A stretch of DNA of 64,000 nt, taken from assembly GCA_023151185.1 (NCBI GenBank), contig JAKLJL010000007.1:1-64000 (forward strand), written 5' to 3'. The stretch is from Bacteroidota bacterium. Lineage in GTDB: Bacteria > Bacteroidota > JABWAT01. The notes under the pieces were generated by a model. That model was not told the origin of the DNA and ran no database searches. It saw only the letters and a list, made by a program, of their open reading frames with translations. Positions 1-64,000 of the stretch are shown one piece after another. The position numbers were made by a program, and so were the translations under genes. Each line of letters opens with the position of its first letter. The stretch's first letter is position 1.

Positions 1-417
1 CAGTTCACCGCTAGGCAGGATCGCAACGTTCGGGTGACGGCCAAATACCTCTGGGGCAAGTTCACCATTGATTTGCAGACCGGCACCCCAGGTAGCTCCC
101 TGGTCGGTCGACAGATGGGCAACAATACGGCCGGAGCCGGACGGAATATCAGCATCCAGCGTTCCGCGGCGTTTGATTACCGCAATCGTGCCACTGGCAG
201 CATCATAGAAAATCTGGTTGGTTCCTGCAGCCTGAAATGCATACGCATTGGCTGAGTTACCGATCAGAACGGATTCATTCACCTTAGCCCGGATACTGGT
301 TGACACCACGTCAGTGGTTTCCCCTTTATCCAGTCTGGCTACTGCTTTCTGATTGTTTCCGGCAAATGAGGTTGCAGAACCTGCAACAAGTAAGGCAATC
401 GTTAACGTTTTCTTCAC
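1..417 (-). CDS. Secreted Asp-box (BNR repeat) protein, 3' part beyond window
   Basis: This reverse-strand reading frame is open from position 417 to the left edge (139 codons seen), so the C-terminus is missing. I chose the GTG at 415-417 because a GGAGG lies 7 bases upstream and the product then begins with a clean signal peptide (MKKTLTIALL, small residues before Gly20). Residues 103-110 read STDQGATW, a match to the Asp-box S-x-D-x-G-x-T-W found in sialidase-like beta-propellers. Secretion is well supported. The enzymatic role is not visible, because many Asp-box proteins are not sialidases. By analogy with other secreted proteins in the window it may carry a C-terminal sorting domain outside the window. 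Confidence 0.75.
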   Translation of the reverse strand, partial: MKKTLTIALLVAGSATSFAGNNQKAVARLDKGETTDVVSTSIRAKVNESVLIGNSANAYAFQAAGTNQIFYDAASGTIAVIKRRGTLDADIPSGSGRIVAHLSTDQGATWGAGLQINGELAPEVFGRHPNVAILPSGEL

Positions 418-420
418 TTT

Positions 421-482
421 ATTTCCTCCAAGTGTACTTACTCTTTACTTAATTTCCTCCAAGTGTACTTACTCTTTACTTA
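421..482. repeat. Perfect 31-bp tandem duplication containing the RBS
   Basis: The sequence at 421-451 is repeated exactly at 452-482. On the reverse strand each copy contains GGAGG, so the ribosome binding site of the Asp-box gene (start at 417) is present twice. Only the copy nearest the start has correct spacing. The identity of the copies implies a recent duplication or active maintenance. Confidence 0.9.
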
Positions 483-1056
483 CATTCAAACAAAGGTGAT
501 TTCCCTGAGTTCGGAACGATAATACTGACTCCGGTTCCAAAATCCAAAAACACCCGAAACGAATGACAAAAAAGTGACAGAAAAACCGCTTCAAAATTAC
601 AGTTGTGACACAATTTTACTATTTCCACCAGTACTTTCCACCGAAACGCTTCCAATAAGTGCCCGCAGTTCCCTTTCTTTTACCGACTTGTTCCCGGCAA
701 ATATAATAAGTTAATCACAATCTGCTTGTTGTTAAACTATTTAGGTATATGGCCTTTAATTCCTCATATATGACATACCCCCAAAATCAACCAGGTAAAA
801 CACTACCTGTGGAAGATTCCATTTTTAGGTCAATACTGGATTCCAAAATCAAACTGGCTTCGTTTTTCCTCTTGAAAAACAGGTAACCGAAGTCTTCCAT
901 TCTTTAATTTCCATTAGAACAGCCAGATTTGTGACATCCCATTCCTGCCTCCTGCCGGCTTCATTTTAAACCACCTGTCACCTTCAGGAAAACGCATCTG
1001 ACAGAAAAAAGCCGTATTTTTACCAGATCAAATTCATATCCGGAAAAAGAACCCTA
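483..1056. other. 574-bp intergenic region between divergent genes
   Basis: No credible reading frame is seen on either strand. The region must hold the promoters of the Asp-box gene (leftward) and the transporter (rightward), but I cannot place a convincing -35/-10 pair. A small inverted repeat (CAGGTA/TACCTG, arms 792-797 and 804-809) is the only structure noticed. Confidence 0.5.
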
Positions 1057-2652
1057 ATGGACTTACTTCACCACTCCCTCTTCTTTTTGATTCTGATTAT
1101 TATCCTGGGTGAAGCCCTGGGAAAAATCGAGGTTTTTGCCTTCTCCTTCGGGCCGGCGGCTATCATTTTTGTCGCTCTGATCTTTGGAAATTACGGATAT
1201 ATACTTCCCAAAGAATATCTGGATCTCGGACTTGTTCTCTTCATTTACAGCATTGGCACCCAGGCCGGACCGGGATTTCTGACTTCCTTTAAAAGCTATG
1301 GACTGAAACTGTCTCTGGGTGCTTTTTTTGTGGTCTTTTCAGGCTTTCTGGTAGCCCTGATCAGTGCCTGGCTGATGGGCTACTCAGGGGATATCATTGC
1401 CGGAGCTTTTGCCGGGGCTCTGACCTCGACTCCCGGTCTGGCTGTTGCCGTCGAAATGACAAAAAGTGCTTTGGCACCTGCCGCCTACGGATTGACCTAC
1501 AGCTACGGCGTGATCGGCGTTATCCTGTTTATCAAGCTGCTGCCAAAACTGATAAAGGCCGATATCGCAAAAGAAGAGTCCGTTCTGAAGGAAGAAGTGG
1601 CACGGCAAAATCCGCCGGTCATTTACAAACATATCGAAATTACCAATCCGAATATTTCGGGAAAACTGGTCAGAGAACTGGGACTTAGCCGGATTGCCCC
1701 TGTTGCCATGACCCGATTGCTGAAAAAGGGCGCACCTGAGCCCGTTCTGGTTTCAGGTGAAACCCGGCTTGAAACAGGTGATCAGATCAGAATCGTCGGG
1801 ACGGAGGATGATCTGGAACGGGTAATCCTGTATATGGGCAGAGTCATTGACGCCAAAATGGAATTCAACGGCAGTCTGCTGAAAAAACGGATTGTGGTAT
1901 CCAAAAAGGCCTTTATCGGAAAATCCATCGGATCCATTAACTTCAATGAGGTGTTTAACGTGTCGGTCTCCCGGCTGACCCGGAACGGAATGGACATTCC
2001 GGCAGATCCTTCAACCCGGCTGCAGATGGGAGATGTAATTCATCTTGTGGGAATGGCGCCATCTCTGGAAAACATGAAAAAGCTGCTGGGAAATGATGTT
2101 AAAAAAGTGTATACCGCCAATATCATTTCCATCCTGACCGGGATATTTATCGGATATCTCATCGGAAAAATTCCGATTCTGCTTCCCTTTATCGGCGAGA
2201 TTTCGCTGGGAACCACCGGCGGCGTCCTGATCATGGGACTTCTGCTTTCCGGGCTTCACCGGACGGGGCCGATTATCTGGGCGGTACCCGAAACCGGAAG
2301 TGCCTTTATCCGTGAAATGGGGCTTGTTTTATTTCTCGCAACTGTCGGGACTCAGGCTGGCTCCTCGATTGTGACGACCATCGAGACGATGGGAATTAAC
2401 CTGTTTTTGGTCGGGATGCTGATTACAACCCTGACCATGGTTTCCGGATTTCTTTTTACACGGTATGTGCTCAAGATCCATTTTCTGAGAACGCTGGGGG
2501 TCATTACCGGCGGCATGACCAGTACACCGGGACTCGCCACCACAACTTCAATTTCCAAGACAGCCTTTGCTGCAACAGCCTATGCAACGGTTTATCCGGT
2601 TGCCCTGATCAGTAAAATTCTGGCAATCAAATTCCTGATCTGGCTGGCATGA
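1057..2652 (+). CDS. AspT/YidE/YbjL-family transporter with central TrkA-C domains
   Basis: This is a 531-residue inner-membrane protein of the aspartate:alanine exchanger (AspT/YidE/YbjL duplication) family. Two homologous membrane halves (about residues 1-165 and 355-531) flank two soluble RCK_C/TrkA_C-type domains (about 190-265 and 280-345). The halves share the family motif around GTQAG (GTQAGPGF in the first, GTQAGSS in the second) and an STPGLA motif (about residues 125-130 and 486-491). The length is normal. Known members exchange amino or dicarboxylic acids; the substrate here cannot be read from sequence. The ATG has only a weak purine-rich RBS. It faces the AT-rich island convergently. 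Confidence 0.85.
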   Translation: MDLLHHSLFFLILIIILGEALGKIEVFAFSFGPAAIIFVALIFGNYGYILPKEYLDLGLVLFIYSIGTQAGPGFLTSFKSYGLKLSLGAFFVVFSGFLVALISAWLMGYSGDIIAGAFAGALTSTPGLAVAVEMTKSALAPAAYGLTYSYGVIGVILFIKLLPKLIKADIAKEESVLKEEVARQNPPVIYKHIEITNPNISGKLVRELGLSRIAPVAMTRLLKKGAPEPVLVSGETRLETGDQIRIVGTEDDLERVILYMGRVIDAKMEFNGSLLKKRIVVSKKAFIGKSIGSINFNEVFNVSVSRLTRNGMDIPADPSTRLQMGDVIHLVGMAPSLENMKKLLGNDVKKVYTANIISILTGIFIGYLIGKIPILLPFIGEISLGTTGGVLIMGLLLSGLHRTGPIIWAVPETGSAFIREMGLVLFLATVGTQAGSSIVTTIETMGINLFLVGMLITTLTMVSGFLFTRYVLKIHFLRTLGVITGGMTSTPGLATTTSISKTAFAATAYATVYPVALISKILAIKFLIWLA

Positions 2653-2692
2653 AAAATTAGAAATTCAATTGTATTTTCAAAAACAGAGTTTC

Positions 2693-3742
2693 TTATTCAA
2701 CAATTCTGGTTGAATAATAACTTGAATTTGTAAACAATACCAACTGATTCTGAACAAATTCAATAGTATTTATTTTCCTAGAGACTTTTAGAGAGAAAGT
2801 GTAATCCCCATTCTGAGTACTATATACATCGATTATACACTGCTTTTCCAACTGATCGTAATCGTTTAGCAAAAAAATAAAGCCTCCGCCAACGCAAAGG
2901 GATAATGCATTCAGAGGTGTTTTCTTGACAATAGAAGTGAACCCACCCATTTTATTTTTTTCGTTTATGTATTTTGGCAACGAAGTGAATCGAACTGAAA
3001 GGCGATTAAAAACGACATTTCCAACAGAATCAAATCTTGAAATTGTAGGGGTGTGCATTCCAGCGAATATGATTGTTTCATTTTCTCCACTGTCAATCCA
3101 ACCATCTGAGTAAAACGGAAACGCCTTGTTGTTCTCAAACATGCCTAATTCTGAAGATTTAATTGCAACCTGATTAAAATTTTCACTTAAAGTTGCTATA
3201 TGATATTGTGAATTCTCTACAGAAAACGATGATAAGAGAAATTTATTCTCAGAAATTCTGCTAAGTTTAAAGCTTGTAATGTTACTTTTAATATATTTCA
3301 ATTTCTTACTTTTAAAATTATAGATTAAAAGTTGACTTGATGCATAATGAGAAAAAACAGCTATAGAATCGTTCAATATTACCATATCAGATAGGCCGAC
3401 CATTTGAATTTGGGCAGATTTTTCATAAAACTCGAATGCTAAAACCTTTTTATCTTCAATTTCGTTTAAATTCCTTGTTGCAGGATTCAAAAAAAATAGT
3501 CTGTTTTTATATGAATTTGTCAGTTCAATCTTTAAATTGGAGTCTTCAGAAAACAATTGAAGACTATCAACCAAATTCAATTTTTTAAACTTTAGTAATG
3601 TCTGATTCTGCCTTAAAGCAGTTCGTGGGTTTAATTTCCACTTTTCCGAAAGGGGGAAAGACTCAATCATAACCTCCTTACTATAAAAATAATAAGTTAG
3701 TAAGCTGGAAATTATTAGTAGGGATATTAATACCTTTTTCAT
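2693..3742 (-). CDS. Membrane-anchored six-bladed-propeller-like protein of the AT-rich island
   Basis: A 349-residue protein starting with an N-terminal membrane segment (about residues 3-20, no lipobox cysteine) followed by a long exported beta-rich domain. Repeated units of the form 'ILNDSIAVF...LLIYNF' and 'FIFLLNDYD' resemble blades of the BF3164-type 6-bladed propellers of Bacteroidetes; this is a fold guess from pattern, not a firm family match. It is the last gene of a leftward operon, 57 bases after a small exported cysteine peptide, with a strong stem-loop in that gap. Codon use and AT content differ from the rest of the window, as for its two partners. The stop codon lies in an 8-bp inverted repeat (2693-2700/2710-2717) that may help termination. 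Function unknown. Confidence 0.7.
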   Translation of the reverse strand: MKKVLISLLIISSLLTYYFYSKEVMIESFPLSEKWKLNPRTALRQNQTLLKFKKLNLVDSLQLFSEDSNLKIELTNSYKNRLFFLNPATRNLNEIEDKKVLAFEFYEKSAQIQMVGLSDMVILNDSIAVFSHYASSQLLIYNFKSKKLKYIKSNITSFKLSRISENKFLLSSFSVENSQYHIATLSENFNQVAIKSSELGMFENNKAFPFYSDGWIDSGENETIIFAGMHTPTISRFDSVGNVVFNRLSVRFTSLPKYINEKNKMGGFTSIVKKTPLNALSLCVGGGFIFLLNDYDQLEKQCIIDVYSTQNGDYTFSLKVSRKINTIEFVQNQLVLFTNSSYYSTRIVE

Positions 3743-3763
3743 TTTATATCTTTTTTTAAAGAT

Positions 3764-3791
3764 CGTTCTTCCTCCAAAAGGAAGAAGAACG
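3764..3791 (-). promoter_or_regulatory. Strong intercistronic stem-loop between cysteine peptide and propeller gene
   Basis: On the reverse strand the RNA would form a 12-bp stem (arms 3780-3791 and 3764-3775, one G-U pair) with a UUUU loop, starting 8 bases after the peptide's stop codon. It is followed by a second small hairpin (ATCTTT/AAAGAT, about 3748-3763) rather than a U-tract. That suggests an mRNA stabiliser or a partial terminator giving more peptide than propeller. Confidence 0.55.
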
Positions 3792-3799
3792 TTGAGAAA

Positions 3800-3979
3800 T
3801 CAATTAATAGCGTGTCCAGGACACATCACACCATTAATTACAACACCACAAACGTTAGTTGCACCCGAGCAATATTTGGCGCAGTCAACTAAGGCGTTAG
3901 CCTTTGTCGAGAAATCAAACATGCTTGAAACCGCAACAACAGCTACGGTTAACAGGGTAATATTAATGAACTTTTTCAT
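3800..3979 (-). CDS. Small exported four-cysteine peptide (NVEALA-like context)
   Basis: A 59-codon gene: MKK, a hydrophobic stretch (residues 4-21), then an ANA signal-peptidase site at residues 27-29. The predicted mature peptide has only 30 residues and four cysteines (Cys33, Cys37, Cys44, Cys53) plus glycines. The start ATG has an AAAGGA 6 bases upstream and overlaps the end of the MauE-like gene by 17 bases, so translation is probably coupled. Exported peptides of this size are found beside BF3164-like propellers in Bacteroidetes (NVEALA class, PF14055). The 'KANAL' before the cysteines is only a distant echo of that motif. Two disulfides are possible. It could be a signalling peptide, a bacteriocin or a structural peptide; none can be chosen from sequence. 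Confidence 0.8.
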   Translation of the reverse strand: MKKFINITLLTVAVVAVSSMFDFSTKANALVDCAKYCSGATNVCGVVINGVMCPGHAIN

Positions 3980-4403
3980 TGTTTATCCTTTCGTTTTTTT
4001 GTGTGATCTTACCTTTCGGCGGTAAGTTGATGAATGAAATTAAAGAAACTGATAAATTTAACAAAAGGTGCATAAAATTCGGTCTCCCAGCATTAATAGA
4101 AACCCAACATCCACAATCGTTAACGGGGATGATATAAATATTGATTGCCATAACAATTGTAAATAAAAAGAAAAGGATACCATTACAGATTAGCCCCATT
4201 CTTCTAATAGCTGGAATTAGAATAAATATTCCAATAAATATTTCAATAATCGGTATGGTAACAGTTAGTGGAATAATAATCGATTCAGGCAAATATTTAT
4301 ATCCTGAAAGTGAAACTGAAAATTGAACCAAGTGAAACAACTTATCGGTACCAGAAAACAAAATAAATCCAGATAACAAGAAATAAATAAGGTAAGTAAA
4401 CAT
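3963..4403 (-). CDS. MauE/DoxX-like four-helix membrane protein
   Basis: A 146-residue protein with four predicted membrane helices (about residues 4-20, 43-64, 71-92, 110-127). A conserved-looking NDCGCW motif (residues 95-100, Cys97 and Cys99) sits in the loop before the last helix. That Cys-X-Cys motif is characteristic of the MauE branch of DoxX-like proteins; MauE is needed for maturation of the disulfide-rich methylamine dehydrogenase small subunit. No methylamine dehydrogenase is present. The gene is first in the operon and overlaps the following four-cysteine peptide gene by 17 bases, so a role in oxidising or reducing that peptide is an attractive inference. AT-rich like its partners. 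Confidence 0.8.
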   Translation of the reverse strand: MFTYLIYFLLSGFILFSGTDKLFHLVQFSVSLSGYKYLPESIIIPLTVTIPIIEIFIGIFILIPAIRRMGLICNGILFFLFTIVMAINIYIIPVNDCGCWVSINAGRPNFMHLLLNLSVSLISFINLPPKGKITQKNERINNEKVH

Positions 4404-4482
4404 CTTAAGGTAAACCGATATTTTGGCAATTATTGTTTAAATGTAATTTATCTAATATCAATAACGATGATATTATTTATAT

Positions 4483-4518
4483 GTTGTCAATGTAGTTAAT
4501 TTTAATATAAGTTGTCAA
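4483..4518 (-). promoter_or_regulatory. Probable promoter region of the MauE operon with repeated TTGACAAC
   Basis: On the reverse strand TTGACAAC occurs twice, 28 bases apart (4511-4518 and 4483-4490), each followed by AT-rich sequence, about 80-115 bases upstream of the MauE start. Each could be a -35 element (two promoters) or the pair could be an operator. No good -10 was found at ideal spacing for either, so this is tentative. Confidence 0.35.
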
Positions 4519-4667
4519 ATGGATCCACGAAATTTATCAGTTTTTTTTAAGTTTCTATCATTTATGCCAAATCAATCACATTCAATTGAACAACATTTGA
4601 TTTGAAATCTGTTTAGTTTATGCGGTTTTTTGAAAATGGTACCCATAGATTGGTTCACTTTGAGTTA

Positions 4668-4701
4668 ATAAAAAAGGGAAGCTAGTGGCTTCCCTTTTTT
4701 T
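4668..4701 (-). terminator. Rho-independent terminator of tRNA-Leu
   Basis: A GGGAAGC/GCTTCCC stem (arms 4676-4682 and 4688-4694, 5-base loop) is flanked by A/T runs on both sides. It starts about 10 bases after the 3' end of tRNA-Leu on the reverse strand and gives a UUUUUU tail. The flanks would also allow termination in the other direction. Confidence 0.85.
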
Positions 4702-4703
4702 TG

Positions 4704-4788
4704 TACCGAGGGTCGGAATCGAACCGACACGGGTTATTCACCCACTGGATTTTGAGTCCAGCGCGTCTACCAATTTCACCACCCCGGC
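4704..4788 (-). tRNA. tRNA-Leu (anticodon CAA)
   Basis: This 85-nt reverse-strand tRNA has acceptor GCCGGGG paired with CCTCGGT, discriminator A, a D-arm with TTGGTAGAC, anticodon stem CTGGA/TCCAG, loop CTCAAAA (anticodon CAA), a long class II variable arm (GGGTGAATAACCC) and a T-arm GTCGG-TTCGATT-CCGAC. CCA is not encoded. It reads UUG leucine codons. Two damaged copies lie directly upstream in its transcription direction. Confidence 0.95.
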
Positions 4789-4823
4789 AATTATATTTTC
4801 AAACTTGTAGATTTAGCACATTT

Positions 4824-4885
4824 GACCGGATTATTCACCCATCCCGATTGAATCGGGACGCGTCTACCAATTTCACCACCCCGGC
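4824..4885 (-). pseudogene. Defective tRNA-Leu copy 1 (no T-arm)
   Basis: It keeps GCCGGGG, the D-arm and the start of the variable arm, but the anticodon arm is replaced by the palindrome TCCCGATTCAATCGGGA and the T-arm and 3' acceptor strand are absent. If folded as an anticodon arm, the 7-base loop ATTCAAT would present UCA. Not expected to be a working tRNA. Confidence 0.75.
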
Positions 4886-4920
4886 AATTATATTTTCAAA
4901 CTTATAGATCTAGCACATTT

Positions 4921-4982
4921 GACCGGATTATTCACCCATCCCGATTGAATCGGGACGCCTCTACCACTTTCACCACCCCGGT
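4921..4982 (-). pseudogene. Defective tRNA-Leu copy 2 (no T-arm, decayed acceptor)
   Basis: Same organisation as copy 1, with the same palindromic replacement of the anticodon arm. It has more decay: the first acceptor base is changed, and the D-arm has AAAGTGGTAGAGG instead of AAATTGGTAGACG. It is the copy furthest upstream. Confidence 0.7.
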
Positions 4983-5056
4983 TGTTCCAGAACTTTTATC
5001 AGGCCTGCAAAAATATAACACCGGCCCCATATTTCAAACACAGAACCGAAAATTCC

Positions 5057-5818
5057 TTACTTCAGTAACCCGACAACTTTAGAAGGCATCCAACCGGAAT
5101 TACCGTTTTCCAGCCGAACCAGGACCCACCCTTCATGCTCATTTTCGGCGAAAAGCCGTGCACCGCCATGCAGAGAAAAAAGGGCTGGACCGTTATCAGC
5201 AGGCTGGCTCCGGGCCGCAGATGCCGTTAGAAGAACACCCGCCCGGGTGGTCGAATCCAGTAAAAAATAACCGGCCGAAACAGTCTGGAAAATCAGAGTA
5301 AAAGTCAGAAGCGACAGATACAGGTATTTTTTAATTCCGGTAAACCGGTTCATCCAGTTCAGATAGACCATCCCGGCGGTAACCAGAGAAACAAGAATCA
5401 GCAGAAGAACCGTCACCGTCATTTTCAAAAAGCCAAAACCGGAGAGAAAACTCATTTTCAGATTTGTCTGGGGCAAGACCGTGATTTTATCCTGAAGATA
5501 AGACTGAACCAGATCCAGATTTGACTGGGCATCTCCGTTTATTGGATCGAGCGACAGGGACTTTTCATAATAAAACCGGGCCCATCCGAAATCCTTCAGC
5601 CTGAAACAGGCATTTCCCAGGTTCAGAAATAGTTCAGGGCTCTCCTTTCCGTCCGATAAAATGGATTCCCAGGCTTTTCTGGCTTCCTGATAGTTCCCCG
5701 CAGTATAAGCTGCATTTCCCTGTACAAACAAACTGTCCGGGCTGGCATCAGCACCAAACGGGGCCACAACTAAAAAAACCACCAAAAAGAATCTGATCAT
5801 GTAAAGTGCCTTTTTCAC
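5057..5818 (-). CDS. batE: BatE: TPR and SH3-domain membrane protein
   Basis: A 253-residue protein with an N-terminal signal/anchor (about 6-22), two TPR units (about 28-105, e.g. AAYTAGNYQEARKAWESIL), two membrane segments (about 127-150 and 160-182) and a C-terminal bacterial SH3-like domain ending in GWVLVRLENGNSGWMPSK. TPR + TM + SH3 is the usual layout of BatE in Bacteroidetes aerotolerance (Bat) operons. It is the last gene of the eight-gene operon and overlaps batD by 4 bases (ATGA). Probably part of the envelope Bat complex; its exact role in the family is not settled. Confidence 0.85.
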   Translation of the reverse strand: MKKALYMIRFFLVVFLVVAPFGADASPDSLFVQGNAAYTAGNYQEARKAWESILSDGKESPELFLNLGNACFRLKDFGWARFYYEKSLSLDPINGDAQSNLDLVQSYLQDKITVLPQTNLKMSFLSGFGFLKMTVTVLLLILVSLVTAGMVYLNWMNRFTGIKKYLYLSLLTFTLIFQTVSAGYFLLDSTTRAGVLLTASAARSQPADNGPALFSLHGGARLFAENEHEGWVLVRLENGNSGWMPSKVVGLLK

Positions 5819-7644
5819 AAGTATTTCGCCAGCTCAGTCAGAATTTTCTCTCCGTTTTCAATCAGGTCATCTGCTGACTCCGAAATCATCTGAACCGGCG
5901 CAAACCGGTATTCATTCAGCCGGGTCAGAAACGATGTAACAGCCTCAAGGACTTCGGACGGAACCTGCTGGCGGTTCAGTTCTGCGAGGACTTCGTCAAC
6001 CGTCCAGGCTGATTCTTCCAAACGGGTTCTTCTGGCAATAAACTGGCTGAAAACCCGGTGCAGTTCAGAAAGAACCGCTTTCATATCCCCACCCTCAGCC
6101 TGGATTTTACGGACCTGTGCGAGGGATTTTTTTGCAAAGCGGATGGCGTTTTTATGCCCGTATCCCAGAATATCTGCCCGTTCTTTCAATTGCCTGCGCC
6201 GGAACCAGAAAACCAACCCAAGTCCGCCCCAAATAACCAATACGGTACCGGTTCCCAACGCCAACAGATTCAACCGTGACCCGGTTTCGGTAAGGTTGGT
6301 TTCCGTCATGATAAAGGAAATATCCCGTCCGATAGCCCTGAAGTCATAGCTTTCACCGGTTCCTGCTCCGCCGGAGTTTGGATCCCCGGTTACTTTTACT
6401 GATTCTGAGGGGAATTCAACCTGGGTGTACTTTCCGGAAGCCAGATCGAAATAGGAAAATCCGGCTGCGGGTATTTCGAGTTCACCGGTTACCCGGGGGA
6501 TAACGGTATACTCAACAGTCCAGGTTCCGGCCCCGCCGTTGGCAGTCGGATTAATCCGGACGGTTTCCTTTGGCGGATAGCTTTCGGCTGGAGGCGGAAA
6601 GTCCAGTTTTGGCGGAATAAAGTTTTTAAAGTTTCCGGCTCCTTCGAACGTCATCACAACCGAGACCGGCTGATTTACTGCCACTGATTTCCGGTCCACT
6701 TTCCGGGTCGCAACCAGCCGGCCGGTAAATCCGGAAAAATCAGACGGTGCCTGGCCCGGGTTTTTAACAGACAGCACCACTTTCGGGCTGGTGACGTTGA
6801 TCTGGGCATAATCCTGAAACGGATCGGCCAGAAAATCATCAAATATGGATTGCCGGGAAGTTTTTCTCGGGCGGGCAACCTGCAGGTTTAAAACCAGCGG
6901 GGTAATGGTAACCGGTCCGGTTTGCTGCGGATACACGAGAATTTCCCGGATGGTGACCACACTGTAGGAAACCCCGTTGATCAGTTCCTGATCGGGCTGC
7001 TGATTCGGACGGCCCGAATTCAGATCCTCTGACAGGATACCCGTTCCGCCGGCATCCGTCACCAGATTGAGGTTGCTAACCCGTGTTCTGAAATACAGCT
7101 TATACCGGATATAAACCGGCTGGCCGGTTACCGGGACCGTAGTTGATGGAAATGCTTTCAGAAAAACAATATCGTCCACCGATGCAGCCTGACTTCCTGA
7201 GGGTGCTTTCTCACCGGCTTCGAGAACTTTCAGTGTCAATGTATTGGATGAAAATGTTTTACCGTTCAGGGTAACAACGGCCGGGCCGATGGAATAAGAT
7301 CCGGCTTTTGTGGTACTCAGTGCCAGATTCTCGGAAACAGTAATCCGGTAAGATCCGTTGACAATTGAAATACTCTGTCCCGTGGAAGATTGGCCGGGAA
7401 TCCGTTTTATTCCCTGCGGAAGCTTGAGTTCAGCCTTCGGGAGGTTCAGGTTGGAACCGGCAGATACTTCGATGGTCACCGGGATCAGGTCATTGATCCG
7501 CCAGGTAGTCTGATCACAGGAAATCTGAACTGTCAGCGACTGGGCTTCGGCCTGCCGGCCCCCGGAAAGCACCGCAACAGCCAGAACGGGAAGAACCCTT
7601 GCCATCAGACGGATTATAGAGTGAGAGAATCTGTTAATATTCAT
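5815..7644 (-). CDS. batD: BatD: large periplasmic Bat protein with C-terminal membrane anchor
   Basis: A 609-residue protein with a signal peptide (about 1-34, ending AEAQ) and several immunoglobulin-like beta domains (for example around ISCDQTTWRINDLIPVTIEV and VDRKSVAVNQPVSVVMTFEG). A membrane helix follows at about 457-477, then a cytoplasmic tail with a helical segment. The length and layout match BatD (oxygen tolerance family). It lies 24 bases after batC and overlaps batE by 4 bases. BatD is thought to act with the vWA proteins BatA/BatB at the membrane. The ATG chosen has a weak RBS. Confidence 0.88.
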   Translation of the reverse strand: MNINRFSHSIIRLMARVLPVLAVAVLSGGRQAEAQSLTVQISCDQTTWRINDLIPVTIEVSAGSNLNLPKAELKLPQGIKRIPGQSSTGQSISIVNGSYRITVSENLALSTTKAGSYSIGPAVVTLNGKTFSSNTLTLKVLEAGEKAPSGSQAASVDDIVFLKAFPSTTVPVTGQPVYIRYKLYFRTRVSNLNLVTDAGGTGILSEDLNSGRPNQQPDQELINGVSYSVVTIREILVYPQQTGPVTITPLVLNLQVARPRKTSRQSIFDDFLADPFQDYAQINVTSPKVVLSVKNPGQAPSDFSGFTGRLVATRKVDRKSVAVNQPVSVVMTFEGAGNFKNFIPPKLDFPPPAESYPPKETVRINPTANGGAGTWTVEYTVIPRVTGELEIPAAGFSYFDLASGKYTQVEFPSESVKVTGDPNSGGAGTGESYDFRAIGRDISFIMTETNLTETGSRLNLLALGTGTVLVIWGGLGLVFWFRRRQLKERADILGYGHKNAIRFAKKSLAQVRKIQAEGGDMKAVLSELHRVFSQFIARRTRLEESAWTVDEVLAELNRQQVPSEVLEAVTSFLTRLNEYRFAPVQMISESADDLIENGEKILTELAKYL

Positions 7645-7668
7645 TGAATTCTTTTACAGAAGGACCGG

Positions 7669-8340
7669 CTACCAGTCTTTATCAACCTGTTTTCTTGACC
7701 GGCTCTGCATTTCCTTTTTCTTTAACAACGCTTCTTTTTCATTTTTCTTCAGGGCATCGAGTAACCGCTGAGCCTGTTCTTTTGGAATCTGGCTGACCTG
7801 CTGCTGCTTTTTCTGGTTCTGCTCCTGGTTTTTCTGATCCTGCTGCTTTTTGTCTTCTTTTTTGTCGTCTTTTTTCTGATCCTGGTCTTTCTTCTGATCT
7901 TTCTTCTGGTTGTTTTTCTGCTGTTCCTGCTGTTTTTTCAGCAATCTGGACAGCACTTCGAAATTGGCCCGGGCATCTTCATCTTCCGGATTCATCCGGA
8001 TGGCTTCCTTTGTCTGCTTCAGGGCTTCCTGCAAATCTCTCTTCTGAAAATCGGCCACTGCCTGGTTGTAGGCAGATGCCGAGACATTTCCCGGTTTTTG
8101 AGTCAGGGATTTTGCATGGGCCCAGGCCTTTTCTGCTTCGTCGAATTTTCCCGATTTAAACAGGGCATTTCCAACATTGAAGGCGGTTGCATAATCGCCC
8201 GGGTTTTTATTGAGTTCGGACTGATAAATCTCCAGCGCCTGATCAAATTTACCCTGCCGGTAAAGTTCATCGGCCTTTTTCAGGCGGCTGATGTCCCCGC
8301 CCCAAAGCAGGAGAACCGAAATTAACAGGACGTTTATCAT
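7669..8340 (-). CDS. batC: BatC-like TPR protein with K/Q-rich tail
   Basis: A 223-residue protein with an N-terminal hydrophobic stretch (1-13), three TPR units (about 20-125, such as DELYRQGKFDQALEIYQSEL) and a very low-complexity Lys/Gln/Asp segment (about 136-185), typical of BatC. Its ATG overlaps the batB stop (ATGA). TPRs suggest a scaffold for assembling the Bat complex. The charged tail could be unstructured or bind membranes; that part is inference. Confidence 0.82.
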   Translation of the reverse strand: MINVLLISVLLLWGGDISRLKKADELYRQGKFDQALEIYQSELNKNPGDYATAFNVGNALFKSGKFDEAEKAWAHAKSLTQKPGNVSASAYNQAVADFQKRDLQEALKQTKEAIRMNPEDEDARANFEVLSRLLKKQQEQQKNNQKKDQKKDQDQKKDDKKEDKKQQDQKNQEQNQKKQQQVSQIPKEQAQRLLDALKKNEKEALLKKKEMQSRSRKQVDKDW

Positions 8341-9374
8341 TTCTTTTCCTCAGATGCAGCAGGAACCAATAAAAATGAAACCAGAAAAAGAACAAGGGCA
8401 ATGGCCAGCGGATACTGGAATTTGTTATCCAGATCAACGACTTCGGATGATTTGAAATCCGTTTTTTTCATGGTCCGGATAATGTCGGTCAGCTTATAAA
8501 AATCGGACTGGGTTGCCCCGATTCTGAAATATTCAGCACCGGATTCTGATGCCAGGCGGGCGAGTCCGTCTTCTTTAAGCTGGGTTGTCACCACAGTACC
8601 GGTCCGGTCACGTTTAAAATCAATAACTTTTCCACTCCGGTCCTTCACCGGAATCGGTCCGCCGGCAGGTGTACCAACGCCGACCGTGTACACTTTTATT
8701 CCGTTCTCGGCGGCAATTTTTACGGCTTCATCTGTTCCGCCCTCATGATCTTCGCCGTCAGAAACCAGAACCATTATTTTGGACTTTTGCTCCTCTGAAT
8801 CTGTTTCCCCGATTGTCAGCGTCCGGTCAAAGGCATCTACGGCAGATTCAACCGGTGCTGAAAGGCGGGTGCCGGGAACCGGCAGATACCCGGTTGTGAT
8901 GGCATCCAGATACAGATTGATAGCTGAATAATCAGAGGTCAGGGGGCATTGGAGAAACGCGTCATTTTCGAATACAATCAGCCCGACACGATCACCCTGA
9001 AGGGAGTTAACAAAGGATCTGATTTCCAGTTTTGCTTTATCCAGCCGGGAAGGAACAACATCCTGGGCAAGCATGGAATTCGAAATATCCAGAGCAATAA
9101 TAAGGTCAATGCCCCGGTGTTTGATCTGCCGGGTTTTTTCACCAAGCAGAGGACCCATCAGAGCAAGAATGGCAAACATGAATCCCAGGGTCCAGAGTGT
9201 GATCCTGACCTGATTCCATTTCAGTCCAGCAGAAAGATTCAGTTTTTCGAGATTTCCATCCTGAAAATAATCTTTAAGGTTTTTTTTCTGGCTTCTTCGG
9301 AAAAGCAGAATCAGAATGGCTGCGGCCGGAATCAGGATCAGCCCAAACAGGTAAAACCAGTTTGCAAATTTCAT
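8337..9374 (-). CDS. batB: BatB: von Willebrand A-domain membrane protein
   Basis: A 345-residue protein with N-terminal membrane segments, a central vWA domain and a C-terminal helix (about 322-340). The MIDAS metal site is complete: DISNS, the Thr of PLTSDYS and the Asp of VSDGEDHEGG. I chose the ATG at 9372-9374 because GGAGGAG lies just upstream and it overlaps the batA stop (ATGA); a GTG five codons earlier is possible but less well placed. The vWA face probably binds BatD or other partners in the membrane. Confidence 0.9.
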   Translation of the reverse strand: MKFANWFYLFGLILIPAAAILILLFRRSQKKNLKDYFQDGNLEKLNLSAGLKWNQVRITLWTLGFMFAILALMGPLLGEKTRQIKHRGIDLIIALDISNSMLAQDVVPSRLDKAKLEIRSFVNSLQGDRVGLIVFENDAFLQCPLTSDYSAINLYLDAITTGYLPVPGTRLSAPVESAVDAFDRTLTIGETDSEEQKSKIMVLVSDGEDHEGGTDEAVKIAAENGIKVYTVGVGTPAGGPIPVKDRSGKVIDFKRDRTGTVVTTQLKEDGLARLASESGAEYFRIGATQSDFYKLTDIIRTMKKTDFKSSEVVDLDNKFQYPLAIALVLFLVSFLLVPAASEEKK

Positions 9375-10384
9375 TTCTCCTCCGCCCACAATTCATGAAC
9401 TGCCGGCCGGCACCGTGTTTTTGCCAGAACCAGTTCAAGAAATAACAGAATCAGGGCAGGAATCAGAAACCAGTGATAAATTTCTTCATACTGGTAGTAA
9501 TTTTTTACCTCGATTTTTGTTTTTTCGAGTGACCCGATTTCTGAATAAATTTCTTTCAGTGATTTGTTATCCGTTGCCCGGTAATACTTTCCGCCGGTCA
9601 TTTCTGCAACTTTGGTCAGAGTTTCATCATCCACATCCACGGCCTGGCTGACCAGAACCGTCCTGCCATACTGATCCTGAACCGGAATCTGGGCTTCATC
9701 CAGACGGCCAACACCGATTGTGTACACCCGAACCCCCATACTTAACGCCAGATCTGCTGCAGTAACAGGATCAATATCCCCCTGATTGTTCCGTCCGTCA
9801 GTCAGCAAAATAATGACCTTCGATTTTGCATCCGAATCCCGCAGCCGGTTAACCGAAGTGGCCAGTGCCATACCGATTGCAGTACCGGGGTTAGCCTCAT
9901 CAAACGTTGTGGTTGTGATCAGTTTTTTGATCATGTCATAATCAAGTGTCAGAGGTGCCTGGGTAAAGGCCTGTCCGGCGAAAACAACGAGGCCGATCCG
10001 GTCAGCTTCCCTTCCCGCCACAAAATCACGGGCAACCTCCCGTGCTGCTGCCAGACGGTTCGGATTCAGATCCATCGCCTTCATGGAAGCTGAAATATCA
10101 AGGGCCAGAACGATATCCACCCCTTCCGAATTGATGACCCGTTCTGTATTGATAAGCTGCGGGCGGGCCAGTGCAACCACCAGCAGGGTAAAACCCAGAA
10201 TTCTGAGGGGAAATAAAAGGCGGGATATCCAGACCCAAAAGGAATTTCCCGCTGCGGCAACTGCTGTGACCCGACCGTAAAACAGCACCGGTTTTTGAGT
10301 TCTGCCCTTGAGCCAGTTCCAGAAAATCCAGGCAGGAATCACCAGAAGAAGTCCCAGAAGCAGAGGAGATTCAAATCCGATCAT
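9371..10384 (-). CDS. batA: BatA: von Willebrand A-domain membrane protein
   Basis: A 337-residue paralogue of BatB with the same layout: two N-terminal membrane helices (about 5-22 and 55-77), a vWA domain with an intact MIDAS (DISAS, PLTLDYD, LLTDGRNNQG) and a C-terminal helix (about 305-325). The 4-base overlaps with both neighbours suggest tight co-translation. In the family it is found with MoxR and DUF58 proteins and linked to stress or oxygen tolerance. Confidence 0.9.
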   Translation of the reverse strand: MIGFESPLLLGLLLVIPAWIFWNWLKGRTQKPVLFYGRVTAVAAAGNSFWVWISRLLFPLRILGFTLLVVALARPQLINTERVINSEGVDIVLALDISASMKAMDLNPNRLAAAREVARDFVAGREADRIGLVVFAGQAFTQAPLTLDYDMIKKLITTTTFDEANPGTAIGMALATSVNRLRDSDAKSKVIILLTDGRNNQGDIDPVTAADLALSMGVRVYTIGVGRLDEAQIPVQDQYGRTVLVSQAVDVDDETLTKVAEMTGGKYYRATDNKSLKEIYSEIGSLEKTKIEVKNYYQYEEIYHWFLIPALILLFLELVLAKTRCRPAVHELWAEEK

Positions 10385-11376
10385 GACGGGTCTCCTTCTG
10401 TCAGGCTGGCTGCCGGTGGTTCAGCCTGCGGTGCCTGTTTGCCAGGGAAGGATCTGGGGTCGATGGCCTCGCCGGCTTTCCTGACCGAATTAAAATCTGA
10501 GGCCATCTGGGAGTAAACTGCCTGTTGTTTGGCAAATTTGATCAGATCAGCCCGCTGAAGCAGTAAATTCATATCCGGCAGGATCTCCCTGAGGTCTGAC
10601 CGGGTTTCCAGCCAGGACAAAAATTCATCGGATGTCATTTCTGCAACCGGTGACCCTGAAATACCTTCGAGGTACTTTTTCAGGATTTCAATCAGGTCTG
10701 AATAAAATCCTTTTACCTGTTCATGCCAGGTTTCCTTGCCTTCCAAAAGCCGGTTCATCTGCTCAACAAACAGGTCGTACGGGGTTTTAACCGGTGCCGT
10801 TACCGTTTCAACTTCGTCCTGCGGGAGTTTTCTGTTTTTACGGATCCGGTAAATCACGTACCAGATGACGGCGATGCCTGCTGCAGTTGCAAGAACCCAG
10901 AGCAGATAGTGCCACCAGGGCCGGGATGTTTCAATAATGTCTTTTTCGGGCCGGACCAGTGTATCACCCTCATCCGTTGCCAGTTTCGGATCAGGGAAAA
11001 ACGCCGGGGTTGCAAACCAGACTGAATCTGAACCGGTTTGATTTTTAAGTATAAAGAACACCGGATTGAGCGTATCCTTCGAAAAGCCCCAAAACTGATA
11101 CGGCATTTTCAGTGAATAGGCAACCTGCTTCCCGTCGGATACCGTAAGTGTTTCGGCAGGAAGCGGATCCATCACAGACAGAAAAGCTGAATCTGCACGA
11201 ACCGTCCAGGAATAGCCGGACTTTCCCTTCCAGCCTACGGTAAAGGTAATGGTATCACCGGTTCTGAGGGTATCTTTCAATTCCGTCCGGAATTGCCAGT
11301 CAGCAAAGTTCTGAGCAAAAAGCGGAGCCGTAGCCAGCAGAAACCAGCCGGACAGCGATAAGAATCGGGTCTTCAT
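10381..11376 (-). CDS. Bat-operon membrane protein between DUF58 and BatA
   Basis: A 331-residue protein with a signal peptide (1-21, ending LFAQ), a beta-rich extracytoplasmic domain (about 25-140), one membrane helix (about 155-177) and a cytoplasmic helical domain (about 190-310) containing DLFVEQMNRLLEG and WHEQVKGFYSDLIEILKKYL. The position and topology match the DUF4381-like or otherwise unnamed proteins of MoxR/vWA operons. It overlaps the DUF58 gene stop (TGATG) and batA (ATGA). Likely a membrane adaptor; no catalytic motif seen. Confidence 0.75.
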   Translation of the reverse strand: MKTRFLSLSGWFLLATAPLFAQNFADWQFRTELKDTLRTGDTITFTVGWKGKSGYSWTVRADSAFLSVMDPLPAETLTVSDGKQVAYSLKMPYQFWGFSKDTLNPVFFILKNQTGSDSVWFATPAFFPDPKLATDEGDTLVRPEKDIIETSRPWWHYLLWVLATAAGIAVIWYVIYRIRKNRKLPQDEVETVTAPVKTPYDLFVEQMNRLLEGKETWHEQVKGFYSDLIEILKKYLEGISGSPVAEMTSDEFLSWLETRSDLREILPDMNLLLQRADLIKFAKQQAVYSQMASDFNSVRKAGEAIDPRSFPGKQAPQAEPPAASLTEGDPS

Positions 11377-12257
11377 CAGTACCGGCTTCCTCTCATTCTG
11401 AAAAAGGCCATCAATTTTTCAACAAAATCCTGATGAGTAAACAGTTCAATGGAATCAATCTGCAGTTTCCGGATGGAGTCACGGGAAAGGGCGTGCTGGC
11501 GAAGATAAAATTGTCTGAACTGCTCCCGGGTTTCCCTGTTCCCAAAATCAACAGTCAGGGTTTTCCCTGTCTCCGGGTCTTTCAGGTTTGCCAGCCCAAC
11601 CGAAGGCGGAATGAGTTCTCCCATATCCCTGAGCTGAACAGCAATCAGATCATGTTTCTGATTCAGTATTTTAAGTTCCTTCTCGAAACCGGAATCATCA
11701 AAGTCGGATATCAGAAAAACAACAGACCGCCGCTTCAGAATCCGTGAAACATATTCGGCAGCAAGGCTGATCCGGGTCGGGCGTTGTTCGGGCTGATGCG
11801 AAAACAATTCACGAAGGACTCTGAGGACGTGGGTTCTGCCTTTTCTGGGGGCAATAAACCGTTCAATCCGGTCCGAAAAAATACACAGCCCGACCTTGTC
11901 ATTATTTTTTATAGCACTGAAAGCCAGAACGGCCGAAAGCTGAACAGCAAGTTCATATTTCAACTGGCTTTTGGATCCGAACCACAGCGATCCCGAAGAA
12001 TCCACCATGAGCATAAGGGTTTGTTCCCGTTCCTCATGATAAATTTTCACGAAAGGTTTTCCCTGACGGGCAGACACATTCCAGTCAATCATCCGGATGT
12101 CGTCGCCGTAATTGTACTCTCTGACTTCGGAAAACTCGATTCCCTGCCCTTTAAAACTGGACCGGTATTCGCCTGAAAAAATCGAATTGACAATCCCTTT
12201 TGTCCTGATTTCAAGCTGCCTGATTTTTCTGAACAGATCAGCAGGAACCTGCGGCAT
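11376..12257 (-). CDS. DUF58 protein (vWA-like) of the Bat operon
   Basis: A 293-residue soluble protein with the DUF58 signature GEYRSSFKGQGIEFSEVREY followed by D-x-R-x-I-D-W-N (DIRMIDWN, about residues 54-61). It then has a vWA-like fold with DSSGS (about 88-92) and SDFDDSGF. DUF58 proteins are constant partners of MoxR ATPases. The start overlaps the moxR stop (TAATG) and the end overlaps the next start (TGATG). Confidence 0.9.
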   Translation of the reverse strand: MPQVPADLFRKIRQLEIRTKGIVNSIFSGEYRSSFKGQGIEFSEVREYNYGDDIRMIDWNVSARQGKPFVKIYHEEREQTLMLMVDSSGSLWFGSKSQLKYELAVQLSAVLAFSAIKNNDKVGLCIFSDRIERFIAPRKGRTHVLRVLRELFSHQPEQRPTRISLAAEYVSRILKRRSVVFLISDFDDSGFEKELKILNQKHDLIAVQLRDMGELIPPSVGLANLKDPETGKTLTVDFGNRETREQFRQFYLRQHALSRDSIRKLQIDSIELFTHQDFVEKLMAFFRMRGSRY

Positions 12258-13249
12258 TACGGGACCTCGATCCGGGCAAGAAGTTCGCCGATCACAAAGT
12301 CGGTATTTTTCTCTTCGGCTTCTGCTTCGTAAGTCAGAATGACCCGGTGGCGCAGAACATCATAGGCAACTGCCTTCACATCTTCGGGAGTGACGTATCC
12401 CCGGTGTTTCAGGAAGGCGTGGGCTTTGGCAGCAAGATTCAGGAAAATGGATGCCCGGGGTGATGCACCATACTGGATCAGAGGCTTCAGATGGGCCAGA
12501 CCGACTGTTTGCGGATCACGGGTAGCAAAAATAATATCAATGATATACTGCTCAATTTTCTCATCCATATAGATGTCATTGATCAGTTGCCGTGCCTGAA
12601 GAATCTGTTTCGGGGTGATGACTTTGTTGACGGGTTTGGCCGGCTCGGTGCTTGCCATCCGGCGCATAATTTCGAGTTCTTCAGTTTTGGACGGATACCC
12701 GACCAGAATTTTCAGCATAAAGCGGTCGACCTGTGCTTCAGGCAACGGGTAGGTTCCCTCCTGTTCGACCGGATTCTGGGTTGCAAGAACCAGAAACGGT
12801 TCGTCGAGTTTGTAGGTTTCATCGCCGATGGTCACCTGTTTTTCCTGCATGGCTTCGAGCAGGGCTGACTGAACTTTGGCCGGTGACCGGTTGATTTCAT
12901 CAGCGAGAATCAAATTGGCGAAAACAGGACCTTTCCTTACAAAAAAGCTGCTTTCTTTCTGATTGTAAATCAGGGTCCCGGTCAGGTCAGCCGGGAGCAG
13001 ATCCGGAGTGAACTGGATCCGGTGAAACTTACCGTCGATGATTTTGGCCAGAGTGGAAATCGTCAGGGTTTTGGCAAGCCCAGGTACCCCTTCGAGCAGA
13101 ATATGCCCGTTACACAGCAGCCCGATCAAAAGCCGGTCAATCATGTATTTCTGGCCGATGATCACTTTGTTAAATTCGGCGTGAACCAGATCGATAAATG
13201 CAGATTCCTGTTTGATTTTTTCATTCAGTCCGGCAATGTCAAAAGCCAT
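12257..13249 (-). CDS. moxR: MoxR-family AAA+ ATPase
   Basis: A 330-residue AAA+ ATPase. Walker A is GVPGLAKT (about 55-62), Walker B LILADEINRS (about 112-121), sensor 1 ATQNP and the arginine finger region EAQVDRFMLK are all present, so it should hydrolyse ATP. MoxR proteins act as chaperone-like remodellers for vWA-domain partners, here DUF58, BatA and BatB. It is the first gene of the operon, with a GGGGAG RBS 8 bases before the ATG. The operon promoter should lie in 13250-13351. Confidence 0.92.
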   Translation of the reverse strand: MAFDIAGLNEKIKQESAFIDLVHAEFNKVIIGQKYMIDRLLIGLLCNGHILLEGVPGLAKTLTISTLAKIIDGKFHRIQFTPDLLPADLTGTLIYNQKESSFFVRKGPVFANLILADEINRSPAKVQSALLEAMQEKQVTIGDETYKLDEPFLVLATQNPVEQEGTYPLPEAQVDRFMLKILVGYPSKTEELEIMRRMASTEPAKPVNKVITPKQILQARQLINDIYMDEKIEQYIIDIIFATRDPQTVGLAHLKPLIQYGASPRASIFLNLAAKAHAFLKHRGYVTPEDVKAVAYDVLRHRVILTYEAEAEEKNTDFVIGELLARIEVP

Positions 13250-13351
13250 GGATGTCTCCCCAGTTAAATTTCAGGCGGTACTGACGGAAAGCCTGTTCCT
13301 TAGGTTCCGGCAGATGATCAGGTCAGGTGCAAAGTCTTTAGTTTCAGGAAA

Positions 13352-14161
13352 TCAGATCCCGTTTTCCTGCGCAAGAATCCGGTAAATCTGCTCCAGATTA
13401 TCTGTTTCCTCGGTTGGTTTTACTCCCTCAGAGGCTAAATGGTTTCCGGACATATCTCCGGTTCTGACCAGAACCGTCCGGATACCAGCCCGCCAGCCCA
13501 TCTCTATATCAGTATAGAGCCGGTCTCCAATAATCACAGTTTCCTCAGGTGAAACCTGATGCGACCGTAAAACCGGGTGGATCATTTCAATATTCGGCTT
13601 CCCGATCACCTTGGGCGTTACACCGGTAGAAGTCTGAAACATGGAAATCAGGGATCCACAGTCGGGCAGCAAACCCCGGTCAGTCGGGATATTGACATCG
13701 GCATGGGTGGCAATAAACGGTACCCCCCGTCTGATCAGGATCGAAGCCTCGACAATCCGCTTGTAGGTAATCTCCTGATCGAATGCAAGTACAACGAAAT
13801 CAATGGGTTCCGCATCTATTTCATTGACACAGGCGATCCCGAAGGATGAAAAATCTTCGACCAGTGCCCGGGTTCCCAGCAGATAAACCGAGGGTTCATG
13901 GGTAAGAGAATTAAGATACTGTGCGGTTGCCTTCCCCGAAGTATGAATTTCTGACGGGCGGATTGAAAACCCCAGGTGGGTCAGAAACCGCTGGTAGTTA
14001 TCAATTGACCGGCTCGAGTTATTCGTCACAACCGTGAAGGACTTTTTTTGTTTCCGGATCAGCCCAAGTGTTTCGCGGGCATAGGGCAGGACCTGATTAC
14101 CCAAAATCAGGGTTCCATCGAGATCAAAGACAAAATGGCGGATTTGGGATAGCCAGTTCAC
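13352..14161 (-). CDS. HAD-superfamily (NagD/4-nitrophenylphosphatase type) phosphatase
   Basis: A 269-residue HAD-IIA phosphatase. The nucleophile motif DLDGTLILGNQVLP (Asp14) and TNNSSRS (motif II) are present, a large C2 cap lies in the middle, and GKPNIEM plus IGDRLYTDIEMG (motif III/IV) follow. Family members dephosphorylate small sugar or nucleotide phosphates such as phosphoglycolate or UMP. The start is GTG with an AAGGG upstream; no better ATG exists before the first motif. It stands alone after the Bat operon promoter region. Confidence 0.88.
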   Translation of the reverse strand: MNWLSQIRHFVFDLDGTLILGNQVLPYARETLGLIRKQKKSFTVVTNNSSRSIDNYQRFLTHLGFSIRPSEIHTSGKATAQYLNSLTHEPSVYLLGTRALVEDFSSFGIACVNEIDAEPIDFVVLAFDQEITYKRIVEASILIRRGVPFIATHADVNIPTDRGLLPDCGSLISMFQTSTGVTPKVIGKPNIEMIHPVLRSHQVSPEETVIIGDRLYTDIEMGWRAGIRTVLVRTGDMSGNHLASEGVKPTEETDNLEQIYRILAQENGI

Positions 14162-14278
14162 AGAGTAATGCCCTTTTTCTGGTTCCGGTTTTTCGGATGG
14201 AAAAATGGCAAAGATACAAAGATTTACTTCCTGTTCGGTGTGATGGTGACGGGAATTTCAGCCGGAGGGGAATCCGGA

Positions 14279-14473
14279 TTATTCATAATCACCGTAAACC
14301 GACAGATGCCAGGTCCGGGTAAAGTCATCTTTGTCAACAATAATCAGATTCTGGTGATCACAGATTTCGCAGAATTCATAAAATTCCTGATGGTAAGCAT
14401 CCAGTTCATCCATATCGATCGTATTGACCGAACCACAGTACTGGCATTGGTAGGTCAATGATTCATCAAACAT
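14279..14473 (-). CDS. CPXCG-type cysteine-rich small protein
   Basis: A 64-residue protein with two CxxC knuckles, CQYC near residue 10 and CEIC near residue 37, likely to bind one zinc. It resembles the Cys_rich_CPXG family (PF14255), although the first knuckle reads CQYCG rather than CPxCG. The start at 14473 was chosen for its AAAGGA RBS; the upstream in-frame extension is not conserved-looking. The C-terminus, TWHLSVYGDYE, is typical of the family. Function unknown. Confidence 0.75.
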   Translation of the reverse strand: MFDESLTYQCQYCGSVNTIDMDELDAYHQEFYEFCEICDHQNLIIVDKDDFTRTWHLSVYGDYE

Positions 14474-14648
14474 ACCGGCAGATTCCTTTCGGAGAGTTAG
14501 GTTACAGGGAAGGTATAAGCTATTCTGCCACAGAATCAATGGCCGGTTCATTAGATTTCAGTTAATCTATCTTCACTTTTTATTTTACTGACTGGATTTT
14601 ATTACAGTGTATACTGTATATTCGTTCAGTTTTCAAAAGGAGGGTTTG

Positions 14649-15077
14649 ATGGAAGCAACGGTTCAGATTGAAGTCCGGATCCCGGTCAGCACAGTTTCAA
14701 TTTATCTTGGATGGCTGGATTCGGATGAATTTACCGCTTTTTCGGGCAGTGAGGCACAGATTGATCCCAGTCAGGGTGGCTGGTTTACCCTTTCAGGCGG
14801 AATTATTTCAGGACGGAATGTGGTTTTGCTTCCGTTCAGAAAAATTGTCCAGTCCTGGAGAACAACCGGGTTCCCGCCTGATTTCCCGGATTCACGGGCC
14901 GAACTTTCTTTAATCCCGGGCGGTGGAGAGACTTTGGTCCTGGTCAACCATACCGGGATTCCGTCTGACCTGGTCCCGGAAGTTGCTGCCTATTGGCATG
15001 ACCTGCTTTCCGTCAGGCTTTTCCGGTATTACACGGAACCATCTGACCAACCGGTTCTGTCTGTCAGAAAGGGTTGA
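14649..15077 (+). CDS. SRPBCC/AHSA1-family small protein
   Basis: A 142-residue protein with the START-like (SRPBCC) pattern of activator of Hsp90 ATPase homologues: an early EVRIPVSTVSIYLGWLDSDE segment, a GGWFTLSGG beta hairpin, IVQSWR and a C-terminal helix WHDLLSVRLFRYY. The ATG at 14649 has AAAGGAGG upstream; an earlier ATG 42 bases before is less likely. Family members bind small hydrophobic ligands or co-chaperones; no specific role can be assigned. Its 3' end overlaps the convergent flavin reductase gene by 14 bases. Confidence 0.7.
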   Translation: MEATVQIEVRIPVSTVSIYLGWLDSDEFTAFSGSEAQIDPSQGGWFTLSGGIISGRNVVLLPFRKIVQSWRTTGFPPDFPDSRAELSLIPGGGETLVLVNHTGIPSDLVPEVAAYWHDLLSVRLFRYYTEPSDQPVLSVRKG

Positions 15078-15579
15078 TTTTTCCGTTCAGGTAGACGGCC
15101 GGCTGCTGGCCAGACACAGAATCCCCGCCTGTCACTCTGGCAATGACCAGCAGATGAGAGCCCAGATTCAGCGTTTGTTCAGCTTCACAATCCATCCAGG
15201 CAATTGTTCCATGGATTACCGGGTTTCCGGCCGGTGACCAGTTCCAGGTAACTTCAGAAAACTTATCCTCACCGGGTGCAGCAGGCGCCCCGAACTGATA
15301 AGCAAGTTTTTCCTGCAGCCGGGAAAGCACCTGAACACAGAATTTACCTGAAGCTTCGATATTTTTTGCTGTCTGGCCCTCGGGCTGGATACCGATTGCA
15401 AGCCGTACCGGATTCTTTGAAACCTGGGTTACCCAAACTGCGGTCATTCCAGATTTGGTATCACCCGCAGCAGAAGTTATGAGATAAACGCCATAGGTAA
15501 AGTGGTAAGTCAGGTGCTTATGCTCCTGCTGTCCATAAATTAAAGGGGTCAGTTCCTGGGTTTCAGGGAGTTTTGACAT
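15064..15579 (-). CDS. Flavin reductase-like (FMN-binding split barrel) protein
   Basis: A 171-residue protein of the flavin reductase-like domain family. Signature regions are YGVYLITSAAGDTKSGMTAV, then AIGIQPEGQTAKNI, GKFCVQVL and a late AEQTLNLGSHLLVIARV segment that carries the conserved GxH. It probably reduces or binds FMN, possibly serving a rubredoxin or oxygenase partner that is not in the window. The start at 15579 is supported by AGGA 7 bases upstream. A longer frame exists but runs into the methyltransferase gene. Confidence 0.8.
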   Translation of the reverse strand: MSKLPETQELTPLIYGQQEHKHLTYHFTYGVYLITSAAGDTKSGMTAVWVTQVSKNPVRLAIGIQPEGQTAKNIEASGKFCVQVLSRLQEKLAYQFGAPAAPGEDKFSEVTWNWSPAGNPVIHGTIAWMDCEAEQTLNLGSHLLVIARVTGGDSVSGQQPAVYLNGKINPF

Positions 15580-15634
15580 GCTGGAATCCTGCTTCATTTT
15601 TTCAGTAAACACGAAATCTGCCCGTTCAATTCCG

Positions 15635-16342
15635 TCAGGACAGAAAAAGAAACAAAGCCGGCAGATCACCGGGCAGTTCAACCGGATCCTTCTTCCAGTC
15701 AGAAACCAGTTTTGAAATCACAAGCTCCTGGCTTCCTGTCAGGTCTGCAGCAACACAAAGCCGGGTTTTCTCTGGCAGCACCCGCAGGCACTCTTCGAGC
15801 ACCGGTTGATTCCGGTATGGGGTTTCAATAAAGATCTGGGTCATTTTTCTGGCTTCCGACTCCCGTGAAAGTCCCTGAAGAACCGCCCTCCGGTCCTGAT
15901 CGGCCCTGGGCAGGTAACCGTGGAATGCAAATTTCTGCCCGTTAAGGCCCGATGCCGCCAGAGCAAGAATCAGGGATGAATATCCGGGAACCGGAACAAC
16001 CCGGATCTGGCGGGAGTGGCATTCTTCAATTAACCGGGCGCCGGGATCGGCAACGGCCGGATACCCGGCATCACTGATCAGCCCCCACCGGGATCCCGCC
16101 TTCATATCTGAGGCAATTTTTTTGAACTCAGCCGGTTTCATGGCGTCTGAAAGGATGTAATGAGGAATCTCCCGGACCTGCCTTTTAATTTTCAGGTGAT
16201 GGAACAGCTTTCCGGCCCCTTTCAGAGATTCAACTACCACTCCATCGAGAGTTTCCAGAATTTCGGGAAGGAACAAAGGAAATACCGGATCGTATACCGG
16301 CCGCTCTGACAGTAGATTTGGGATCAGATAAAGGGTACACAT
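15635..16342 (-). CDS. RsmI-like tetrapyrrole-methylase-fold SAM methyltransferase
   Basis: A 235-residue protein with the tetrapyrrole methylase fold: LYLIPNLL at the start, LISDAGYPAVADPGARLI (the SAM-binding GxPxxxDPG region of RsmI), VVPVPGYSSLILALAASGL and FIETPYRN. It resembles the short Bacteroidetes paralogues of RsmI (16S rRNA 2'-O-methyltransferase at C1402), but it lacks the usual N-terminal VxTPIGNLxD motif, so rRNA specificity is uncertain. The start is an ATG two codons after a TTG alternative. Confidence 0.8.
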   Translation of the reverse strand: MCTLYLIPNLLSERPVYDPVFPLFLPEILETLDGVVVESLKGAGKLFHHLKIKRQVREIPHYILSDAMKPAEFKKIASDMKAGSRWGLISDAGYPAVADPGARLIEECHSRQIRVVPVPGYSSLILALAASGLNGQKFAFHGYLPRADQDRRAVLQGLSRESEARKMTQIFIETPYRNQPVLEECLRVLPEKTRLCVAADLTGSQELVISKLVSDWKKDPVELPGDLPALFLFLS

Positions 16343-16487
16343 TGTCAATTAACCCCGGGAAAAATTAAAATTCGTTTTTTATAATGATACAGCCGTCACA
16401 ATTTTACCAAAAATTATTATTAATATTGAATCTAAACTCAAAATTCTTTACCATCACGGTAATAAAAACAGTAACGGAGAACCGGTA

Positions 16488-18569
16488 ATGAAGCAGAATA
16501 AAAGTCTTCCTGCCGATTCAGCCCCGGAGTCTATTGATCCTGTCGAAAATGTGAAACTTCATTTACAGATTTTTGACGGAGTCGGGCTGGACCAGCAGGT
16601 GATTGATGCTGCAGCCAGGGCAATGGAAAACAGGCTGATTCTGCACAAGATCACCAAGATTGATTTTAAAAAAATCGGTTTGCACCGTGACAGCAGTATT
16701 CCTTCCTTTCAGACGACCACTGTCATGCTGGTTGAACTGGGTGTGCTTGATTCAGTCAGGGCAAAACTAACCCCCGAACAAGCGGGAAAAATTTCTCTGA
16801 TTGCGATTGCCGGCCAACGGGAGCTTGATGACTATCCGGATGCCTGGAAACTGGTAGAAACGGATATCCTTCTCGATATCGTTGAGCGTCCAGTCAGTCC
16901 GAACCGGCTGATCATGGCACTGAAAAAGGCCCAGAAACTGGGTGAACACCGGTTTAAAGAATATAAGCTTAATGAAGCCCTCGACGTTCAGTCAGGGGCA
17001 TTGAAAAAACTGAACGATATCGGGATTGCCCTTTCTTCCGAAACCGATATCCACAAACTGCTTGACCTGATCCTGACCATTTCGATTGAAATTACCAACT
17101 GCGATTCGGGATCCCTTTACATTCTCCAGGACAAGCCGGATGTGGAATATGACAAGTCCAATTATCTGGCCAACAAAGTACTTTGCTTTAAACACACCTT
17201 TAATTTTACCAAAGCCATTCCGTTTAAAGAATTCACCATGGAGATCTCTTCGAAGAGTCTTTCAGGGTACACGGCGCTGACCGGTGAAATTCTGAATCTG
17301 GCGGATGTTTACTTCCTGTCAGACCAGCTTCCCTATCATTTTAATAAAAGTTTTGACGATTTTATCAAATACCGCACCAAATCCATGCTGGTTGTTCCGA
17401 TGCTGAATCAGGATAAACAGACCATCGGAGTCATCCAGCTGATCAATAAAAAGCGGGATAAGGATGTGGCTTTAGCCTCAGAAGAAATTGTCGCCTCACA
17501 GGTCATTCCCTTTACAAAAAAGGACGAGGAGCTGACCCTGTCATTTGCTTCCCAGGCTGCCGTAGCCTATGAAAACCGGAGTTTGTATGAATCTATTAAA
17601 ATTCTGTTCGAAGGATTCATCAAAGCTTCTGTAACGGCAATCGAGGCCAGAGACCCAACCACTTCGGGTCACTCCGAACGGGTTGCGGTACTTTCAACCG
17701 GGATCGCGGAGGCCGTCAACAAAGCAAAGGCATCCCTATTCGGCGGAATCCGGTTCGGACAGCGGGATATTCAGGAAATTAAGTATGCTTCTCTTTTGCA
17801 CGATTTCGGAAAAATCGGGGTCAGGGAACCGGTATTGGTCAAAGCCAAAAAGCTGTACGAGCCTGATCTGGAACTGCTGAAGTCAAGATACCTCATCATC
17901 CGCCAGTCTCTTCTCCTGAAATATTCAAATCTGAAAGTCAGGTATCTGCTCGAAAAAACCCGGGAAGAGGCCCTCGAAGACCTCGCTTTGATTGATTCGG
18001 AATCCCGTGAAAAAATTGAAGAGCTTGACCGGTATCTGGCGTTTATCATAAAAACCAATGAACCAACCGTTCTCGAGTCTTCAGGTTTCGATTTCCTGAA
18101 AGAAATTCAGACTAAATCGATCATGGTTGACGGAATCGGCAGCATTCCTTTTCTAACGGATCATGAAGCCCTGCGGCTGTCGATTGCCAAAGGATCTCTG
18201 GGTGAGGACGAACGGCTTGAGATTGAAAGCCACGTGACGCACACCTACAACTTTCTGAAGCAGATTCCGTGGACCAATGATTTGCGGGGAGTTCCGAAAA
18301 TTGCCTACATGCATCATGAGAAACTCGATGGATCCGGCTATCCGAATAAGGCCAACAGTCCCGAAATTCCGATTCAGTCCAAAATCATGACCATTTCGGA
18401 TATTTTCGATGCACTGACGGCCAATGACCGTCCCTATAAACGGGCCGTTCCGATTGAAAAGGCACTCGATATTCTGGGTTATGAAGTGAAGGCCAAAAAA
18501 GTGGATTCCGATTTGTTCAACCTGTTTATCGAGGCCCGGGTTTTCGATGTAATCAACAAACCCGAATAA
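16488..18569 (+). CDS. REC-like/GAF/HD-GYP signalling protein
   Basis: A 693-residue cytoplasmic regulator. Residues 1-150 resemble a degenerate receiver (ends IVERPVSPNRLIMALKKA, no clear phospho-Asp). A GAF domain lies at about 190-380, followed by an HD-GYP phosphodiesterase with GHSERVA, LLHDFGKIGV (HD near 436), HHEKLDGSGYP (near 608) and DIFDALTANDRPYK. These are the metal and substrate residues expected for c-di-GMP hydrolysis. About 100 extra residues separate the HD and HHE/GYP motifs, more than in canonical enzymes. Likely lowers c-di-GMP in response to a GAF ligand. A terminator follows directly. Confidence 0.9.
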   Translation: MKQNKSLPADSAPESIDPVENVKLHLQIFDGVGLDQQVIDAAARAMENRLILHKITKIDFKKIGLHRDSSIPSFQTTTVMLVELGVLDSVRAKLTPEQAGKISLIAIAGQRELDDYPDAWKLVETDILLDIVERPVSPNRLIMALKKAQKLGEHRFKEYKLNEALDVQSGALKKLNDIGIALSSETDIHKLLDLILTISIEITNCDSGSLYILQDKPDVEYDKSNYLANKVLCFKHTFNFTKAIPFKEFTMEISSKSLSGYTALTGEILNLADVYFLSDQLPYHFNKSFDDFIKYRTKSMLVVPMLNQDKQTIGVIQLINKKRDKDVALASEEIVASQVIPFTKKDEELTLSFASQAAVAYENRSLYESIKILFEGFIKASVTAIEARDPTTSGHSERVAVLSTGIAEAVNKAKASLFGGIRFGQRDIQEIKYASLLHDFGKIGVREPVLVKAKKLYEPDLELLKSRYLIIRQSLLLKYSNLKVRYLLEKTREEALEDLALIDSESREKIEELDRYLAFIIKTNEPTVLESSGFDFLKEIQTKSIMVDGIGSIPFLTDHEALRLSIAKGSLGEDERLEIESHVTHTYNFLKQIPWTNDLRGVPKIAYMHHEKLDGSGYPNKANSPEIPIQSKIMTISDIFDALTANDRPYKRAVPIEKALDILGYEVKAKKVDSDLFNLFIEARVFDVINKPE

Positions 18570-18594
18570 CCGGATTTCTTTAACAGAAAACTTT

Positions 18595-18622
18595 AAAAAG
18601 GCTGTTTCTGCAGCCTTTTTTT
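18595..18622 (+). terminator. Rho-independent terminator after the HD-GYP gene
   Basis: AAAAAGGCTG (18595-18604) pairs with CAGCCTTTTT (18611-18620) around a 6-base loop, with a T run. It is placed 25 bases after the stop codon. Confidence 0.85.
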
Positions 18623-18652
18623 ATTTCATCCGGGTCTGGTTTCTGTATCTGG

Positions 18653-19456
18653 TTAAAGACGGTTGAGTGTAATCTGCTTTAATTGGGGAAGCCGGTCAGA
18701 GAGAGGCGGCATGGCAGTACGGTCATCCTGCATCCGTTGATCAAAAACAAACTCATCGGCAGGAACCAGAGTCCAACCGGCAGAAAGCTGCCTGTTTAAA
18801 GCGGAAGCAATGTCATAAAAGGACCAGCCGGTATTGGAGTCAGCCTGATACAGCCCCGGAGAAAAGGTTGCTGCCCGGAGAAAAAGACCAGCCGTATCTT
18901 CCAGAAATGAACAGGCCGGCAGCCAGCGGGTGCTGCACTCCACCTCACCTTTTTCCCGGTTCCTGACGTCCAGATAATCCACCATATTATTCGACCCGGC
19001 TTCATGCCCGATCTGCCAGCCCAGCCGGATCAGGATTGAATCGGGATTCTGATACAGGACTCTGGCCTCGGCCAGCCGTTTTTCAAACCCGTATCCTTTG
19101 TTATTATCCGGAACTGAAAAAATCGTAAACGGCCCTTTCGCAAGGTCAGAAAAAACCATGACCGTGCTGGCAAAGACAAACCGGACTTTGAATTTTTTAC
19201 AGATCCAGGCCAGTTCACTGGGCCATTGGTAATTGACAATCCAGTTTTCATCGGCACGGCCTGTCGGTTGGGAGTTCACTGCCAGATGAATCAGCATGTC
19301 GGGCCTGACCGACCCAACATAAAACTCCATGCGGTGATAATCATCCACCGGAACCTGTGACCGGTTCCAGCCGGCAACGTGATGCCCCAGGGCTTCAAGC
19401 TGTTGTTTCAGCACTCTGCCGATGGTGCCGTTCAGTCCGGTTACGAGAATTTTCAT
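18653..19456 (-). CDS. RmlD-like NAD(P)-dependent reductase/epimerase
   Basis: A 267-residue extended-SDR protein. The Rossmann motif GLNGTIG (residues 7-13) and a YxxxK active site (YGFEK) after the VFASTVMVFSD strand are visible. The overall size and order match dTDP-4-dehydrorhamnose reductase (RmlD)-type proteins, but no other rhamnose genes are nearby, so the substrate is open. AGAGGG lies 4 bases before the ATG. It lies 17 bases after the rhodanese gene and is probably in one operon with it. Confidence 0.75.
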   Translation of the reverse strand: MKILVTGLNGTIGRVLKQQLEALGHHVAGWNRSQVPVDDYHRMEFYVGSVRPDMLIHLAVNSQPTGRADENWIVNYQWPSELAWICKKFKVRFVFASTVMVFSDLAKGPFTIFSVPDNNKGYGFEKRLAEARVLYQNPDSILIRLGWQIGHEAGSNNMVDYLDVRNREKGEVECSTRWLPACSFLEDTAGLFLRAATFSPGLYQADSNTGWSFYDIASALNRQLSAGWTLVPADEFVFDQRMQDDRTAMPPLSDRLPQLKQITLNRL

Positions 19457-19473
19457 TTTTCCCTCTGATGGTT

Positions 19474-19848
19474 TCAGGGTTTGTCTACCGGGAATCCGGC
19501 TTCAGTCCAGCCCCGGTAACCGCCATCCATCGAAACGATCCGGGTATATCCCATTTTCTGAAGGTTTTCAGCCGTCAGGACAGATCTGAATCCGCCGCCG
19601 CAGTACAGGATCAGTTCTTCGTTCAAATCCGGGAAAAGGCCTTCAATATCCCGTTCAATAATCCCTTTTCCCAGATGAACTGCACCGGGAAGATGCCCCT
19701 CTGCCCATTCGTGATCTTCCCTGACATCGACCAGAATCTGCTTCTTTCCTTCAATCTGGAAGTTTCTGACCTGCTGAACGGTCATTTCCCTGACGGATTC
19801 ACGGGCCGTATTGACCAAAGCTAAAAAACGGGGAGCATGGTGTTTCAT
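19474..19848 (-). CDS. Rhodanese-domain protein
   Basis: A 124-residue single-domain rhodanese. VDVREDHEWAEGHLPGAVHL is the typical substrate-side segment, and the active-site loop is CGGGFRS with Cys as the persulfide carrier. DGGYRGWTEAGFPV closes the domain. No signal peptide. Likely transfers sulfane sulfur or takes part in thiol chemistry; its partner is unknown. The RBS GGAGAA is well placed. It is transcribed divergently from the S9 peptidase. Confidence 0.88.
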   Translation of the reverse strand: MKHHAPRFLALVNTARESVREMTVQQVRNFQIEGKKQILVDVREDHEWAEGHLPGAVHLGKGIIERDIEGLFPDLNEELILYCGGGFRSVLTAENLQKMGYTRIVSMDGGYRGWTEAGFPVDKP

Positions 19849-19978
19849 GCAGTTTTCTCCGGGATGACTGATGGAATAATGATTAAGATAGAGAATTTTT
19901 TTAACTTAAGCAGACAATCAAATGGACAGATCACACAGGATAACCTTAAACCCGGTATCCCCAGGAGAAAGAGATTTT

Positions 19979-22114
19979 ATGTTCGCCTTCCGCCTGCTGC
20001 TTCTGCTGACTTTACTTCCTGCAACGGCCTTTTCGCAAAAGAAAACAATTTCAATGGAGGATATCGCTTTCAACAAACTCAGACCCGACCTTCACCGCCA
20101 GATCCAATGGCTGCCCGGCTCTTTACAGTTCAGTTTCGTAACTTCTTCGGGAACGGAACTGGTTCTGGCTGACGGAAAAACAGGACAGACACTCCGGACT
20201 TTCCCAGTTGCCCATTTTTCTGAAGCATTTAAAGCTCTCGGGCTTTCTGAAAGTAAAACCGTTCCGATGGTTACATGGGTGACTGAAACGCAGGGCTGGA
20301 TCAACAAAGAAAACCGGATTCTCGTTTTTTCTCTTCCGGAAGGACAGATTAAAATTCATTCCCGGCTTCCTGAGAAGGCAGAACGGATCGAAGTCTGCCG
20401 GGATTTAAAAGCAGTATACACACAGGATAACGGACTTTATTACACCGTTAAGGATTCCTCTTCAGTACAGATTGCCCGGGGCGAAAATCCGGATATCAAC
20501 TTCGGAAAAGATGTCCACCAACGGGAATTCGGCATTGAAAAGGGGATTTTTCTTTCACCCGGCGGCACCATGACCGCCTTTTACCGGTCAGACGATGCCG
20601 GTGTGACCAAATATCCGTTTGTTGATCTGACCGCCCGGCCTGCAGTTTCCGTCCCCGCCATCTATCCGATGGCCGGAATGACGAACCAGACGGTCACAAT
20701 CGGACTCCACACCTTTGCAACCGGAAAAACGGTCTACCTCCAGACCGGCGAACCTGCCGACCAGTATCTGACCAACATCACCTGGAGCCCGGATGAAAAA
20801 TGGGTTTATGTGGCCCATGTCAACCGGGATCAGAACCACATGAGACTGATCAGATACAGTTCCGAAACCGGGAAACCTGTCAATCTGGTTTTTGAGGAAA
20901 AGGATTCTATTTACACCGAACCCCAATCCGGACCCGTTTTCATACCGGGAAAAAAGGACGAATTCCTTTGGAAATCCCCCCGGGATGGGTGGGCTCATTT
21001 TTACTGGTATTCGGCAGACGGAAAGCTGACCGGACAGGTCACCAGCGGAAACTGGACTGTTGTTGATCCGCTTGGCTTTGACGAAAAGGGCCGGCTGATC
21101 TTCTCTGCCGTAAAGGAAAGTCCGCTTGAAAAACACGTCTACCGGACTGCACTCAAATCCGGAAAACCCGAAAAGCTCACCTTGGGGGAAGGAACCCATC
21201 TGCCGGTACTGGCACCGGATGGCAACAGTCTGATCACAACCTTTACCAGTCTGACTGAACCCGGCCTTGTTTCCCTGATTGAGTTGACAAAACTGAAAGC
21301 TACAGTTTTGCATACGGCGGCAAATCCGGTTCAGGATTACGACACCGGAAAAATGGAACTGGTGTCTTTTAAAGGTCCCGACAGCACCGTGTTATTTGCC
21401 CGGATTGTGGTTCCTGAAAACCTGGAGACCGGCAAAAAATATCCGGTCATACTCTATGTTTACGGCGGTCCCCATCTGCAGCAGGTCACCCAATCATGGC
21501 AGGGTGGACCCTATTCCCTCTGGGCACAGTACATGGCCTCACAAGGGTTTATTGTTCTCATGGTCGACAACCGGGGAACACCCAACCGTGGAAAGGTTTT
21601 CGAACAAAAAACTTTCCGGAAACTCGGAACCCTTGAAATTGAGGACCAGATGGCAGGACTTGAGTTCCTGTTTTCACGGTACCCGCAGGCAGACCGGTCA
21701 CGGGTTGGTGTATTTGGCTGGAGTTATGGCGGATTTATGACCGCTTCCCTGATGACCCGCATGCCCGACCGGTTTAAAGCCGGGGTTTCAGGTGCGCCGG
21801 TTATTGACTGGAGTTATTATGAAACCGTCTATACGGAACGGTATATGGACACACCGCAGCAGAATCCTTCCGGATACAAGGTTTCGAATGTTCTGGGTTA
21901 TGTGAAGGATCTGAAAGGCCGCCTTCTAATGATTCACGGCACGTCTGACCCGACCGTAATGTGGCAGCACAGCCTTCTGTTTGTGAAGGAAGCAGCCACT
22001 ACCAATACCCCGCTTGACTACTTTGTTTACCCCGGGCACCTGCACGGGATCGCAGGAAAGGACCGCCTGCATCTATGGACCAAAATCACCCGTCACCTGC
22101 TCGATAACCTGTAA
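19979..22114 (+). CDS. Exported dipeptidyl peptidase IV-family (S9B) serine peptidase
   Basis: A 711-residue protein with a signal peptide (MFAFRLLLLLTLLPATAFSQ), a DPP_IV N-terminal beta-propeller (about 40-460) and a C-terminal alpha/beta hydrolase. The catalytic triad is seen as Ser in GWSYGG, Asp in HGTSDPTV and His in YPGHLHG. It should remove dipeptides from peptide N-termini in the periplasm or outside. The start at 19979 was preferred to the upstream ATG at 19922 because it has GGAGAAAGAG and gives a clean signal peptide. hutU follows after 25 bases, so peptide use and histidine use may be co-expressed. Confidence 0.92.
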   Translation: MFAFRLLLLLTLLPATAFSQKKTISMEDIAFNKLRPDLHRQIQWLPGSLQFSFVTSSGTELVLADGKTGQTLRTFPVAHFSEAFKALGLSESKTVPMVTWVTETQGWINKENRILVFSLPEGQIKIHSRLPEKAERIEVCRDLKAVYTQDNGLYYTVKDSSSVQIARGENPDINFGKDVHQREFGIEKGIFLSPGGTMTAFYRSDDAGVTKYPFVDLTARPAVSVPAIYPMAGMTNQTVTIGLHTFATGKTVYLQTGEPADQYLTNITWSPDEKWVYVAHVNRDQNHMRLIRYSSETGKPVNLVFEEKDSIYTEPQSGPVFIPGKKDEFLWKSPRDGWAHFYWYSADGKLTGQVTSGNWTVVDPLGFDEKGRLIFSAVKESPLEKHVYRTALKSGKPEKLTLGEGTHLPVLAPDGNSLITTFTSLTEPGLVSLIELTKLKATVLHTAANPVQDYDTGKMELVSFKGPDSTVLFARIVVPENLETGKKYPVILYVYGGPHLQQVTQSWQGGPYSLWAQYMASQGFIVLMVDNRGTPNRGKVFEQKTFRKLGTLEIEDQMAGLEFLFSRYPQADRSRVGVFGWSYGGFMTASLMTRMPDRFKAGVSGAPVIDWSYYETVYTERYMDTPQQNPSGYKVSNVLGYVKDLKGRLLMIHGTSDPTVMWQHSLLFVKEAATTNTPLDYFVYPGHLHGIAGKDRLHLWTKITRHLLDNL

Positions 22115-22139
22115 TCTGACCTGAAAGCTGAGAAAAACC

Positions 22140-23789
22140 ATGAAAAGGATCCTTAAATCCCCCCGGGGAACAACGCTGACCTGCAAAGGCTGGCAGCAGG
22201 AAGCTGCCTTGAGAATGCTGATGAACAATCTTGATCCGGAAGTAGCCGAACGTCCGGAAGATCTGGTTGTTTACGGCGGAACCGGAAAAGCAGCCCGTAA
22301 CTGGGAGGCATTTGATGCCATCATCCGGTCACTTGAGTCGCTTGAAAATGACGAAACCCTGCTCATCCAGTCGGGTAAACCGGTCGGAATATTTAAAACC
22401 CATGAATTCTCGCCCCGGGTTCTGATTGCCAACTCAAACCTTGTTGGTAAATGGGCCGACTGGGATCATTTCAATGAGCTTGAGAAAAAGGGCCTGATCA
22501 TGTACGGTCAGATGACGGCCGGCTCCTGGATTTACATCGGAACGCAGGGAATTCTGCAGGGAACCTATGAAACCTTTGCTTCTCTTGCCCGGATTCACTT
22601 TGGCGGAACTCTGAAGGGGAAATGGGTTCTGACTGCCGGACTCGGCGGAATGGGCGGAGCCCAACCGCTTGCTGCAACCATGACCGGTGCTGCCTTCCTC
22701 GGGATTGATGCAGATGAAAGCAGGATCAGAAAACGCCTGGATACCGGTTACCTGGATGAAATCAGTTTTGATCCGGATGAAGCTCTGGCCAGAGTTCTTC
22801 AGGCAAAAGCGACCGGAACGGCACTGTCGGTCGGGCTGGTCGGGAATGCTGCCGATCTTTTGCCCCGGTTTCTCAGAAATAACCAGATTCCTGATGTCCT
22901 GACCGACCAGACCAGCGCACACGATGAATTAAACGGGTACATTCCGAACGGGATGACGTTACCGGAAGCCCTGGCACTCCGGAAAGAAAATCCGAAAAAA
23001 TACAGTTCAGAATCCATCCGGGCGATGGGTGTCCATGTATCTGCCATGCTTGAAATGAAGAAAAGGGGAGCCGTCACCTTCGATTACGGAAACAACATCC
23101 GGGCACAGGCTGTAAAAGCCGGGGTTACAACTGCTTTCGACATCAAGGGCTTTGTACCTGAATACATCCGGCCGCTGTTCTGTGAAGGAAAAGGGCCGTT
23201 CCGGTGGGCGGTTCTTTCCGGCGATCCGGAAGATCTGAAAGTTACCGATGAAGCCGTTTTAGCTACCTTCCCGGAAGATACTCACCTGCATAACTGGATC
23301 CGGATGGCCCAGCAGAAAGTTCATTTTCAGGGGCTTCCTGCCCGGATCTGCTGGCTTGGATATGGAGAACGGGCAAAAATGGGCCTTGTTTTCAATGATC
23401 TGGTCAAAACCGGAAAGGTTAAGGCGCCGATTGTCATTGGGCGGGACCACCTTGACTGCGGGTCGGTTGCCTCCCCCAACCGGGAAACAGAATCCATGAA
23501 GGACGGATCGGACGCCATTGCAGACTGGGCTATCCTGAATGCCCTTGTCAATACCGCAGCCGGTGCTTCCTGGGTTTCCTTTCACCATGGCGGCGGAGTT
23601 GGGATGGGATACTCACTTCACGCAGGAATGGTCGTTGTGGCAGACGGAACAGACATGATGGCTTCCCGGCTCGAAAAAGTCCTGACTTCTGACCCGGGAA
23701 TGGGGGTCATCCGGCATGCGGATGCCGGATATGAGGAAGCAATTTCGGTTGCCCGTCAACGGGGTGTCCGGGTACCCATGACCGAATAA
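22140..23789 (+). CDS. hutU: Urocanate hydratase
   Basis: A 549-residue urocanase (normal family length about 550). The NAD+-binding loop [15 protein letters not shown] and the catalytic segment [18 protein letters not shown] (active-site Cys and Arg) are intact, as is [18 protein letters not shown]. It converts urocanate to 4-imidazolone-5-propionate in histidine breakdown. No hutH, hutI or other hut gene is in the window, so the pathway is split. It is directly downstream of an S9 peptidase and followed by a terminator. Confidence 0.95.
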
Positions 23790-23790
23790 A

Positions 23791-23820
23791 AAAATGCCCG
23801 CCTAAGTTGCGGGCATTTTT
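23791..23820 (+). terminator. Rho-independent terminator of the S9 peptidase-hutU unit
   Basis: AAAATGCCCGC (23791-23801) pairs with GCGGGCATTTTT (23809-23820), with a 7-base loop, immediately after the hutU stop codon. Confidence 0.9.
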
Positions 23821-23831
23821 ATCCTTTTTAA

Positions 23832-23845
23832 TGGAAGCGCTTGCT
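23832..23845 (+). promoter_or_regulatory. LacI/CcpA-type operator upstream of the amylase
   Basis: TGGAAGCGCTTGCT matches 13 of 14 positions of the LacI-family/cre-type consensus TGNAANCGNTNNCA around the CG core. It sits about 50 bases upstream of the amylase start and after the hutU terminator, in the right place to control the amylase. The regulator is not in the window. Confidence 0.55.
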
Positions 23846-23894
23846 TTGCTTCCGGATTCTCTCCTATCTTCGTTTTTCACTGAAAGGAATTTTT

Positions 23895-25235
23895 ATGCGG
23901 ATTTCTCTTCTTTTCCTGTCTCTTTTAGGCCTTTCGACGGGATTTTCCCAAACCAAACCCACAATTGCAACACCAGACTGGAGTAAAAACCGGACAATTT
24001 ATGAAGTCAACGTCCGGCAGTTTTCAAAAGACGGAACGTTCAAAGCCGTCGAGGCCCGGCTTACAGAATTACGGGATCTTGGCGTCGGAATTCTTTGGCT
24101 GATGCCGGTAAATCCTATCGGTGAATTCAACCGGAAAGGAAGCCTCGGCAGCTATTATGCCGTCCGGAATTATACCGGAATCAATCCTGAATTCGGAACG
24201 GAAGCCCATTTCAGGGATCTGGTTGATCAGGCCCACCGGCTGGGGATGAAAGTCATTATCGACTGGGTTGCCAACCATACCTCCTGGGACCATCCGTGGG
24301 TGAGAACCAATCCTGATTTTTATACAAAAAACGCAAAGGGTGAAATGGTCCCGCCAGTTGCTGACTGGGCAGATGTTGCCGATCTGAATTATGACAATAC
24401 CCTGCTCAGAACCACCATGATTGAATCAATGGCATACTGGCTTAAAACGTTTGACATCGACGGATTCCGCTGCGATGTGGCAGGAATGGTTCCGGTTGAG
24501 TTCTGGGACTCGGCCCGGCGGGAACTGGATAAAATCAAACCGGTTTTTATGCTGGCGGAAGCAAGTGAACCTGAATTGCATCTGAATGCCTTTGACATGA
24601 CCTACGGCTGGCAGCATAAGGATGTATTCAACAAACTGGCATCAGGAAAATTCACTGCTGACAGCCTGAGATCCTACCTCACGGACCGGGAATTCAAAAC
24701 CTACCACCCGGCAAATTACCGGATGCTGTTCATCACCAATCATGATGAGAACACCTGGAATGGGAACGAATACAAACGCCTCGGCGATGCCTACAATGCC
24801 ATGACGGTCCTGACTTTCACCCTTCCCGGAATGCCCCTGATTTATAACGGTCAGGAAGCCGGAATGACCCAGGAACTCCAGTTTTTTGAACGGGATCCTA
24901 TTCAGTGGAAAGACCATCCGAACCGGGCCTTTTTCACCAGGCTGACTGCACTCAGAGAAAAAAATCCGGCTTTGTGGTCCGGAATCTATGGTGGAAATTT
25001 TACCTTTGCCAGAACCTCATCAGATGGCGGCGTTTTCGCCTTTACCCGGGAATCAGGAGCTAACAAACTGCTGATTCTGGTTAATACTACTTCAAAGGAG
25101 CAATCGGGAACGGTCAGGAAAATTTCCTGGACCGGAAAGGCTGTTAATGGACTCACCGCCGAGAAAACAGAAGTAAAACCGGGACTTAACTTTATTCTGA
25201 AACCCTGGGATTATCAGATCTGGATTGCAGAATAA
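23895..25235 (+). CDS. Exported alpha-amylase family GH13 glycosidase
   Basis: A 446-residue protein with a signal peptide (MRISLLFLSLLGLSTGFSQ) and one GH13 barrel. Conserved regions are VIIDWVANHTS (region I), DGFRCDVAGM (nucleophile Asp), MLAEASEPE (acid/base Glu) and ITNHDENTW (transition-state Asp). A short C-terminal beta domain follows. It acts on alpha-glucans such as starch or maltodextrin. The start at 23895 has AAAGGA and gives the signal peptide; an in-frame ATG 54 bases upstream would bury it. A LacI-type operator lies upstream, suggesting sugar control. Confidence 0.92.
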   Translation: MRISLLFLSLLGLSTGFSQTKPTIATPDWSKNRTIYEVNVRQFSKDGTFKAVEARLTELRDLGVGILWLMPVNPIGEFNRKGSLGSYYAVRNYTGINPEFGTEAHFRDLVDQAHRLGMKVIIDWVANHTSWDHPWVRTNPDFYTKNAKGEMVPPVADWADVADLNYDNTLLRTTMIESMAYWLKTFDIDGFRCDVAGMVPVEFWDSARRELDKIKPVFMLAEASEPELHLNAFDMTYGWQHKDVFNKLASGKFTADSLRSYLTDREFKTYHPANYRMLFITNHDENTWNGNEYKRLGDAYNAMTVLTFTLPGMPLIYNGQEAGMTQELQFFERDPIQWKDHPNRAFFTRLTALREKNPALWSGIYGGNFTFARTSSDGGVFAFTRESGANKLLILVNTTSKEQSGTVRKISWTGKAVNGLTAEKTEVKPGLNFILKPWDYQIWIAE

Positions 25236-25252
25236 TCCGGGCAACCTGCAAA

Positions 25253-25280
25253 CAAAAAAACCCGCACAGCGGGTTTTTTT
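25253..25280. terminator. Bidirectional terminator between amylase and beta-helix protein
   Basis: CCCGC (25261-25265) and GCGGG (25269-25273) form a short stem around ACA, flanked by an A run on the left and a T run on the right. It serves the rightward amylase and the leftward sorting-domain gene. Confidence 0.85.
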
Positions 25281-25300
25281 GTTTTATCAGGGTTTAGCTT

Positions 25301-26938
25301 TTACTTCAGCAGAATCAGTTTGATTGCTCCTGACCCTGATTCAGACTCAATCCGGCAGAAATAAACACCACCGGCAAGGTGGTCTGCTTCGAACCGGACA
25401 GATTGTTCGCCTGCTGCCCGGTATCCGGAAACCAGAGTTTCAACCAACCGGCCGGCCAGATCAACCACAGAAATTCTGACCTCCCCCGATACCGGAAGGT
25501 AAAACCGGATAGCCGTCGACGGATTGAACGGATTGGGATAGTTCGGGTAAATCCGGAATCCGCCGGGTTCTCCCTGACTGCCATCCCGGACGGAAACATA
25601 AGTTCCGCTGAATTCATCTGCGCCTCTGAACGGTGAGCCCGACCGGATTTCTCCGTCAAAATCGTCGGGAACCTCTGCCAGTGAAAGCCCCGCAAGATCA
25701 GAAGAACCGGTGCCAAGATGAAGGTCAGCATATCCTGAAAAAAAGGTGACGTTTTTCACCAGAGAATGACTGTCTTTCCCGTTTGCCGTCTGAAGAGCTG
25801 TTAAATTGGCCGCATCCGTTCCTCCCCAGGACGCCAGCCGGTACTGATTCGCCGAAAAATAAACATTATAATCGCAGTCAGTAACCGAATTTCCGTTGCC
25901 GACCGAAATGGCTCTTCCCAAACCCGGGTTGATGAACAGATTATTCACCAGTTTTATGGACTGCCCGTCATTGGTATACACTGCCGCCCCCGGGCTGTTC
26001 AGATAAACCGTGTTGTTGAACACATCGGTAAACTGGGCATTTGACAACCGCAAAACCTGGTCAGCAGAACTGCCCGAAGCATAAAACATATTATTCCGGA
26101 TCATCAGCCTGCCCGCATCTGATCCGTAACAGTCACTCAGTCTCATCGCACAGCCGTTTCCGGTTCTGAACAGGTTTTTCTCTACCGTCAGTGCGCCGTA
26201 GCAATTCATCAGTTCAACCCCGATGAAATTTACACTGGAACTGCTGAGTTCCACAGTGTTGCCACTGAAAATCAATCCGTCTGCCTTTTTAATCTGGATC
26301 GGGTTCAGAGAAGCTGCATCCGAAAACCGGCATCCGGAAATCACAGTTCCTTTTCTGTCTTTGGAATCCAGAACCAAACCGGCTGCCCCGCCTGAAAACG
26401 TGCAGTCTTCAAACCGGGTTGCCGATCCGGCAATTTTAACCAGATTTTCTGTCGTATTATTGGCATTGGCATTCAGTTTCCCCAGGAATCTGCAGTTTTT
26501 AAACTGAATACTGTCTGCAGCAAGATTCAGCACAAGGGCATATAAATTTCCGGAGGCCTGAAAAGTAATTCCTTCAAACCGGAAATGTTTCGAGAGGCTG
26601 TACACAACATAATTGTCCGAACTGGAAGCAGCCGTTTGTGACCAGATGACCTCTTCAGGATTTCCGGAGGCTGACCGAAAGACAACGGCTTTCTTTGCCT
26701 GGATACCCGGCACCGGCGTGACGGCATTGGGTCCTGAATAGGTTCCGGCAGCAACCGTAAAAGTCACCGGTCCCTCCACCCCCCGGGTTGAAAGTGCTGA
26801 AAGCGCACCGGCCACTGTTGTGAAGTTGGTTGAAGACTCAGCCTGTCCGGGATCGACTGTTAAATTTCCGGAAAGTGGCTGGGCGTTAAGGGCTCCGGGC
26901 AGAGCCAGCAAAAGGGGAAGCAGTTGGGTGAATCTCAT
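25301..26938 (-). CDS. Secreted beta-helix protein with type IX sorting domain
   Basis: A 545-residue protein with a signal peptide (about 1-20, ending ALNAQ). A long parallel beta-helix region follows (repeats such as FRFEGITFQASGN, FKNCRFLGKLNAN, FEDCTFSGGAAG). The end is a type A sorting domain starting YPNPFNPSTAIRFYLP and closing GGVYFCRIESESGSGAIKLI. This points to export by type IX secretion and binding at the cell surface. Beta-helix proteins often bind or cleave polysaccharides, but no catalytic residues are clear. The start at 26938 has GGAGG just upstream. Confidence 0.85.
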   Translation of the reverse strand: MRFTQLLPLLLALPGALNAQPLSGNLTVDPGQAESSTNFTTVAGALSALSTRGVEGPVTFTVAAGTYSGPNAVTPVPGIQAKKAVVFRSASGNPEEVIWSQTAASSSDNYVVYSLSKHFRFEGITFQASGNLYALVLNLAADSIQFKNCRFLGKLNANANNTTENLVKIAGSATRFEDCTFSGGAAGLVLDSKDRKGTVISGCRFSDAASLNPIQIKKADGLIFSGNTVELSSSSVNFIGVELMNCYGALTVEKNLFRTGNGCAMRLSDCYGSDAGRLMIRNNMFYASGSSADQVLRLSNAQFTDVFNNTVYLNSPGAAVYTNDGQSIKLVNNLFINPGLGRAISVGNGNSVTDCDYNVYFSANQYRLASWGGTDAANLTALQTANGKDSHSLVKNVTFFSGYADLHLGTGSSDLAGLSLAEVPDDFDGEIRSGSPFRGADEFSGTYVSVRDGSQGEPGGFRIYPNYPNPFNPSTAIRFYLPVSGEVRISVVDLAGRLVETLVSGYRAAGEQSVRFEADHLAGGVYFCRIESESGSGAIKLILLK

Positions 26939-27027
26939 TTTTTCCTCCGGTTTTGGTTTTTTCAAAACTAACCGAACCTGGAGAAACCGGGATGACCCGT
27001 TTGGGTTATTTTCTGAACTGAATCCGG

Positions 27028-27654
27028 TCAGACCAACCGTTCTTTCAATGCTCTCGCCACCACTTCTGACCGGGTATGAACATGAAGTTTATCGTAAATG
27101 GCCTTTATGTGGTTCCTGACCGTTTCAGGGCTGATAAAAAGCTGTTCTGCAATTCTTTTATGGTTCATTCCCCTGACCAGAAGCTGAAGAACCTCGGTTT
27201 CCCGTCCGGAAAGTGCTGCACCCGGCTCGGGTTGCTTCCGCCGCAAGCTGAATGTTTCAATAACCCGTCGGGCGATGGACGGCGTCAGGGAAGCCCCGCC
27301 TGCCAGTGTCTCACGGATCGCAGAAAGAATACCTTCGGGTGGTGTAGATTTCAGCAGATATCCGTCAGCACCCTCTGTAATTGCCGTGTAAATCAGGCCG
27401 TCATCTGCCAGATTGGTAAGCATAACCACCCGAACGGACGGGAACCGGGATTTGACCAGCTTCAATCCTTCCAGTCCCGATTGCCCCGGCAGCCCGATAT
27501 CCATCAGAACCAGATCCGGTCTTGACCTAACACTTGTCAGTTCTTCAACTGAACCAAAGGCCCCGGCTACAGCTAAATCTCCCGAAAACCCAATCAATTC
27601 CGTCAGAAGGGTTCTGAAATCCGGATGATCTTCAACAATAATCAGTTGGTTCAT
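27028..27654 (-). CDS. NarL/LuxR-family response regulator
   Basis: A 208-residue two-domain regulator. The receiver carries EDH near the start and a phospho-acceptor Asp in LVLMDIGLPGQSG, and the C-terminal LuxR HTH has LSGRETEVLQLLVRGM, IAEQLFISPETVRNHIKAI and HTRSEVV. It probably binds DNA after phosphorylation by the sensor kinase encoded 66 bases upstream on the same strand. The beta-helix cell-surface protein downstream is a candidate target by position only. Confidence 0.93.
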   Translation of the reverse strand: MNQLIIVEDHPDFRTLLTELIGFSGDLAVAGAFGSVEELTSVRSRPDLVLMDIGLPGQSGLEGLKLVKSRFPSVRVVMLTNLADDGLIYTAITEGADGYLLKSTPPEGILSAIRETLAGGASLTPSIARRVIETFSLRRKQPEPGAALSGRETEVLQLLVRGMNHKRIAEQLFISPETVRNHIKAIYDKLHVHTRSEVVARALKERLV

Positions 27655-27720
27655 ACTTTTTCCTGGTTGGATACCGGTAAAAGTCGGGATGTCCCGCCCC
27701 GGAATCCTGACCCATTTGCG

Positions 27721-30700
27721 TTAATCTTTTGGCGACGGTCCCGGCAGTTGAAGCCTGAGTGTTGTTCCCTTACCCGGTTCGGAGCGTAAAGTGAGTTCTG
27801 CTCCAAGAATCCCGGCCCGTTTCCGGATATTTCCCAGGCCATTTCCGCCAACAGACCGGGGGTAGGCCGCTTCCGGATCAAATCCCTTTCCGTCATCAGA
27901 AATTTCAAGTTCCAGCGTTTCAGCGGAACCGGCAATCCGGCACGAAATGGTCCCGGCTCCTGAGTGACGGATCGAGTTGCTCACCGCCTCCTTGAACACC
28001 AAATACACATTTTTCCGGATTTTTTCTCCGATTTTTTCCTCAGTATCCCTGATTTCAGCAGAAAATTCAAGGTGGAGTCCGGCCTGAAAACAGGCTTCTG
28101 CGGCAGTTTCCTGCATCCGGGTAACCAGTGCCCCAAGTGAATCATGGCGCGGCGACAGGGCCCAGACCACTTCCTCCATAGCCCCTCTGGCCTGATCAGA
28201 CAAGTGATCCAGCCGGTCAACGAAGGCATCATCGGATTCAGACATCTTTCCGGATTTCAGTTTCCTGGTTTTCAGATACAGGCTGATGCTGCTGAGGGTA
28301 GTGGCCACATCATCATGCAGATCCCGTGAAATCTGTTCCCGTGTTGCCTCACGAACGGCAAGCAATTCCCTTTCCCGTTCCACTTCAGCCAGAATTTTCC
28401 TGTATTTCCTTTCGGAAAAAAACCGGTAAGCCAGATACAACCCGGCCAGAATCAGCAGCCCGGATGCACTTCTGAACCAGATGGTCTTCCAGAATGGCGG
28501 GTGGATGGTGATCGTGAGAACCTTCGGAACCGGATTCCATCTTCCCTCCCGGTTTGTTGATCTGATCAGAAGCCGGTACCCGCCGGGATCCAGATTGGTG
28601 TAGGAGATATCCGTTTTGCTTCCGGTTTCAATCCATTCCCGGTCAAAATTTTCAAGCTGATACGCATACCGGATTTTTTCCTTCCGGTCAAATGTGACGG
28701 CAGTAAAGGAAACTGAAAAAAACGTGTCGGTATAGTCAAGTTCCAGATGTTTTTTAACGGTAAGGGACGAATCGGGCAGCACTTCATGATTGGATTTTTT
28801 CAGTCCGGTAAAGGCCAGCCGGGGAAATTGAGCAGAATCCCGGATGCTGTCGGGTTGAAACCAGGTCAAACCGCCGGTCCCCCCAAAGTACAGATTTCCT
28901 GCAGGATCCTGAAAAGCGGCCTGGAAACTGATATCTCCTGAGGCCAGGCCATCGGTTGAATCGAAAACCCGCAGTCCGGTCAGGCTCTGCCCGGAAAGAG
29001 TCAGGCGGGCAATTCCCTCTCCGGCAGCCGTCCAGAGAAACCCATTCCGGTCATAAAAAACTCCCGATACGCCATCCGAAGGGAGACCATCCTGTTTCCG
29101 CAGAAAAGAAATTTTCCCGGATACCGGATCCAGAAAATTCAATCCACCCGAACTGGTTGCGGCAGTAAGACGGCCATCAGCCGGCATCCCGAAAAACAAA
29201 ACTGAATTATTGGAAAGGGCTGACCCGGCTTCTGAACTTTGTGACCAGACATCAAACCACCCTGTTTCCCTGTTCATCCGGGCCATTCCACCGCCATTGG
29301 TCCCCACCCACAACCTGCCCGCAGGATCTTCGAAAAGTGAAATAACAAGACCGTAAGGCAATTTCCCGGGAACACGGGTTTCCGGCCGGATGAATCTGAA
29401 GTGGCCGGTTACCGGGTCCCGCCAGTGCAGTCCCTGCTGGGTTCCGGCCCAAAGTATTCCGTCTGAAGTCTCGGTCAGAGACAAAATCACCGGCGACTGA
29501 AGCCGGGTTGAATCGGCTGGGTCAGCCTGAAAAACCTGGATTTTCCCTGATTCAGGGGATAGCCGGACTAACCCCCGGGATGTCCCGGCCCAGATGCTGC
29601 CATCCCGGGTTTCCCTGACCGACCAGATAAATGTGTCGGGCAGGCCGTCCCGTTTACTCCACTGGCGGGTTTGCCCCGTTATTTTATTCCACCGTAAAAG
29701 TCCGCAGGATGATCCCAGCCAGATCAGACTGTCGGACCGGCTGTGCACCGATGTTATCGTAACCGGTTCGCTCACCCACGGGGTCAGTTTTTTTGTATGC
29801 ACCGGATTAAGCGGAAGCATCCTGCCCGGGTAGAACCAGAATGCCCCCCTGTCGGTGGTATTGATCCAGAGGGCACCCTCCCGGTCCTGAAGCAGGGTGT
29901 AGGCAGAAGCAGATTTCAGTGCAGGACTGCCGTCTGCTTCCCGTTTCAGTTCACCGGTTTCAGGAAAGAAGGAGACAATGCCCAGGTTGTCTCCGGTCAG
30001 CCAGAAACTGCCGTCCCTTTTCTCAATAAAATCAAAGAGTTCGGTGGATGAAGATCCTGGTCCCGGGAACCGGATCAGGTCAGGTTGGGTGTCATCCGGC
30101 GAATCCAGGACGAACATTCCGGCAGATGAGGAAATCCGGATTTTCCCTCTGGAATCCCGTTTTACATAATTTACACGGCCCGGCAGGTTTTTCCCGTCCG
30201 TCAATGGGATCTGAACAAACCGGTTCTGTTTTTCAATGAAACGGATCAGGCCTCCATTGGTTGCGAACCAGAAAGTGCCATGAGGGAATTCAAGAATTCC
30301 GCCGGTTCTTTGGCGGGAAAGGATGTCAGAAATCCGGGGATCAGAGCAGGTTAAAGGGAGAAATTTTTTCTTTTCCCGGTCAAATATAAGAATTCCTGCG
30401 GTGTTTGTGGCGACCCAAATCCTGCCGGTTCCGTCTTCATAAAGCGAGGTGATTCCGTTCTTCCGGAAATCGCCTTTTGCTTCCGGGGCCGGCAGATAAG
30501 TTTGAAAGGTTTCAGTTTCAGGCAGATACCGGGCTAAACCACCACCCAGGGTCCCGATCCAGAGTGTCCGGCTTCGGTCTACAAGGAGTGAGATCACCCA
30601 GTTGGCGGGCAGTGAAGAGGAATCGGCAGGGTCGTTCCTGTAAATCCGGACGGATGATCCGTCCAGACGGTTCAGTCCGTCTGCCGAGGCAATCCAGACA

Positions 30701-30843
30701 AAGCCAGAGCAATCCTGAACCGAGGAATACAGGACGTTGGATGAAAGTCCGGAAGCAGAGGTAAGGGCATAAATCTGCCGGTCGGGCGTTTGCGCCGGCA
30801 AGAAGGTTGCCCAAAACATCAGGAATATCCAGTACGGCCTCAT
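27721..30843 (-). CDS. Reg_prop beta-propeller sensor histidine kinase
   Basis: A 1040-residue membrane sensor. It has a signal/anchor (MRPYWIFLMFWATFLPAQ), then 12-14 Reg_prop (two-component regulator propeller) repeats forming two periplasmic propellers. Next come a Y_Y_Y domain (about 690-760), a membrane helix (about 772-792), a HisKA_3 dimerisation domain with SRDLHDDVATTLSS (His near 843) and an HATPase domain (EAVSNSIRH, DDGKGFDP, GNGLGNI). The layout matches sensors of extracellular carbohydrates in Bacteroidetes. It lacks the receiver and AraC domain of hybrid systems and uses the separate NarL-type partner instead. The start at 30843 gives a proper signal peptide. Confidence 0.9.
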   Translation of the reverse strand: MRPYWIFLMFWATFLPAQTPDRQIYALTSASGLSSNVLYSSVQDCSGFVWIASADGLNRLDGSSVRIYRNDPADSSSLPANWVISLLVDRSRTLWIGTLGGGLARYLPETETFQTYLPAPEAKGDFRKNGITSLYEDGTGRIWVATNTAGILIFDREKKKFLPLTCSDPRISDILSRQRTGGILEFPHGTFWFATNGGLIRFIEKQNRFVQIPLTDGKNLPGRVNYVKRDSRGKIRISSSAGMFVLDSPDDTQPDLIRFPGPGSSSTELFDFIEKRDGSFWLTGDNLGIVSFFPETGELKREADGSPALKSASAYTLLQDREGALWINTTDRGAFWFYPGRMLPLNPVHTKKLTPWVSEPVTITSVHSRSDSLIWLGSSCGLLRWNKITGQTRQWSKRDGLPDTFIWSVRETRDGSIWAGTSRGLVRLSPESGKIQVFQADPADSTRLQSPVILSLTETSDGILWAGTQQGLHWRDPVTGHFRFIRPETRVPGKLPYGLVISLFEDPAGRLWVGTNGGGMARMNRETGWFDVWSQSSEAGSALSNNSVLFFGMPADGRLTAATSSGGLNFLDPVSGKISFLRKQDGLPSDGVSGVFYDRNGFLWTAAGEGIARLTLSGQSLTGLRVFDSTDGLASGDISFQAAFQDPAGNLYFGGTGGLTWFQPDSIRDSAQFPRLAFTGLKKSNHEVLPDSSLTVKKHLELDYTDTFFSVSFTAVTFDRKEKIRYAYQLENFDREWIETGSKTDISYTNLDPGGYRLLIRSTNREGRWNPVPKVLTITIHPPFWKTIWFRSASGLLILAGLYLAYRFFSERKYRKILAEVERERELLAVREATREQISRDLHDDVATTLSSISLYLKTRKLKSGKMSESDDAFVDRLDHLSDQARGAMEEVVWALSPRHDSLGALVTRMQETAAEACFQAGLHLEFSAEIRDTEEKIGEKIRKNVYLVFKEAVSNSIRHSGAGTISCRIAGSAETLELEISDDGKGFDPEAAYPRSVGGNGLGNIRKRAGILGAELTLRSEPGKGTTLRLQLPGPSPKD

Positions 30844-30957
30844 CCGGCTAGTATACAATTGAAACTGCCCGGATTCAAGACAAGTGGCGAAGCAGAGGAG
30901 AGAGAAAGCAGAACCGGGCAAAAAAGACAGGTTTTGCTCAGGGCGAAGGGGATAAAC

Positions 30958-30986
30958 AAAAAAGCCGGTTTGTGACCGGCTTTTTT
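30958..30986. terminator. Bidirectional terminator between the sensor kinase and rpmA
   Basis: AGCCGGT (30963-30969) and ACCGGCT (30975-30981) with loop TTGTG are flanked by A and T runs. On the reverse strand it lies just after rpmA and gives a U-tract. Confidence 0.85.
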
Positions 30987-31011
30987 GTAAAAAATAAAGA
31001 ATCTGGGAAAA

Positions 31012-31269
31012 TCAGTTTTGGGGCAGGACGTTAACGTATTGCCGTTTGTTGGCTTTCACACGAAATTCTACAGTTCCATCGGTTAAGGCAAAAAGAGTAT
31101 CATCACTTCCGCGTTTCACATTCAGTCCCGGATGGAATTTAGTTCCACGCTGACGGATGATGATGCTGCCGGCTGTGACGGTTTCACCGCCAAAAGCTTT
31201 AACACCTAACCGCTGACTATGGCTATCCCGGCCGTTTCTGGTTGATCCCGCACCTTTTTTATGTGCCAT
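31012..31269 (-). CDS. rpmA: 50S ribosomal protein L27
   Basis: An 85-residue bL27 with the typical N-terminus [16 protein letters not shown], where the tail reaches the peptidyl-transferase centre, and [16 protein letters not shown]. There is no N-terminal extension needing cleavage of the Firmicutes kind. It lies 17 bases after rplU, forming the standard L21-L27 operon, and is followed by a terminator. Confidence 0.98.
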
Positions 31270-31286
31270 GACTTATCTCTCCTGAC

Positions 31287-31598
31287 TTAAGCTTTAATAT
31301 CGTTTACAAGGATCTGGGTATAGTCCTGACGGTGACCCATGTGCTTACGATATCCTTTTCTTCTTTTATACTTGAAGATCCGAATTTTGTCGGCCTTCAC
31401 GTGGGCAAGTACAGTAGCTTCAACTGAAGCATTCTTCACAGTAGGGGTCCCTACGGCAACTTTTGATCCGTCATCAACCAAAAGAACCTGATCGAAAGAG
31501 ACTTTTGCACCAACTTCCTGATCCAGGAGCGGTACATAAACCTTTCTTTGACCTTCTACCTTAAACTGCTTGCCGGCTATATCAACGATGGCGTACAT
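31287..31598 (-). CDS. rplU: 50S ribosomal protein L21
   Basis: A 103-residue bL21: MYAIVDIAGKQFKVEGQRK, then VLLVDDGSKVAVGTPTV and YKRRKGYRKHMGHRQ. It binds 23S rRNA (helix 46 region). The start at 31598 is supported by GGAGG 7 bases upstream; the longer frame from 31646 adds unrelated residues. Confidence 0.97.
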   Translation of the reverse strand: MYAIVDIAGKQFKVEGQRKVYVPLLDQEVGAKVSFDQVLLVDDGSKVAVGTPTVKNASVEATVLAHVKADKIRIFKYKRRKGYRKHMGHRQDYTQILVNDIKA

Positions 31599-31690
31599 CG
31601 TGTTCCTCCTGATAGCGTTAAATAAGGTACTTTTTGAGAACCACAAAGATGGTATTTCCTGCAGCCGATGTCAATATTCCGGATGGAAAA

Positions 31691-32092
31691 TTATTTCGGT
31701 TTCTGAATCACGGACCTGATCTGGGATAAACTGACCATCCAGATCAGCAGACTGGCCAGGGTCAGGATTCCGAAAAGAATGGCCTCCACTCCGGTTGAAG
31801 GGAAAAGGGCCATTTGGTTGGATTTAGCCATTTCCCTGAAGCGGATAATCGTTTCTGCCGTCCGCCAGCCTAACAGGCCGGTTGAAAGCAAAGTCAGCAC
31901 GATTCCCGTCCAGAAGCCGGCAAGGACCTGCCGGGTCAGGCTCCATCCGTTCAGATAAAAAAGAGCCGCCAGACCGGCAAGAACAACCAGATCGACCGGC
32001 TGACTGCCCGGGAGCAAAGCCAGAATGAGACCGGTGCCGGCCAGAATCCAGGCAAAGGCTTTCAGCAGTTTTCCGAATTTGATCAGTTCCAT
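31691..32092 (-). CDS. Small integral membrane protein of unknown function
   Basis: A 133-residue protein with four predicted helices: about 8-27, 30-45 (VDLVVLAGLAALFYLNG), 52-72 and 100-122. No Cys or His motif is visible. The start at 32092 has AGGAG 5 bases upstream; the longer frame would overlap the PAQR gene. It probably ends the SDR-MnmM-PAQR operon. Not recognised. Confidence 0.65.
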   Translation of the reverse strand: MELIKFGKLLKAFAWILAGTGLILALLPGSQPVDLVVLAGLAALFYLNGWSLTRQVLAGFWTGIVLTLLSTGLLGWRTAETIIRFREMAKSNQMALFPSTGVEAILFGILTLASLLIWMVSLSQIRSVIQKPK

Positions 32093-32103
32093 AGTGGCTC
32101 CTG

Positions 32104-32766
32104 TCAGGGAATTACATGCCAGAAAACCGCAAAGAAGTGGCAAATCGTTCCGCCAAGAACAAATAAATGCCAGATTCCATGACTGAACGGGAGGCTTTTC
32201 CAGGAATAAAAGATGACGCCGAAGGTGTAAGAAAGTCCGCCGGCAAACAGCCAGAACAATCCCCAGAACGACAGGGCATCATAAAGGGGTTTGATTGCAA
32301 TGACAATCAGCCAGCCCATGCCCAGATAAATCAGGGAAGAAAGGCGGGGAAACCGGCCGGTAAACATGGTTTTAAAAATAACGCCTGCCAGTGCAAGCCC
32401 CCAGATGATGCCGAATAAAGTCCAGCCCCAGGCTCCATCCAGTGTCACCAGGGTAAACGGAGTATAGGTTCCGGCAATCAGCAGGTAAATGGATGAGTGG
32501 TCTATGATTTTAAATATCCTTTTGGTTTCCGGCCAGGGGAAACTGTGATACAGGGTTGAAGCCAGATACAGAATCACCATTGTGGCACCGAAAATGGACC
32601 CGGAAACCACATGGACAGCCGTCCCGTTTACCGCACCGTAAACAACCAGCAAAACCAGTCCGGCAATAGCCAGACCAACGCCGATTCCGTGTGTCAGTGC
32701 ATTGACAAGTTCATCCCAGAAACCGGAGTAATCCTGCGACCGGTTTTGTTTTTTGGATTGTGTCAT
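32104..32766 (-). CDS. Hemolysin III/PAQR-family membrane protein (TrhA-like)
   Basis: A 220-residue seven-helix protein of the HlyIII/PAQR family. Family marks are LTHGIGVGLAIAG near the start, STLYHSF and IDHSSIYLLIAGTYTPF in the middle, and CHFFAVFWHVI at the end; the His and Asp residues form the presumed zinc site. Bacterial members affect membrane fluidity or lipid balance (TrhA) despite the hemolysin name. It overlaps the methyltransferase gene by 4 bases (ATGA). Confidence 0.92.
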   Translation of the reverse strand: MTQSKKQNRSQDYSGFWDELVNALTHGIGVGLAIAGLVLLVVYGAVNGTAVHVVSGSIFGATMVILYLASTLYHSFPWPETKRIFKIIDHSSIYLLIAGTYTPFTLVTLDGAWGWTLFGIIWGLALAGVIFKTMFTGRFPRLSSLIYLGMGWLIVIAIKPLYDALSFWGLFWLFAGGLSYTFGVIFYSWKSLPFSHGIWHLFVLGGTICHFFAVFWHVIP

Positions 32767-33353
32767 GTTTTTTTCCGCTGATAGGTGAGTAAAAAGGGTG
32801 CAGCACTCTTCGGATCCGGAACCCGGTGAATCCGGATCAGCCAGCCGGCCTGTTCAAATTCCGGGATTAGGGCAAGAAGGGCATCTCCCTCCCGGGTTCC
32901 CTCGGCATGTCCGGGATACACAGTCACCGTCAGAATTCCGTCGGCGGACAGCAACTGCAGGGAGTGCCGGACAGCTTCAAGTGAAGTCGGCACCCGGGTA
33001 GTGATCTGTTTATCTGAACCCGGCAGATATCCCAGATTAAAGGCAATGCCCGAAATGGATCCGGCCAGATTTGCCGGGACGTAATCTGCCATACGGGAAT
33101 GACTGTCCGGAACCAGTAAAACCCGTTCAGCCAGGTTCAAACTTTCAAGCCGGTTCCGGGTCGAGTCAATGGCAGCCTGCTGAATGTCAAAACTCCAGAC
33201 CTTTCCTTCCGGGCCGACCAGTCTGGCCAGAAAGGCCGTGTCATACCCGTTTCCGGCTGTTGCATCAATTGCAAATCCGCCTGCAGGAATGTGTTCCTGC
33301 AAAAGACGGTGGCATTCGTCTATCATCCGGGGAATGAGAACGGTTTCTGCCAT
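32763..33353 (-). CDS. MnmM/YtqB-like SAM-dependent methyltransferase
   Basis: A 196-residue class I methyltransferase: DATAGNGYDTAFLARLVG is the SAM motif, VWSFDIQQAAID follows, and FNLGYLPGSDK resembles the conserved NLGYLPGGDK of the YtqB/MnmM family that methylates nm5s2U34 of tRNAs. HAEGTREGDALL near the end is also family-like. Cytosolic. The start at 33353 is just after the SDR stop; the longer frame lies wholly inside the SDR gene. Confidence 0.85.
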   Translation of the reverse strand: MAETVLIPRMIDECHRLLQEHIPAGGFAIDATAGNGYDTAFLARLVGPEGKVWSFDIQQAAIDSTRNRLESLNLAERVLLVPDSHSRMADYVPANLAGSISGIAFNLGYLPGSDKQITTRVPTSLEAVRHSLQLLSADGILTVTVYPGHAEGTREGDALLALIPEFEQAGWLIRIHRVPDPKSAAPFLLTYQRKKT

Positions 33354-33355
33354 GG

Positions 33356-34129
33356 TTAAAATCCAAAAGCGGTAAATCCGCCGTCGACAGCCAGACACTG
33401 GCCGGTAATGTAGGAAGCAGCCGGCAGGCAAAGGAAAACTGCTGCCCGGGCGACTTCCGCCGGATCTGCCACCCGTTTCATCGGAGTTCTGGCCAGAACG
33501 TCCTTCAGCCAGTCCGGATTCGAAAGTACCGCTTCGGCCATTGGCGTCCGGGTATACCACGGGGCAACAGCATTCACCCGGATGCCGTCAGCAGCCCATT
33601 CAACGGCCAGGTTTTTCGTCATCTGGATCAGGGCTGCTTTTGTCATCGCATAGGGAACACCGCTTCTGAGGGCCGTTAACCCGCCAACCGAGGCAATATT
33701 GACAACGGCGGAGGATGGAGACTGTTTTAAAACGGGATAAATCTGCCGGGTCAGGGAAAATGCTGAAGCCAGGTTGACTGAGAATATCCGGTTGATTTCT
33801 TCCTCGGAATACTCTCCTGCTTTTTTCCGGATATTCATTCCGGCATTGTTGATCAGCACATCCAGTGTTCCCATCATCCTGATGCGGTCCACCAGCCCGG
33901 ACAGGCTTTCCGGATCAGAAACATCGCAGGGAAATCCGGAAACAGAATATCCGGATTCGGTCCAACGGGCTACCTTTTCTTCGAGAACAGCCTGTGTTCG
34001 GGCAACAACCAGTACGTCGGCTCCCAGGGCAAGCAGTTCAGTAACAATGGCTTCCCCGATTCCTTTGGTTCCGCCGGTAACAACTGCTTTTTTATTCTTC
34101 AGAGTCCAGGGTGAGAGGTCAGGTTTCAC
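33356..34129 (-). CDS. Short-chain dehydrogenase/reductase
   Basis: A 257-residue classical SDR. It has the cofactor motif TGGTKGIG (about 19-26), NNAG (about 95-98), an active-site Ser in NIASVGG and YAMTK (Tyr and Lys). The C-terminus [15 protein letters not shown] is typical of tropinone-reductase-like or 3-oxoacyl-ACP-reductase-like enzymes. The Arg in ARTQ after beta-2 favours NADPH. Substrate unknown. First gene of the leftward SDR-MnmM-PAQR operon. Confidence 0.88.
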
Positions 34130-34163
34130 AGTGCAGATTCAGATTGATAATTTGAGTTTGGGT

Positions 34164-34196
34164 CAAAAAAAAGGCAACCCAACCGGATTGCCTTTC
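34164..34196 (-). terminator. Rho-independent terminator of the CoA-transferase gene
   Basis: On the reverse strand AAAGGCAA (34188-34195 complement) pairs with TTGCCTTT (34170-34177 complement) around a 10-base loop and is followed by a run of Ts, 30 bases after the CoA-transferase stop. Confidence 0.85.
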
Positions 34197-34224
34197 AAAA
34201 ATACAACCAAAACCCGTGAATTGC

Positions 34225-35505
34225 TTACCAGAGACGGCGTCCGAACCGGTCGAAGGTGGCTTTATCGAGTGCTTCCCGGTGATCGGGGTGGGCAATCTGG
34301 GTTAATGCTTCTGCCCGCTGCCGGTTGTTTTTACCGAAAAGCTGAACAATTCCCCACTCAGTTGCCACATAATTGACCTGAGCACGGGTGGTTACAACAC
34401 CGGCACCAACTTTAAGAGTCGGGACAATTTTTGATTCACCCCGTTTGGTGGTCGAAGCCAGTGCAATGATGGGTTTACCGCCTTCAGAGAGGGCAGCCCC
34501 GCGGATAAAGTCGACCTGGCCGCCAACCCCTGAGAACATCCGGGTTCCAATCGAGTCTGAGCTGATCTGACCGGTCAGATCTACTTCGATACAACTGTTA
34601 ATAGCCGTAACTCTTGGGTTTTTCCGGATCACGGCAGTATCATTCACGTAGGCGATATCACACATGGCGATTAACGGATTGTCATCCATAAAATCCCACA
34701 GTTTTTTCGTCCCGTTGGCAAAACCGGAGACAATTTTACCAGGGTGGGTTTTCTTCCGGTTATTGGTGATAACCCCTTTATGAACCAGGTCAACAACACC
34801 GTCAGAAAACATTTCGGTATGGATACCGAGATCTTTGTGATTGGCCAGTTTTTTCAGAACCAGATCCGGGATGGCCCCGATTCCCATCTGCAGAGTTGCA
34901 CCGTCCTCGATGACACCGGCAATGTGGGAAGCAATTTTTTCAGCATTCGGATCATCATCGTCGATCTTATGTTCAGGAAGCGGATCGTTAACCTGAACAA
35001 GGGCGTCAAACCGGGAAATATGAACGAAGCCGTCGCCATGGGTTCTCGGCATATTCGGGTTCACCTGGGCTATGACATGTTTGGCAGTCTGCACTGCAGC
35101 ACGGGCGGTATCAACCGACGTTCCCAGTGTTACAAAGCCGTGCTTATCCGGCGGGGAAACGTGAACCATCGCCACATCGATCGGCAAAATTCCACGGCGG
35201 AACAGAAGCGGTACATCAACCAGATGGATGGTCATGTTGTCTGCACGGCCTTCATTCACCGCCTGGCGAAGATTTGCAGCCATAAAAAGGCAGTTTGCCC
35301 TGAAATTCTCTTCCATACCCGGGGCGGCATACGGTGCGACCCCTTCGGTATGCAGATGGACGACCTCGACATGCTTCAGTTCAGGAGCACGGGCTGACAT
35401 GGCGTTGATCAGCCGGGTAGGGGTTGCGGCAGCACCTTGAATAAACACCCGGTCCCCGCTTTGGATGATGGAAACTGCTTCTTCGGCAGTAACGTATTTT
35501 ATCAT
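34225..35505 (-). CDS. Acetyl-CoA hydrolase/transferase (4-hydroxybutyrate CoA-transferase family)
   Basis: A 426-residue CoA-transferase. The likely catalytic Glu is in GIHTEMFSDGVVDL (near 242), and the CoA-binding FSGVGGQVDF loop (near 333) is intact. QMGIGAIPDLVL is also family-typical. Length and order match Cat2-type acetate or butyrate CoA-transferases, moving CoA between acyl groups in fermentation; the acyl specificity cannot be read. Monocistronic, with its own terminator. Confidence 0.9.
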   Translation of the reverse strand: MIKYVTAEEAVSIIQSGDRVFIQGAAATPTRLINAMSARAPELKHVEVVHLHTEGVAPYAAPGMEENFRANCLFMAANLRQAVNEGRADNMTIHLVDVPLLFRRGILPIDVAMVHVSPPDKHGFVTLGTSVDTARAAVQTAKHVIAQVNPNMPRTHGDGFVHISRFDALVQVNDPLPEHKIDDDDPNAEKIASHIAGVIEDGATLQMGIGAIPDLVLKKLANHKDLGIHTEMFSDGVVDLVHKGVITNNRKKTHPGKIVSGFANGTKKLWDFMDDNPLIAMCDIAYVNDTAVIRKNPRVTAINSCIEVDLTGQISSDSIGTRMFSGVGGQVDFIRGAALSEGGKPIIALASTTKRGESKIVPTLKVGAGVVTTRAQVNYVATEWGIVQLFGKNNRQRAEALTQIAHPDHREALDKATFDRFGRRLW

Positions 35506-35659
35506 AAAAAACAGTCCTTTTTCTTCATTAAAACAGCATTTTCAGCGGTAAACCAGGCTGAACAGCACCGGAATGCCTGCGATTGAATAACGAAGATAAA
35601 GTTACAAATGTCTGAATTTGGGTTCAATTTCAGCGGACTTTGAATCAATTAACAATCCG

Positions 35660-35956
35660 TTAGAGTTTGGGAAGCAGAGTCACCACGGTTGCACCGGCAC
35701 CCGAAGAATCGCCGGTTGCCAGATGCCAGGATACTGCAAAATCACACCGGGAGAGGAGAGAATGAACGGTTTTCCGGAGGGTTCCGCTTCCCCTTCCGTG
35801 GATAATCCTGACAAGGAGAATGTCTTTTTCCCGGCAGAGTTCCAGATAATCGGGAATCAGGGTTCCCAGATCCTTGGGTGAAAACAAATGCAGGTCCAGG
35901 GTCCCGTCAATGGGGAGTTCAAGTTCATCGGGAATACCGTCATCAGAAGAAATCAT
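35660..35956 (-). CDS. Smr-domain protein
   Basis: A 98-residue Smr (small MutS-related) protein. LDLHLFSPKDLGTLIPDYL and the signature RIIHGRGSGTLRKTVHSLL match the domain, whose HGxGxG loop gives nicking or RNA-cleaving activity in studied members. An upstream in-frame TTG at 36001 would add 15 residues; the ATG at 35956 was taken as the safer start. It lies about 70 bases after the PHP-glycosyltransferase gene on the same strand. Confidence 0.8.
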   Translation of the reverse strand: MISSDDGIPDELELPIDGTLDLHLFSPKDLGTLIPDYLELCREKDILLVRIIHGRGSGTLRKTVHSLLSRCDFAVSWHLATGDSSGAGATVVTLLPKL

Positions 35957-36025
35957 GTTGATTCCGATATCTGCAGGTTCTATTCCGGTCGGAAGGGGCA
36001 AACGGACCCTGCATACCTGACCCCC

Positions 36026-38413
36026 TTATCTGTGTGCCCAGAAGTTCAGATAAATCTGTTCCCAGCTCTGGGTTTCGGCATAATTCCGGGCCATTACCGA
36101 CATCTCCTGCCGCTGAACGTCATTTCTGAGCAGGTCAATCAGGGCTGCTGCCAGACTTGCGGGGTTTTTGGCTTCGGTGACAACACCGGTAACCCCATCC
36201 TGAACAATGTCCTTCGGCCCGCCGACGTTACTGACAATGGCCGGAATTCCGCTTGCGAGCGATTCCAGCACCACATTTCCAAAGGTGTCGGTCGTACTCG
36301 GAAATAAAAACACATCCGCCGATGCGAAACTCCGGTACAGAGTTTCCCCGTTCACGAACCCGGTAAAAACGGTTTTGGTACCGGCCAGTTCTGCTTTTAA
36401 CTCCTTCATGTAAGGACCGTCACCTACAATCACCAGTGCCGAGCCGGGTACAGCCTGCTGAACTTTTTTCCAGACTTCGGGAAGCAGGTCCAGGTCTTTT
36501 TCACGGGCAACCCGGCCCACATAAATCACTTTTTTCTCCCCGTTCAGTCCCCAGGACTCAAAGGCAGCGGGACTTCTTTTCGAGGGGTGAAAGGCCTGAA
36601 GATCAGTTCCATGCGGGAAAAGTTTCATCCGGGCGGGATCAATGCCTTTTCTCAGGAGCTGGTTCCGGTAATGGGAACTGGGCACATAAACCAGATCAGC
36701 CTGTCCGTAGAACCAGTTCATATACGTCCAGGCAAGATCTTCCATCGCCTTGTCGCCGGTATAATACTTCACGTAGCCTGGAAAATCGGTGTGGTAAATC
36801 ATGGTTACCGGCAGGTTCAGAATTTTAGCAGCCCACATGGCAGCCAGTCCAACTGTTCCCGGCGTAGAAATGATGATTTCAGTAAATCCGTTCCGTTCAA
36901 AATAATCCACCATTTCAAGAAACGGCGGAAAGGCTATGGTAAAGGAATCATTCTGGGGTAGTTTGAAATCACCCACCGGCTTAAAATTTTTCAGCGGAAG
37001 TCCGTGATCCTGAACTTCGTCGTGGGTACAGGTGATGATTTCAATGGCGTGCTGTTTGGAGATCCCGACTTCAACCATTTTTCTGATTACAACGGCAACC
37101 CCGTTTACGTCGGTAAAGGTATCGGTGACCCAGGCTTTTTTGGGAGACGGTTCATCCTGCGGATCCCGCTTCAGGAATTCCCGGGTAACCAGCTTGAAAA
37201 ACGTCCGGCTTTTGCTGTAGTGGGCATACGAAATTAAGTAGGGAACCATGCCAATCCCGATCGGAATAATGGAGGATAAACTCTGTACCGATCCAAATAT
37301 AGAGCCTTCCGAGATTTTTTTCACGGCTTTGCGGAAAAACCGGAACAGGAGTTCATTGGTTACCCGGTTGGCCACCTCAAAAGTTCTGGCATTTAGCTCC
37401 CGGTTTTTCTTCGGGTCCAGAATATTTTCATCCCGGCTCCAGGCGTCATTCAGTTCAGTCAGGTTAACCATCAGATACTGTTTGAAATCTTCCTGGGATT
37501 TCTTCCCTCTCAGCCGGTTGATTACAAAGGTTAGCTTATCCCTGACAGTTAAACCGGCCTCTTCGTCTCCGACGAATCCGGAAACCACATCAAGGGCTTT
37601 CCCTGAACCTGCTTTCCCTCCGAAGTATTTACTGCGGTAGTAAGAGAAAATGGTGTAATACAGGCCATGGGCAAAACTGACCGAAGTTTCGGGCACACAA
37701 ACGGCATCCGACCGGCCTGCGGCAATTCCCTGAAGAAAACCCTGTACAGAATCAGCTTCCCTCACCCAGGTATATCCCCGGGCAATAAACAGCCCGCTGT
37801 GATCATCCGACCCGCCGGTAAGTCCCTTTTTCCAGCCGGCCGGAGGAAGCGGCAACCGGGAAAAGCGGTCCGTCAGGTTCTGATAAGAGTCTGGAGTGAG
37901 GGAGCCGACCACCTCTCTGACAAGCCGGTTTTCGGCTTCATTGCCCTGCCCGTTGGCGACTTCAAGAACATCAAATAAAAGCAGGCATTTCCGGACGGTA
38001 TCCACAGACAGCTTCCCTGCCACATCATATAACAGATGGGCACAGGCATGGAGAATTTTTTCCTGCCGGCAATACCCCAGCAGATCGTAAACGTTTTCCC
38101 GCAGGTGATCCAGATCAGCAAACTGCTTTTCGGTGATCCCGTAGACCGGGACATGAATTGCACACCCGTCTTCCGGAAACCAGGTGGTAAGTTCTGCACT
38201 GATAAACACATCGGGCAAATGGGCAATTTCAAGCACCCCGTTCAGGGTATCATGATCGGTTATGGTAACAAAATCCATTCCCCTGCGTTTGCAGGTTTCA
38301 TACAGAAACCTCGGTTCGGTATACGATTCGGGAGCCCCGATCTGGCGCAAAAGCCATTCGGCCGGTTTGTCTGAATATTTTGAATGAATGTGGAGGTCAG
38401 CTTTTTTAAGCAT
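36026..38413 (-). CDS. PHP phosphoesterase-glycosyltransferase (GT4) fusion
   Basis: A 795-residue two-part protein. The N-terminal half (about 1-300) is a PHP domain with metal-binding motifs DLHIHSKYSD, ITDHD, HACAHLL and GGSDDHSG. The C-terminal half (about 398-795) is a GT-B family 4 glycosyltransferase with TDTFTDVNGVA, YVGRVAREKDL, FPSTTDTFGNVVLESLASG and VTEAK. The domains are joined by a helical linker. It may build a glycan or glycolipid while hydrolysing a phosphate; the pairing order is inference. No signal peptide. Both active sites look intact. Confidence 0.88.
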   Translation of the reverse strand: MLKKADLHIHSKYSDKPAEWLLRQIGAPESYTEPRFLYETCKRRGMDFVTITDHDTLNGVLEIAHLPDVFISAELTTWFPEDGCAIHVPVYGITEKQFADLDHLRENVYDLLGYCRQEKILHACAHLLYDVAGKLSVDTVRKCLLLFDVLEVANGQGNEAENRLVREVVGSLTPDSYQNLTDRFSRLPLPPAGWKKGLTGGSDDHSGLFIARGYTWVREADSVQGFLQGIAAGRSDAVCVPETSVSFAHGLYYTIFSYYRSKYFGGKAGSGKALDVVSGFVGDEEAGLTVRDKLTFVINRLRGKKSQEDFKQYLMVNLTELNDAWSRDENILDPKKNRELNARTFEVANRVTNELLFRFFRKAVKKISEGSIFGSVQSLSSIIPIGIGMVPYLISYAHYSKSRTFFKLVTREFLKRDPQDEPSPKKAWVTDTFTDVNGVAVVIRKMVEVGISKQHAIEIITCTHDEVQDHGLPLKNFKPVGDFKLPQNDSFTIAFPPFLEMVDYFERNGFTEIIISTPGTVGLAAMWAAKILNLPVTMIYHTDFPGYVKYYTGDKAMEDLAWTYMNWFYGQADLVYVPSSHYRNQLLRKGIDPARMKLFPHGTDLQAFHPSKRSPAAFESWGLNGEKKVIYVGRVAREKDLDLLPEVWKKVQQAVPGSALVIVGDGPYMKELKAELAGTKTVFTGFVNGETLYRSFASADVFLFPSTTDTFGNVVLESLASGIPAIVSNVGGPKDIVQDGVTGVVTEAKNPASLAAALIDLLRNDVQRQEMSVMARNYAETQSWEQIYLNFWAHR

Positions 38414-38519
38414 GGAGCCTTTGCAGGGTGTTTAACTGACTGCAAAGGTCGGGCAGGAAAATAACCGGAATAGAACGTGAGTGTTAACCGGATGTGAAGT
38501 TTTCCCGGCAGAAACCGGT

Positions 38520-39680
38520 TCAGTAATAATCGACAAAAACCTGCTTGCGGTAAGAAATCAGAAGATCGGTCAGATCCCGGATCAGGTTTTTACGGATGGA
38601 CATGGTTTTGGGAAGAAGCGGATTCTGGTAAAACTGGTTGATCTGCAGCCCCACCAGAAACCGGATCCGGTCGGCAGCCATCAGCTCTTTTGCCAGAAGG
38701 GCTGCCCCGTCACTTCCTGACGGAAGCCGGTAAAAATCTCCGCCGGAATCCTTCAGATACTCCAGTGCCCGGGCAATGGTTACAATACCTTCGGTCAGCA
38801 GATCCAGTCCGTCCAGTCTCCCGATGGGCGGGATGTCACGGGTCATGGTTCCGGGAAGGGTTTCGATTTCCTGATCCAGATACCGGGCGATGATATTGCC
38901 CGAAGTTCCGCCACAGACAACCTTCCGACCGTCATAGGCCAGAACCCGTTCGGCAACAGCACGGTCCATACCCGGATCAACCGGCGGACCGGTGAAAACC
39001 ACCAGCCGTTTTTTATCCCTGACATAAATTCCGGTAAAGGTCGCATCATCCCCGATCTGGTTCCGGTAATAGATCCGGGTTTGTTTAAGCACTTCCAGAA
39101 CCAGTTTCCGAACATTCCGGTCACCGGTAATCAGATGGCCTTCCACGAACCGGGCTATTTCCTTCCAGCCCCAACCAAAGTTCATCGTCGTGCCCATCCC
39201 GGCATATAACACGCCATCGGTCATCATCCCAAGAAAATCACCCCGGGAAAATTCACCTTCTGCAATCCGGACTTTCTTTCCCAGAATCAGTTCTTCTCTG
39301 ACCGGAAGTTCTGTCAGACTGCCTTTGTGGATCCAGATGGTGGACGGATTATCAAAATTGACCAGTTGAAACCGGTTGGACTTATGCCGGATGTCGATAA
39401 AGGTAAAAGTGGCATATCCGATTTTCCGGACTTTGCAGACCGGCAGGGTCCCGATCATGGTCCGCACGACTTCGGTCAGTTCAACTTCGTTTTTCAGCAG
39501 AGTCAGAATGATATCCGAAGTCATGGTCGCCAGAATATTAGCCTTGACACCAGAACCCAGACCGTCTGATAAAACCAGAAGAGTCCGGTCGTCATTTTTA
39601 AACAGTTTAAACCGGTCACCGCACAATTCCTCGCCGGTTTTGCAGAGACTTTCTCCGAAAACATCAAAATAGTACGACAT
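38520..39680 (-). CDS. SpoIIE-type PP2C phosphatase of a hydrogenase-type regulatory set
   Basis: A 386-residue SpoIIE/PP2C serine phosphatase. Metal-binding Asp residues are seen in LSDGLGSGVKANILA, MMTDGV and GDDATFTGIYV, so it should be active. This subclass (starting FDVFGESLCKTGEELCGD) usually lies in [FeFe]-hydrogenase clusters with a PAS protein and a thioredoxin-like ferredoxin, exactly the neighbours here. It overlaps the PAS gene stop (TGATG). The target is unknown. Confidence 0.85.
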   Translation of the reverse strand: MSYYFDVFGESLCKTGEELCGDRFKLFKNDDRTLLVLSDGLGSGVKANILATMTSDIILTLLKNEVELTEVVRTMIGTLPVCKVRKIGYATFTFIDIRHKSNRFQLVNFDNPSTIWIHKGSLTELPVREELILGKKVRIAEGEFSRGDFLGMMTDGVLYAGMGTTMNFGWGWKEIARFVEGHLITGDRNVRKLVLEVLKQTRIYYRNQIGDDATFTGIYVRDKKRLVVFTGPPVDPGMDRAVAERVLAYDGRKVVCGGTSGNIIARYLDQEIETLPGTMTRDIPPIGRLDGLDLLTEGIVTIARALEYLKDSGGDFYRLPSGSDGAALLAKELMAADRIRFLVGLQINQFYQNPLLPKTMSIRKNLIRDLTDLLISYRKQVFVDYY

Positions 39681-40186
39681 CAGACCGAGTCCTGTCTGAG
39701 CATGGTGGCAACCCGCAGCAGGCTGACTTTGGTTTCGGCTGTGGTTTCACCCAGCAGGCCGGCGATTTCCTGGGCAACTTTCATTTGCCGGTCGACAACC
39801 TGATTTACCTCTTCGAGGGTTTTCTGTTTCAGCCGCTGAAGTTCATTTTTCTGCTGCCACTCATGAGTCAGATCCACCATAATGGCAGCAATAATTCCCT
39901 CTTTCCGGATGGGGAACATGACCTTTCTGACATAAAGCTGATAGGCGGGATATTCCTTCTCCACCGCCCGGATGACCAGATCCTTTTCCCAGACCATGGT
40001 GAATTCATCGGCATCATCCAGAAACCCGGAGGCCTTTTTCCCGATCAGATCCTGAGGTTCCAGATTCAGCATTTTGCAGAAAGCCGGATTGACGAGGCGG
40101 ATGGTCAGATCGGTTTCTACGGCAATCAGTCCGTTGGGATCATATTCCCAGAGAAGCTGCCAGAGGGTTTTATTCGGGTTGTTCAT
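39680..40186 (-). CDS. PAS-domain protein with coiled-coil tail
   Basis: A 168-residue protein with one PAS domain (about 15-110, GLIAVETDLTIRLVNPAFC and MLNLEPQDLIGK). It has a helical tail (QRLKQKTLEEVNQVVDRQM, then VAQEIAGLLGETTAETKVSL) typical of PAS proteins in hydrogenase clusters. There is no kinase domain. It probably senses redox or a ligand and signals to the adjacent SpoIIE phosphatase. The start overlaps the ferredoxin gene by 17 bases with GGAG upstream. Confidence 0.85.
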   Translation of the reverse strand: MNNPNKTLWQLLWEYDPNGLIAVETDLTIRLVNPAFCKMLNLEPQDLIGKKASGFLDDADEFTMVWEKDLVIRAVEKEYPAYQLYVRKVMFPIRKEGIIAAIMVDLTHEWQQKNELQRLKQKTLEEVNQVVDRQMKVAQEIAGLLGETTAETKVSLLRVATMLRQDSV

Positions 40187-40469
40187 GAGGGTCTCCAGAC
40201 TGTTTCCGGATGGCGGGAAGGAGTTGGGATTGAAATTTTTTCCGGATGGTTTCGGGATTGATTCCGGTGATTTGCTTTTTCCCGGCCTGCAGGACGATAC
40301 CTTTTGTACACGGGCCCAGACAGAAGGCGCCTTTCAGAACCACCTGATCCTCAACACCTGCTTCCCTGAGCAGTTCCCTGAGAACCGGCAGCACACCATA
40401 AACCCCAAACTGATGACAGGCTGAACCCATACACAGCGAAATAACGACTTTTCCGGAATCCTGATCCAT
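40170..40469 (-). CDS. Thioredoxin-like [2Fe-2S] ferredoxin
   Basis: A 99-residue protein with the four cluster ligands of NuoE/Shethna-type thioredoxin-fold ferredoxins: Cys13 and Cys18 (CMGSAC), Cys50 and Cys54 (CLGPC). It resembles the small ferredoxin next to HydA-type hydrogenases. It is the first gene of the ferredoxin-PAS-SpoIIE operon. It should carry one electron; its redox partner is not in this window. Confidence 0.88.
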   Translation of the reverse strand: MDQDSGKVVISLCMGSACHQFGVYGVLPVLRELLREAGVEDQVVLKGAFCLGPCTKGIVLQAGKKQITGINPETIRKKFQSQLLPAIRKQSGDPHEQPE

Positions 40470-40572
40470 AGTCCATCCTGATTTCAGGACAGCAATTTAC
40501 GACATTTATGTCTTTTTATGGGTGAGGATTTGATTAGAAGGGGAAGCGGGGGCATTTCCCTCACAGTCTACC

Positions 40573-42066
40573 TCATTTGATCAGCAGGACTTTAACGGTT
40601 TGGATGCGGAAGCCAAGCTGAAACCGGGCCAGATAAACCCCGGCTGAAAGGTCGGTACCCGAAAGTGCAATCCGGGTGGATCCTTTTTCAACCGGCACCT
40701 TTTTTTCCGGACCCACTCTCTGCCCGGTCAGGGTAAAAAGTTCGAGAATTCCCTCTCCCGGCACATCAGACGTGACCAGAAGAGTGGCTGCCGGATTGAA
40801 CGGATTGGGATACACCTCCAGACGGAATCCACGCGGGAGCGACTCAGGATCAGTTACCGCCACCGGATCGGCTGCAGGAAACAGGTACATCAGAACATCG
40901 TCAGCCAAAGCCCTCCAGTTCCCCCAGGAGTGGCTTTCATTGACTTCAATATACCGGTACTCATATCCTTTTTCCTTTAAGTACACCGACTCCATTTCAC
41001 GGGCTTCTTCCTGGGTATCATAAATGACACCGGTTGTCATGATCAACTTTACCGGCAGTTTCTCTCCCGAAAAAAGTGAAAAAATTGACCGGTTATACCA
41101 GAAGGCCGGCGAATTAATCCCGATCAGACCGAACAGATCCGGCCGCTTGGCAGCAAAATATGCCGAAATCAGTCCGCCCATCGAGGTTCCTAAAATTCCT
41201 CTTGAACCGGGTTCCGGTTTTGTTTTGTAAGCCCCGTCTACAGCAGGAACCAGTTCTTTGCAGACAAAGTCCACAAACTTGTCATTCAGGTTATATTCCG
41301 CCATCCGGCGGTTATCCGATGAGTTTGAAGGATTTCTGGGGTCAATATAAACAGCGATCATGGGGGTGATTTTACCGGCAGCAATCAGGTTATCCAGCAC
41401 AATCACCATGGACCCCATTTCATCAGCAGCATACTCGTGACCATCGGTAATATAGAGCACGGGAAGCCCTGAAAGGGTTCCATATCCGTTTGGCGTAAAT
41501 ACTTTATAATTAACTGCATAACCCAGGTAAGAACTGGTCAGTTTAAAATTAGAAGACAGGATTCCCCGGGCAGTACCCGGCTTCAGGGTAATCCACTCAC
41601 TTTTCATCCAGGCTGGCATTCTGATCTCTGAATTGTACCCGTAGCCGCCAAGCTGTTTATCCGGATTGTTGGGGTCAACCATCCAGGTACTGTTGACTAT
41701 CAACTGGTAATCCAGACGGGCATCCGGCGGAAAGGTAGTTTCATAAACCCAGATATCCGTCAGGCCTGATTTTTTAAGCGGCCAGGTTTTGCTCCAGAAT
41801 TCGGTAAAATCTCCGGCCACTGAAACAGAGGATGCCGTGCCTTTATATAGAAAGGCGGCCTGACTTCCCATCCGGAACGGAATCTGCTTCTCAGATTTCA
41901 ACAGGTTCCAGAAAGCAGAGGCCCTGGAATTCCTGGATGCGGCATCCGTCAAAGCCCCGATTACGGTCAGGGAATCTTTAAACTGGCTGTAGGAGGTGAT
42001 GGTTTGGGCAGCAGAAGGCCCTGAAAACAACAGTGCAAATCCGAAAAAAATAAATCTGGCCGGCAT
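40573..42066 (-). CDS. Secreted esterase (enterochelin-esterase-like) with sorting domain
   Basis: A 497-residue protein with a signal peptide (MPARFIFFGFALLFSG...AAQ), an early-set beta domain (AAFLYKGTASSVSVAGDF), an alpha/beta-hydrolase esterase domain and a C-terminal type A sorting domain (VYPNPFNPAATLLV). The nucleophile is in LGTSMGG and the His in ESHSWGNW, as in Fes/feruloyl-esterase D-type enzymes. Probably cleaves ester bonds of a polysaccharide or siderophore outside the cell. The start at 42066 gives the signal peptide. Confidence 0.85.
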   Translation of the reverse strand: MPARFIFFGFALLFSGPSAAQTITSYSQFKDSLTVIGALTDAASRNSRASAFWNLLKSEKQIPFRMGSQAAFLYKGTASSVSVAGDFTEFWSKTWPLKKSGLTDIWVYETTFPPDARLDYQLIVNSTWMVDPNNPDKQLGGYGYNSEIRMPAWMKSEWITLKPGTARGILSSNFKLTSSYLGYAVNYKVFTPNGYGTLSGLPVLYITDGHEYAADEMGSMVIVLDNLIAAGKITPMIAVYIDPRNPSNSSDNRRMAEYNLNDKFVDFVCKELVPAVDGAYKTKPEPGSRGILGTSMGGLISAYFAAKRPDLFGLIGINSPAFWYNRSIFSLFSGEKLPVKLIMTTGVIYDTQEEAREMESVYLKEKGYEYRYIEVNESHSWGNWRALADDVLMYLFPAADPVAVTDPESLPRGFRLEVYPNPFNPAATLLVTSDVPGEGILELFTLTGQRVGPEKKVPVEKGSTRIALSGTDLSAGVYLARFQLGFRIQTVKVLLIK

Positions 42067-42313
42067 GGTAATTCCGATTGGTTGGGAAGTACGAAGGTAA
42101 CCCCGGGGAAATCCGGATTCAACTGGCATTAATTGCCCTGTGCCCGGGCCCCGGTTCCACCCGCTGGCGAATTCAGAAAAATTGGATTAAATTTGCAGAC
42201 TTCACACAGAAAAGTATCCGCCGATGAAAATCTGATTTCTTTCAAACAGGTAAAAATTAACAGCCGAACCACCCGGTTCCCGGCTTTTTTATCCGCACTT
42301 TCAGAAAGAAATT

Positions 42314-43864
42314 ATGTTACAGATTCACCAGCTTGCCTATTCGCATCCGAACCGGGATGTCCTGTTTAAAAACCTGTCCTTTTCTCTTGCAGACTCATCC
42401 AAAACGGGCCTTGCAGGAAACAACGGTTCAGGAAAATCCACCCTGCTGAAACTGATTGCCGGTGAACTCTCTCCGGCATCGGGATCCATTTTGATGGAAG
42501 ATACCCCGTGGTTCATCCCGCAGAACACCGGTCAGTTTTCCAATCTTACTGTTGGCAGTATCCTGAAAGCAGACTCTTCAGATTTTGAAAATCCTGACGG
42601 ACGGTGCCGGGAGGCTCTGGGGTTCTGGGGCCTTTCCGGCCTGGATCTGTCGCTTCCGCTGGGGAACCTCAGCAGCGGTCAGCAAACCACTGTTTTTCTG
42701 GCCGGTCTGACTCTCCATCAGCCCAGATTTGTGCTGTTGGATGAACCCGGGAATCATCTGGATGCACAGGGCCGGTCACGGCTGGAACGGTACATCCGGA
42801 AAACCAAAAGTACTCTGCTTCTGGTCAGTCATGACCGGGATCTGCTGAATCTGATGGATGAAATTGCAGAACTGACCGGCAGCGGCCTTTCACTTTATGG
42901 CGGGAATTACGACTTTTTTTCGGAACAGAAGCAACTGGCCACCGATGCCCTTTACCGCCAGATTGCCGGCCGGGAGAAAGAACTGCGGCTTGCGAGGATG
43001 ACAGAACGTGAAACGGCCGAACGCCAAAACCGGAGCAATTCGAGAGGCCGCAGAAAACAGGAGAAAGCCGGGACACCAAAAATTATGATGAATGCCCTGC
43101 GGAATAAGGCAGAAAATTCAACTGCACGGCTGAAGGAAATCCACCGGGAAAAAATGGGACGGATTGAATCGGACCTGACCAGGATGAAAGACTCACTTCC
43201 CGCTCCCGACAAAATCCGGTTCGGATTAAGTCCATCCCGGCTGCATCGGGGTAAAATCCTGCTCAGGGCAGAAGATCTCAATTTCGCCCGAATTTCTCAC
43301 CCGGTCTGGAAGCAGCCACTTGGTTTTACACTTCTCAGTGGTGACCGGGTTGTCCTGTCAGGGAAAAACGGATCCGGAAAGACGACTCTGATCAACCTGA
43401 TTACCGGGCAACTTTCACCAACTGAGGGGACTCTTTACCGGTCATCCGACCAGATTATTCTGCTGGATCAAACCTATTCACGGGTTCAGTCTTCCCTGAC
43501 CGTCCTGGACCAGGCCTGGCAGTTCAATACCGGACGGCTTCAGGAACATGACCTCCGCATCCGGCTGATCCGGTTCCTTTTCGGAAAGGAAGACTGGGGG
43601 AAACTGTGCGGGGTACTTTCCGGCGGTGAACGGATGCGGTTATTGCTGTGCTGTCTTACAATCCTGAACGAAGCCCCTGACCTGATCATTCTGGACGAAC
43701 CGACCAATAATCTGGACCTTCAGAACCGGATTATTCTGAGCCGGGCCTTACAGGAGTATCAGGGAACCCTTCTGATTGTGTCGCATGACGGGCACTTTGT
43801 CAGGGAATTAAATCCAACCCGGCGTATGCTGCTTGACACAGAAACCGGATTGAAGGAGGAGTGA
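42314..43864 (+). CDS. ABC-F family ATPase
   Basis: A 516-residue cytosolic protein with two ABC domains and no membrane part. First domain: Walker A GNNGSGKST, signature LSSGQQ, Walker B LLDEPGNHLD. Second domain: GKNGSGKTT, LSGGE and IILDEPTNNLD. A charged linker (about 205-300) joins them. ABC-F proteins bind ribosomes in translation control or antibiotic protection; which kind cannot be told. The N-terminal Walker B has GNHL instead of TNHL. Confidence 0.92.
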   Translation: MLQIHQLAYSHPNRDVLFKNLSFSLADSSKTGLAGNNGSGKSTLLKLIAGELSPASGSILMEDTPWFIPQNTGQFSNLTVGSILKADSSDFENPDGRCREALGFWGLSGLDLSLPLGNLSSGQQTTVFLAGLTLHQPRFVLLDEPGNHLDAQGRSRLERYIRKTKSTLLLVSHDRDLLNLMDEIAELTGSGLSLYGGNYDFFSEQKQLATDALYRQIAGREKELRLARMTERETAERQNRSNSRGRRKQEKAGTPKIMMNALRNKAENSTARLKEIHREKMGRIESDLTRMKDSLPAPDKIRFGLSPSRLHRGKILLRAEDLNFARISHPVWKQPLGFTLLSGDRVVLSGKNGSGKTTLINLITGQLSPTEGTLYRSSDQIILLDQTYSRVQSSLTVLDQAWQFNTGRLQEHDLRIRLIRFLFGKEDWGKLCGVLSGGERMRLLLCCLTILNEAPDLIILDEPTNNLDLQNRIILSRALQEYQGTLLIVSHDGHFVRELNPTRRMLLDTETGLKEE

Positions 43865-43912
43865 GGCGGTCAGAGACCTGCAGGCAAACCGGATGGCCTC
43901 CTGCGGTTCTGC

Positions 43913-44677
43913 TTAAAACTGTGACAGGAAGTGTTCGAGAGCTGAATTGAAGGCGTCGGGTTGTTCCATCATCGGCATATGGCCGGCACCCTCGAGAACA
44001 GTAAAGGAAATATTCGGATTCAGGGCTGCAATATCCGCCTGCATTTTTTCATTGATCGAAAGATCATGATTTCCGTAAAAAAGTCCGACCGGAATTTTCA
44101 TTTTAACCAGATTAAAGCTTCTGTCCGGGCGGGCCGCCATGGCTTCCTGGCAATTGATGATGGCCTTCGGATCGGCCTTCCGCATGATTTCCTTGACCTG
44201 ACGGACCAGCGGCATATTGCTGTTCTGGGTTTCGGGAGCAAAAATCCGCTGAGCCATGTGGTCGGCAACAAAACCGGCGCCTTCCTTCTGAATCCGTTCA
44301 ATCATCTGCCTCCGGCCGGATTTACCTTCAGAATTGTCGGCATAGGGATGGGAAGCAACGAGGCCGAAGCCGGCAACTTTTCCCGGGTATTTGGCAGCAA
44401 AGGCCAGAGCAAGATAGCCTCCCATAGAATGACCCAGAACAATTGCCCGTTCAAAACCCTGTTCTGCCATGGACTCTGAAAGGGAGTCTGCAAGGGATTC
44501 AAGAGTAAACTGCCCAGTGTACGGAGCATCTCCCATTCCGGGAAGTTCGGGTGTAAACAGTGTATAGGTTCCGGCAAGGGGTTCCTGATGTTGCCAGATC
44601 TGACTCGACAGAGGAAATCCGTGAATCAGAATCACCGGTTTGCCTTTTCCTCTGATCAGTCCTGTGAGTGCTGCCAT
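43913..44677 (-). CDS. Alpha/beta hydrolase
   Basis: A 254-residue alpha/beta hydrolase with the oxyanion segment LIHGFPLSSQIW, nucleophile Ser in LGHSMGG, Asp in FYGNHDL and His in GAGHMPM, a complete catalytic triad. It is similar in length to small carboxylesterases or haloalkane-type hydrolases. No signal peptide; the substrate is unknown. The start at 44677 has GGAA upstream; the longer frame begins within the intergenic region. Confidence 0.88.
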   Translation of the reverse strand: MAALTGLIRGKGKPVILIHGFPLSSQIWQHQEPLAGTYTLFTPELPGMGDAPYTGQFTLESLADSLSESMAEQGFERAIVLGHSMGGYLALAFAAKYPGKVAGFGLVASHPYADNSEGKSGRRQMIERIQKEGAGFVADHMAQRIFAPETQNSNMPLVRQVKEIMRKADPKAIINCQEAMAARPDRSFNLVKMKIPVGLFYGNHDLSINEKMQADIAALNPNISFTVLEGAGHMPMMEQPDAFNSALEHFLSQF

Positions 44678-44784
44678 CTTAATTCCAGTTGTTAACTGTC
44701 TCAAATTCGTAAAAAATTATCGGTTTCTCAAGACTTGAACAGTTCAGACGAGTAATTTTAATGGTTTCCGGGTCAAAACGGAAT

Positions 44785-45885
44785 TCAGTCAAGAAGAAGC
44801 CAGGGTTTTAACCGGTTAAGTTTTTCTTCGGTCATTCCGTCAATGCCGAGCAGTTCCTCGACCGAGACAAATCCGTTTCGGTTTTCCCGCATGGCGACAA
44901 TTTGTTCGGCCTGGGCTCTGCTGATTCCGGGAAGGGCTTCAAGTTCAGAAACGGTAGCCCGGTTCAGAAAAACCGGCTCCATTTTTCCGGTTGATTTCCG
45001 GGAGGCTGACGGTCTTGGGTTCTTAGATTCCTGCCAGGACAAGGCGGTTTCGGGGAACCGGCGGTTTTCACCCGTTCCCAGTGAAATACCGATGGAAATC
45101 TGATGAGTACTGCCCAGATCTGGATGTGACTGGAAAGCATAATCCAGACCGGCGCCCCAGAACTCAACCCCGGCACCGGCGGTAACCACCCCGGTTGCCG
45201 ATTGCATTCCGGTCCTGAGGGTGACCTGATGGGTCAGCGGAATCTCAAGTCCTGCCCGCAGGTCAGTTGGGAAACCCGTTTGGTGGTAAACCTCTCCCGA
45301 AATCAATGCTTTTCCGAAAATCCAGGCGGACAGACCTGCCCGCCAGCCGGATGGCAGCGGCTCAGACGATCGTCCGATTTTGGCCCGGGTCAGATTAAAT
45401 ACGGTAACACCTGCTGTCAACCCATCCATAACAACCGACTGAAGCCCGGCATCGAGTTCCAGGGCACCGGCATTGCCATACCCTTCAATGGATGCATGAA
45501 CATATTTGGCCGTCAGACCGGCTGAAAAATCAGGAAACAGGCGGAATCCGAATCCGGCCAGAAACTGGCTTTCACGGTAAACACCATTCCCTGTAAAACC
45601 GGCACCAATCCCTGCCGCCCAGTTTTCTGACGGTAAAACGGCAGCCAGACTCATGGTCTGAAGTTCTTTCAGTCCGAAGGGTCTGAAGGCAGAAACCGCC
45701 AGTTCAGGCTGATCAAGGGTCATCAGTCCGGCAGGGTTTACAAACAGAATCCAGGCAGAATATCCACGGGCCGCTTCAGCATTACCGGCACCGGCCTGCC
45801 GGGCACCCTGATCTTTTTGTTCAAAGCCGGCGTAACAGGAAGCAGCCACAGCCAGAAGACCGGCAATCAGTAAAAAGCGGTTCAT
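44785..45885 (-). CDS. PorV/UPF0164-like outer-membrane barrel with C-terminal helix-hairpin-helix
   Basis: A 366-residue protein with a signal peptide (about 1-18, AVAASCYAG). A beta-barrel region begins GARQAGAGNAEAARGYSA and VNPAGLM, which matches the PorV/UPF0164 family of outer-membrane proteins, and runs to about 285. Residues about 300-366 are a ComEA-like helix-hairpin-helix domain (FLNRATVSELEALPGIS, then GFVSVEELLGIDGMTEEKLN). That pairing is unusual. It may bind DNA at the cell surface, or the HhH may be an unrelated binding module. It overlaps the next gene's stop (ATGA). Confidence 0.75.
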   Translation of the reverse strand: MNRFLLIAGLLAVAASCYAGFEQKDQGARQAGAGNAEAARGYSAWILFVNPAGLMTLDQPELAVSAFRPFGLKELQTMSLAAVLPSENWAAGIGAGFTGNGVYRESQFLAGFGFRLFPDFSAGLTAKYVHASIEGYGNAGALELDAGLQSVVMDGLTAGVTVFNLTRAKIGRSSEPLPSGWRAGLSAWIFGKALISGEVYHQTGFPTDLRAGLEIPLTHQVTLRTGMQSATGVVTAGAGVEFWGAGLDYAFQSHPDLGSTHQISIGISLGTGENRRFPETALSWQESKNPRPSASRKSTGKMEPVFLNRATVSELEALPGISRAQAEQIVAMRENRNGFVSVEELLGIDGMTEEKLNRLKPWLLLD

Positions 45886-46484
45886 CCTTCCTCCGTTCCG
45901 GTTATGACGGTTTTCCATTTTCCGTTTTTCTGCTTCCGGGAGTGGGTGACCTTCCCGCCGGATGTCCACTCCAGCCGGGAGACTGGTTCCCCGTTTTCAA
46001 TTTCAGTCAAACTGCCGGTTCTGGAATCCTGGAACAGCCAGACCAGAGTGATACTTTCGCCGGCTGAATGCCGGGTAATTTCCGTTTTGAGGGAATTGCG
46101 CCTGAAAACAAGGGTCAGGGATGGAAGGGAATCGGCTATATTCCGGTAGAAGAGGTAACGGACCGTTGAGGAATCGGGAACAGAATAGGTCACAAAACCG
46201 GGACTGTCGTCGGCAGGTATGACGGCATTTCCATTTCTGTCCAGAACGGCCTTGTTCAGCAGCCGTTTTCCGTTGGGGTAAGTCCGGGCAGCCGTTTCTG
46301 CCTGGCTGATCTGGACCAGAGTCTTTTTTAAAAGTACGGCTGACCGTTTAACCGGGCCGTTTTCAGACCCCGCCAGAAAGACCAAATCCAGCCCGGACCG
46401 GTCAGAAAGTGACTGGTAAGACTGAGAGAAAACAGGCTGAACCGGCCAACCGGCCAGAATCAGGAAAATGAAAAAGTATCGCAT
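45882..46484 (-). CDS. Exported protein of unknown function
   Basis: A 200-residue protein with a signal peptide (MRYFFIFLILAGWPVQPVFSQ) and a beta-rich body (SPGFVTYSVPDSSTVRYLFY, then a C-terminal LEWTSGGKVTHSRKQKNGKW). No known family recognised. It lies upstream of, and overlaps by 4 bases, the barrel-HhH gene, so the two may work together in the envelope. The ATG at 46484 was chosen because it gives the signal peptide, but its RBS is poor. Confidence 0.6.
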   Translation of the reverse strand: MRYFFIFLILAGWPVQPVFSQSYQSLSDRSGLDLVFLAGSENGPVKRSAVLLKKTLVQISQAETAARTYPNGKRLLNKAVLDRNGNAVIPADDSPGFVTYSVPDSSTVRYLFYRNIADSLPSLTLVFRRNSLKTEITRHSAGESITLVWLFQDSRTGSLTEIENGEPVSRLEWTSGGKVTHSRKQKNGKWKTVITGTEEG

Positions 46485-46585
46485 GAATTTTTCGGGATGG
46501 ATAAAAATACAAAAGTATCGGCCGAATACCAATTCCATCAGCCGTCCGGATTGAATTTCAGGGCATTTTCAGTTAGATTTCGAAG

Positions 46586-48208
46586 ATGAATACCTGGACT
46601 TTTCTTTGTTTACTGACCGTTGGCAGTTCGGCAGCCGCAGCCCGGCCTTTTTCAGGTCCTGATACCACCCGGATGCAGGAACTGATTTCAGTCCTGGGAC
46701 ATGACAGTCTGGAAGGACGGGCAACCGGAACTGCAGGCGGAGAAAAGGCTGCCCGGTTTCTTGCTGACCAGTTTTCTCAATCCGGATTGGTTCCTGCCGG
46801 TGACCACGGTTCCTGGTTTCAGAAAATCCCGATGCATGGCAGTACTCCTTTGCCCGGGTGCCGCCTGATGGTACATACGGATGATGAAAACAGAGTCCTG
46901 GTTCAGGGGCAGGACTATCTGTTGTATCAAACCGGTGCCCAGACTTTTCTTCCCGTTCCGGAAGAACTGGTTTTTGCCGGATACGGCATTACAGCACCCC
47001 AATATGACTATAATGATTACCAGAGTATCTCAGTTGCCGGCAAAATTGCGGTTATTTTAGCCGGAGAGCCCCGGTCTGAAGATCCAGACTGGTTTTCCGG
47101 TTCACTTCCGACAACCTTCAGTTCGGCCGAAACCAAACAGCGGATTGCCCTGGCTCAGGGAGCCCTCGGCTGTCTGATCATTCAGGACCCGTCTGATACC
47201 TACAGAAACTGGGAGTATTACCGCCGGGATTTTTCTTTTGAACAGGTCACTCTGGCCTTTTTCCCTGCCGGGAATCTGAGTTTGCTGTTAAATCCGAAAA
47301 TGGCGGCGGATTTATTTGACGGATCAGGATATACTTTCGGGGATGTTCTTCAGATGGACCGCAGTGGTACCATGCGCAGTTTTCCCCTGAGACCGAGGCT
47401 GTCGTTCTCAGGAGAATTCCGCCAGCGGGACTTTTTGTCAGCGAATGTGATCGGTGAAGCAGACGGAAAAAATCCGGATCTTCCGGTTTTGGTCATAACG
47501 GCTCATTATGACCACCTGGGTACCGGACCCGCCATCCGTCAGGACAGTATTTACAACGGAGTTTTTGACAATGCCCTTGGTGTTGCTGTACTGGCAGAAA
47601 TCGCCCGGCTCCTTTCCCTTCCCGAAAACCAGCCCGACCGGACAGTGGTGTTCCTGATTACGACGGGTGAGGAAAAAGGGCTTCTTGGTGCCCGGTATTA
47701 TACCTTTCACCCCAGATATCCGCTGTACAGGACTTCGGCTGCGGTAAACATTGACGGCATTTCGGTACTGGATGAAGTTACTTCGGTGCTGCTGCCCGGT
47801 GCAGACCTGTCTGATCTGCAAACCCTGATTGAACCCGTTCTGGACCGACACAACGTGACCGTTTCGGATGCTCCTGGGCCGGTGGTTTTATCTGAATCCT
47901 TCTACCGATCTGATCATTTTGCCTTTGCGAGTGCAGGAATTCCGGCCGTTTCTATTCTCGAAGGAACTGACTATCTTCATCTGGACAGGGAAACTGCCGG
48001 TTATCTGAAAATGGAGTGGGACCAAACCCGGTATCACACTCCGCTTGATGACCTGAGCCAGGCTATCAACTGGCGGGCAGTCCGGCAGCATGCCAACCTG
48101 ATTTATGAGACCGTCAGACAGCTTGCTTCTGCCGGAAATGAACCTGAATGGAAAAGAAATTCACCCTACAATACCATCCGGTTGCAGCACCGGGCAGAGA
48201 AAAAATGA
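46586..48208 (+). CDS. Exported M28-family zinc aminopeptidase
   Basis: A 540-residue protein with a signal peptide (about 1-20), an early SLEGRATGTAGGEKAARFLA segment, a PA domain inserted near 120-250, and an M28 domain. Zinc and catalytic residues are seen: ITAHYDHLG, FDNALGVAVL, TTGEEKGLLGARYY, NIDGISVL and a late His near YLHLDRET. It should trim peptides or act as a glutaminyl-cyclase-like enzyme; aminopeptidase is more likely. Its stop overlaps the next gene (ATGA). Confidence 0.9.
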   Translation: MNTWTFLCLLTVGSSAAAARPFSGPDTTRMQELISVLGHDSLEGRATGTAGGEKAARFLADQFSQSGLVPAGDHGSWFQKIPMHGSTPLPGCRLMVHTDDENRVLVQGQDYLLYQTGAQTFLPVPEELVFAGYGITAPQYDYNDYQSISVAGKIAVILAGEPRSEDPDWFSGSLPTTFSSAETKQRIALAQGALGCLIIQDPSDTYRNWEYYRRDFSFEQVTLAFFPAGNLSLLLNPKMAADLFDGSGYTFGDVLQMDRSGTMRSFPLRPRLSFSGEFRQRDFLSANVIGEADGKNPDLPVLVITAHYDHLGTGPAIRQDSIYNGVFDNALGVAVLAEIARLLSLPENQPDRTVVFLITTGEEKGLLGARYYTFHPRYPLYRTSAAVNIDGISVLDEVTSVLLPGADLSDLQTLIEPVLDRHNVTVSDAPGPVVLSESFYRSDHFAFASAGIPAVSILEGTDYLHLDRETAGYLKMEWDQTRYHTPLDDLSQAINWRAVRQHANLIYETVRQLASAGNEPEWKRNSPYNTIRLQHRAEKK

Positions 48209-49029
48209 ACCGGATCCTGCTAATTTCCCTATTACTGCTTTCAGCCGCCTGCCGGAGTTCTACTACCGTTCCCTCTGCAGAACCCAAAATCCTGCGGGTG
48301 ATGGGATCCGAAACCCTGATGCCCCTGACCCAGCAGTGGGCAGCCGGTTTTATGCAGGAACACCCCGAGATTTCAGTTCATGTTCTGGGGGGCGGGACGT
48401 CGACCGGTGTGAAGGCGTTAACCGAAGGCCAGACCGAAATCTGTGCTGCCTCCCGCCCGCTGAAACCGGATGAGGTGAAACTGATTGCAGAAAAGTACCA
48501 TAGTGTCGGTCTGTCGTATCTGGTGGCCAAGGATGCCCTGAGTATTTACGTGAATGCCTCAAATCCGGTTCCGTCCCTTTCCCTGGATCAGGTCCGGGAT
48601 TTGTTTATGGGACGGATTGTGAACTGGAAGGATCTTGGCGGGCAGGATGCACCTGTGGATGTTTTCGTCAGACCCCCGAACTCGGGCACCTATCTCTACT
48701 TTAAGGAACACGTTCTGTTCAATGAACTACAGGCCCCGACAACCCTGATTGTGCCAACCGGAAAGTCCATGGCGGAAGTTGTGGCAAAAAGCATTCACGG
48801 TATCGGATACGGCGGCATTGCCCATCCCTCCGGGATCCGGAATATTAAAATCAACGGAATCGAACCGACCGAGGAAAATGCCCGGAATGACCGGTATCCC
48901 ATCACCCGGTATTTGTATTTTTATGTGATTGACACACCGAAAGGAAGCACAGAACTCTTTATAAACTGGGTTCAGGGAGAGACCGGTCAGAAAATTGTCC
49001 GGGAATCCGGATTCATTTCCTTGTGGTAG
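48205..49029 (+). CDS. PstS-like phosphate-binding lipoprotein
   Basis: A 274-residue substrate-binding protein with a lipobox (SLLLLSAAC, Cys16) and PBP-like marks: VMGSETLMPLTQQWAAGF, GGGTSTGVKALTEG, SRPLKPDE and YVNASNPVPSLSL. The GSET and GTSTG segments resemble the phosphate-binding loops of PstS. No PstCAB genes are nearby. It is translationally coupled to the M28 peptidase gene by an ATGA overlap, which is unusual for PstS. Confidence 0.85.
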   Translation: MNRILLISLLLLSAACRSSTTVPSAEPKILRVMGSETLMPLTQQWAAGFMQEHPEISVHVLGGGTSTGVKALTEGQTEICAASRPLKPDEVKLIAEKYHSVGLSYLVAKDALSIYVNASNPVPSLSLDQVRDLFMGRIVNWKDLGGQDAPVDVFVRPPNSGTYLYFKEHVLFNELQAPTTLIVPTGKSMAEVVAKSIHGIGYGGIAHPSGIRNIKINGIEPTEENARNDRYPITRYLYFYVIDTPKGSTELFINWVQGETGQKIVRESGFISLW

Positions 49030-50158
49030 AACTGCCGAGTTCCTGATAGAGAGAAAGAACTTCCCGGGCAAACCCCGGCCAGGACAACTCCGGTTTTCGT
49101 CGTTTTATTTCTTCCCGCCACGCCGAAAGGGTACCTTGTGAAGCGAAAATGGCGTGAATTCCGGCGGCAACTTCCTCCGCATCCGGCCGGGAAACCACCC
49201 AGCCGGTTTCCCCATGGCTGACCATTTCGGTCAGTCCGCCAACATCAGTAACCAGAACCGGCAGATCAAACTGGCTGGCAATCTGCACAATCCCGCTTTG
49301 AGTGGCGGTTTTGTAGGGCAATACTCCCAGGTCGGCCGCCGAAAAAAAGACGGGAACTTCCTGATCGCTGATATACCGGGTAAAAACTGAAATCCGGTTT
49401 TGGAGCCCGAGCCGGTCAATCTGGGACTGATACCGGTCAAAATTTCCGTACACTTCCCCGGCAATGACCAGATGGAACCGGTCATCAAGTTCAAACAAGG
49501 CTTCAATGAGGAGATCAAGACCTTTATACTCCCGGATAAATCCAAAAAAAAGAAGAATCGTTTTATTTTCAGGAAGATTCAATGCTTTCCTGGCCTGAAG
49601 GGGATCAATTTTTACAGGAAAATGGTCGTAAACCGGATGTGCCTTCAGCCTGTAATGAGCATCCGGTTTGAGGGAAAGCAGATCCTGTTCAACGGCTTTG
49701 CTCATGGCGATAAATCCGTCAACACGGTTCAGATAGTACCTGATCAGCGCCAGATCTCCCGGCCTCTTTTCATGCGGGATGACGTTATCGAGAATGGCAA
49801 TGGACCGGGTTCCCTTCTTTCTGACTTTCCCGGATACGGTTCCCAGTGACGGACTGAAAAATGGCATCCAGAATTTCATGATCAGCAGATCGGGTGACCA
49901 GGCCGAGATCTGCCCGGCCGTCTTCAGCCAGGAAACCGGATTAACTGAATCGAGAACACGGGTGGCAGGAACCGGATCGGCTGTATCGGCACCGGTGACC
50001 ATCTGGGTCTGCCCCGGAAACAACAGATCGGGATACTGACGGGTAAAGGTAAAAGCCCGCAGTTCATGCTGTTTTTCCAGTTCACGGTACAGGGACGCAT
50101 TAAACTGGGCAATCCCGCCCCGATAGGGATAAAAGGTGGACAGATACCCGATTTTCAC
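49013..50158 (-). CDS. Family 4 glycosyltransferase
   Basis: A 381-residue GT-B enzyme. It starts GYLSTFYPYRGGIAQFN (the donor-side glycine-rich loop) and has LFFGFIREYKGLDLLIEAL and a C-terminal PYKTATQSGIVQIASQFDLP with the conserved E in DVGGLTEMVSHG. Likely transfers a sugar from a nucleotide sugar to a cell-surface glycan. It follows the GT9 gene by 10 bases, so both probably serve one glycan pathway. Its 3' end overlaps the convergent PstS-like gene by 17 bases. Confidence 0.9.
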   Translation of the reverse strand: MKIGYLSTFYPYRGGIAQFNASLYRELEKQHELRAFTFTRQYPDLLFPGQTQMVTGADTADPVPATRVLDSVNPVSWLKTAGQISAWSPDLLIMKFWMPFFSPSLGTVSGKVRKKGTRSIAILDNVIPHEKRPGDLALIRYYLNRVDGFIAMSKAVEQDLLSLKPDAHYRLKAHPVYDHFPVKIDPLQARKALNLPENKTILLFFGFIREYKGLDLLIEALFELDDRFHLVIAGEVYGNFDRYQSQIDRLGLQNRISVFTRYISDQEVPVFFSAADLGVLPYKTATQSGIVQIASQFDLPVLVTDVGGLTEMVSHGETGWVVSRPDAEEVAAGIHAIFASQGTLSAWREEIKRRKPELSWPGFAREVLSLYQELGSSTTRK

Positions 50159-50168
50159 AGGAATGCCC

Positions 50169-51269
50169 CTACTTTCTTCCGAGTTTGATCATGTCTCTGA
50201 TGGCGGCTTCTACCGTGGCTACCGGAAGGTCTTTCATACAATGACTTTCCCGTTTGCAGGAATTTCCGAAATAGCAATCGCATCCGGATTCGGGCTGAAC
50301 GATGAGACCCCGACCGTAAAGTTCAAATTCATGAACATTGAAAATATTGACGAATAACACCTGCGGAATTTTTAAGCCGATGGCAATGTGCATCATCATC
50401 GACACAGCCGTGAGGATAACATCACACTGGTTGGTCAGTGAGAAAAATTGCGGAAGCGGGAAGGTTCCCAGATACAGTGCACCGGTTTCTGCAGCATATT
50501 TCCGGTTCATGGCATCTTCTGCCGGTCCGCCCAGCAGGAGCGGGAAGTGACCGTCTGCCTGAAGTTTCCGGATGAGTTCCAGCCAGTAGGCCTCCGGCCA
50601 GAGCCGGGTAAGCCACCGTTCGCCGCACCCGGTATTCAGCCCGATAATTTTCCGGCCGGCAGCCTGGGTTTTCAGATCTTCCCACAGATTGTCAAAAGCC
50701 GGATTCAGTTCAAGAACATACGGCTCCCCGCTGAAGGTAAACCCGCAGATTTCGAAGATTTCCTCAAGATAGTTTTTGGTATTCAGCTTCGAAATATTAT
50801 CAAACATGCCGGTTATGAACTTGTGCTCTGCCAGACGGTTGGCAACCGAGACATGTCCGTCCTGCATCATAAACCCATATTTTTCAACCGCATAGACATC
50901 TTCAATCAGGCTGCAGGCTTCAACGTCCTTATCCAGATTAATGGCGATATCGAATTTCTGATGCGTAAGGGCATAGACCGATTTAAACTCAAATTTGTAA
51001 ATTTTATCCACCGAAGAAACCGGGACCACTTCGGGTGACAGGGTAATCCAGGAAATATGACAGCCCGGGTAAACTGACCGGAATTTCTGAATCAGCGGGC
51101 TGGTCCGGATAACATCGCCGATGGCCCCCAGTTTGATGATCAGAATCCGTTTGGTAACAGGATCATAGTCATCGCAGGTGGAGCAGACATTATCTCTCAG
51201 CTTATTGGGTTTGCAGGGAATATCCCCCCTGAAGTGACGGCAATCGAATTTGATATCGGAAAAGTTCAT
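50169..51269 (-). CDS. Family 9 (heptosyltransferase-like) glycosyltransferase with cysteine clusters
   Basis: A 366-residue GT9 protein: RILIIKLGAIGDVIRTSPLI at about 43-62, GLNTGCGERWLTRLWPEAYW near 210, and LLGGPAED with a late DVILTAVSMMMHIAIGL. It also has cysteine-rich parts: four Cys in the first 35 residues (CRHFRGDIPC, CSTC) and six near the C-terminus (CDCYFGNSCKRESHCM), which may bind a metal. Likely adds heptose or a related sugar to LPS. First gene of a two-gene operon. Confidence 0.88.
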   Translation of the reverse strand: MNFSDIKFDCRHFRGDIPCKPNKLRDNVCSTCDDYDPVTKRILIIKLGAIGDVIRTSPLIQKFRSVYPGCHISWITLSPEVVPVSSVDKIYKFEFKSVYALTHQKFDIAINLDKDVEACSLIEDVYAVEKYGFMMQDGHVSVANRLAEHKFITGMFDNISKLNTKNYLEEIFEICGFTFSGEPYVLELNPAFDNLWEDLKTQAAGRKIIGLNTGCGERWLTRLWPEAYWLELIRKLQADGHFPLLLGGPAEDAMNRKYAAETGALYLGTFPLPQFFSLTNQCDVILTAVSMMMHIAIGLKIPQVLFVNIFNVHEFELYGRGLIVQPESGCDCYFGNSCKRESHCMKDLPVATVEAAIRDMIKLGRK

Positions 51270-51358
51270 ACTGGTTCTGTTTAACTATTGGTTTATATTC
51301 AATCTATCCTGAAATTAAAGGTATCAGGCACTCCCTCTGCTTTTCCAAAGCCGGAATT

Positions 51359-51374
51359 CCGTCTGCGGACGGAA
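51359..51374. other. Small inverted repeat in the gap between the GT9 and mazG genes
   Basis: TCCGTC and GACGGA form a 6-bp stem around TGCG in the 209-bp gap 51270-51478. There is no U-tract in either direction, so it is not a convincing terminator. Nothing else was recognised in this gap. Confidence 0.3.
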
Positions 51375-51478
51375 AAAGGCTGGGAGTAATTTTTAAAGGG
51401 GACCCAAAACCCGGACACCTAAATGGCTGTTACGGTACAGCAACAGCATTGATTTTTTATAGCTTGTCCCTTAATCCT

Positions 51479-52249
51479 TTAAAGTCCTAACCCTTTGGCT
51501 TCATCCCAGAACAGATCCATCTGATCCAGAGACGTTGTTTTCCAGTCCATGCCGGATTCTTTCATTCTGGTTTCAACATGCTGAAACCGGCGTTTAAATT
51601 TTTTGTTGGTCCGGGAGAGGGCACCTTCCGGTGAGATCTGGCAGTGACGGGCATAGTTGACGAGACTGAACAGTACATCTCCCAGTTCAGCTTCGAGTTC
51701 TGCCTGATTTCCGGCAGGAACCTGTTTCAGTTCCCTGATTTCCTCTTCCACTTTTTCCCAGACTTTGGCCCGGTCATCCCAGTCAAATCCGACAGAAGCA
51801 ACTTTTTCCTGAATCCGGTAGGCCTGCAGAAGGGCAGGCAGAGCATCAGGGACACCCTGCAGAACCGAAGTTCTTCCTTCCTTCAGTTTCAGAGCTTCCC
51901 AATTTTGTTTAACTTCGCTGACGGTTTCGGCTGTGGTATCCGAAAAAATGTGCGGGTGCCGGGTGATCAGTTTTTCAGTAATCGCATCGAGAAGTCCGGG
52001 AAGGGTAAACCGGCCGTTTTCTTCGGCAATTACCGCATGGAGCACCACATGAAGCAGGATGTCACCCAGTTCTTTTTTCAGGTCAGGAAAGTCCTGTTTT
52101 TCGATGGCATCGAGGGCTTCATAGGTTTCTTCAATCAGAAGCTGACTCAGACTTTCATGAGTCTGAACCGAATCCCAGGGGCATTCTTTGCGCAACCGGA
52201 TCACAACATCAACAAAATCGGAGAATTTACGGGTGAGTTCTTCGTTCAT
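51479..52249 (-). CDS. mazG: MazG nucleoside triphosphate pyrophosphohydrolase
   Basis: A 256-residue protein with two tandem MazG domains. The first has CPWDSVQTHESLSQLLIEE, the metal-binding EETYEALDAI and ELGDILLHVV; the second has EEEIRELKQ and ELGDVLFSLVNYARH. It removes aberrant or stress-related (d)NTPs. The start at 52249 gives the usual N-terminus (MNEELTRKFSDF); the upstream extension overlaps the divergent M24 gene and is not used. Confidence 0.92.
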   Translation of the reverse strand: MNEELTRKFSDFVDVVIRLRKECPWDSVQTHESLSQLLIEETYEALDAIEKQDFPDLKKELGDILLHVVLHAVIAEENGRFTLPGLLDAITEKLITRHPHIFSDTTAETVSEVKQNWEALKLKEGRTSVLQGVPDALPALLQAYRIQEKVASVGFDWDDRAKVWEKVEEEIRELKQVPAGNQAELEAELGDVLFSLVNYARHCQISPEGALSRTNKKFKRRFQHVETRMKESGMDWKTTSLDQMDLFWDEAKGLGL

Positions 52250-52273
52250 CAGAGTTAAAATGGGTACAAAAGT

Positions 52274-53506
52274 ATGAAAATAGATGCTGATTTCCATAAA
52301 CGGAAAAGAAATGCCGTCCTGCAGGCCATGAACCACTCCGAAATTGCCATTGTAACCTCGTCCTGGCCGGCATGGAAATCGCATGACCAGTTTTTCCCCT
52401 TCCGGCAGGATTCCAATTTTTACTACCTGACCGGGCTCAGCCAGGCGACACCAGCCCTGCTGATTCTGATCCCGGAGGGGTTCCAGGGACATTCAGAATG
52501 GCTGTTATTTCCCCGGCCCGACGAAGTAAAGGCCCGGTGGGATGGCGGTGTTGAAACGAAAGACTCCATTTCAGAAAAAACGGGCATCACTTCCCTGGCG
52601 TACTGGGATGAATTTGAGATCAAATTCGGACGTCTGTTCTCCTCTTCAAGAAAGGTCCTGCTGAACGTCCCTGAACTGGATTTCAGCTTCATCCCCCATC
52701 CGTCAAAACAGATTCAGGAAAAAATACGGTCTTCTTTCCCGCTGGTCACTTTCGGCTCGGTGAACCCGCTTGCTGCCACACTCCGTCAGAAAAAAGACCC
52801 TGTAGAACTGGGAAAACTCCGGCGGGCTATCGAGGTCACAGGCACGGGAATTGAACGGATGCGGGAAAGTGCACCGCTGGTTGATTTCGAGTATGAACTG
52901 GAAGCTGCTTTTGTCTACGAACTGAAACGCCACGGGGTAAAGGAGCAGGGGTATCACCCGATCATTGCTGCCGGGAAAAATGCAACCGTGCTCCATTATT
53001 CAGACAATAACAACCAGATCGGGGAACATGACTGTATTTTGGTGGATGTCGGCGCCGAAGTGGATGGCTATTCGGCTGATCTGACCCGGGTTTTTCCGAA
53101 AAACCGGATGACTGACCGCCAGGCTGCCGTCTATGAAGCCGTGCTGAGAGTAAATGAGAAGGTCATAGCTGCCGTCCGGCCGGGAATTGTTTACCAGTCG
53201 CTGAATGACCTGGCGAAGGAACTGCTGACCGAAGAAGCCATGAAACTGAAACTGATTCAGTCTCCGGCTGACATTACCTCGGTGTATATGCACCGGGTCA
53301 GTCATTTTCTCGGGCTGGATGTGCATGACGTGGGCCAGTACACCCAGATACTTGAACCCGGCATGGTTATTACCGTTGAACCCGGACTTTATGTCAATCA
53401 GGAAAATCTGGGAATCCGGATCGAGGATGACGTTCTGGTCACTGAAACCGGCGTCGAAAATCTAACCGCCGGCGTCAGGAAATCACTGAAATCCGGCAGT
53501 TACTGA
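52274..53506 (+). CDS. M24 aminopeptidase P-family protein
   Basis: A 410-residue aminopeptidase P with an N-terminal creatinase-like domain (RNAVLQAMNHSEIAIVTSSW, FYYLTGLSQ) and a pita-bread domain. Metal ligands are in DVGAEVDGYSADLTR (two Asp), RVSHFLGLDVHDVG (His), VITVEPGLYV (Glu) and GIRIEDDVLV (Glu). It should remove an N-terminal residue before proline. A LON-domain gene follows after 6 bases. Confidence 0.92.
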   Translation: MKIDADFHKRKRNAVLQAMNHSEIAIVTSSWPAWKSHDQFFPFRQDSNFYYLTGLSQATPALLILIPEGFQGHSEWLLFPRPDEVKARWDGGVETKDSISEKTGITSLAYWDEFEIKFGRLFSSSRKVLLNVPELDFSFIPHPSKQIQEKIRSSFPLVTFGSVNPLAATLRQKKDPVELGKLRRAIEVTGTGIERMRESAPLVDFEYELEAAFVYELKRHGVKEQGYHPIIAAGKNATVLHYSDNNNQIGEHDCILVDVGAEVDGYSADLTRVFPKNRMTDRQAAVYEAVLRVNEKVIAAVRPGIVYQSLNDLAKELLTEEAMKLKLIQSPADITSVYMHRVSHFLGLDVHDVGQYTQILEPGMVITVEPGLYVNQENLGIRIEDDVLVTETGVENLTAGVRKSLKSGSY

Positions 53507-53512
53507 GGAAAT

Positions 53513-54154
53513 ATGACTCCCCTTTTTCCGCTCAATCTTGTTTTGTGTCCCGGCGAAGTCCTCAGCCTTCACATTTTTGAAGACCGCTACAAAGAAATGA
53601 TCGGGCAGTGTCTGGCAGACAATACCCCGTTCGGTATCCTCCTGGTCGAGAACCATCAGCTCAGCACCATCGGCTGCCTGGCCAGAATCACCGAAGTGGT
53701 GAACCGCTTTGCCGATGGAACTTTCGACATCCGGGTCGAGGGAACCAGCCGCTTCGAACTGCTTTCGGTTGACCGGAAACTGGCCTGGCTCAGAGGAACC
53801 ATTACCCCGTTCGAAGACCTGAGCACCGAATTTAACCGGGATCTTCAGGCCACGGTTAACCGGCTTCACCGTGACCTCCTCCGCCTTGCCGGATCGGAAG
53901 AAGGTCATCGTCAGCCGCCACCGCCGGCCGGATCCTTCATCCTCTCCCATTCCTCGGGTCTGAGTTTGCGTGATAAACAGAAACTGGTCGGAATGCGCGA
54001 TGAAAATGCCCGTCTGGAATTTCTGGAGCATCACCTGCGAAACGTGGTGGCCCAAATCCGGTATTTCGAGGAAGTTAAAAGCCTGATCCGGGCTAATGGC
54101 GATCCCAGGCACTTCCCGCCGGTTGATCTGGACAGACTGGGAGGTGTGGCGTGA
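53513..54154 (+). CDS. LON substrate-binding-domain protein
   Basis: A 213-residue protein made of a LON N-terminal-like domain alone (starts LFPLNLVLCPGEVLSLHIFE, then GCLARITEVVNRFADGTFDI). It lacks the ATPase and protease parts of Lon. Such stand-alone domains are thought to recognise proteins, but their role is unclear. It sits between an M24 peptidase and an MBL hydrolase, with an end-to-start GTG overlap with the latter. Confidence 0.85.
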   Translation: MTPLFPLNLVLCPGEVLSLHIFEDRYKEMIGQCLADNTPFGILLVENHQLSTIGCLARITEVVNRFADGTFDIRVEGTSRFELLSVDRKLAWLRGTITPFEDLSTEFNRDLQATVNRLHRDLLRLAGSEEGHRQPPPPAGSFILSHSSGLSLRDKQKLVGMRDENARLEFLEHHLRNVVAQIRYFEEVKSLIRANGDPRHFPPVDLDRLGGVA

Positions 54155-54993
54155 CTCTCGGAAATTATTCCCTGACTTCACTTGAAACCGGCCGCTTCCG
54201 GCTGGACGGCGGTGCGATGTTCGGGACCGTTCCCAAAGTTCTCTGGGAAAAGAAAATCCCCGCTGATCAGGAAAACCGGATTGAAATGGCGCTCAGAACC
54301 CTGCTGATCAGGGGCAACGGAAGGACTATTCTGGTTGATACCGGAATGGGTAGCAAATGGGATGAACAGCAGCGGGCTATGTATGGCCTGGTCAACCATC
54401 AGGATACACTTGAGGACTCTCTTTTAGCTGCCGGCTGCCATCCGGATGACATTACGGACGTTCTTTTAACTCACCTGCATTTTGACCATGCCGGGGGTGC
54501 AACCCGGCTGGACGGAACGGAACTGATTCCGGCTTTCAAAAACGCCCGGTACTACGTCCAGGAGAAAAATTTCAAAACCGCCTCTGAACCCAATGTTCGG
54601 GAGGCGGCCAGTTACCTCAGAGACAATTTTATGCCGTTGAAAGACCACAACCGGCTCGACCTGCTCGACGGCGAAACCGAACTGTACCCCGGTCTTTTCC
54701 TTCATCTTTCGAATGGCCATACCGACGGGATGTCGTGCATCCGGATTCAGGGAGAAGCTGAATCCCTGTTGTACTGTGCCGATCTGATCCCGACCTCTGC
54801 CCACATTCCTCTGCCCTGGATCATGGGGTACGACATCCAGCCGCTCGTTCTCCTCGAAGAAAAAAGAAACCTCCTTTCCAGGGCCTATGAAGAAAACTGG
54901 ATTCTCTTTTTTGAGCATGATCCCCTGCTTCAGGCCTGTAAAATCCGGCAGGGAAGGAAATATTTCGAAAAATCGGACGAAGTCCGGATATAA
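54151..54993 (+). CDS. MBL-fold metallohydrolase
   Basis: A 280-residue metallo-beta-lactamase-fold protein. The metal site is complete: THLHFDHAGG (HxHxDH), NGHTDGM (His), YCADLIPTSAH (Asp) and a late FEHDP (His). It resembles lactonase or glyoxalase-like members (YtnP/AiiA-type length), but no family-specific motif decides the substrate. The start is GTG, overlapping the LON-gene stop. Confidence 0.9.
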   Translation: MTLGNYSLTSLETGRFRLDGGAMFGTVPKVLWEKKIPADQENRIEMALRTLLIRGNGRTILVDTGMGSKWDEQQRAMYGLVNHQDTLEDSLLAAGCHPDDITDVLLTHLHFDHAGGATRLDGTELIPAFKNARYYVQEKNFKTASEPNVREAASYLRDNFMPLKDHNRLDLLDGETELYPGLFLHLSNGHTDGMSCIRIQGEAESLLYCADLIPTSAHIPLPWIMGYDIQPLVLLEEKRNLLSRAYEENWILFFEHDPLLQACKIRQGRKYFEKSDEVRI

Positions 54994-55184
54994 TCCGGAT
55001 TTTGTTCCTTTCACCTTCAGTTGGATTCTCTTTGCCTGGTCTTACAAAAGATTATTCTGTCCTTTTATTTTAATCCCAAAACTCAAACCTTAATTATTTA
55101 AGTTCAAATAGCCTTATTTGACAATTTAGTCGGAGGCCGTGAAAATATGTGACAATTATTTTAAGTGGAAGGCTTTCCAAACTA

Positions 55185-55213
55185 TTGACAATGAAGTTAA
55201 GCAGTTGTAACTT
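55185..55213 (+). promoter_or_regulatory. Sigma-70-like promoter (TTGACA-17-TAACTT)
   Basis: TTGACA at 55185-55190 and TAACTT at 55208-55213 with 17 bases between them. An imperfect inverted repeat TGGAA/TTCCA (about 55166-55179) lies directly upstream and could be an operator. The predicted start of transcription is near 55220. Confidence 0.45.
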
Positions 55214-55219
55214 TGCTCC

Positions 55220-55329
55220 TGACGGTACTGGTCATACTGTCAAAAAGAGGCAATAATTTAACCAGTTATTGATTCTCCTTTTCTGTATCTTCATGGTTTG
55301 CCCCGGTTTGGTCACCGGGGTTTTTTTTT
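55220..55329 (+). ncRNA. Candidate small RNA or transcribed leader of the aldo/keto reductase gene
   Basis: The predicted transcript of about 110 nt begins with a stem TGACGGTA/TACTGTCA (55220-55227 and 55235-55242, one G-U pair) and ends with a terminator CCCCGGT/ACCGGGG followed by nine Ts. It could instead be an attenuator for the reductase gene, whose start is 150 bases further on. No known RNA family recognised. Confidence 0.35.
55301..55329 (+). terminator. Rho-independent terminator
   Basis: CCCCGGT (55301-55307) pairs with ACCGGGG (55314-55320), 6-base loop, followed by T9. It ends the putative small RNA. Confidence 0.88.
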
Positions 55330-55481
55330 GCCCGGAATTTATGGAACTCCGTTTTTCAGTCACTCCTCTTTCTTCTTTTTTCCCGGATAAATAACTTCAT
55401 CCCATCCATCCGGTCAGTTTTGCCGTCTTTTCACAAAGCTGCGGCATAACCCGGCAAAACCGTCACAATTTCAGGAGTTTT

Positions 55482-56480
55482 ATGTCATCACCCTGGCTTC
55501 CCTCGCAAAACCGGTATGAAACCATCCCCTATCGACGTTGCGGCAGATCCGGACTTAAGCTACCCGTCATTTCACTGGGACTCTGGCACAATTTCGGCGG
55601 AATTGACACTTTTGAAAACGCCAGAGCCATGGTCCGGTATGCCTTTGATAACGGGATTACCCACTTCGATCTGGCCAATAATTACGGTCCGCCGCCGGGA
55701 AGTGCCGAAGAAACCTTCGGTCAGATTCTGAAGAAAGATTTTCTGGGATACCGGGATGAACTGATCATTTCGTCCAAAGCAGGGTACCGCATGTGGGACG
55801 GACCTTATGGGGAATGGGGATCCCGTAAATATCTCATTTCAAGTCTGGACCAAAGCCTGAAACGGATGGGACTGGACTACGTGGATATCTTTTATTCCCA
55901 CCGGTTTGATCCTGAAACCCCGCTTGAAGAAACCATGGGTGCGCTGGATTCAATTGTGAGATCTGGCAAGGCCCTGTATGCCGGAATCTCGAATTATTCT
56001 GCCGCAGACACCGAAAAAGCTGCGGCTCTGATGAAAAGCCTGGGAACACCGCTCCTGATTCACCAGCCCAAATTCAGTCTGTTCAACCGGTGGGTCGAAC
56101 GGGACGGACTCCTTCCTGTTCTGGATACGGCCGGGATGGGAAGCATTCCGTTTTCGCCACTGGCTCAGGGCCTCCTGACCGACAAATACCTGAAAGACAT
56201 CCCGCCTGATTCCCGTGCGGCAAAACCCTCCGGATTCCTGAAAGCCGAGGAAATCACACCCGAAGTCAGGGAGAAAATCATCCGGTTGAATGATCTGGCC
56301 TTGTCGAGGGGACAAAAACTGTCTCAACTCGCGCTTGTCTGGATTTTAAGACACCCGCAGGTTACCTCTGCCCTGATCGGTGCCAGCAAGGTTTCCCAGA
56401 TTGCCGATGCCATCGGGGCAGCCCGGAATCTGGAACTTTCAGGTGAAGAACTGCAGAAAATTGAAGACATTCTGAAGTAA
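55482..56480 (+). CDS. Aldo/keto reductase (YghZ/Gpr-like)
   Basis: A 332-residue aldo/keto reductase. YRRCGRSGLKLPVISLGLWHNFG at the start, FDLANNYGPPPGSAEE (active-site Asp and Tyr), a catalytic Lys in SSKAGYRMW and YSHRFDP (His) are all in place. The YGPPPGSAEE loop is typical of E. coli YghZ, an L-glyceraldehyde-3-phosphate reductase that detoxifies aldehydes. Uses NADPH. RBS AGGAG upstream. Confidence 0.92.
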   Translation: MSSPWLPSQNRYETIPYRRCGRSGLKLPVISLGLWHNFGGIDTFENARAMVRYAFDNGITHFDLANNYGPPPGSAEETFGQILKKDFLGYRDELIISSKAGYRMWDGPYGEWGSRKYLISSLDQSLKRMGLDYVDIFYSHRFDPETPLEETMGALDSIVRSGKALYAGISNYSAADTEKAAALMKSLGTPLLIHQPKFSLFNRWVERDGLLPVLDTAGMGSIPFSPLAQGLLTDKYLKDIPPDSRAAKPSGFLKAEEITPEVREKIIRLNDLALSRGQKLSQLALVWILRHPQVTSALIGASKVSQIADAIGAARNLELSGEELQKIEDILK

Positions 56481-56506
56481 CCGGTTCCGTTTTTAGGTAC
56501 GGAGTA

Positions 56507-56533
56507 AAAAAAAGGGGCGTTAAAGCCCCTTTT
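56507..56533. terminator. Bidirectional terminator between reductase and metalloprotease genes
   Basis: AAAAGGGGC (56510-56518) pairs with GCCCCTTTT (56525-56533) around GTTAAA. A nearly identical hairpin lies at 61584-61612. Confidence 0.88.
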
Positions 56534-56551
56534 GAGTTAAGTTACTTCCCG

Positions 56552-59500
56552 TTACTTCAGCAGTTGCAATTTACCGGTTTTAACTTCGTTTCCGATTTCA
56601 ACCCGGTAGAAATAGGTTCCCGAGGCCAGATTCCGGCCATCAAACCGGAAGGCGTAATCTCCCCGGTCATACGTTCCTGAAGCCAGATCGGCAACCAACT
56701 GTCCCACCAGATTATAAACCCGGACTTTCAGTTCCCTGGTTTCGGTCAGGCGAACGGTAATCCGGGTTTCGGGGTTGAACGGATTCGGATAAACGGCAAC
56801 CAGTTCCCTGATCTCCTCTCCGCCGGTTTTCTCTGCTTCTGATTTGTTCATCCGGACTTTATTTCCGGACGGATCGACCACCCAGACATCCCACTTCGTC
56901 AAATCAGGGATAAACCGGATTTCCCGGTGCGTTCCGGTTTCATCCCGGTTAACGACCAGTTCAGACGTTCCGAAGAGTTTCAGGTCATTGACCGTTTCGG
57001 TAACAAAGCCGTCACCTTTTACCGCCACCGTCCAGACACCGAGGGTATCAATCAGGATGGAATCGACCATGGATGGATCCAGATGAGCCGAATAGATCAG
57101 GGTATCGGTCAGTTGAACCCCCGAGATACTTAAAACATGGGTTTCTTCTGATCCGGTAGTGACTTTGGTCATTCCTCCCCAGTTGACTGGGCTTTGGGTC
57201 ATCACTTCCAACGTTCCAACGGTTGTTTTTGATGGCGTGAAGGTAACTTCCTGATGGAATAACTTTTGTTCTGTTGTTGAAAAGGGATTTGACTCCTGAT
57301 TCCAACTGGTATGATCATGTTTCCATAAATAATAGCTGTAATTTGGAACGTAAGTTGAAACACCAACTGAAGCCAGTTTTAATCCGGAGTTTGAGCTAAG
57401 GCTCACTGCTTTGAAATCACCATAGGTGGTTGATGTTGACAAAACAGTTAGAGGAAGCGTTGTATTATCTGCGTTCCAGGCACTTACGGCAAGATCCTTT
57501 TTGTTGGTCTGGCTGTTTGCCCTGACCAAAAGCAAATCCAATCCGTTTGAACCATTTGCGGCTGTTGCGAGTGAGGTGAATGAACCTGATGAACTGCTGG
57601 TTATTGTTTTCTGAACAGACCAGGTGCCGTCTGTATTGAGTTTATATCCCTTGATGGACGAAGTTTCAATCCATGTAACAAAGGCAACATTGCCGTTTCC
57701 TGCAACGACTATTGGTGCTGCGATTGCGGGAATGGGTGTCCATGAAGACCAGGTCACGTTATTGGTTTCAAGAGTTCCTAATGACCTGAAAATTAGCGAA
57801 CCAATTTTGGCAACAAGGGCAAGTTTTGGTGTGATGCTGTTAATCCGCACAATTTCAACACGTCCGGAGGGGATTCCAGAAAGAGCGGGAACTGAAGAAG
57901 TGCTCACAATGCCATTAATTTCGTGACCCGATGATAAAGTTGTTGTTCCATTATTCAGCACCCAGTACCGGTTGTTGCCATTGGCTGTTACTGAAAAATT
58001 CTGAAGATTACTGATGGAACTGGAAACCAAAATTTCCTTCATATCAGATCCATTTTCCCGGTGCAGCCAGAGTTTGCCGTCTGAAACATACATGACTGAT
58101 GAAGTTCCATTGTTTGAGGCAAACTGGTTACCAACCCAACCCGTAGTCTTTGATGCCAGCATGGCTTTGTAATTGGCGGTAATGGTGGCATTATCTGTTG
58201 TAATTTTAATTGGTTGAATTGTTGCTTGAACGGTGTTTATTGAACCCGTTCCTGTTGTTGCCCAATTCTGAAACGATAAGGATAACCCATTTGAAGCGGT
58301 TACTGCATCGGCTTTGATTTGGTAATAGGGATTTAACGGGAAAGCCGGATCATAGGCCACATCTTTAAAAACACTCTTTGACCCAGAAACCGGTAACAAA
58401 CCCAAATCCTGATTTCCGTTTGCATCTGCATACCATGGGTCTGAGAGGTAGGGAGGAGAAGATATATTGACACCGTCGAGGGTTGATGCAGAGACGGTGG
58501 CGGTAATGGGGGTTTCGTACCTTACAATACGATCCTGATTAGTTGCCAATGGCGTAAACTCGTCTTTTAATTGATATTTAACAGGATTGTCATTCCAGTT
58601 GATGTGTTGTTTACCATTCAGGAGTCTGTTCTCAGTTAAAACCGAGGATAAATAAGTCACATCAGTAAATAAATAATAGATATCCCCATTATGTATATGC
58701 CTGGATCTAAGCAAGGTGAAAAGGTTGTTGGTGAAAAAAACACTTGAATTTGTTTCATCCCTGACAGTTTGAGAAAAGGTGTTATTTAATCCTGTTTGTT
58801 TTCCATAATACAGTTCAATATAGTAGTGCATGACCCTTCCCTGCAAATTTGTAAAATGGCGTAGACCTAAAAAAGTTTGGTGATATGCCATTGCATTGTG
58901 AGTGTCATACTTGTAATTATTCATATCACAATTATCTTTTAGGTTGGAGCCTTCAATGTCAGCCTCAGTATCACCTATTCCATCACCGGCAATATTTTGG
59001 TTTGCATTACATGTTTCAGTATTAACCCTTGTTATATTTTCAATACCATTTTCTATCCCAAATGCTGCTCTTTCAAATGTATGGTAAAGACCAAATGAAT
59101 GCCCAATTTCATGACCGGCCCAACAATATTCGACATCCATTTTAATATTAGCTGACTCACCCAATCTTGAAAAACCATATCTGCTTATCCCATTAACGAT
59201 ACAATCTTGCAATAAATACAAATTCAAACTTGTAGGGTCGTAAGATCCAGATGGATGACCTTTTCCTATAGCTGCCTCATTATCATAAAACACATCATTT
59301 TCAATAAGAACAAACTGGATATGAACGGGAGCAAACATCCAATTTAATTCAGAAACCAATGAATCGATTTGGGTTTGGGTTTTATCTATACCAGAATGAT
59401 CAGCGTATAACACCCGATGAATGGCTAACCTAATTGTCCTGGTAACTTGCCTATCTGGTAGCAAGGAGGCATCACCCCAGGGTGGTGTTTTTGGTGTCCA

Positions 59501-59626
59501 GGGTTCAGAAGAATTCAAATTTTCATCCTTAAAACCACAAATTGAAGATGTCTGGCCAAAGCTAAAACCGGCTTGAAATTGGAAAAGAATACTGAAAGCA
59601 AGCATTTTATTAATAACGACTTTCAT
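56552..59626 (-). CDS. Secreted metzincin-like metalloprotease with sorting domain
   Basis: A 1024-residue protein with a signal peptide (about 1-24). The zinc site HEIGHSFGLYH (His172, Glu173, His176, His182) and a later NAMAY as a possible Met-turn resemble M43 pappalysin/cytophagalysin proteases. A long beta-rich middle (about 380-880) and a C-terminal type A sorting domain (YPNPFNPETRITV, then GTYFYRVEIG) follow. Likely cell-surface or released protease. The first two-thirds is richer in A/T and poorer in CCGG than the last 230 residues, which look like the rest of the window. Confidence 0.85.
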   Translation of the reverse strand: MKVVINKMLAFSILFQFQAGFSFGQTSSICGFKDENLNSSEPWTPKTPPWGDASLLPDRQVTRTIRLAIHRVLYADHSGIDKTQTQIDSLVSELNWMFAPVHIQFVLIENDVFYDNEAAIGKGHPSGSYDPTSLNLYLLQDCIVNGISRYGFSRLGESANIKMDVEYCWAGHEIGHSFGLYHTFERAAFGIENGIENITRVNTETCNANQNIAGDGIGDTEADIEGSNLKDNCDMNNYKYDTHNAMAYHQTFLGLRHFTNLQGRVMHYYIELYYGKQTGLNNTFSQTVRDETNSSVFFTNNLFTLLRSRHIHNGDIYYLFTDVTYLSSVLTENRLLNGKQHINWNDNPVKYQLKDEFTPLATNQDRIVRYETPITATVSASTLDGVNISSPPYLSDPWYADANGNQDLGLLPVSGSKSVFKDVAYDPAFPLNPYYQIKADAVTASNGLSLSFQNWATTGTGSINTVQATIQPIKITTDNATITANYKAMLASKTTGWVGNQFASNNGTSSVMYVSDGKLWLHRENGSDMKEILVSSSISNLQNFSVTANGNNRYWVLNNGTTTLSSGHEINGIVSTSSVPALSGIPSGRVEIVRINSITPKLALVAKIGSLIFRSLGTLETNNVTWSSWTPIPAIAAPIVVAGNGNVAFVTWIETSSIKGYKLNTDGTWSVQKTITSSSSGSFTSLATAANGSNGLDLLLVRANSQTNKKDLAVSAWNADNTTLPLTVLSTSTTYGDFKAVSLSSNSGLKLASVGVSTYVPNYSYYLWKHDHTSWNQESNPFSTTEQKLFHQEVTFTPSKTTVGTLEVMTQSPVNWGGMTKVTTGSEETHVLSISGVQLTDTLIYSAHLDPSMVDSILIDTLGVWTVAVKGDGFVTETVNDLKLFGTSELVVNRDETGTHREIRFIPDLTKWDVWVVDPSGNKVRMNKSEAEKTGGEEIRELVAVYPNPFNPETRITVRLTETRELKVRVYNLVGQLVADLASGTYDRGDYAFRFDGRNLASGTYFYRVEIGNEVKTGKLQLLK

Positions 59627-59687
59627 AAAAATCTCATTAAATTTTAGCGTAAAAGGATCCTTTATTTCAATTCACTCAATTATTTTC

Positions 59688-61031
59688 TTATTGTTCTCCT
59701 CCTTTTCTACCAAAAACAACCAAAGCCCGGTCGTCCAGTGTTAAATCGTACCCAACGCCCACCAGAAGCTTATCTTTAAAATCAAGACTGTAAAATATTC
59801 GCCATTGACCTTTTATTTCCGGGTAGGTCTGCCAGCTAGATCCGTTGTAATGCCAGATATTAGCTCTGACGCCACCCGAAACTATATCATTTTCACCGTT
59901 GCCACGTGTTCTAAAGGTAAGTGCAGTCATATTTAAAGGTGCGCCCTGACTTAAAAAAGGTTTTGCCATTTCTATTGAAGTGTTGGGGAACCGATAAGGT
60001 ACACCTTCAGCCGAAAAAAACATTTCATTTTTATTGAGCGGATAAATACTTGAAATTGCTCTCAGTTTATTAGGCAAAAACTGATTGACAGGTAAAAACC
60101 CATTTTTATTTCCTTTAACAATCACACTTTCAAATGTGGTGCTATTATACCCGCATGCCCAAACTTCATTCTCATTTAACCCCCAGATATCCAGCAGGTC
60201 AATGGTGGTTCCGGTTTCAAGCAGGTAAAAGTCCTTCCCGTCAAACCAGGTCAGGGAACCACGGGTGCCCGCAAGATAAAAGTGATCTGGGCTATACCCC
60301 CAGATTTTTTTTGGTGTTCCTCTCCTTTCAAGAGTTTTTCCAGTAAATAGGACTTCTCCGTCAGCTTTGAATTTTGCATAAGTTCCAACATTTGAAAAAA
60401 CCCAAAGCCCTGTTCCGTCGTACCAGATACAATTGATGACCATTGCAGAGAAATCATCAGCCCAATCTGGTAAGAGAATTCTAAATTTTTTCCATCCTTT
60501 TCCATTCCATTGTGCAGCATTATACCTGTCACCGGAATCATAGGGATGGGCATTGATCTCTCCTACCACCCAGACACAGGTGTCGTTTACAATGGCTACA
60601 TCCCAGAGCATGGAACCTGCACAACCGAGGGTATCCATCCGCCAGGTAAAGTTATGACTCGTTGTATCCATGGTTCTTCCCGTGACCGGTTCACCTTTCA
60701 GAAAGGTCGTTTCTGTTTTTTTCCAGATGGCCTGCCAGGTGTAGGATGTTGAGGGAGTCAGGGCAGTATCAAGAATGGTCGTATCTGGTTGGTGAAGAGA
60801 AAAAGTTTGAACCGGTTGGGAATTCCGGGTCAGAGTCAGGGCTGCCGGGAAGGTAATTCCGGCGGTGTGCAGAGAAAGGGTCACCGAGGTTAAATCGGCT
60901 TCCGTCACCTTCAGAACCAGGCTGTCGGTCCGGGTTTCGGGTCCGGTGGAGGGTTCTTTGCAGGAAGTGAAAGCAGATAATAAAAGAGTACTGTACAGGA
61001 AAATCAGGAAAAAAATCGGGGTAAGTTTCAT
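59688..61031 (-). CDS. Lipoprotein with Fn3-like and propeller-like domains
   Basis: A 447-residue protein with a lipoprotein-type signal (LLLSAFTSC, Cys24), a Fn3-like segment (LKVTEADLTSVTLSLHTAG and later TSYTWQAIW) and a beta-propeller-like region with repeated 'IWGLNENEVWACGYN'-type units. This type is often found in Ignavibacteria-like genomes; role unknown. It lies upstream of the metalloprotease gene on the same strand and may be co-transcribed. Confidence 0.75.
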   Translation of the reverse strand: MKLTPIFFLIFLYSTLLLSAFTSCKEPSTGPETRTDSLVLKVTEADLTSVTLSLHTAGITFPAALTLTRNSQPVQTFSLHQPDTTILDTALTPSTSYTWQAIWKKTETTFLKGEPVTGRTMDTTSHNFTWRMDTLGCAGSMLWDVAIVNDTCVWVVGEINAHPYDSGDRYNAAQWNGKGWKKFRILLPDWADDFSAMVINCIWYDGTGLWVFSNVGTYAKFKADGEVLFTGKTLERRGTPKKIWGYSPDHFYLAGTRGSLTWFDGKDFYLLETGTTIDLLDIWGLNENEVWACGYNSTTFESVIVKGNKNGFLPVNQFLPNKLRAISSIYPLNKNEMFFSAEGVPYRFPNTSIEMAKPFLSQGAPLNMTALTFRTRGNGENDIVSGGVRANIWHYNGSSWQTYPEIKGQWRIFYSLDFKDKLLVGVGYDLTLDDRALVVFGRKGGEQ

Positions 61032-61329
61032 ACTCGTTTAATTTGGACTCGGTTCAATTGGAATGTGGTTTAGTTTATTTTAAGACAAGGTCGTCAGGAA
61101 TTCCCTGAAAAGTCAATCCCCGGCTAAGAATTTAATTTGTGATCCTATTTTGAAAAGGAAAATTTCATCTTACAAAACTAAATTAACTTGGCTGACCCGA
61201 TTAAGGGGAGTGGGCCAGCAGCAGGATTCCGGTTTTTTCAATTTCAGGGTCGGTGCTTCCTTTACCTTCCCCCAACTCTAAGGGTATTTCCCTGAAAACA
61301 GGACCCATGACCGTGTTAAATTTTCCCCT

Positions 61330-61356
61330 TTTCGTGCCTTTCGTGTGTTTCGTGGT
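61330..61356. repeat. Three 9-bp CACGAAA-type tandem units
   Basis: On the reverse strand the sequence is ACCACGAAA-CACACGAAA-GGCACGAAA, three units of consensus NNCACGAAA. I recall similar CACGAA arrays in intergenic regions of many environmental bacteria; their role is not known to me. Confidence 0.7.
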
Positions 61357-61437
61357 AAAAATCCTGAGTTATTTATTTTCGGGAACTGGTGTGGAACTTC
61401 CACTTTTCTTTACACTGAGTGTGTCCTTCTTTCGGGG

Positions 61438-61459
61438 TAGCTTCGTTGTAGCTTCGTTG
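61438..61459. repeat. Perfect 11-bp tandem duplication
   Basis: TAGCTTCGTTG occurs twice in succession. It lies in the same repeat-rich gap as the 9-bp array. Confidence 0.8.
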
Positions 61460-61583
61460 TGGAACCTGTGTGCTTGCTTCCACCACCAGGAGGCCACCAA
61501 AGACCCAAAGGTCTGATTGAAATACGGAATAAGCATAGGGTTCTGTGCCCCTCTCTGAATCCGGCCAGGGTGGTGAATACCAC

Positions 61584-61612
61584 AAAAAAAGGGGCGTCAA
61601 AGCCCCTTTTTT
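61584..61612 (-). terminator. Rho-independent terminator of the flotillin operon
   Basis: GGGGC (61591-61595) and GCCCC (61602-61606) around GTCAAA with flanking A and T runs, immediately after the flotillin stop codon on the reverse strand. Nearly the same hairpin as at 56507-56533. Confidence 0.88.
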
Positions 61613-61613
61613 C

Positions 61614-63170
61614 TTACTTTTTCTTTTCAGGTTCCGGATCTTTTGAATCCGGATTCAACTCTCCCAGATATTTCGGAAGTTCGATCCCCGCCATTTCGGC
61701 CACATCGTGCAGCGGCGGCAGGCTTTTGATCATTCCACTTAAAAATTGAGCCGTGGAACTGCCTTCTTTACCGCCGGCAGAGTCCCAGACCGTAACCTTG
61801 TCGATTTTGATGTTCTTGATGGCCTCGACCTGAAGGTTCACAATCTGTTCAATTTTTTCAGTCATCAGAAGTGTGGCGGCAGCTTTGGCATCTCCATTGC
61901 ACCCTTTCACCAGTGCCAGATAGCCGGTGGCCTTGCTCTCAAGAACCTTTCTAATCCCTTCTGCCTCGGCCTGATATTTCAGCAGGATAGCATCGGCCTG
62001 TCCTTTGGCTTCACGGCGGGTTTTTTCGGCTTCTGCCTCGGCAGCAATTTCGATTTTCTGCTTGTCAATTTCCTGCCGCACGACTTCAAGAGCATTCAAG
62101 CGCTGCTGTTCAGCTCTATACTGGGCTTTCTGGATTTCAACTTCGGCTTCACGGCGGGCAACCTCTCCCTTTTGCAGGGCTTCAGCCTGCCGGGTTGCCA
62201 GTTGGGCATTGTAGTCGGCTATGCTGGCCTTTGACAGGTTTTCTCCCTGAACGGCCTGTGCTTCCTGCTCCTGAACAAAGATCCGTTTATCCGCTTCGGC
62301 CTTCTTCTTCCCTTTTTCAGATTCAGCCACGTTTTCGGCGACTTTGATTTCCTTTTCCCGGTTGGCTACAGCTTCACCGATGGTTGCAGTCGTTTCCTGC
62401 TGCTGAACAAATACCCGTTGGTCCGCCTCGGCTTTCTTCTTTCCTTTCTCAGATTCAGCTACATTTTCAGCAACCCGGATCTCTTTAACCTTGGTTGCCT
62501 CGGCTTCCCCGATGGCTCCCAGCTTTTCCTGTTCAGCAACATCCACTTTAGCCTTATTGATTGCCTCGGCTGCCGCTTTTTTACCGATGGAGTCAATATA
62601 GCCCGACTCATCGGTGATATCGGTGATGTTGACGTTGATCAGATACAAACCAATTTTATTCAACTCGGGAGAGACGTTTTTCCGAATGGATTCCAGAAAA
62701 CTTTCACGGTCCTGATTGATCTGCTCAATGGTCAGGGAGGCAACGGTCAGACGGAGCTGTCCGAAAATAATTTCCTTGGCCATTTCTTCGATCTGGACTG
62801 ATGTCAGGTTCAGGAGCCGTTCTGCGGCAGAATTCATGACCTCCGGGTCGGTGCTGATTCCGATGGTGAAGGTTGAAGGTACGTTAATCCGGATATTCTG
62901 AAGCGAAAGGGCTTTGGACAGCGGGATGGAAATGGTCATCGGAGTCAGGTTCAGGAATGAATAGTCCTGAATCAACGGCCAGACCAGGGTTCCGCCGCCG
63001 TGGATACACCGGGCAGACTGACCTTCACCAACCTTCCCGTAAACGACCAGAATTTTATCCGACGGACACCGTTTATACCGGGACGCCAGAAATAAAAAGG
63101 TGGAGACCAGAATAATGACCAGAGCTGTGACCGACACAACCCATAAATCGAGTGAGTCCAGAATTTCCAT
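61614..63170 (-). CDS. Flotillin-like SPFH protein with internal tandem duplication
   Basis: A 518-residue flotillin: one N-terminal membrane helix (about 12-30), an SPFH/PHB domain (about 35-195) and a long Ala/Glu-rich coiled coil (about 200-420). The coiled coil carries a 44-residue tandem repeat: AENVAESEKGKKKAEAD occurs at about 234-250 and 278-294. At DNA level the copies (132 bp apart) differ at silent sites, so the duplication is not new. Flotillins organise membrane microdomains. It lies 1 base after an NfeD-like gene, the standard pairing. Confidence 0.9.
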   Translation of the reverse strand: MEILDSLDLWVVSVTALVIILVSTFLFLASRYKRCPSDKILVVYGKVGEGQSARCIHGGGTLVWPLIQDYSFLNLTPMTISIPLSKALSLQNIRINVPSTFTIGISTDPEVMNSAAERLLNLTSVQIEEMAKEIIFGQLRLTVASLTIEQINQDRESFLESIRKNVSPELNKIGLYLINVNITDITDESGYIDSIGKKAAAEAINKAKVDVAEQEKLGAIGEAEATKVKEIRVAENVAESEKGKKKAEADQRVFVQQQETTATIGEAVANREKEIKVAENVAESEKGKKKAEADKRIFVQEQEAQAVQGENLSKASIADYNAQLATRQAEALQKGEVARREAEVEIQKAQYRAEQQRLNALEVVRQEIDKQKIEIAAEAEAEKTRREAKGQADAILLKYQAEAEGIRKVLESKATGYLALVKGCNGDAKAAATLLMTEKIEQIVNLQVEAIKNIKIDKVTVWDSAGGKEGSSTAQFLSGMIKSLPPLHDVAEMAGIELPKYLGELNPDSKDPEPEKKK

Positions 63171-63171
63171 G

Positions 63172-63726
63172 TTATTTACCTGTTTCGACTAGTAAAGTTT
63201 TACCGCTGACTTCCCTGACGATGACAGTTTCCCCGGTTGCAACGGCTTTACCGGTGATTTCACGGGCATCATATTCCCGGCTTCGCCCAGAAAAATGCAC
63301 CGTGACCGTTCCCGTTCCGTTTTTGGGAATGTGAAGATAAACAGTTGCCTGTTTACCCGTCATTTCTTCTACACCCACGGTTCCGGACGACTGCAGCCGT
63401 TTTGCCACCCCGAACAACCTGGCAATTGCCCAGACTGCTGCAAAACCGGCAAGCAGAGCAACCACTACCGAAAACGGGACACCAGCCTTGCTTTCACGAA
63501 GCATGGCAAGTCCCACAAGACCAAACAGGAGGAAAAAGGCTCCGATCCCCTGAAGCGACAGCATTTTAAATCCATCATCCGGGTGCCCGCCGACGTCATC
63601 AGTTCCCAGATCAGAATCACTTCCCGCTATGAACTGAATAACCAGTTTCACGAGAACAATCACGCCGCCGATAACTGCACTGGTTAAAAAGAAATACTCC
63701 AGACCAGATAAACCGGAACCGTCCAT
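63172..63726 (-). CDS. NfeD-like membrane protein with OB-fold
   Basis: A 184-residue protein with three or so membrane segments (about 10-33, 57-75, 82-103) and a C-terminal OB-fold-like domain (TGKQATVYLHIPKNGTGTVT...ETVIVREVSGKTLLVE). The layout matches the YuaF/YqiJ-type partners of flotillin. First gene of the two-gene operon. It lacks the serine-protease domain of long NfeD proteins. Confidence 0.85.
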   Translation of the reverse strand: MDGSGLSGLEYFFLTSAVIGGVIVLVKLVIQFIAGSDSDLGTDDVGGHPDDGFKMLSLQGIGAFFLLFGLVGLAMLRESKAGVPFSVVVALLAGFAAVWAIARLFGVAKRLQSSGTVGVEEMTGKQATVYLHIPKNGTGTVTVHFSGRSREYDAREITGKAVATGETVIVREVSGKTLLVETGK

Positions 63727-63916
63727 TTCTGATTTCCTTTATTTGATTTTCTTAACGAATATACAGAGTCTGACCTCTTTATTCAACGGGAGTTTTCAAA
63801 ACAACATTTCACGCCGGTCCGAAATCCACTAAAATGTCTGCAAAAACCAACAAAGTGAATCAGATGGCAGTCAGAAAGCCAAGCAGCCGCCGGGGAAGGT
63901 GCCGGCGTTTAATCGG
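63727..63916. other. 190-bp gap with no recognised feature
   Basis: Upstream region of the NfeD-flotillin operon. A promoter is expected here, but no clear -35/-10 pair was placed. Confidence 0.4.
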
Positions 63917-64000
63917 TTACCGGATCAGAACGGCCTTCCGGGTGGCAACATGGTGCCCGGCGGTGATCCGGATGAGATACAGCCCGGAAGCAAGGTCACT
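63917..64000 (-). CDS. C-terminal end of a type IX sorting-domain protein (5' part beyond window)
   Basis: The last 27 codons of a reverse-strand gene enter from the right edge. They read SDLASGLYLIRITAGHHVAT and end KAVLIR before a TAA stop at 63917-63919. The LASGLYLIRI...K(A)VLI pattern is the end of a type A sorting domain, matching the three complete ones in this window. Nothing can be said of the rest of the protein. Confidence 0.8.
   Translation of the reverse strand, partial: SDLASGLYLIRITAGHHVATRKAVLIR

Follow-up and report, generated by a model that had tools for sequence, protein, structure and literature searches.

What do three short leftward genes, lying together on an AT-rich island, make as a unit, if they are a unit at all? 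The question is raised by a window of 64,000 nucleotides (the whole stretch of Bacteroidota DNA analysed here), in which a MauE-like membrane protein, a very small exported peptide with four cysteines and a propeller-like protein are encoded one after the other. A preliminary description, made from the sequence alone, proposed a dedicated system that exports, oxidises and then uses the cysteine peptide, with the MauE-like protein as its redox partner. We computed the gene anatomy of the locus, the co-occurrence of its parts in related genomes, the even cysteine numbers of related peptides, the co-variation of peptide and propeller, a hairpin between their genes and the insertion that carries them. 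The trio is, in our judgement, probably a minimal and horizontally acquired form of a widespread cassette for the production of disulfide peptides, working by the mechanism proposed below.

All three reading frames described earlier were confirmed on the minus strand (146, 59 and 349 aa; Table 1), where an AspT-like transporter gene flanks them on one side and tRNA-Leu on the other. Of the two junctions given for them, the 57-bp gap that follows the peptide gene and precedes the propeller gene stands (3743-3799), while the supposed 17-bp junction between the MauE and peptide genes is really an overlap of 17 bp (3963-3979). The GC content of the trio region is ~30%, compared with ~49% in its surroundings. 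Two congeneric genomes, G001 and G002, possess the same flanking genes, and window positions 2650 and 4695 map 57 or 58 bp apart in them; the insert measures 2,044 bp in the window, and the corresponding site in G001 and G002 holds 56 and 57 bp, respectively. Profiles of the propeller and of MauE gave zero matches in these two genomes and in one further genome of the same family. By these sequence comparisons the trio is a lineage-specific insertion, apparently acquired horizontally.

Table 1. Features of the trio and its flanks (positions in the window)
Feature	Position	Strand	Basis
MauE-family membrane redox protein, 146 aa, NDCGCW	3963..4403	-	PF07291 match, tree, kept CGC
59-aa peptide precursor, predicted exported	3800..3979	-	sequence, shuffle test, position as in relatives
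Predicted mature peptide LVDCAKYCSGATNVCGVVINGVMCPGHAIN	3803..3892	-	inferred from ANA site in sequence
12-bp RNA hairpin in the peptide-propeller gap (may attenuate or stabilise)	3764..3791	-	folding z
349-aa NHL-type 6-bladed beta-propeller, N-terminally anchored	2693..3742	-	profile, AF2 model, Foldseek
AT-rich lineage-specific insert with the trio	2651..4694	.	replaced by 56/57 bp in G001/G002; GC
tRNA-Leu(CAA), 3' end adjoining the insert	4703..4788	-	sequence

The window was searched for a second copy of the tRNA 3' end, as would mark an integrase-type attachment site, and contains none. Tandem 97-bp units at window positions 4762-4981 copy the 5' half of tRNA-Leu(CAA) and contain a hairpin and the variable arm, without a complete tRNA; comparable partial tRNA-Leu copies, differing in number, occur in G001 and G002. 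Such partial repeats were rejected as insertion scars because they are present in these two genomes, both of which lack the insert.

The upstream gene had been likened to MauE, and its product indeed matches Pfam family PF07291 far above the cut-off (1.7e-17; 64.4 bits, cut-off 27; residues 2-124). The CxC cysteine pair of the family is present as NDCGCW at residues 95-100 (VNDCGCW in the reading frame), and of the 15 MauE proteins encoded in related propeller loci (see below) 13 retain CGC. In a phylogenetic tree the window MauE clusters with two MauE proteins of such loci (support 97/93), on long branches.

The anatomy reported for the 59-residue frame, i.e. a signal peptide, an ANA site and a four-cysteine mature part of about 30 residues, can be read directly from the sequence. 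Its Lys-rich N-terminus is followed by a hydrophobic stretch and by ANA at residues 27-29, and the predicted mature part (residues 30-59) is 30 residues long, contains four Cys and lacks Trp. AAAGGA lies upstream of the ATG. The peptide matches no family in Pfam or NCBIfam, and the sets searched held no close homologue of it. When the 268-bp junction was subjected to 20,000 dinucleotide-preserving shuffles, scored for an ATG reading frame with a signal-like N-terminus and at least four Cys, only nine contained a comparable frame, and the 59-codon frame is therefore unlikely to be due to chance.

The third gene had been taken for a BF3164-like propeller, an assignment that holds for the family, whose members related to the window protein match PF17170 and PF15869 (e.g. 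PF17170 with 39.7 bits), and fails for the window protein itself, which scores above no Pfam or NCBIfam cut-off, PF17170 and PF15869 included. Against a profile of 27 sequences built without it, the window protein scores 78.4 bits (E 1e-22 for 4,000 sequences). An AlphaFold2 model with 10 relatives as input reached moderate confidence (pLDDT 67.7, pTM 0.67), and the top PDB matches of this model in Foldseek are NHL 6-bladed propellers, with the Brat NHL domain (1q7f, E 6e-10) as the best. The family is widely divergent, a D-Y-Y-S motif at the C-terminus alone being kept, and a lipobox-like motif occurs in 14 of 42 related propellers. A direct search of the genome contigs with the window sequence found no relative; profile scans lacked conserved blocks, and a two-sequence alignment was used in the end. 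By profile and model, the third gene thus encodes a divergent 6-bladed propeller of NHL type from a peptide-linked family.

Does the combination recur? Among 395 genomes of the phylum, 92 contain matches to the propeller profile, and the best matches supplied 59 loci (627 kb); the choice was made by propeller score, and the loci are interrelated, not independent. A peptide with a signal and at least three cysteines lies upstream of 43 of 106 propellers and of four of 180 control genes, i.e. further long genes taken from these loci (Fisher p 2e-17, for non-independent loci). The first count is probably low, because the peptide finder, a heuristic, misses the window peptide with its hydrophobic mature part. 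Even numbers of Cys after residue 22, which internal disulfides would give, characterize 35 of 42 related peptides, and Trp is absent from 17 of the 42. MauE is found in 14 of the 59 loci, with 15 genes in 627 kb against the 0.2-0.3 or so to be expected from the roughly one to a few copies of PF07291 per genome. The conserved co-occurrence that the preliminary description had named as a check is thus present, and the combination in related genomes is not accidental. Its carriers are, among others, a Chlorobi MAG (CHB1), Candidatus Kryptonium thompsonii and Candidatus Kutchimonas denitrificans. Peptide and propeller form the core, whereas MauE, enriched in the same loci but missing from the majority of them, is optional. 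The window trio fits the surveyed cassette, with a signal-bearing multi-Cys peptide directly upstream of a propeller and a hairpin between the two.

Peptide similarity and propeller similarity are correlated across genera (r 0.49), and permutation of the pairs within families yielded r 0.10±0.06, with none of 2000 permutations as high as 0.49. This co-variation shows that the pairs travel together, not that the partners touch, since joint inheritance of neighbours can cause the same pattern.

Larger loci also carry genes for a thioredoxin-like membrane protein (whose family evidence is an AhpC-TSA match at E 0.0017 only), an S26 signal peptidase, a Wzy_C/TPR ligase and an RND permease with its adaptor. 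RND permeases occur in 15 of the 59 loci where about 2 would be expected at 6-19 copies per genome, and small HTH_18 proteins in 10 loci. The order MauE, peptide, propeller, thioredoxin-like protein, RND permease, membrane fusion protein (MFP) recurs with variations. The window site is devoid of thioredoxin-like, S26, RND and MFP genes, and the corresponding steps would consequently need host proteins.

Individual loci show further peculiarities. At L082 of the MAG G054 (5909-6221) the peptide frame between MauE and propeller appears broken, signal and Cys parts lying in different frames; another locus of this genome, L081, has an intact peptide. The L126 cluster holds MauE, S26, a peptide and several propellers together with a 729-aa candidate C39-peptidase ABC exporter, recognised by sequence likeness (1794-3983), and a 535-aa Cys-rich protein (8951-10558). 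Two different RND permeases stand beside peptide-propeller genes at five sites (G115:C64, G353:C6, G030:C42, G333:C31 and G385:C165), with adaptor genes nearby, in an arrangement reminiscent of two-permease pumps.

Directly after the peptide stop the window possesses a 12-bp hairpin (z -5.2 and -5.7 in two calculations). Related peptide-propeller gaps of 25-250 bp (n=27) were compared with control gaps from the same loci (n=94): z < -2 was reached in 19 related and 14 control gaps (p 8e-8), and z < -4 in 15 and two, respectively (p 3e-10). The stem sequences vary among relatives, such that structure is kept and not sequence. A T run follows the hairpin in some relatives and is absent in the window, which makes termination there uncertain. 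Strong hairpins between peptide stop and propeller start, in part followed by T runs, were also seen in L084, L098, L105, L110 and L126. On the model of known precursor operons, the hairpin suggests that peptide transcripts exceed those downstream of it.

From these sequence features we infer that the peptide is overproduced, cleaved, oxidised, bound and released. Its gene would be transcribed together with that of MauE, and owing to the hairpin behind this gene more peptide than propeller would be made; the peptide would leave through Sec and be cleaved after ANA, and its four cysteines would be oxidised in the periplasm, where MauE may act as the membrane redox partner. The membrane-anchored propeller would then bind the mature peptide as its dedicated partner, be it carrier or receptor, and in the larger relatives an RND pump would push the peptide out. 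The disulfide and partner roles are, in our view, well motivated. As to the downstream role, we lean towards an extracellular signal or a competition peptide, with no firm choice between the two.

An antimicrobial, bacteriocin-like peptide, with a propeller that confers immunity by binding in the envelope and an RND pump of the larger loci that exports the peptide or protects its producer, is somewhat unlikely. The Cys-rich mature parts are variable, several distinct peptide-propeller pairs share a genome, RND pumps adjoin them, L126 has its C39-type exporter candidate, and the patchy distribution and the insertion fit as well. However, Pfam and NCBIfam yielded no bacteriocin family match and no immunity family was recognised. 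The double-glycine leader and exporter typical of class II bacteriocins and other C39-exported peptides are likewise missing: the window peptide has a Sec-type signal with ANA instead of such a leader, and none of the three genes of the insert encodes a C39 ABC exporter.

A similar, limited probability attaches to the peptide as a signal (pheromone) with the propeller as cell-surface sensor or carrier. Membrane-anchored or lipoprotein-like propellers, of which the lipobox-like motif speaks, the small HTH_18 regulators, the pair-specific co-variation and the transcript excess suggested by the hairpin would all suit it, but the loci contain no consistent transducing partner (kinase or anti-sigma factor), and the window site contains none.

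That the propeller is an enzyme which cuts, cyclises or linearises the peptide appears improbable. Streptogramin (virginiamycin B) lyase 2z2p is near the top of its fold matches (E 5e-9), but this match, at 12% identity, is generic for the fold, and the wide divergence of the propellers down to a single conserved motif also tells against catalysis.

Still less credible is a reduced relative of methylamine dehydrogenase (MADH), i.e. an oxidase or dehydrogenase in which a MauE would go with a small subunit rich in disulfides and a large subunit of propeller type. The mau cluster does combine the same three types of parts, and the MADH heavy chain (1mg2_A) appears in the Foldseek list at rank 34 (E 1e-7). 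However, the MADH small subunit has two Trp that form TTQ, whereas the 59-aa precursor has no Trp at all and a mature part of only ~30 residues, and many related peptides lack Trp too; MauG and MauD are not at the site, nor are other mau genes, and the best folds are NHL 6-bladed and not 7-bladed as in MauB. The missing Trp and the missing mau genes led us to discard this reading.

Finally, that the 59-codon frame is no gene, with MauE and propeller neighbours by chance, can be dismissed as barely conceivable: the peptide has no homologue by sequence, but the rarity of such frames in the shuffles, the position shared with peptides of relatives, the overlap with MauE and the hairpin directly 3' of the stop all oppose it.

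We retain the disulfide-peptide cassette, which appears widespread and uncharacterised, with the window trio as, on its sequence, a real minimal member. If this is true, NVEALA peptides could be understood in one frame with orphan 6-bladed propellers and with stray MauE proteins, an RND pump would be suggested as able to act as a peptide exporter, and the trio, as the smallest natural version, could reveal which parts are essential. Searches of the open-access literature on NVEALA, on MauE with RND and on the BT066x genes returned nothing about function, and no paper on a propeller-peptide system was found there.

Among known systems, the NVEALA peptides of Bacteroidales with their PF17170/TolB_like propellers come close, since there, too, a small exported Cys peptide lies directly upstream of a 6-bladed propeller. 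A toolkit is shared with the NVEALA clusters: among the NVEALA-type clusters examined in Bacteroidales, the majority have S26 peptidases and Wzy_C proteins alongside propellers of the family, with MauE in one and a thioredoxin-like protein in one. They differ from the window trio in their leader motif and their PF14055 match, and the trio comprises only three genes. Membership of the window peptide itself in NVEALA was rejected: it reads KANALV where the leader motif would stand, no match to PF14055 appeared at E values up to 10, and the genome gave no PF14055 hit.

The candidate RiPP clusters that decRiPPter reported from Streptomyces contain mauE, in one case with mauD as well, next to precursors of at least eight Cys, for which precursor modification has been proposed (PMC7794033). 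They resemble the trio in the neighbourhood of MauE and a small Cys-rich precursor and are unlike it in phylum, in their larger number of cysteines and in that the account of these clusters does not mention a propeller (PMC7794033).

For Bacteroides thetaiotaomicron, a laboratory organism, a published table lists an O-antigen ligase (BT0662), a hypothetical protein (BT0663), a 6-bladed propeller (BT0664), signal peptidase I (BT0667) and an RND adaptor (BT0669), in the order of the larger cassettes and matched to them by annotation and order only; unlike the trio, the rows name no MauE, and they report no function (PMC10434189). More tentatively, the surveyed loci may represent a new envelope system, in which disulfide peptides are matured and exported with a dedicated MauE/thioredoxin redox pair, a signal peptidase of its own, an RND-type exporter and a propeller specific for the peptide. 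It would reach beyond Bacteroidales into Chlorobi-like, Balneola/Rhodothermus-like and Kryptonia-like bacteria, with NVEALA peptides and the trio as its two ends. As far as the published annotation of BT0662-BT0669 goes, its gene order makes the function of the small Cys peptides open to direct test in B. thetaiotaomicron.
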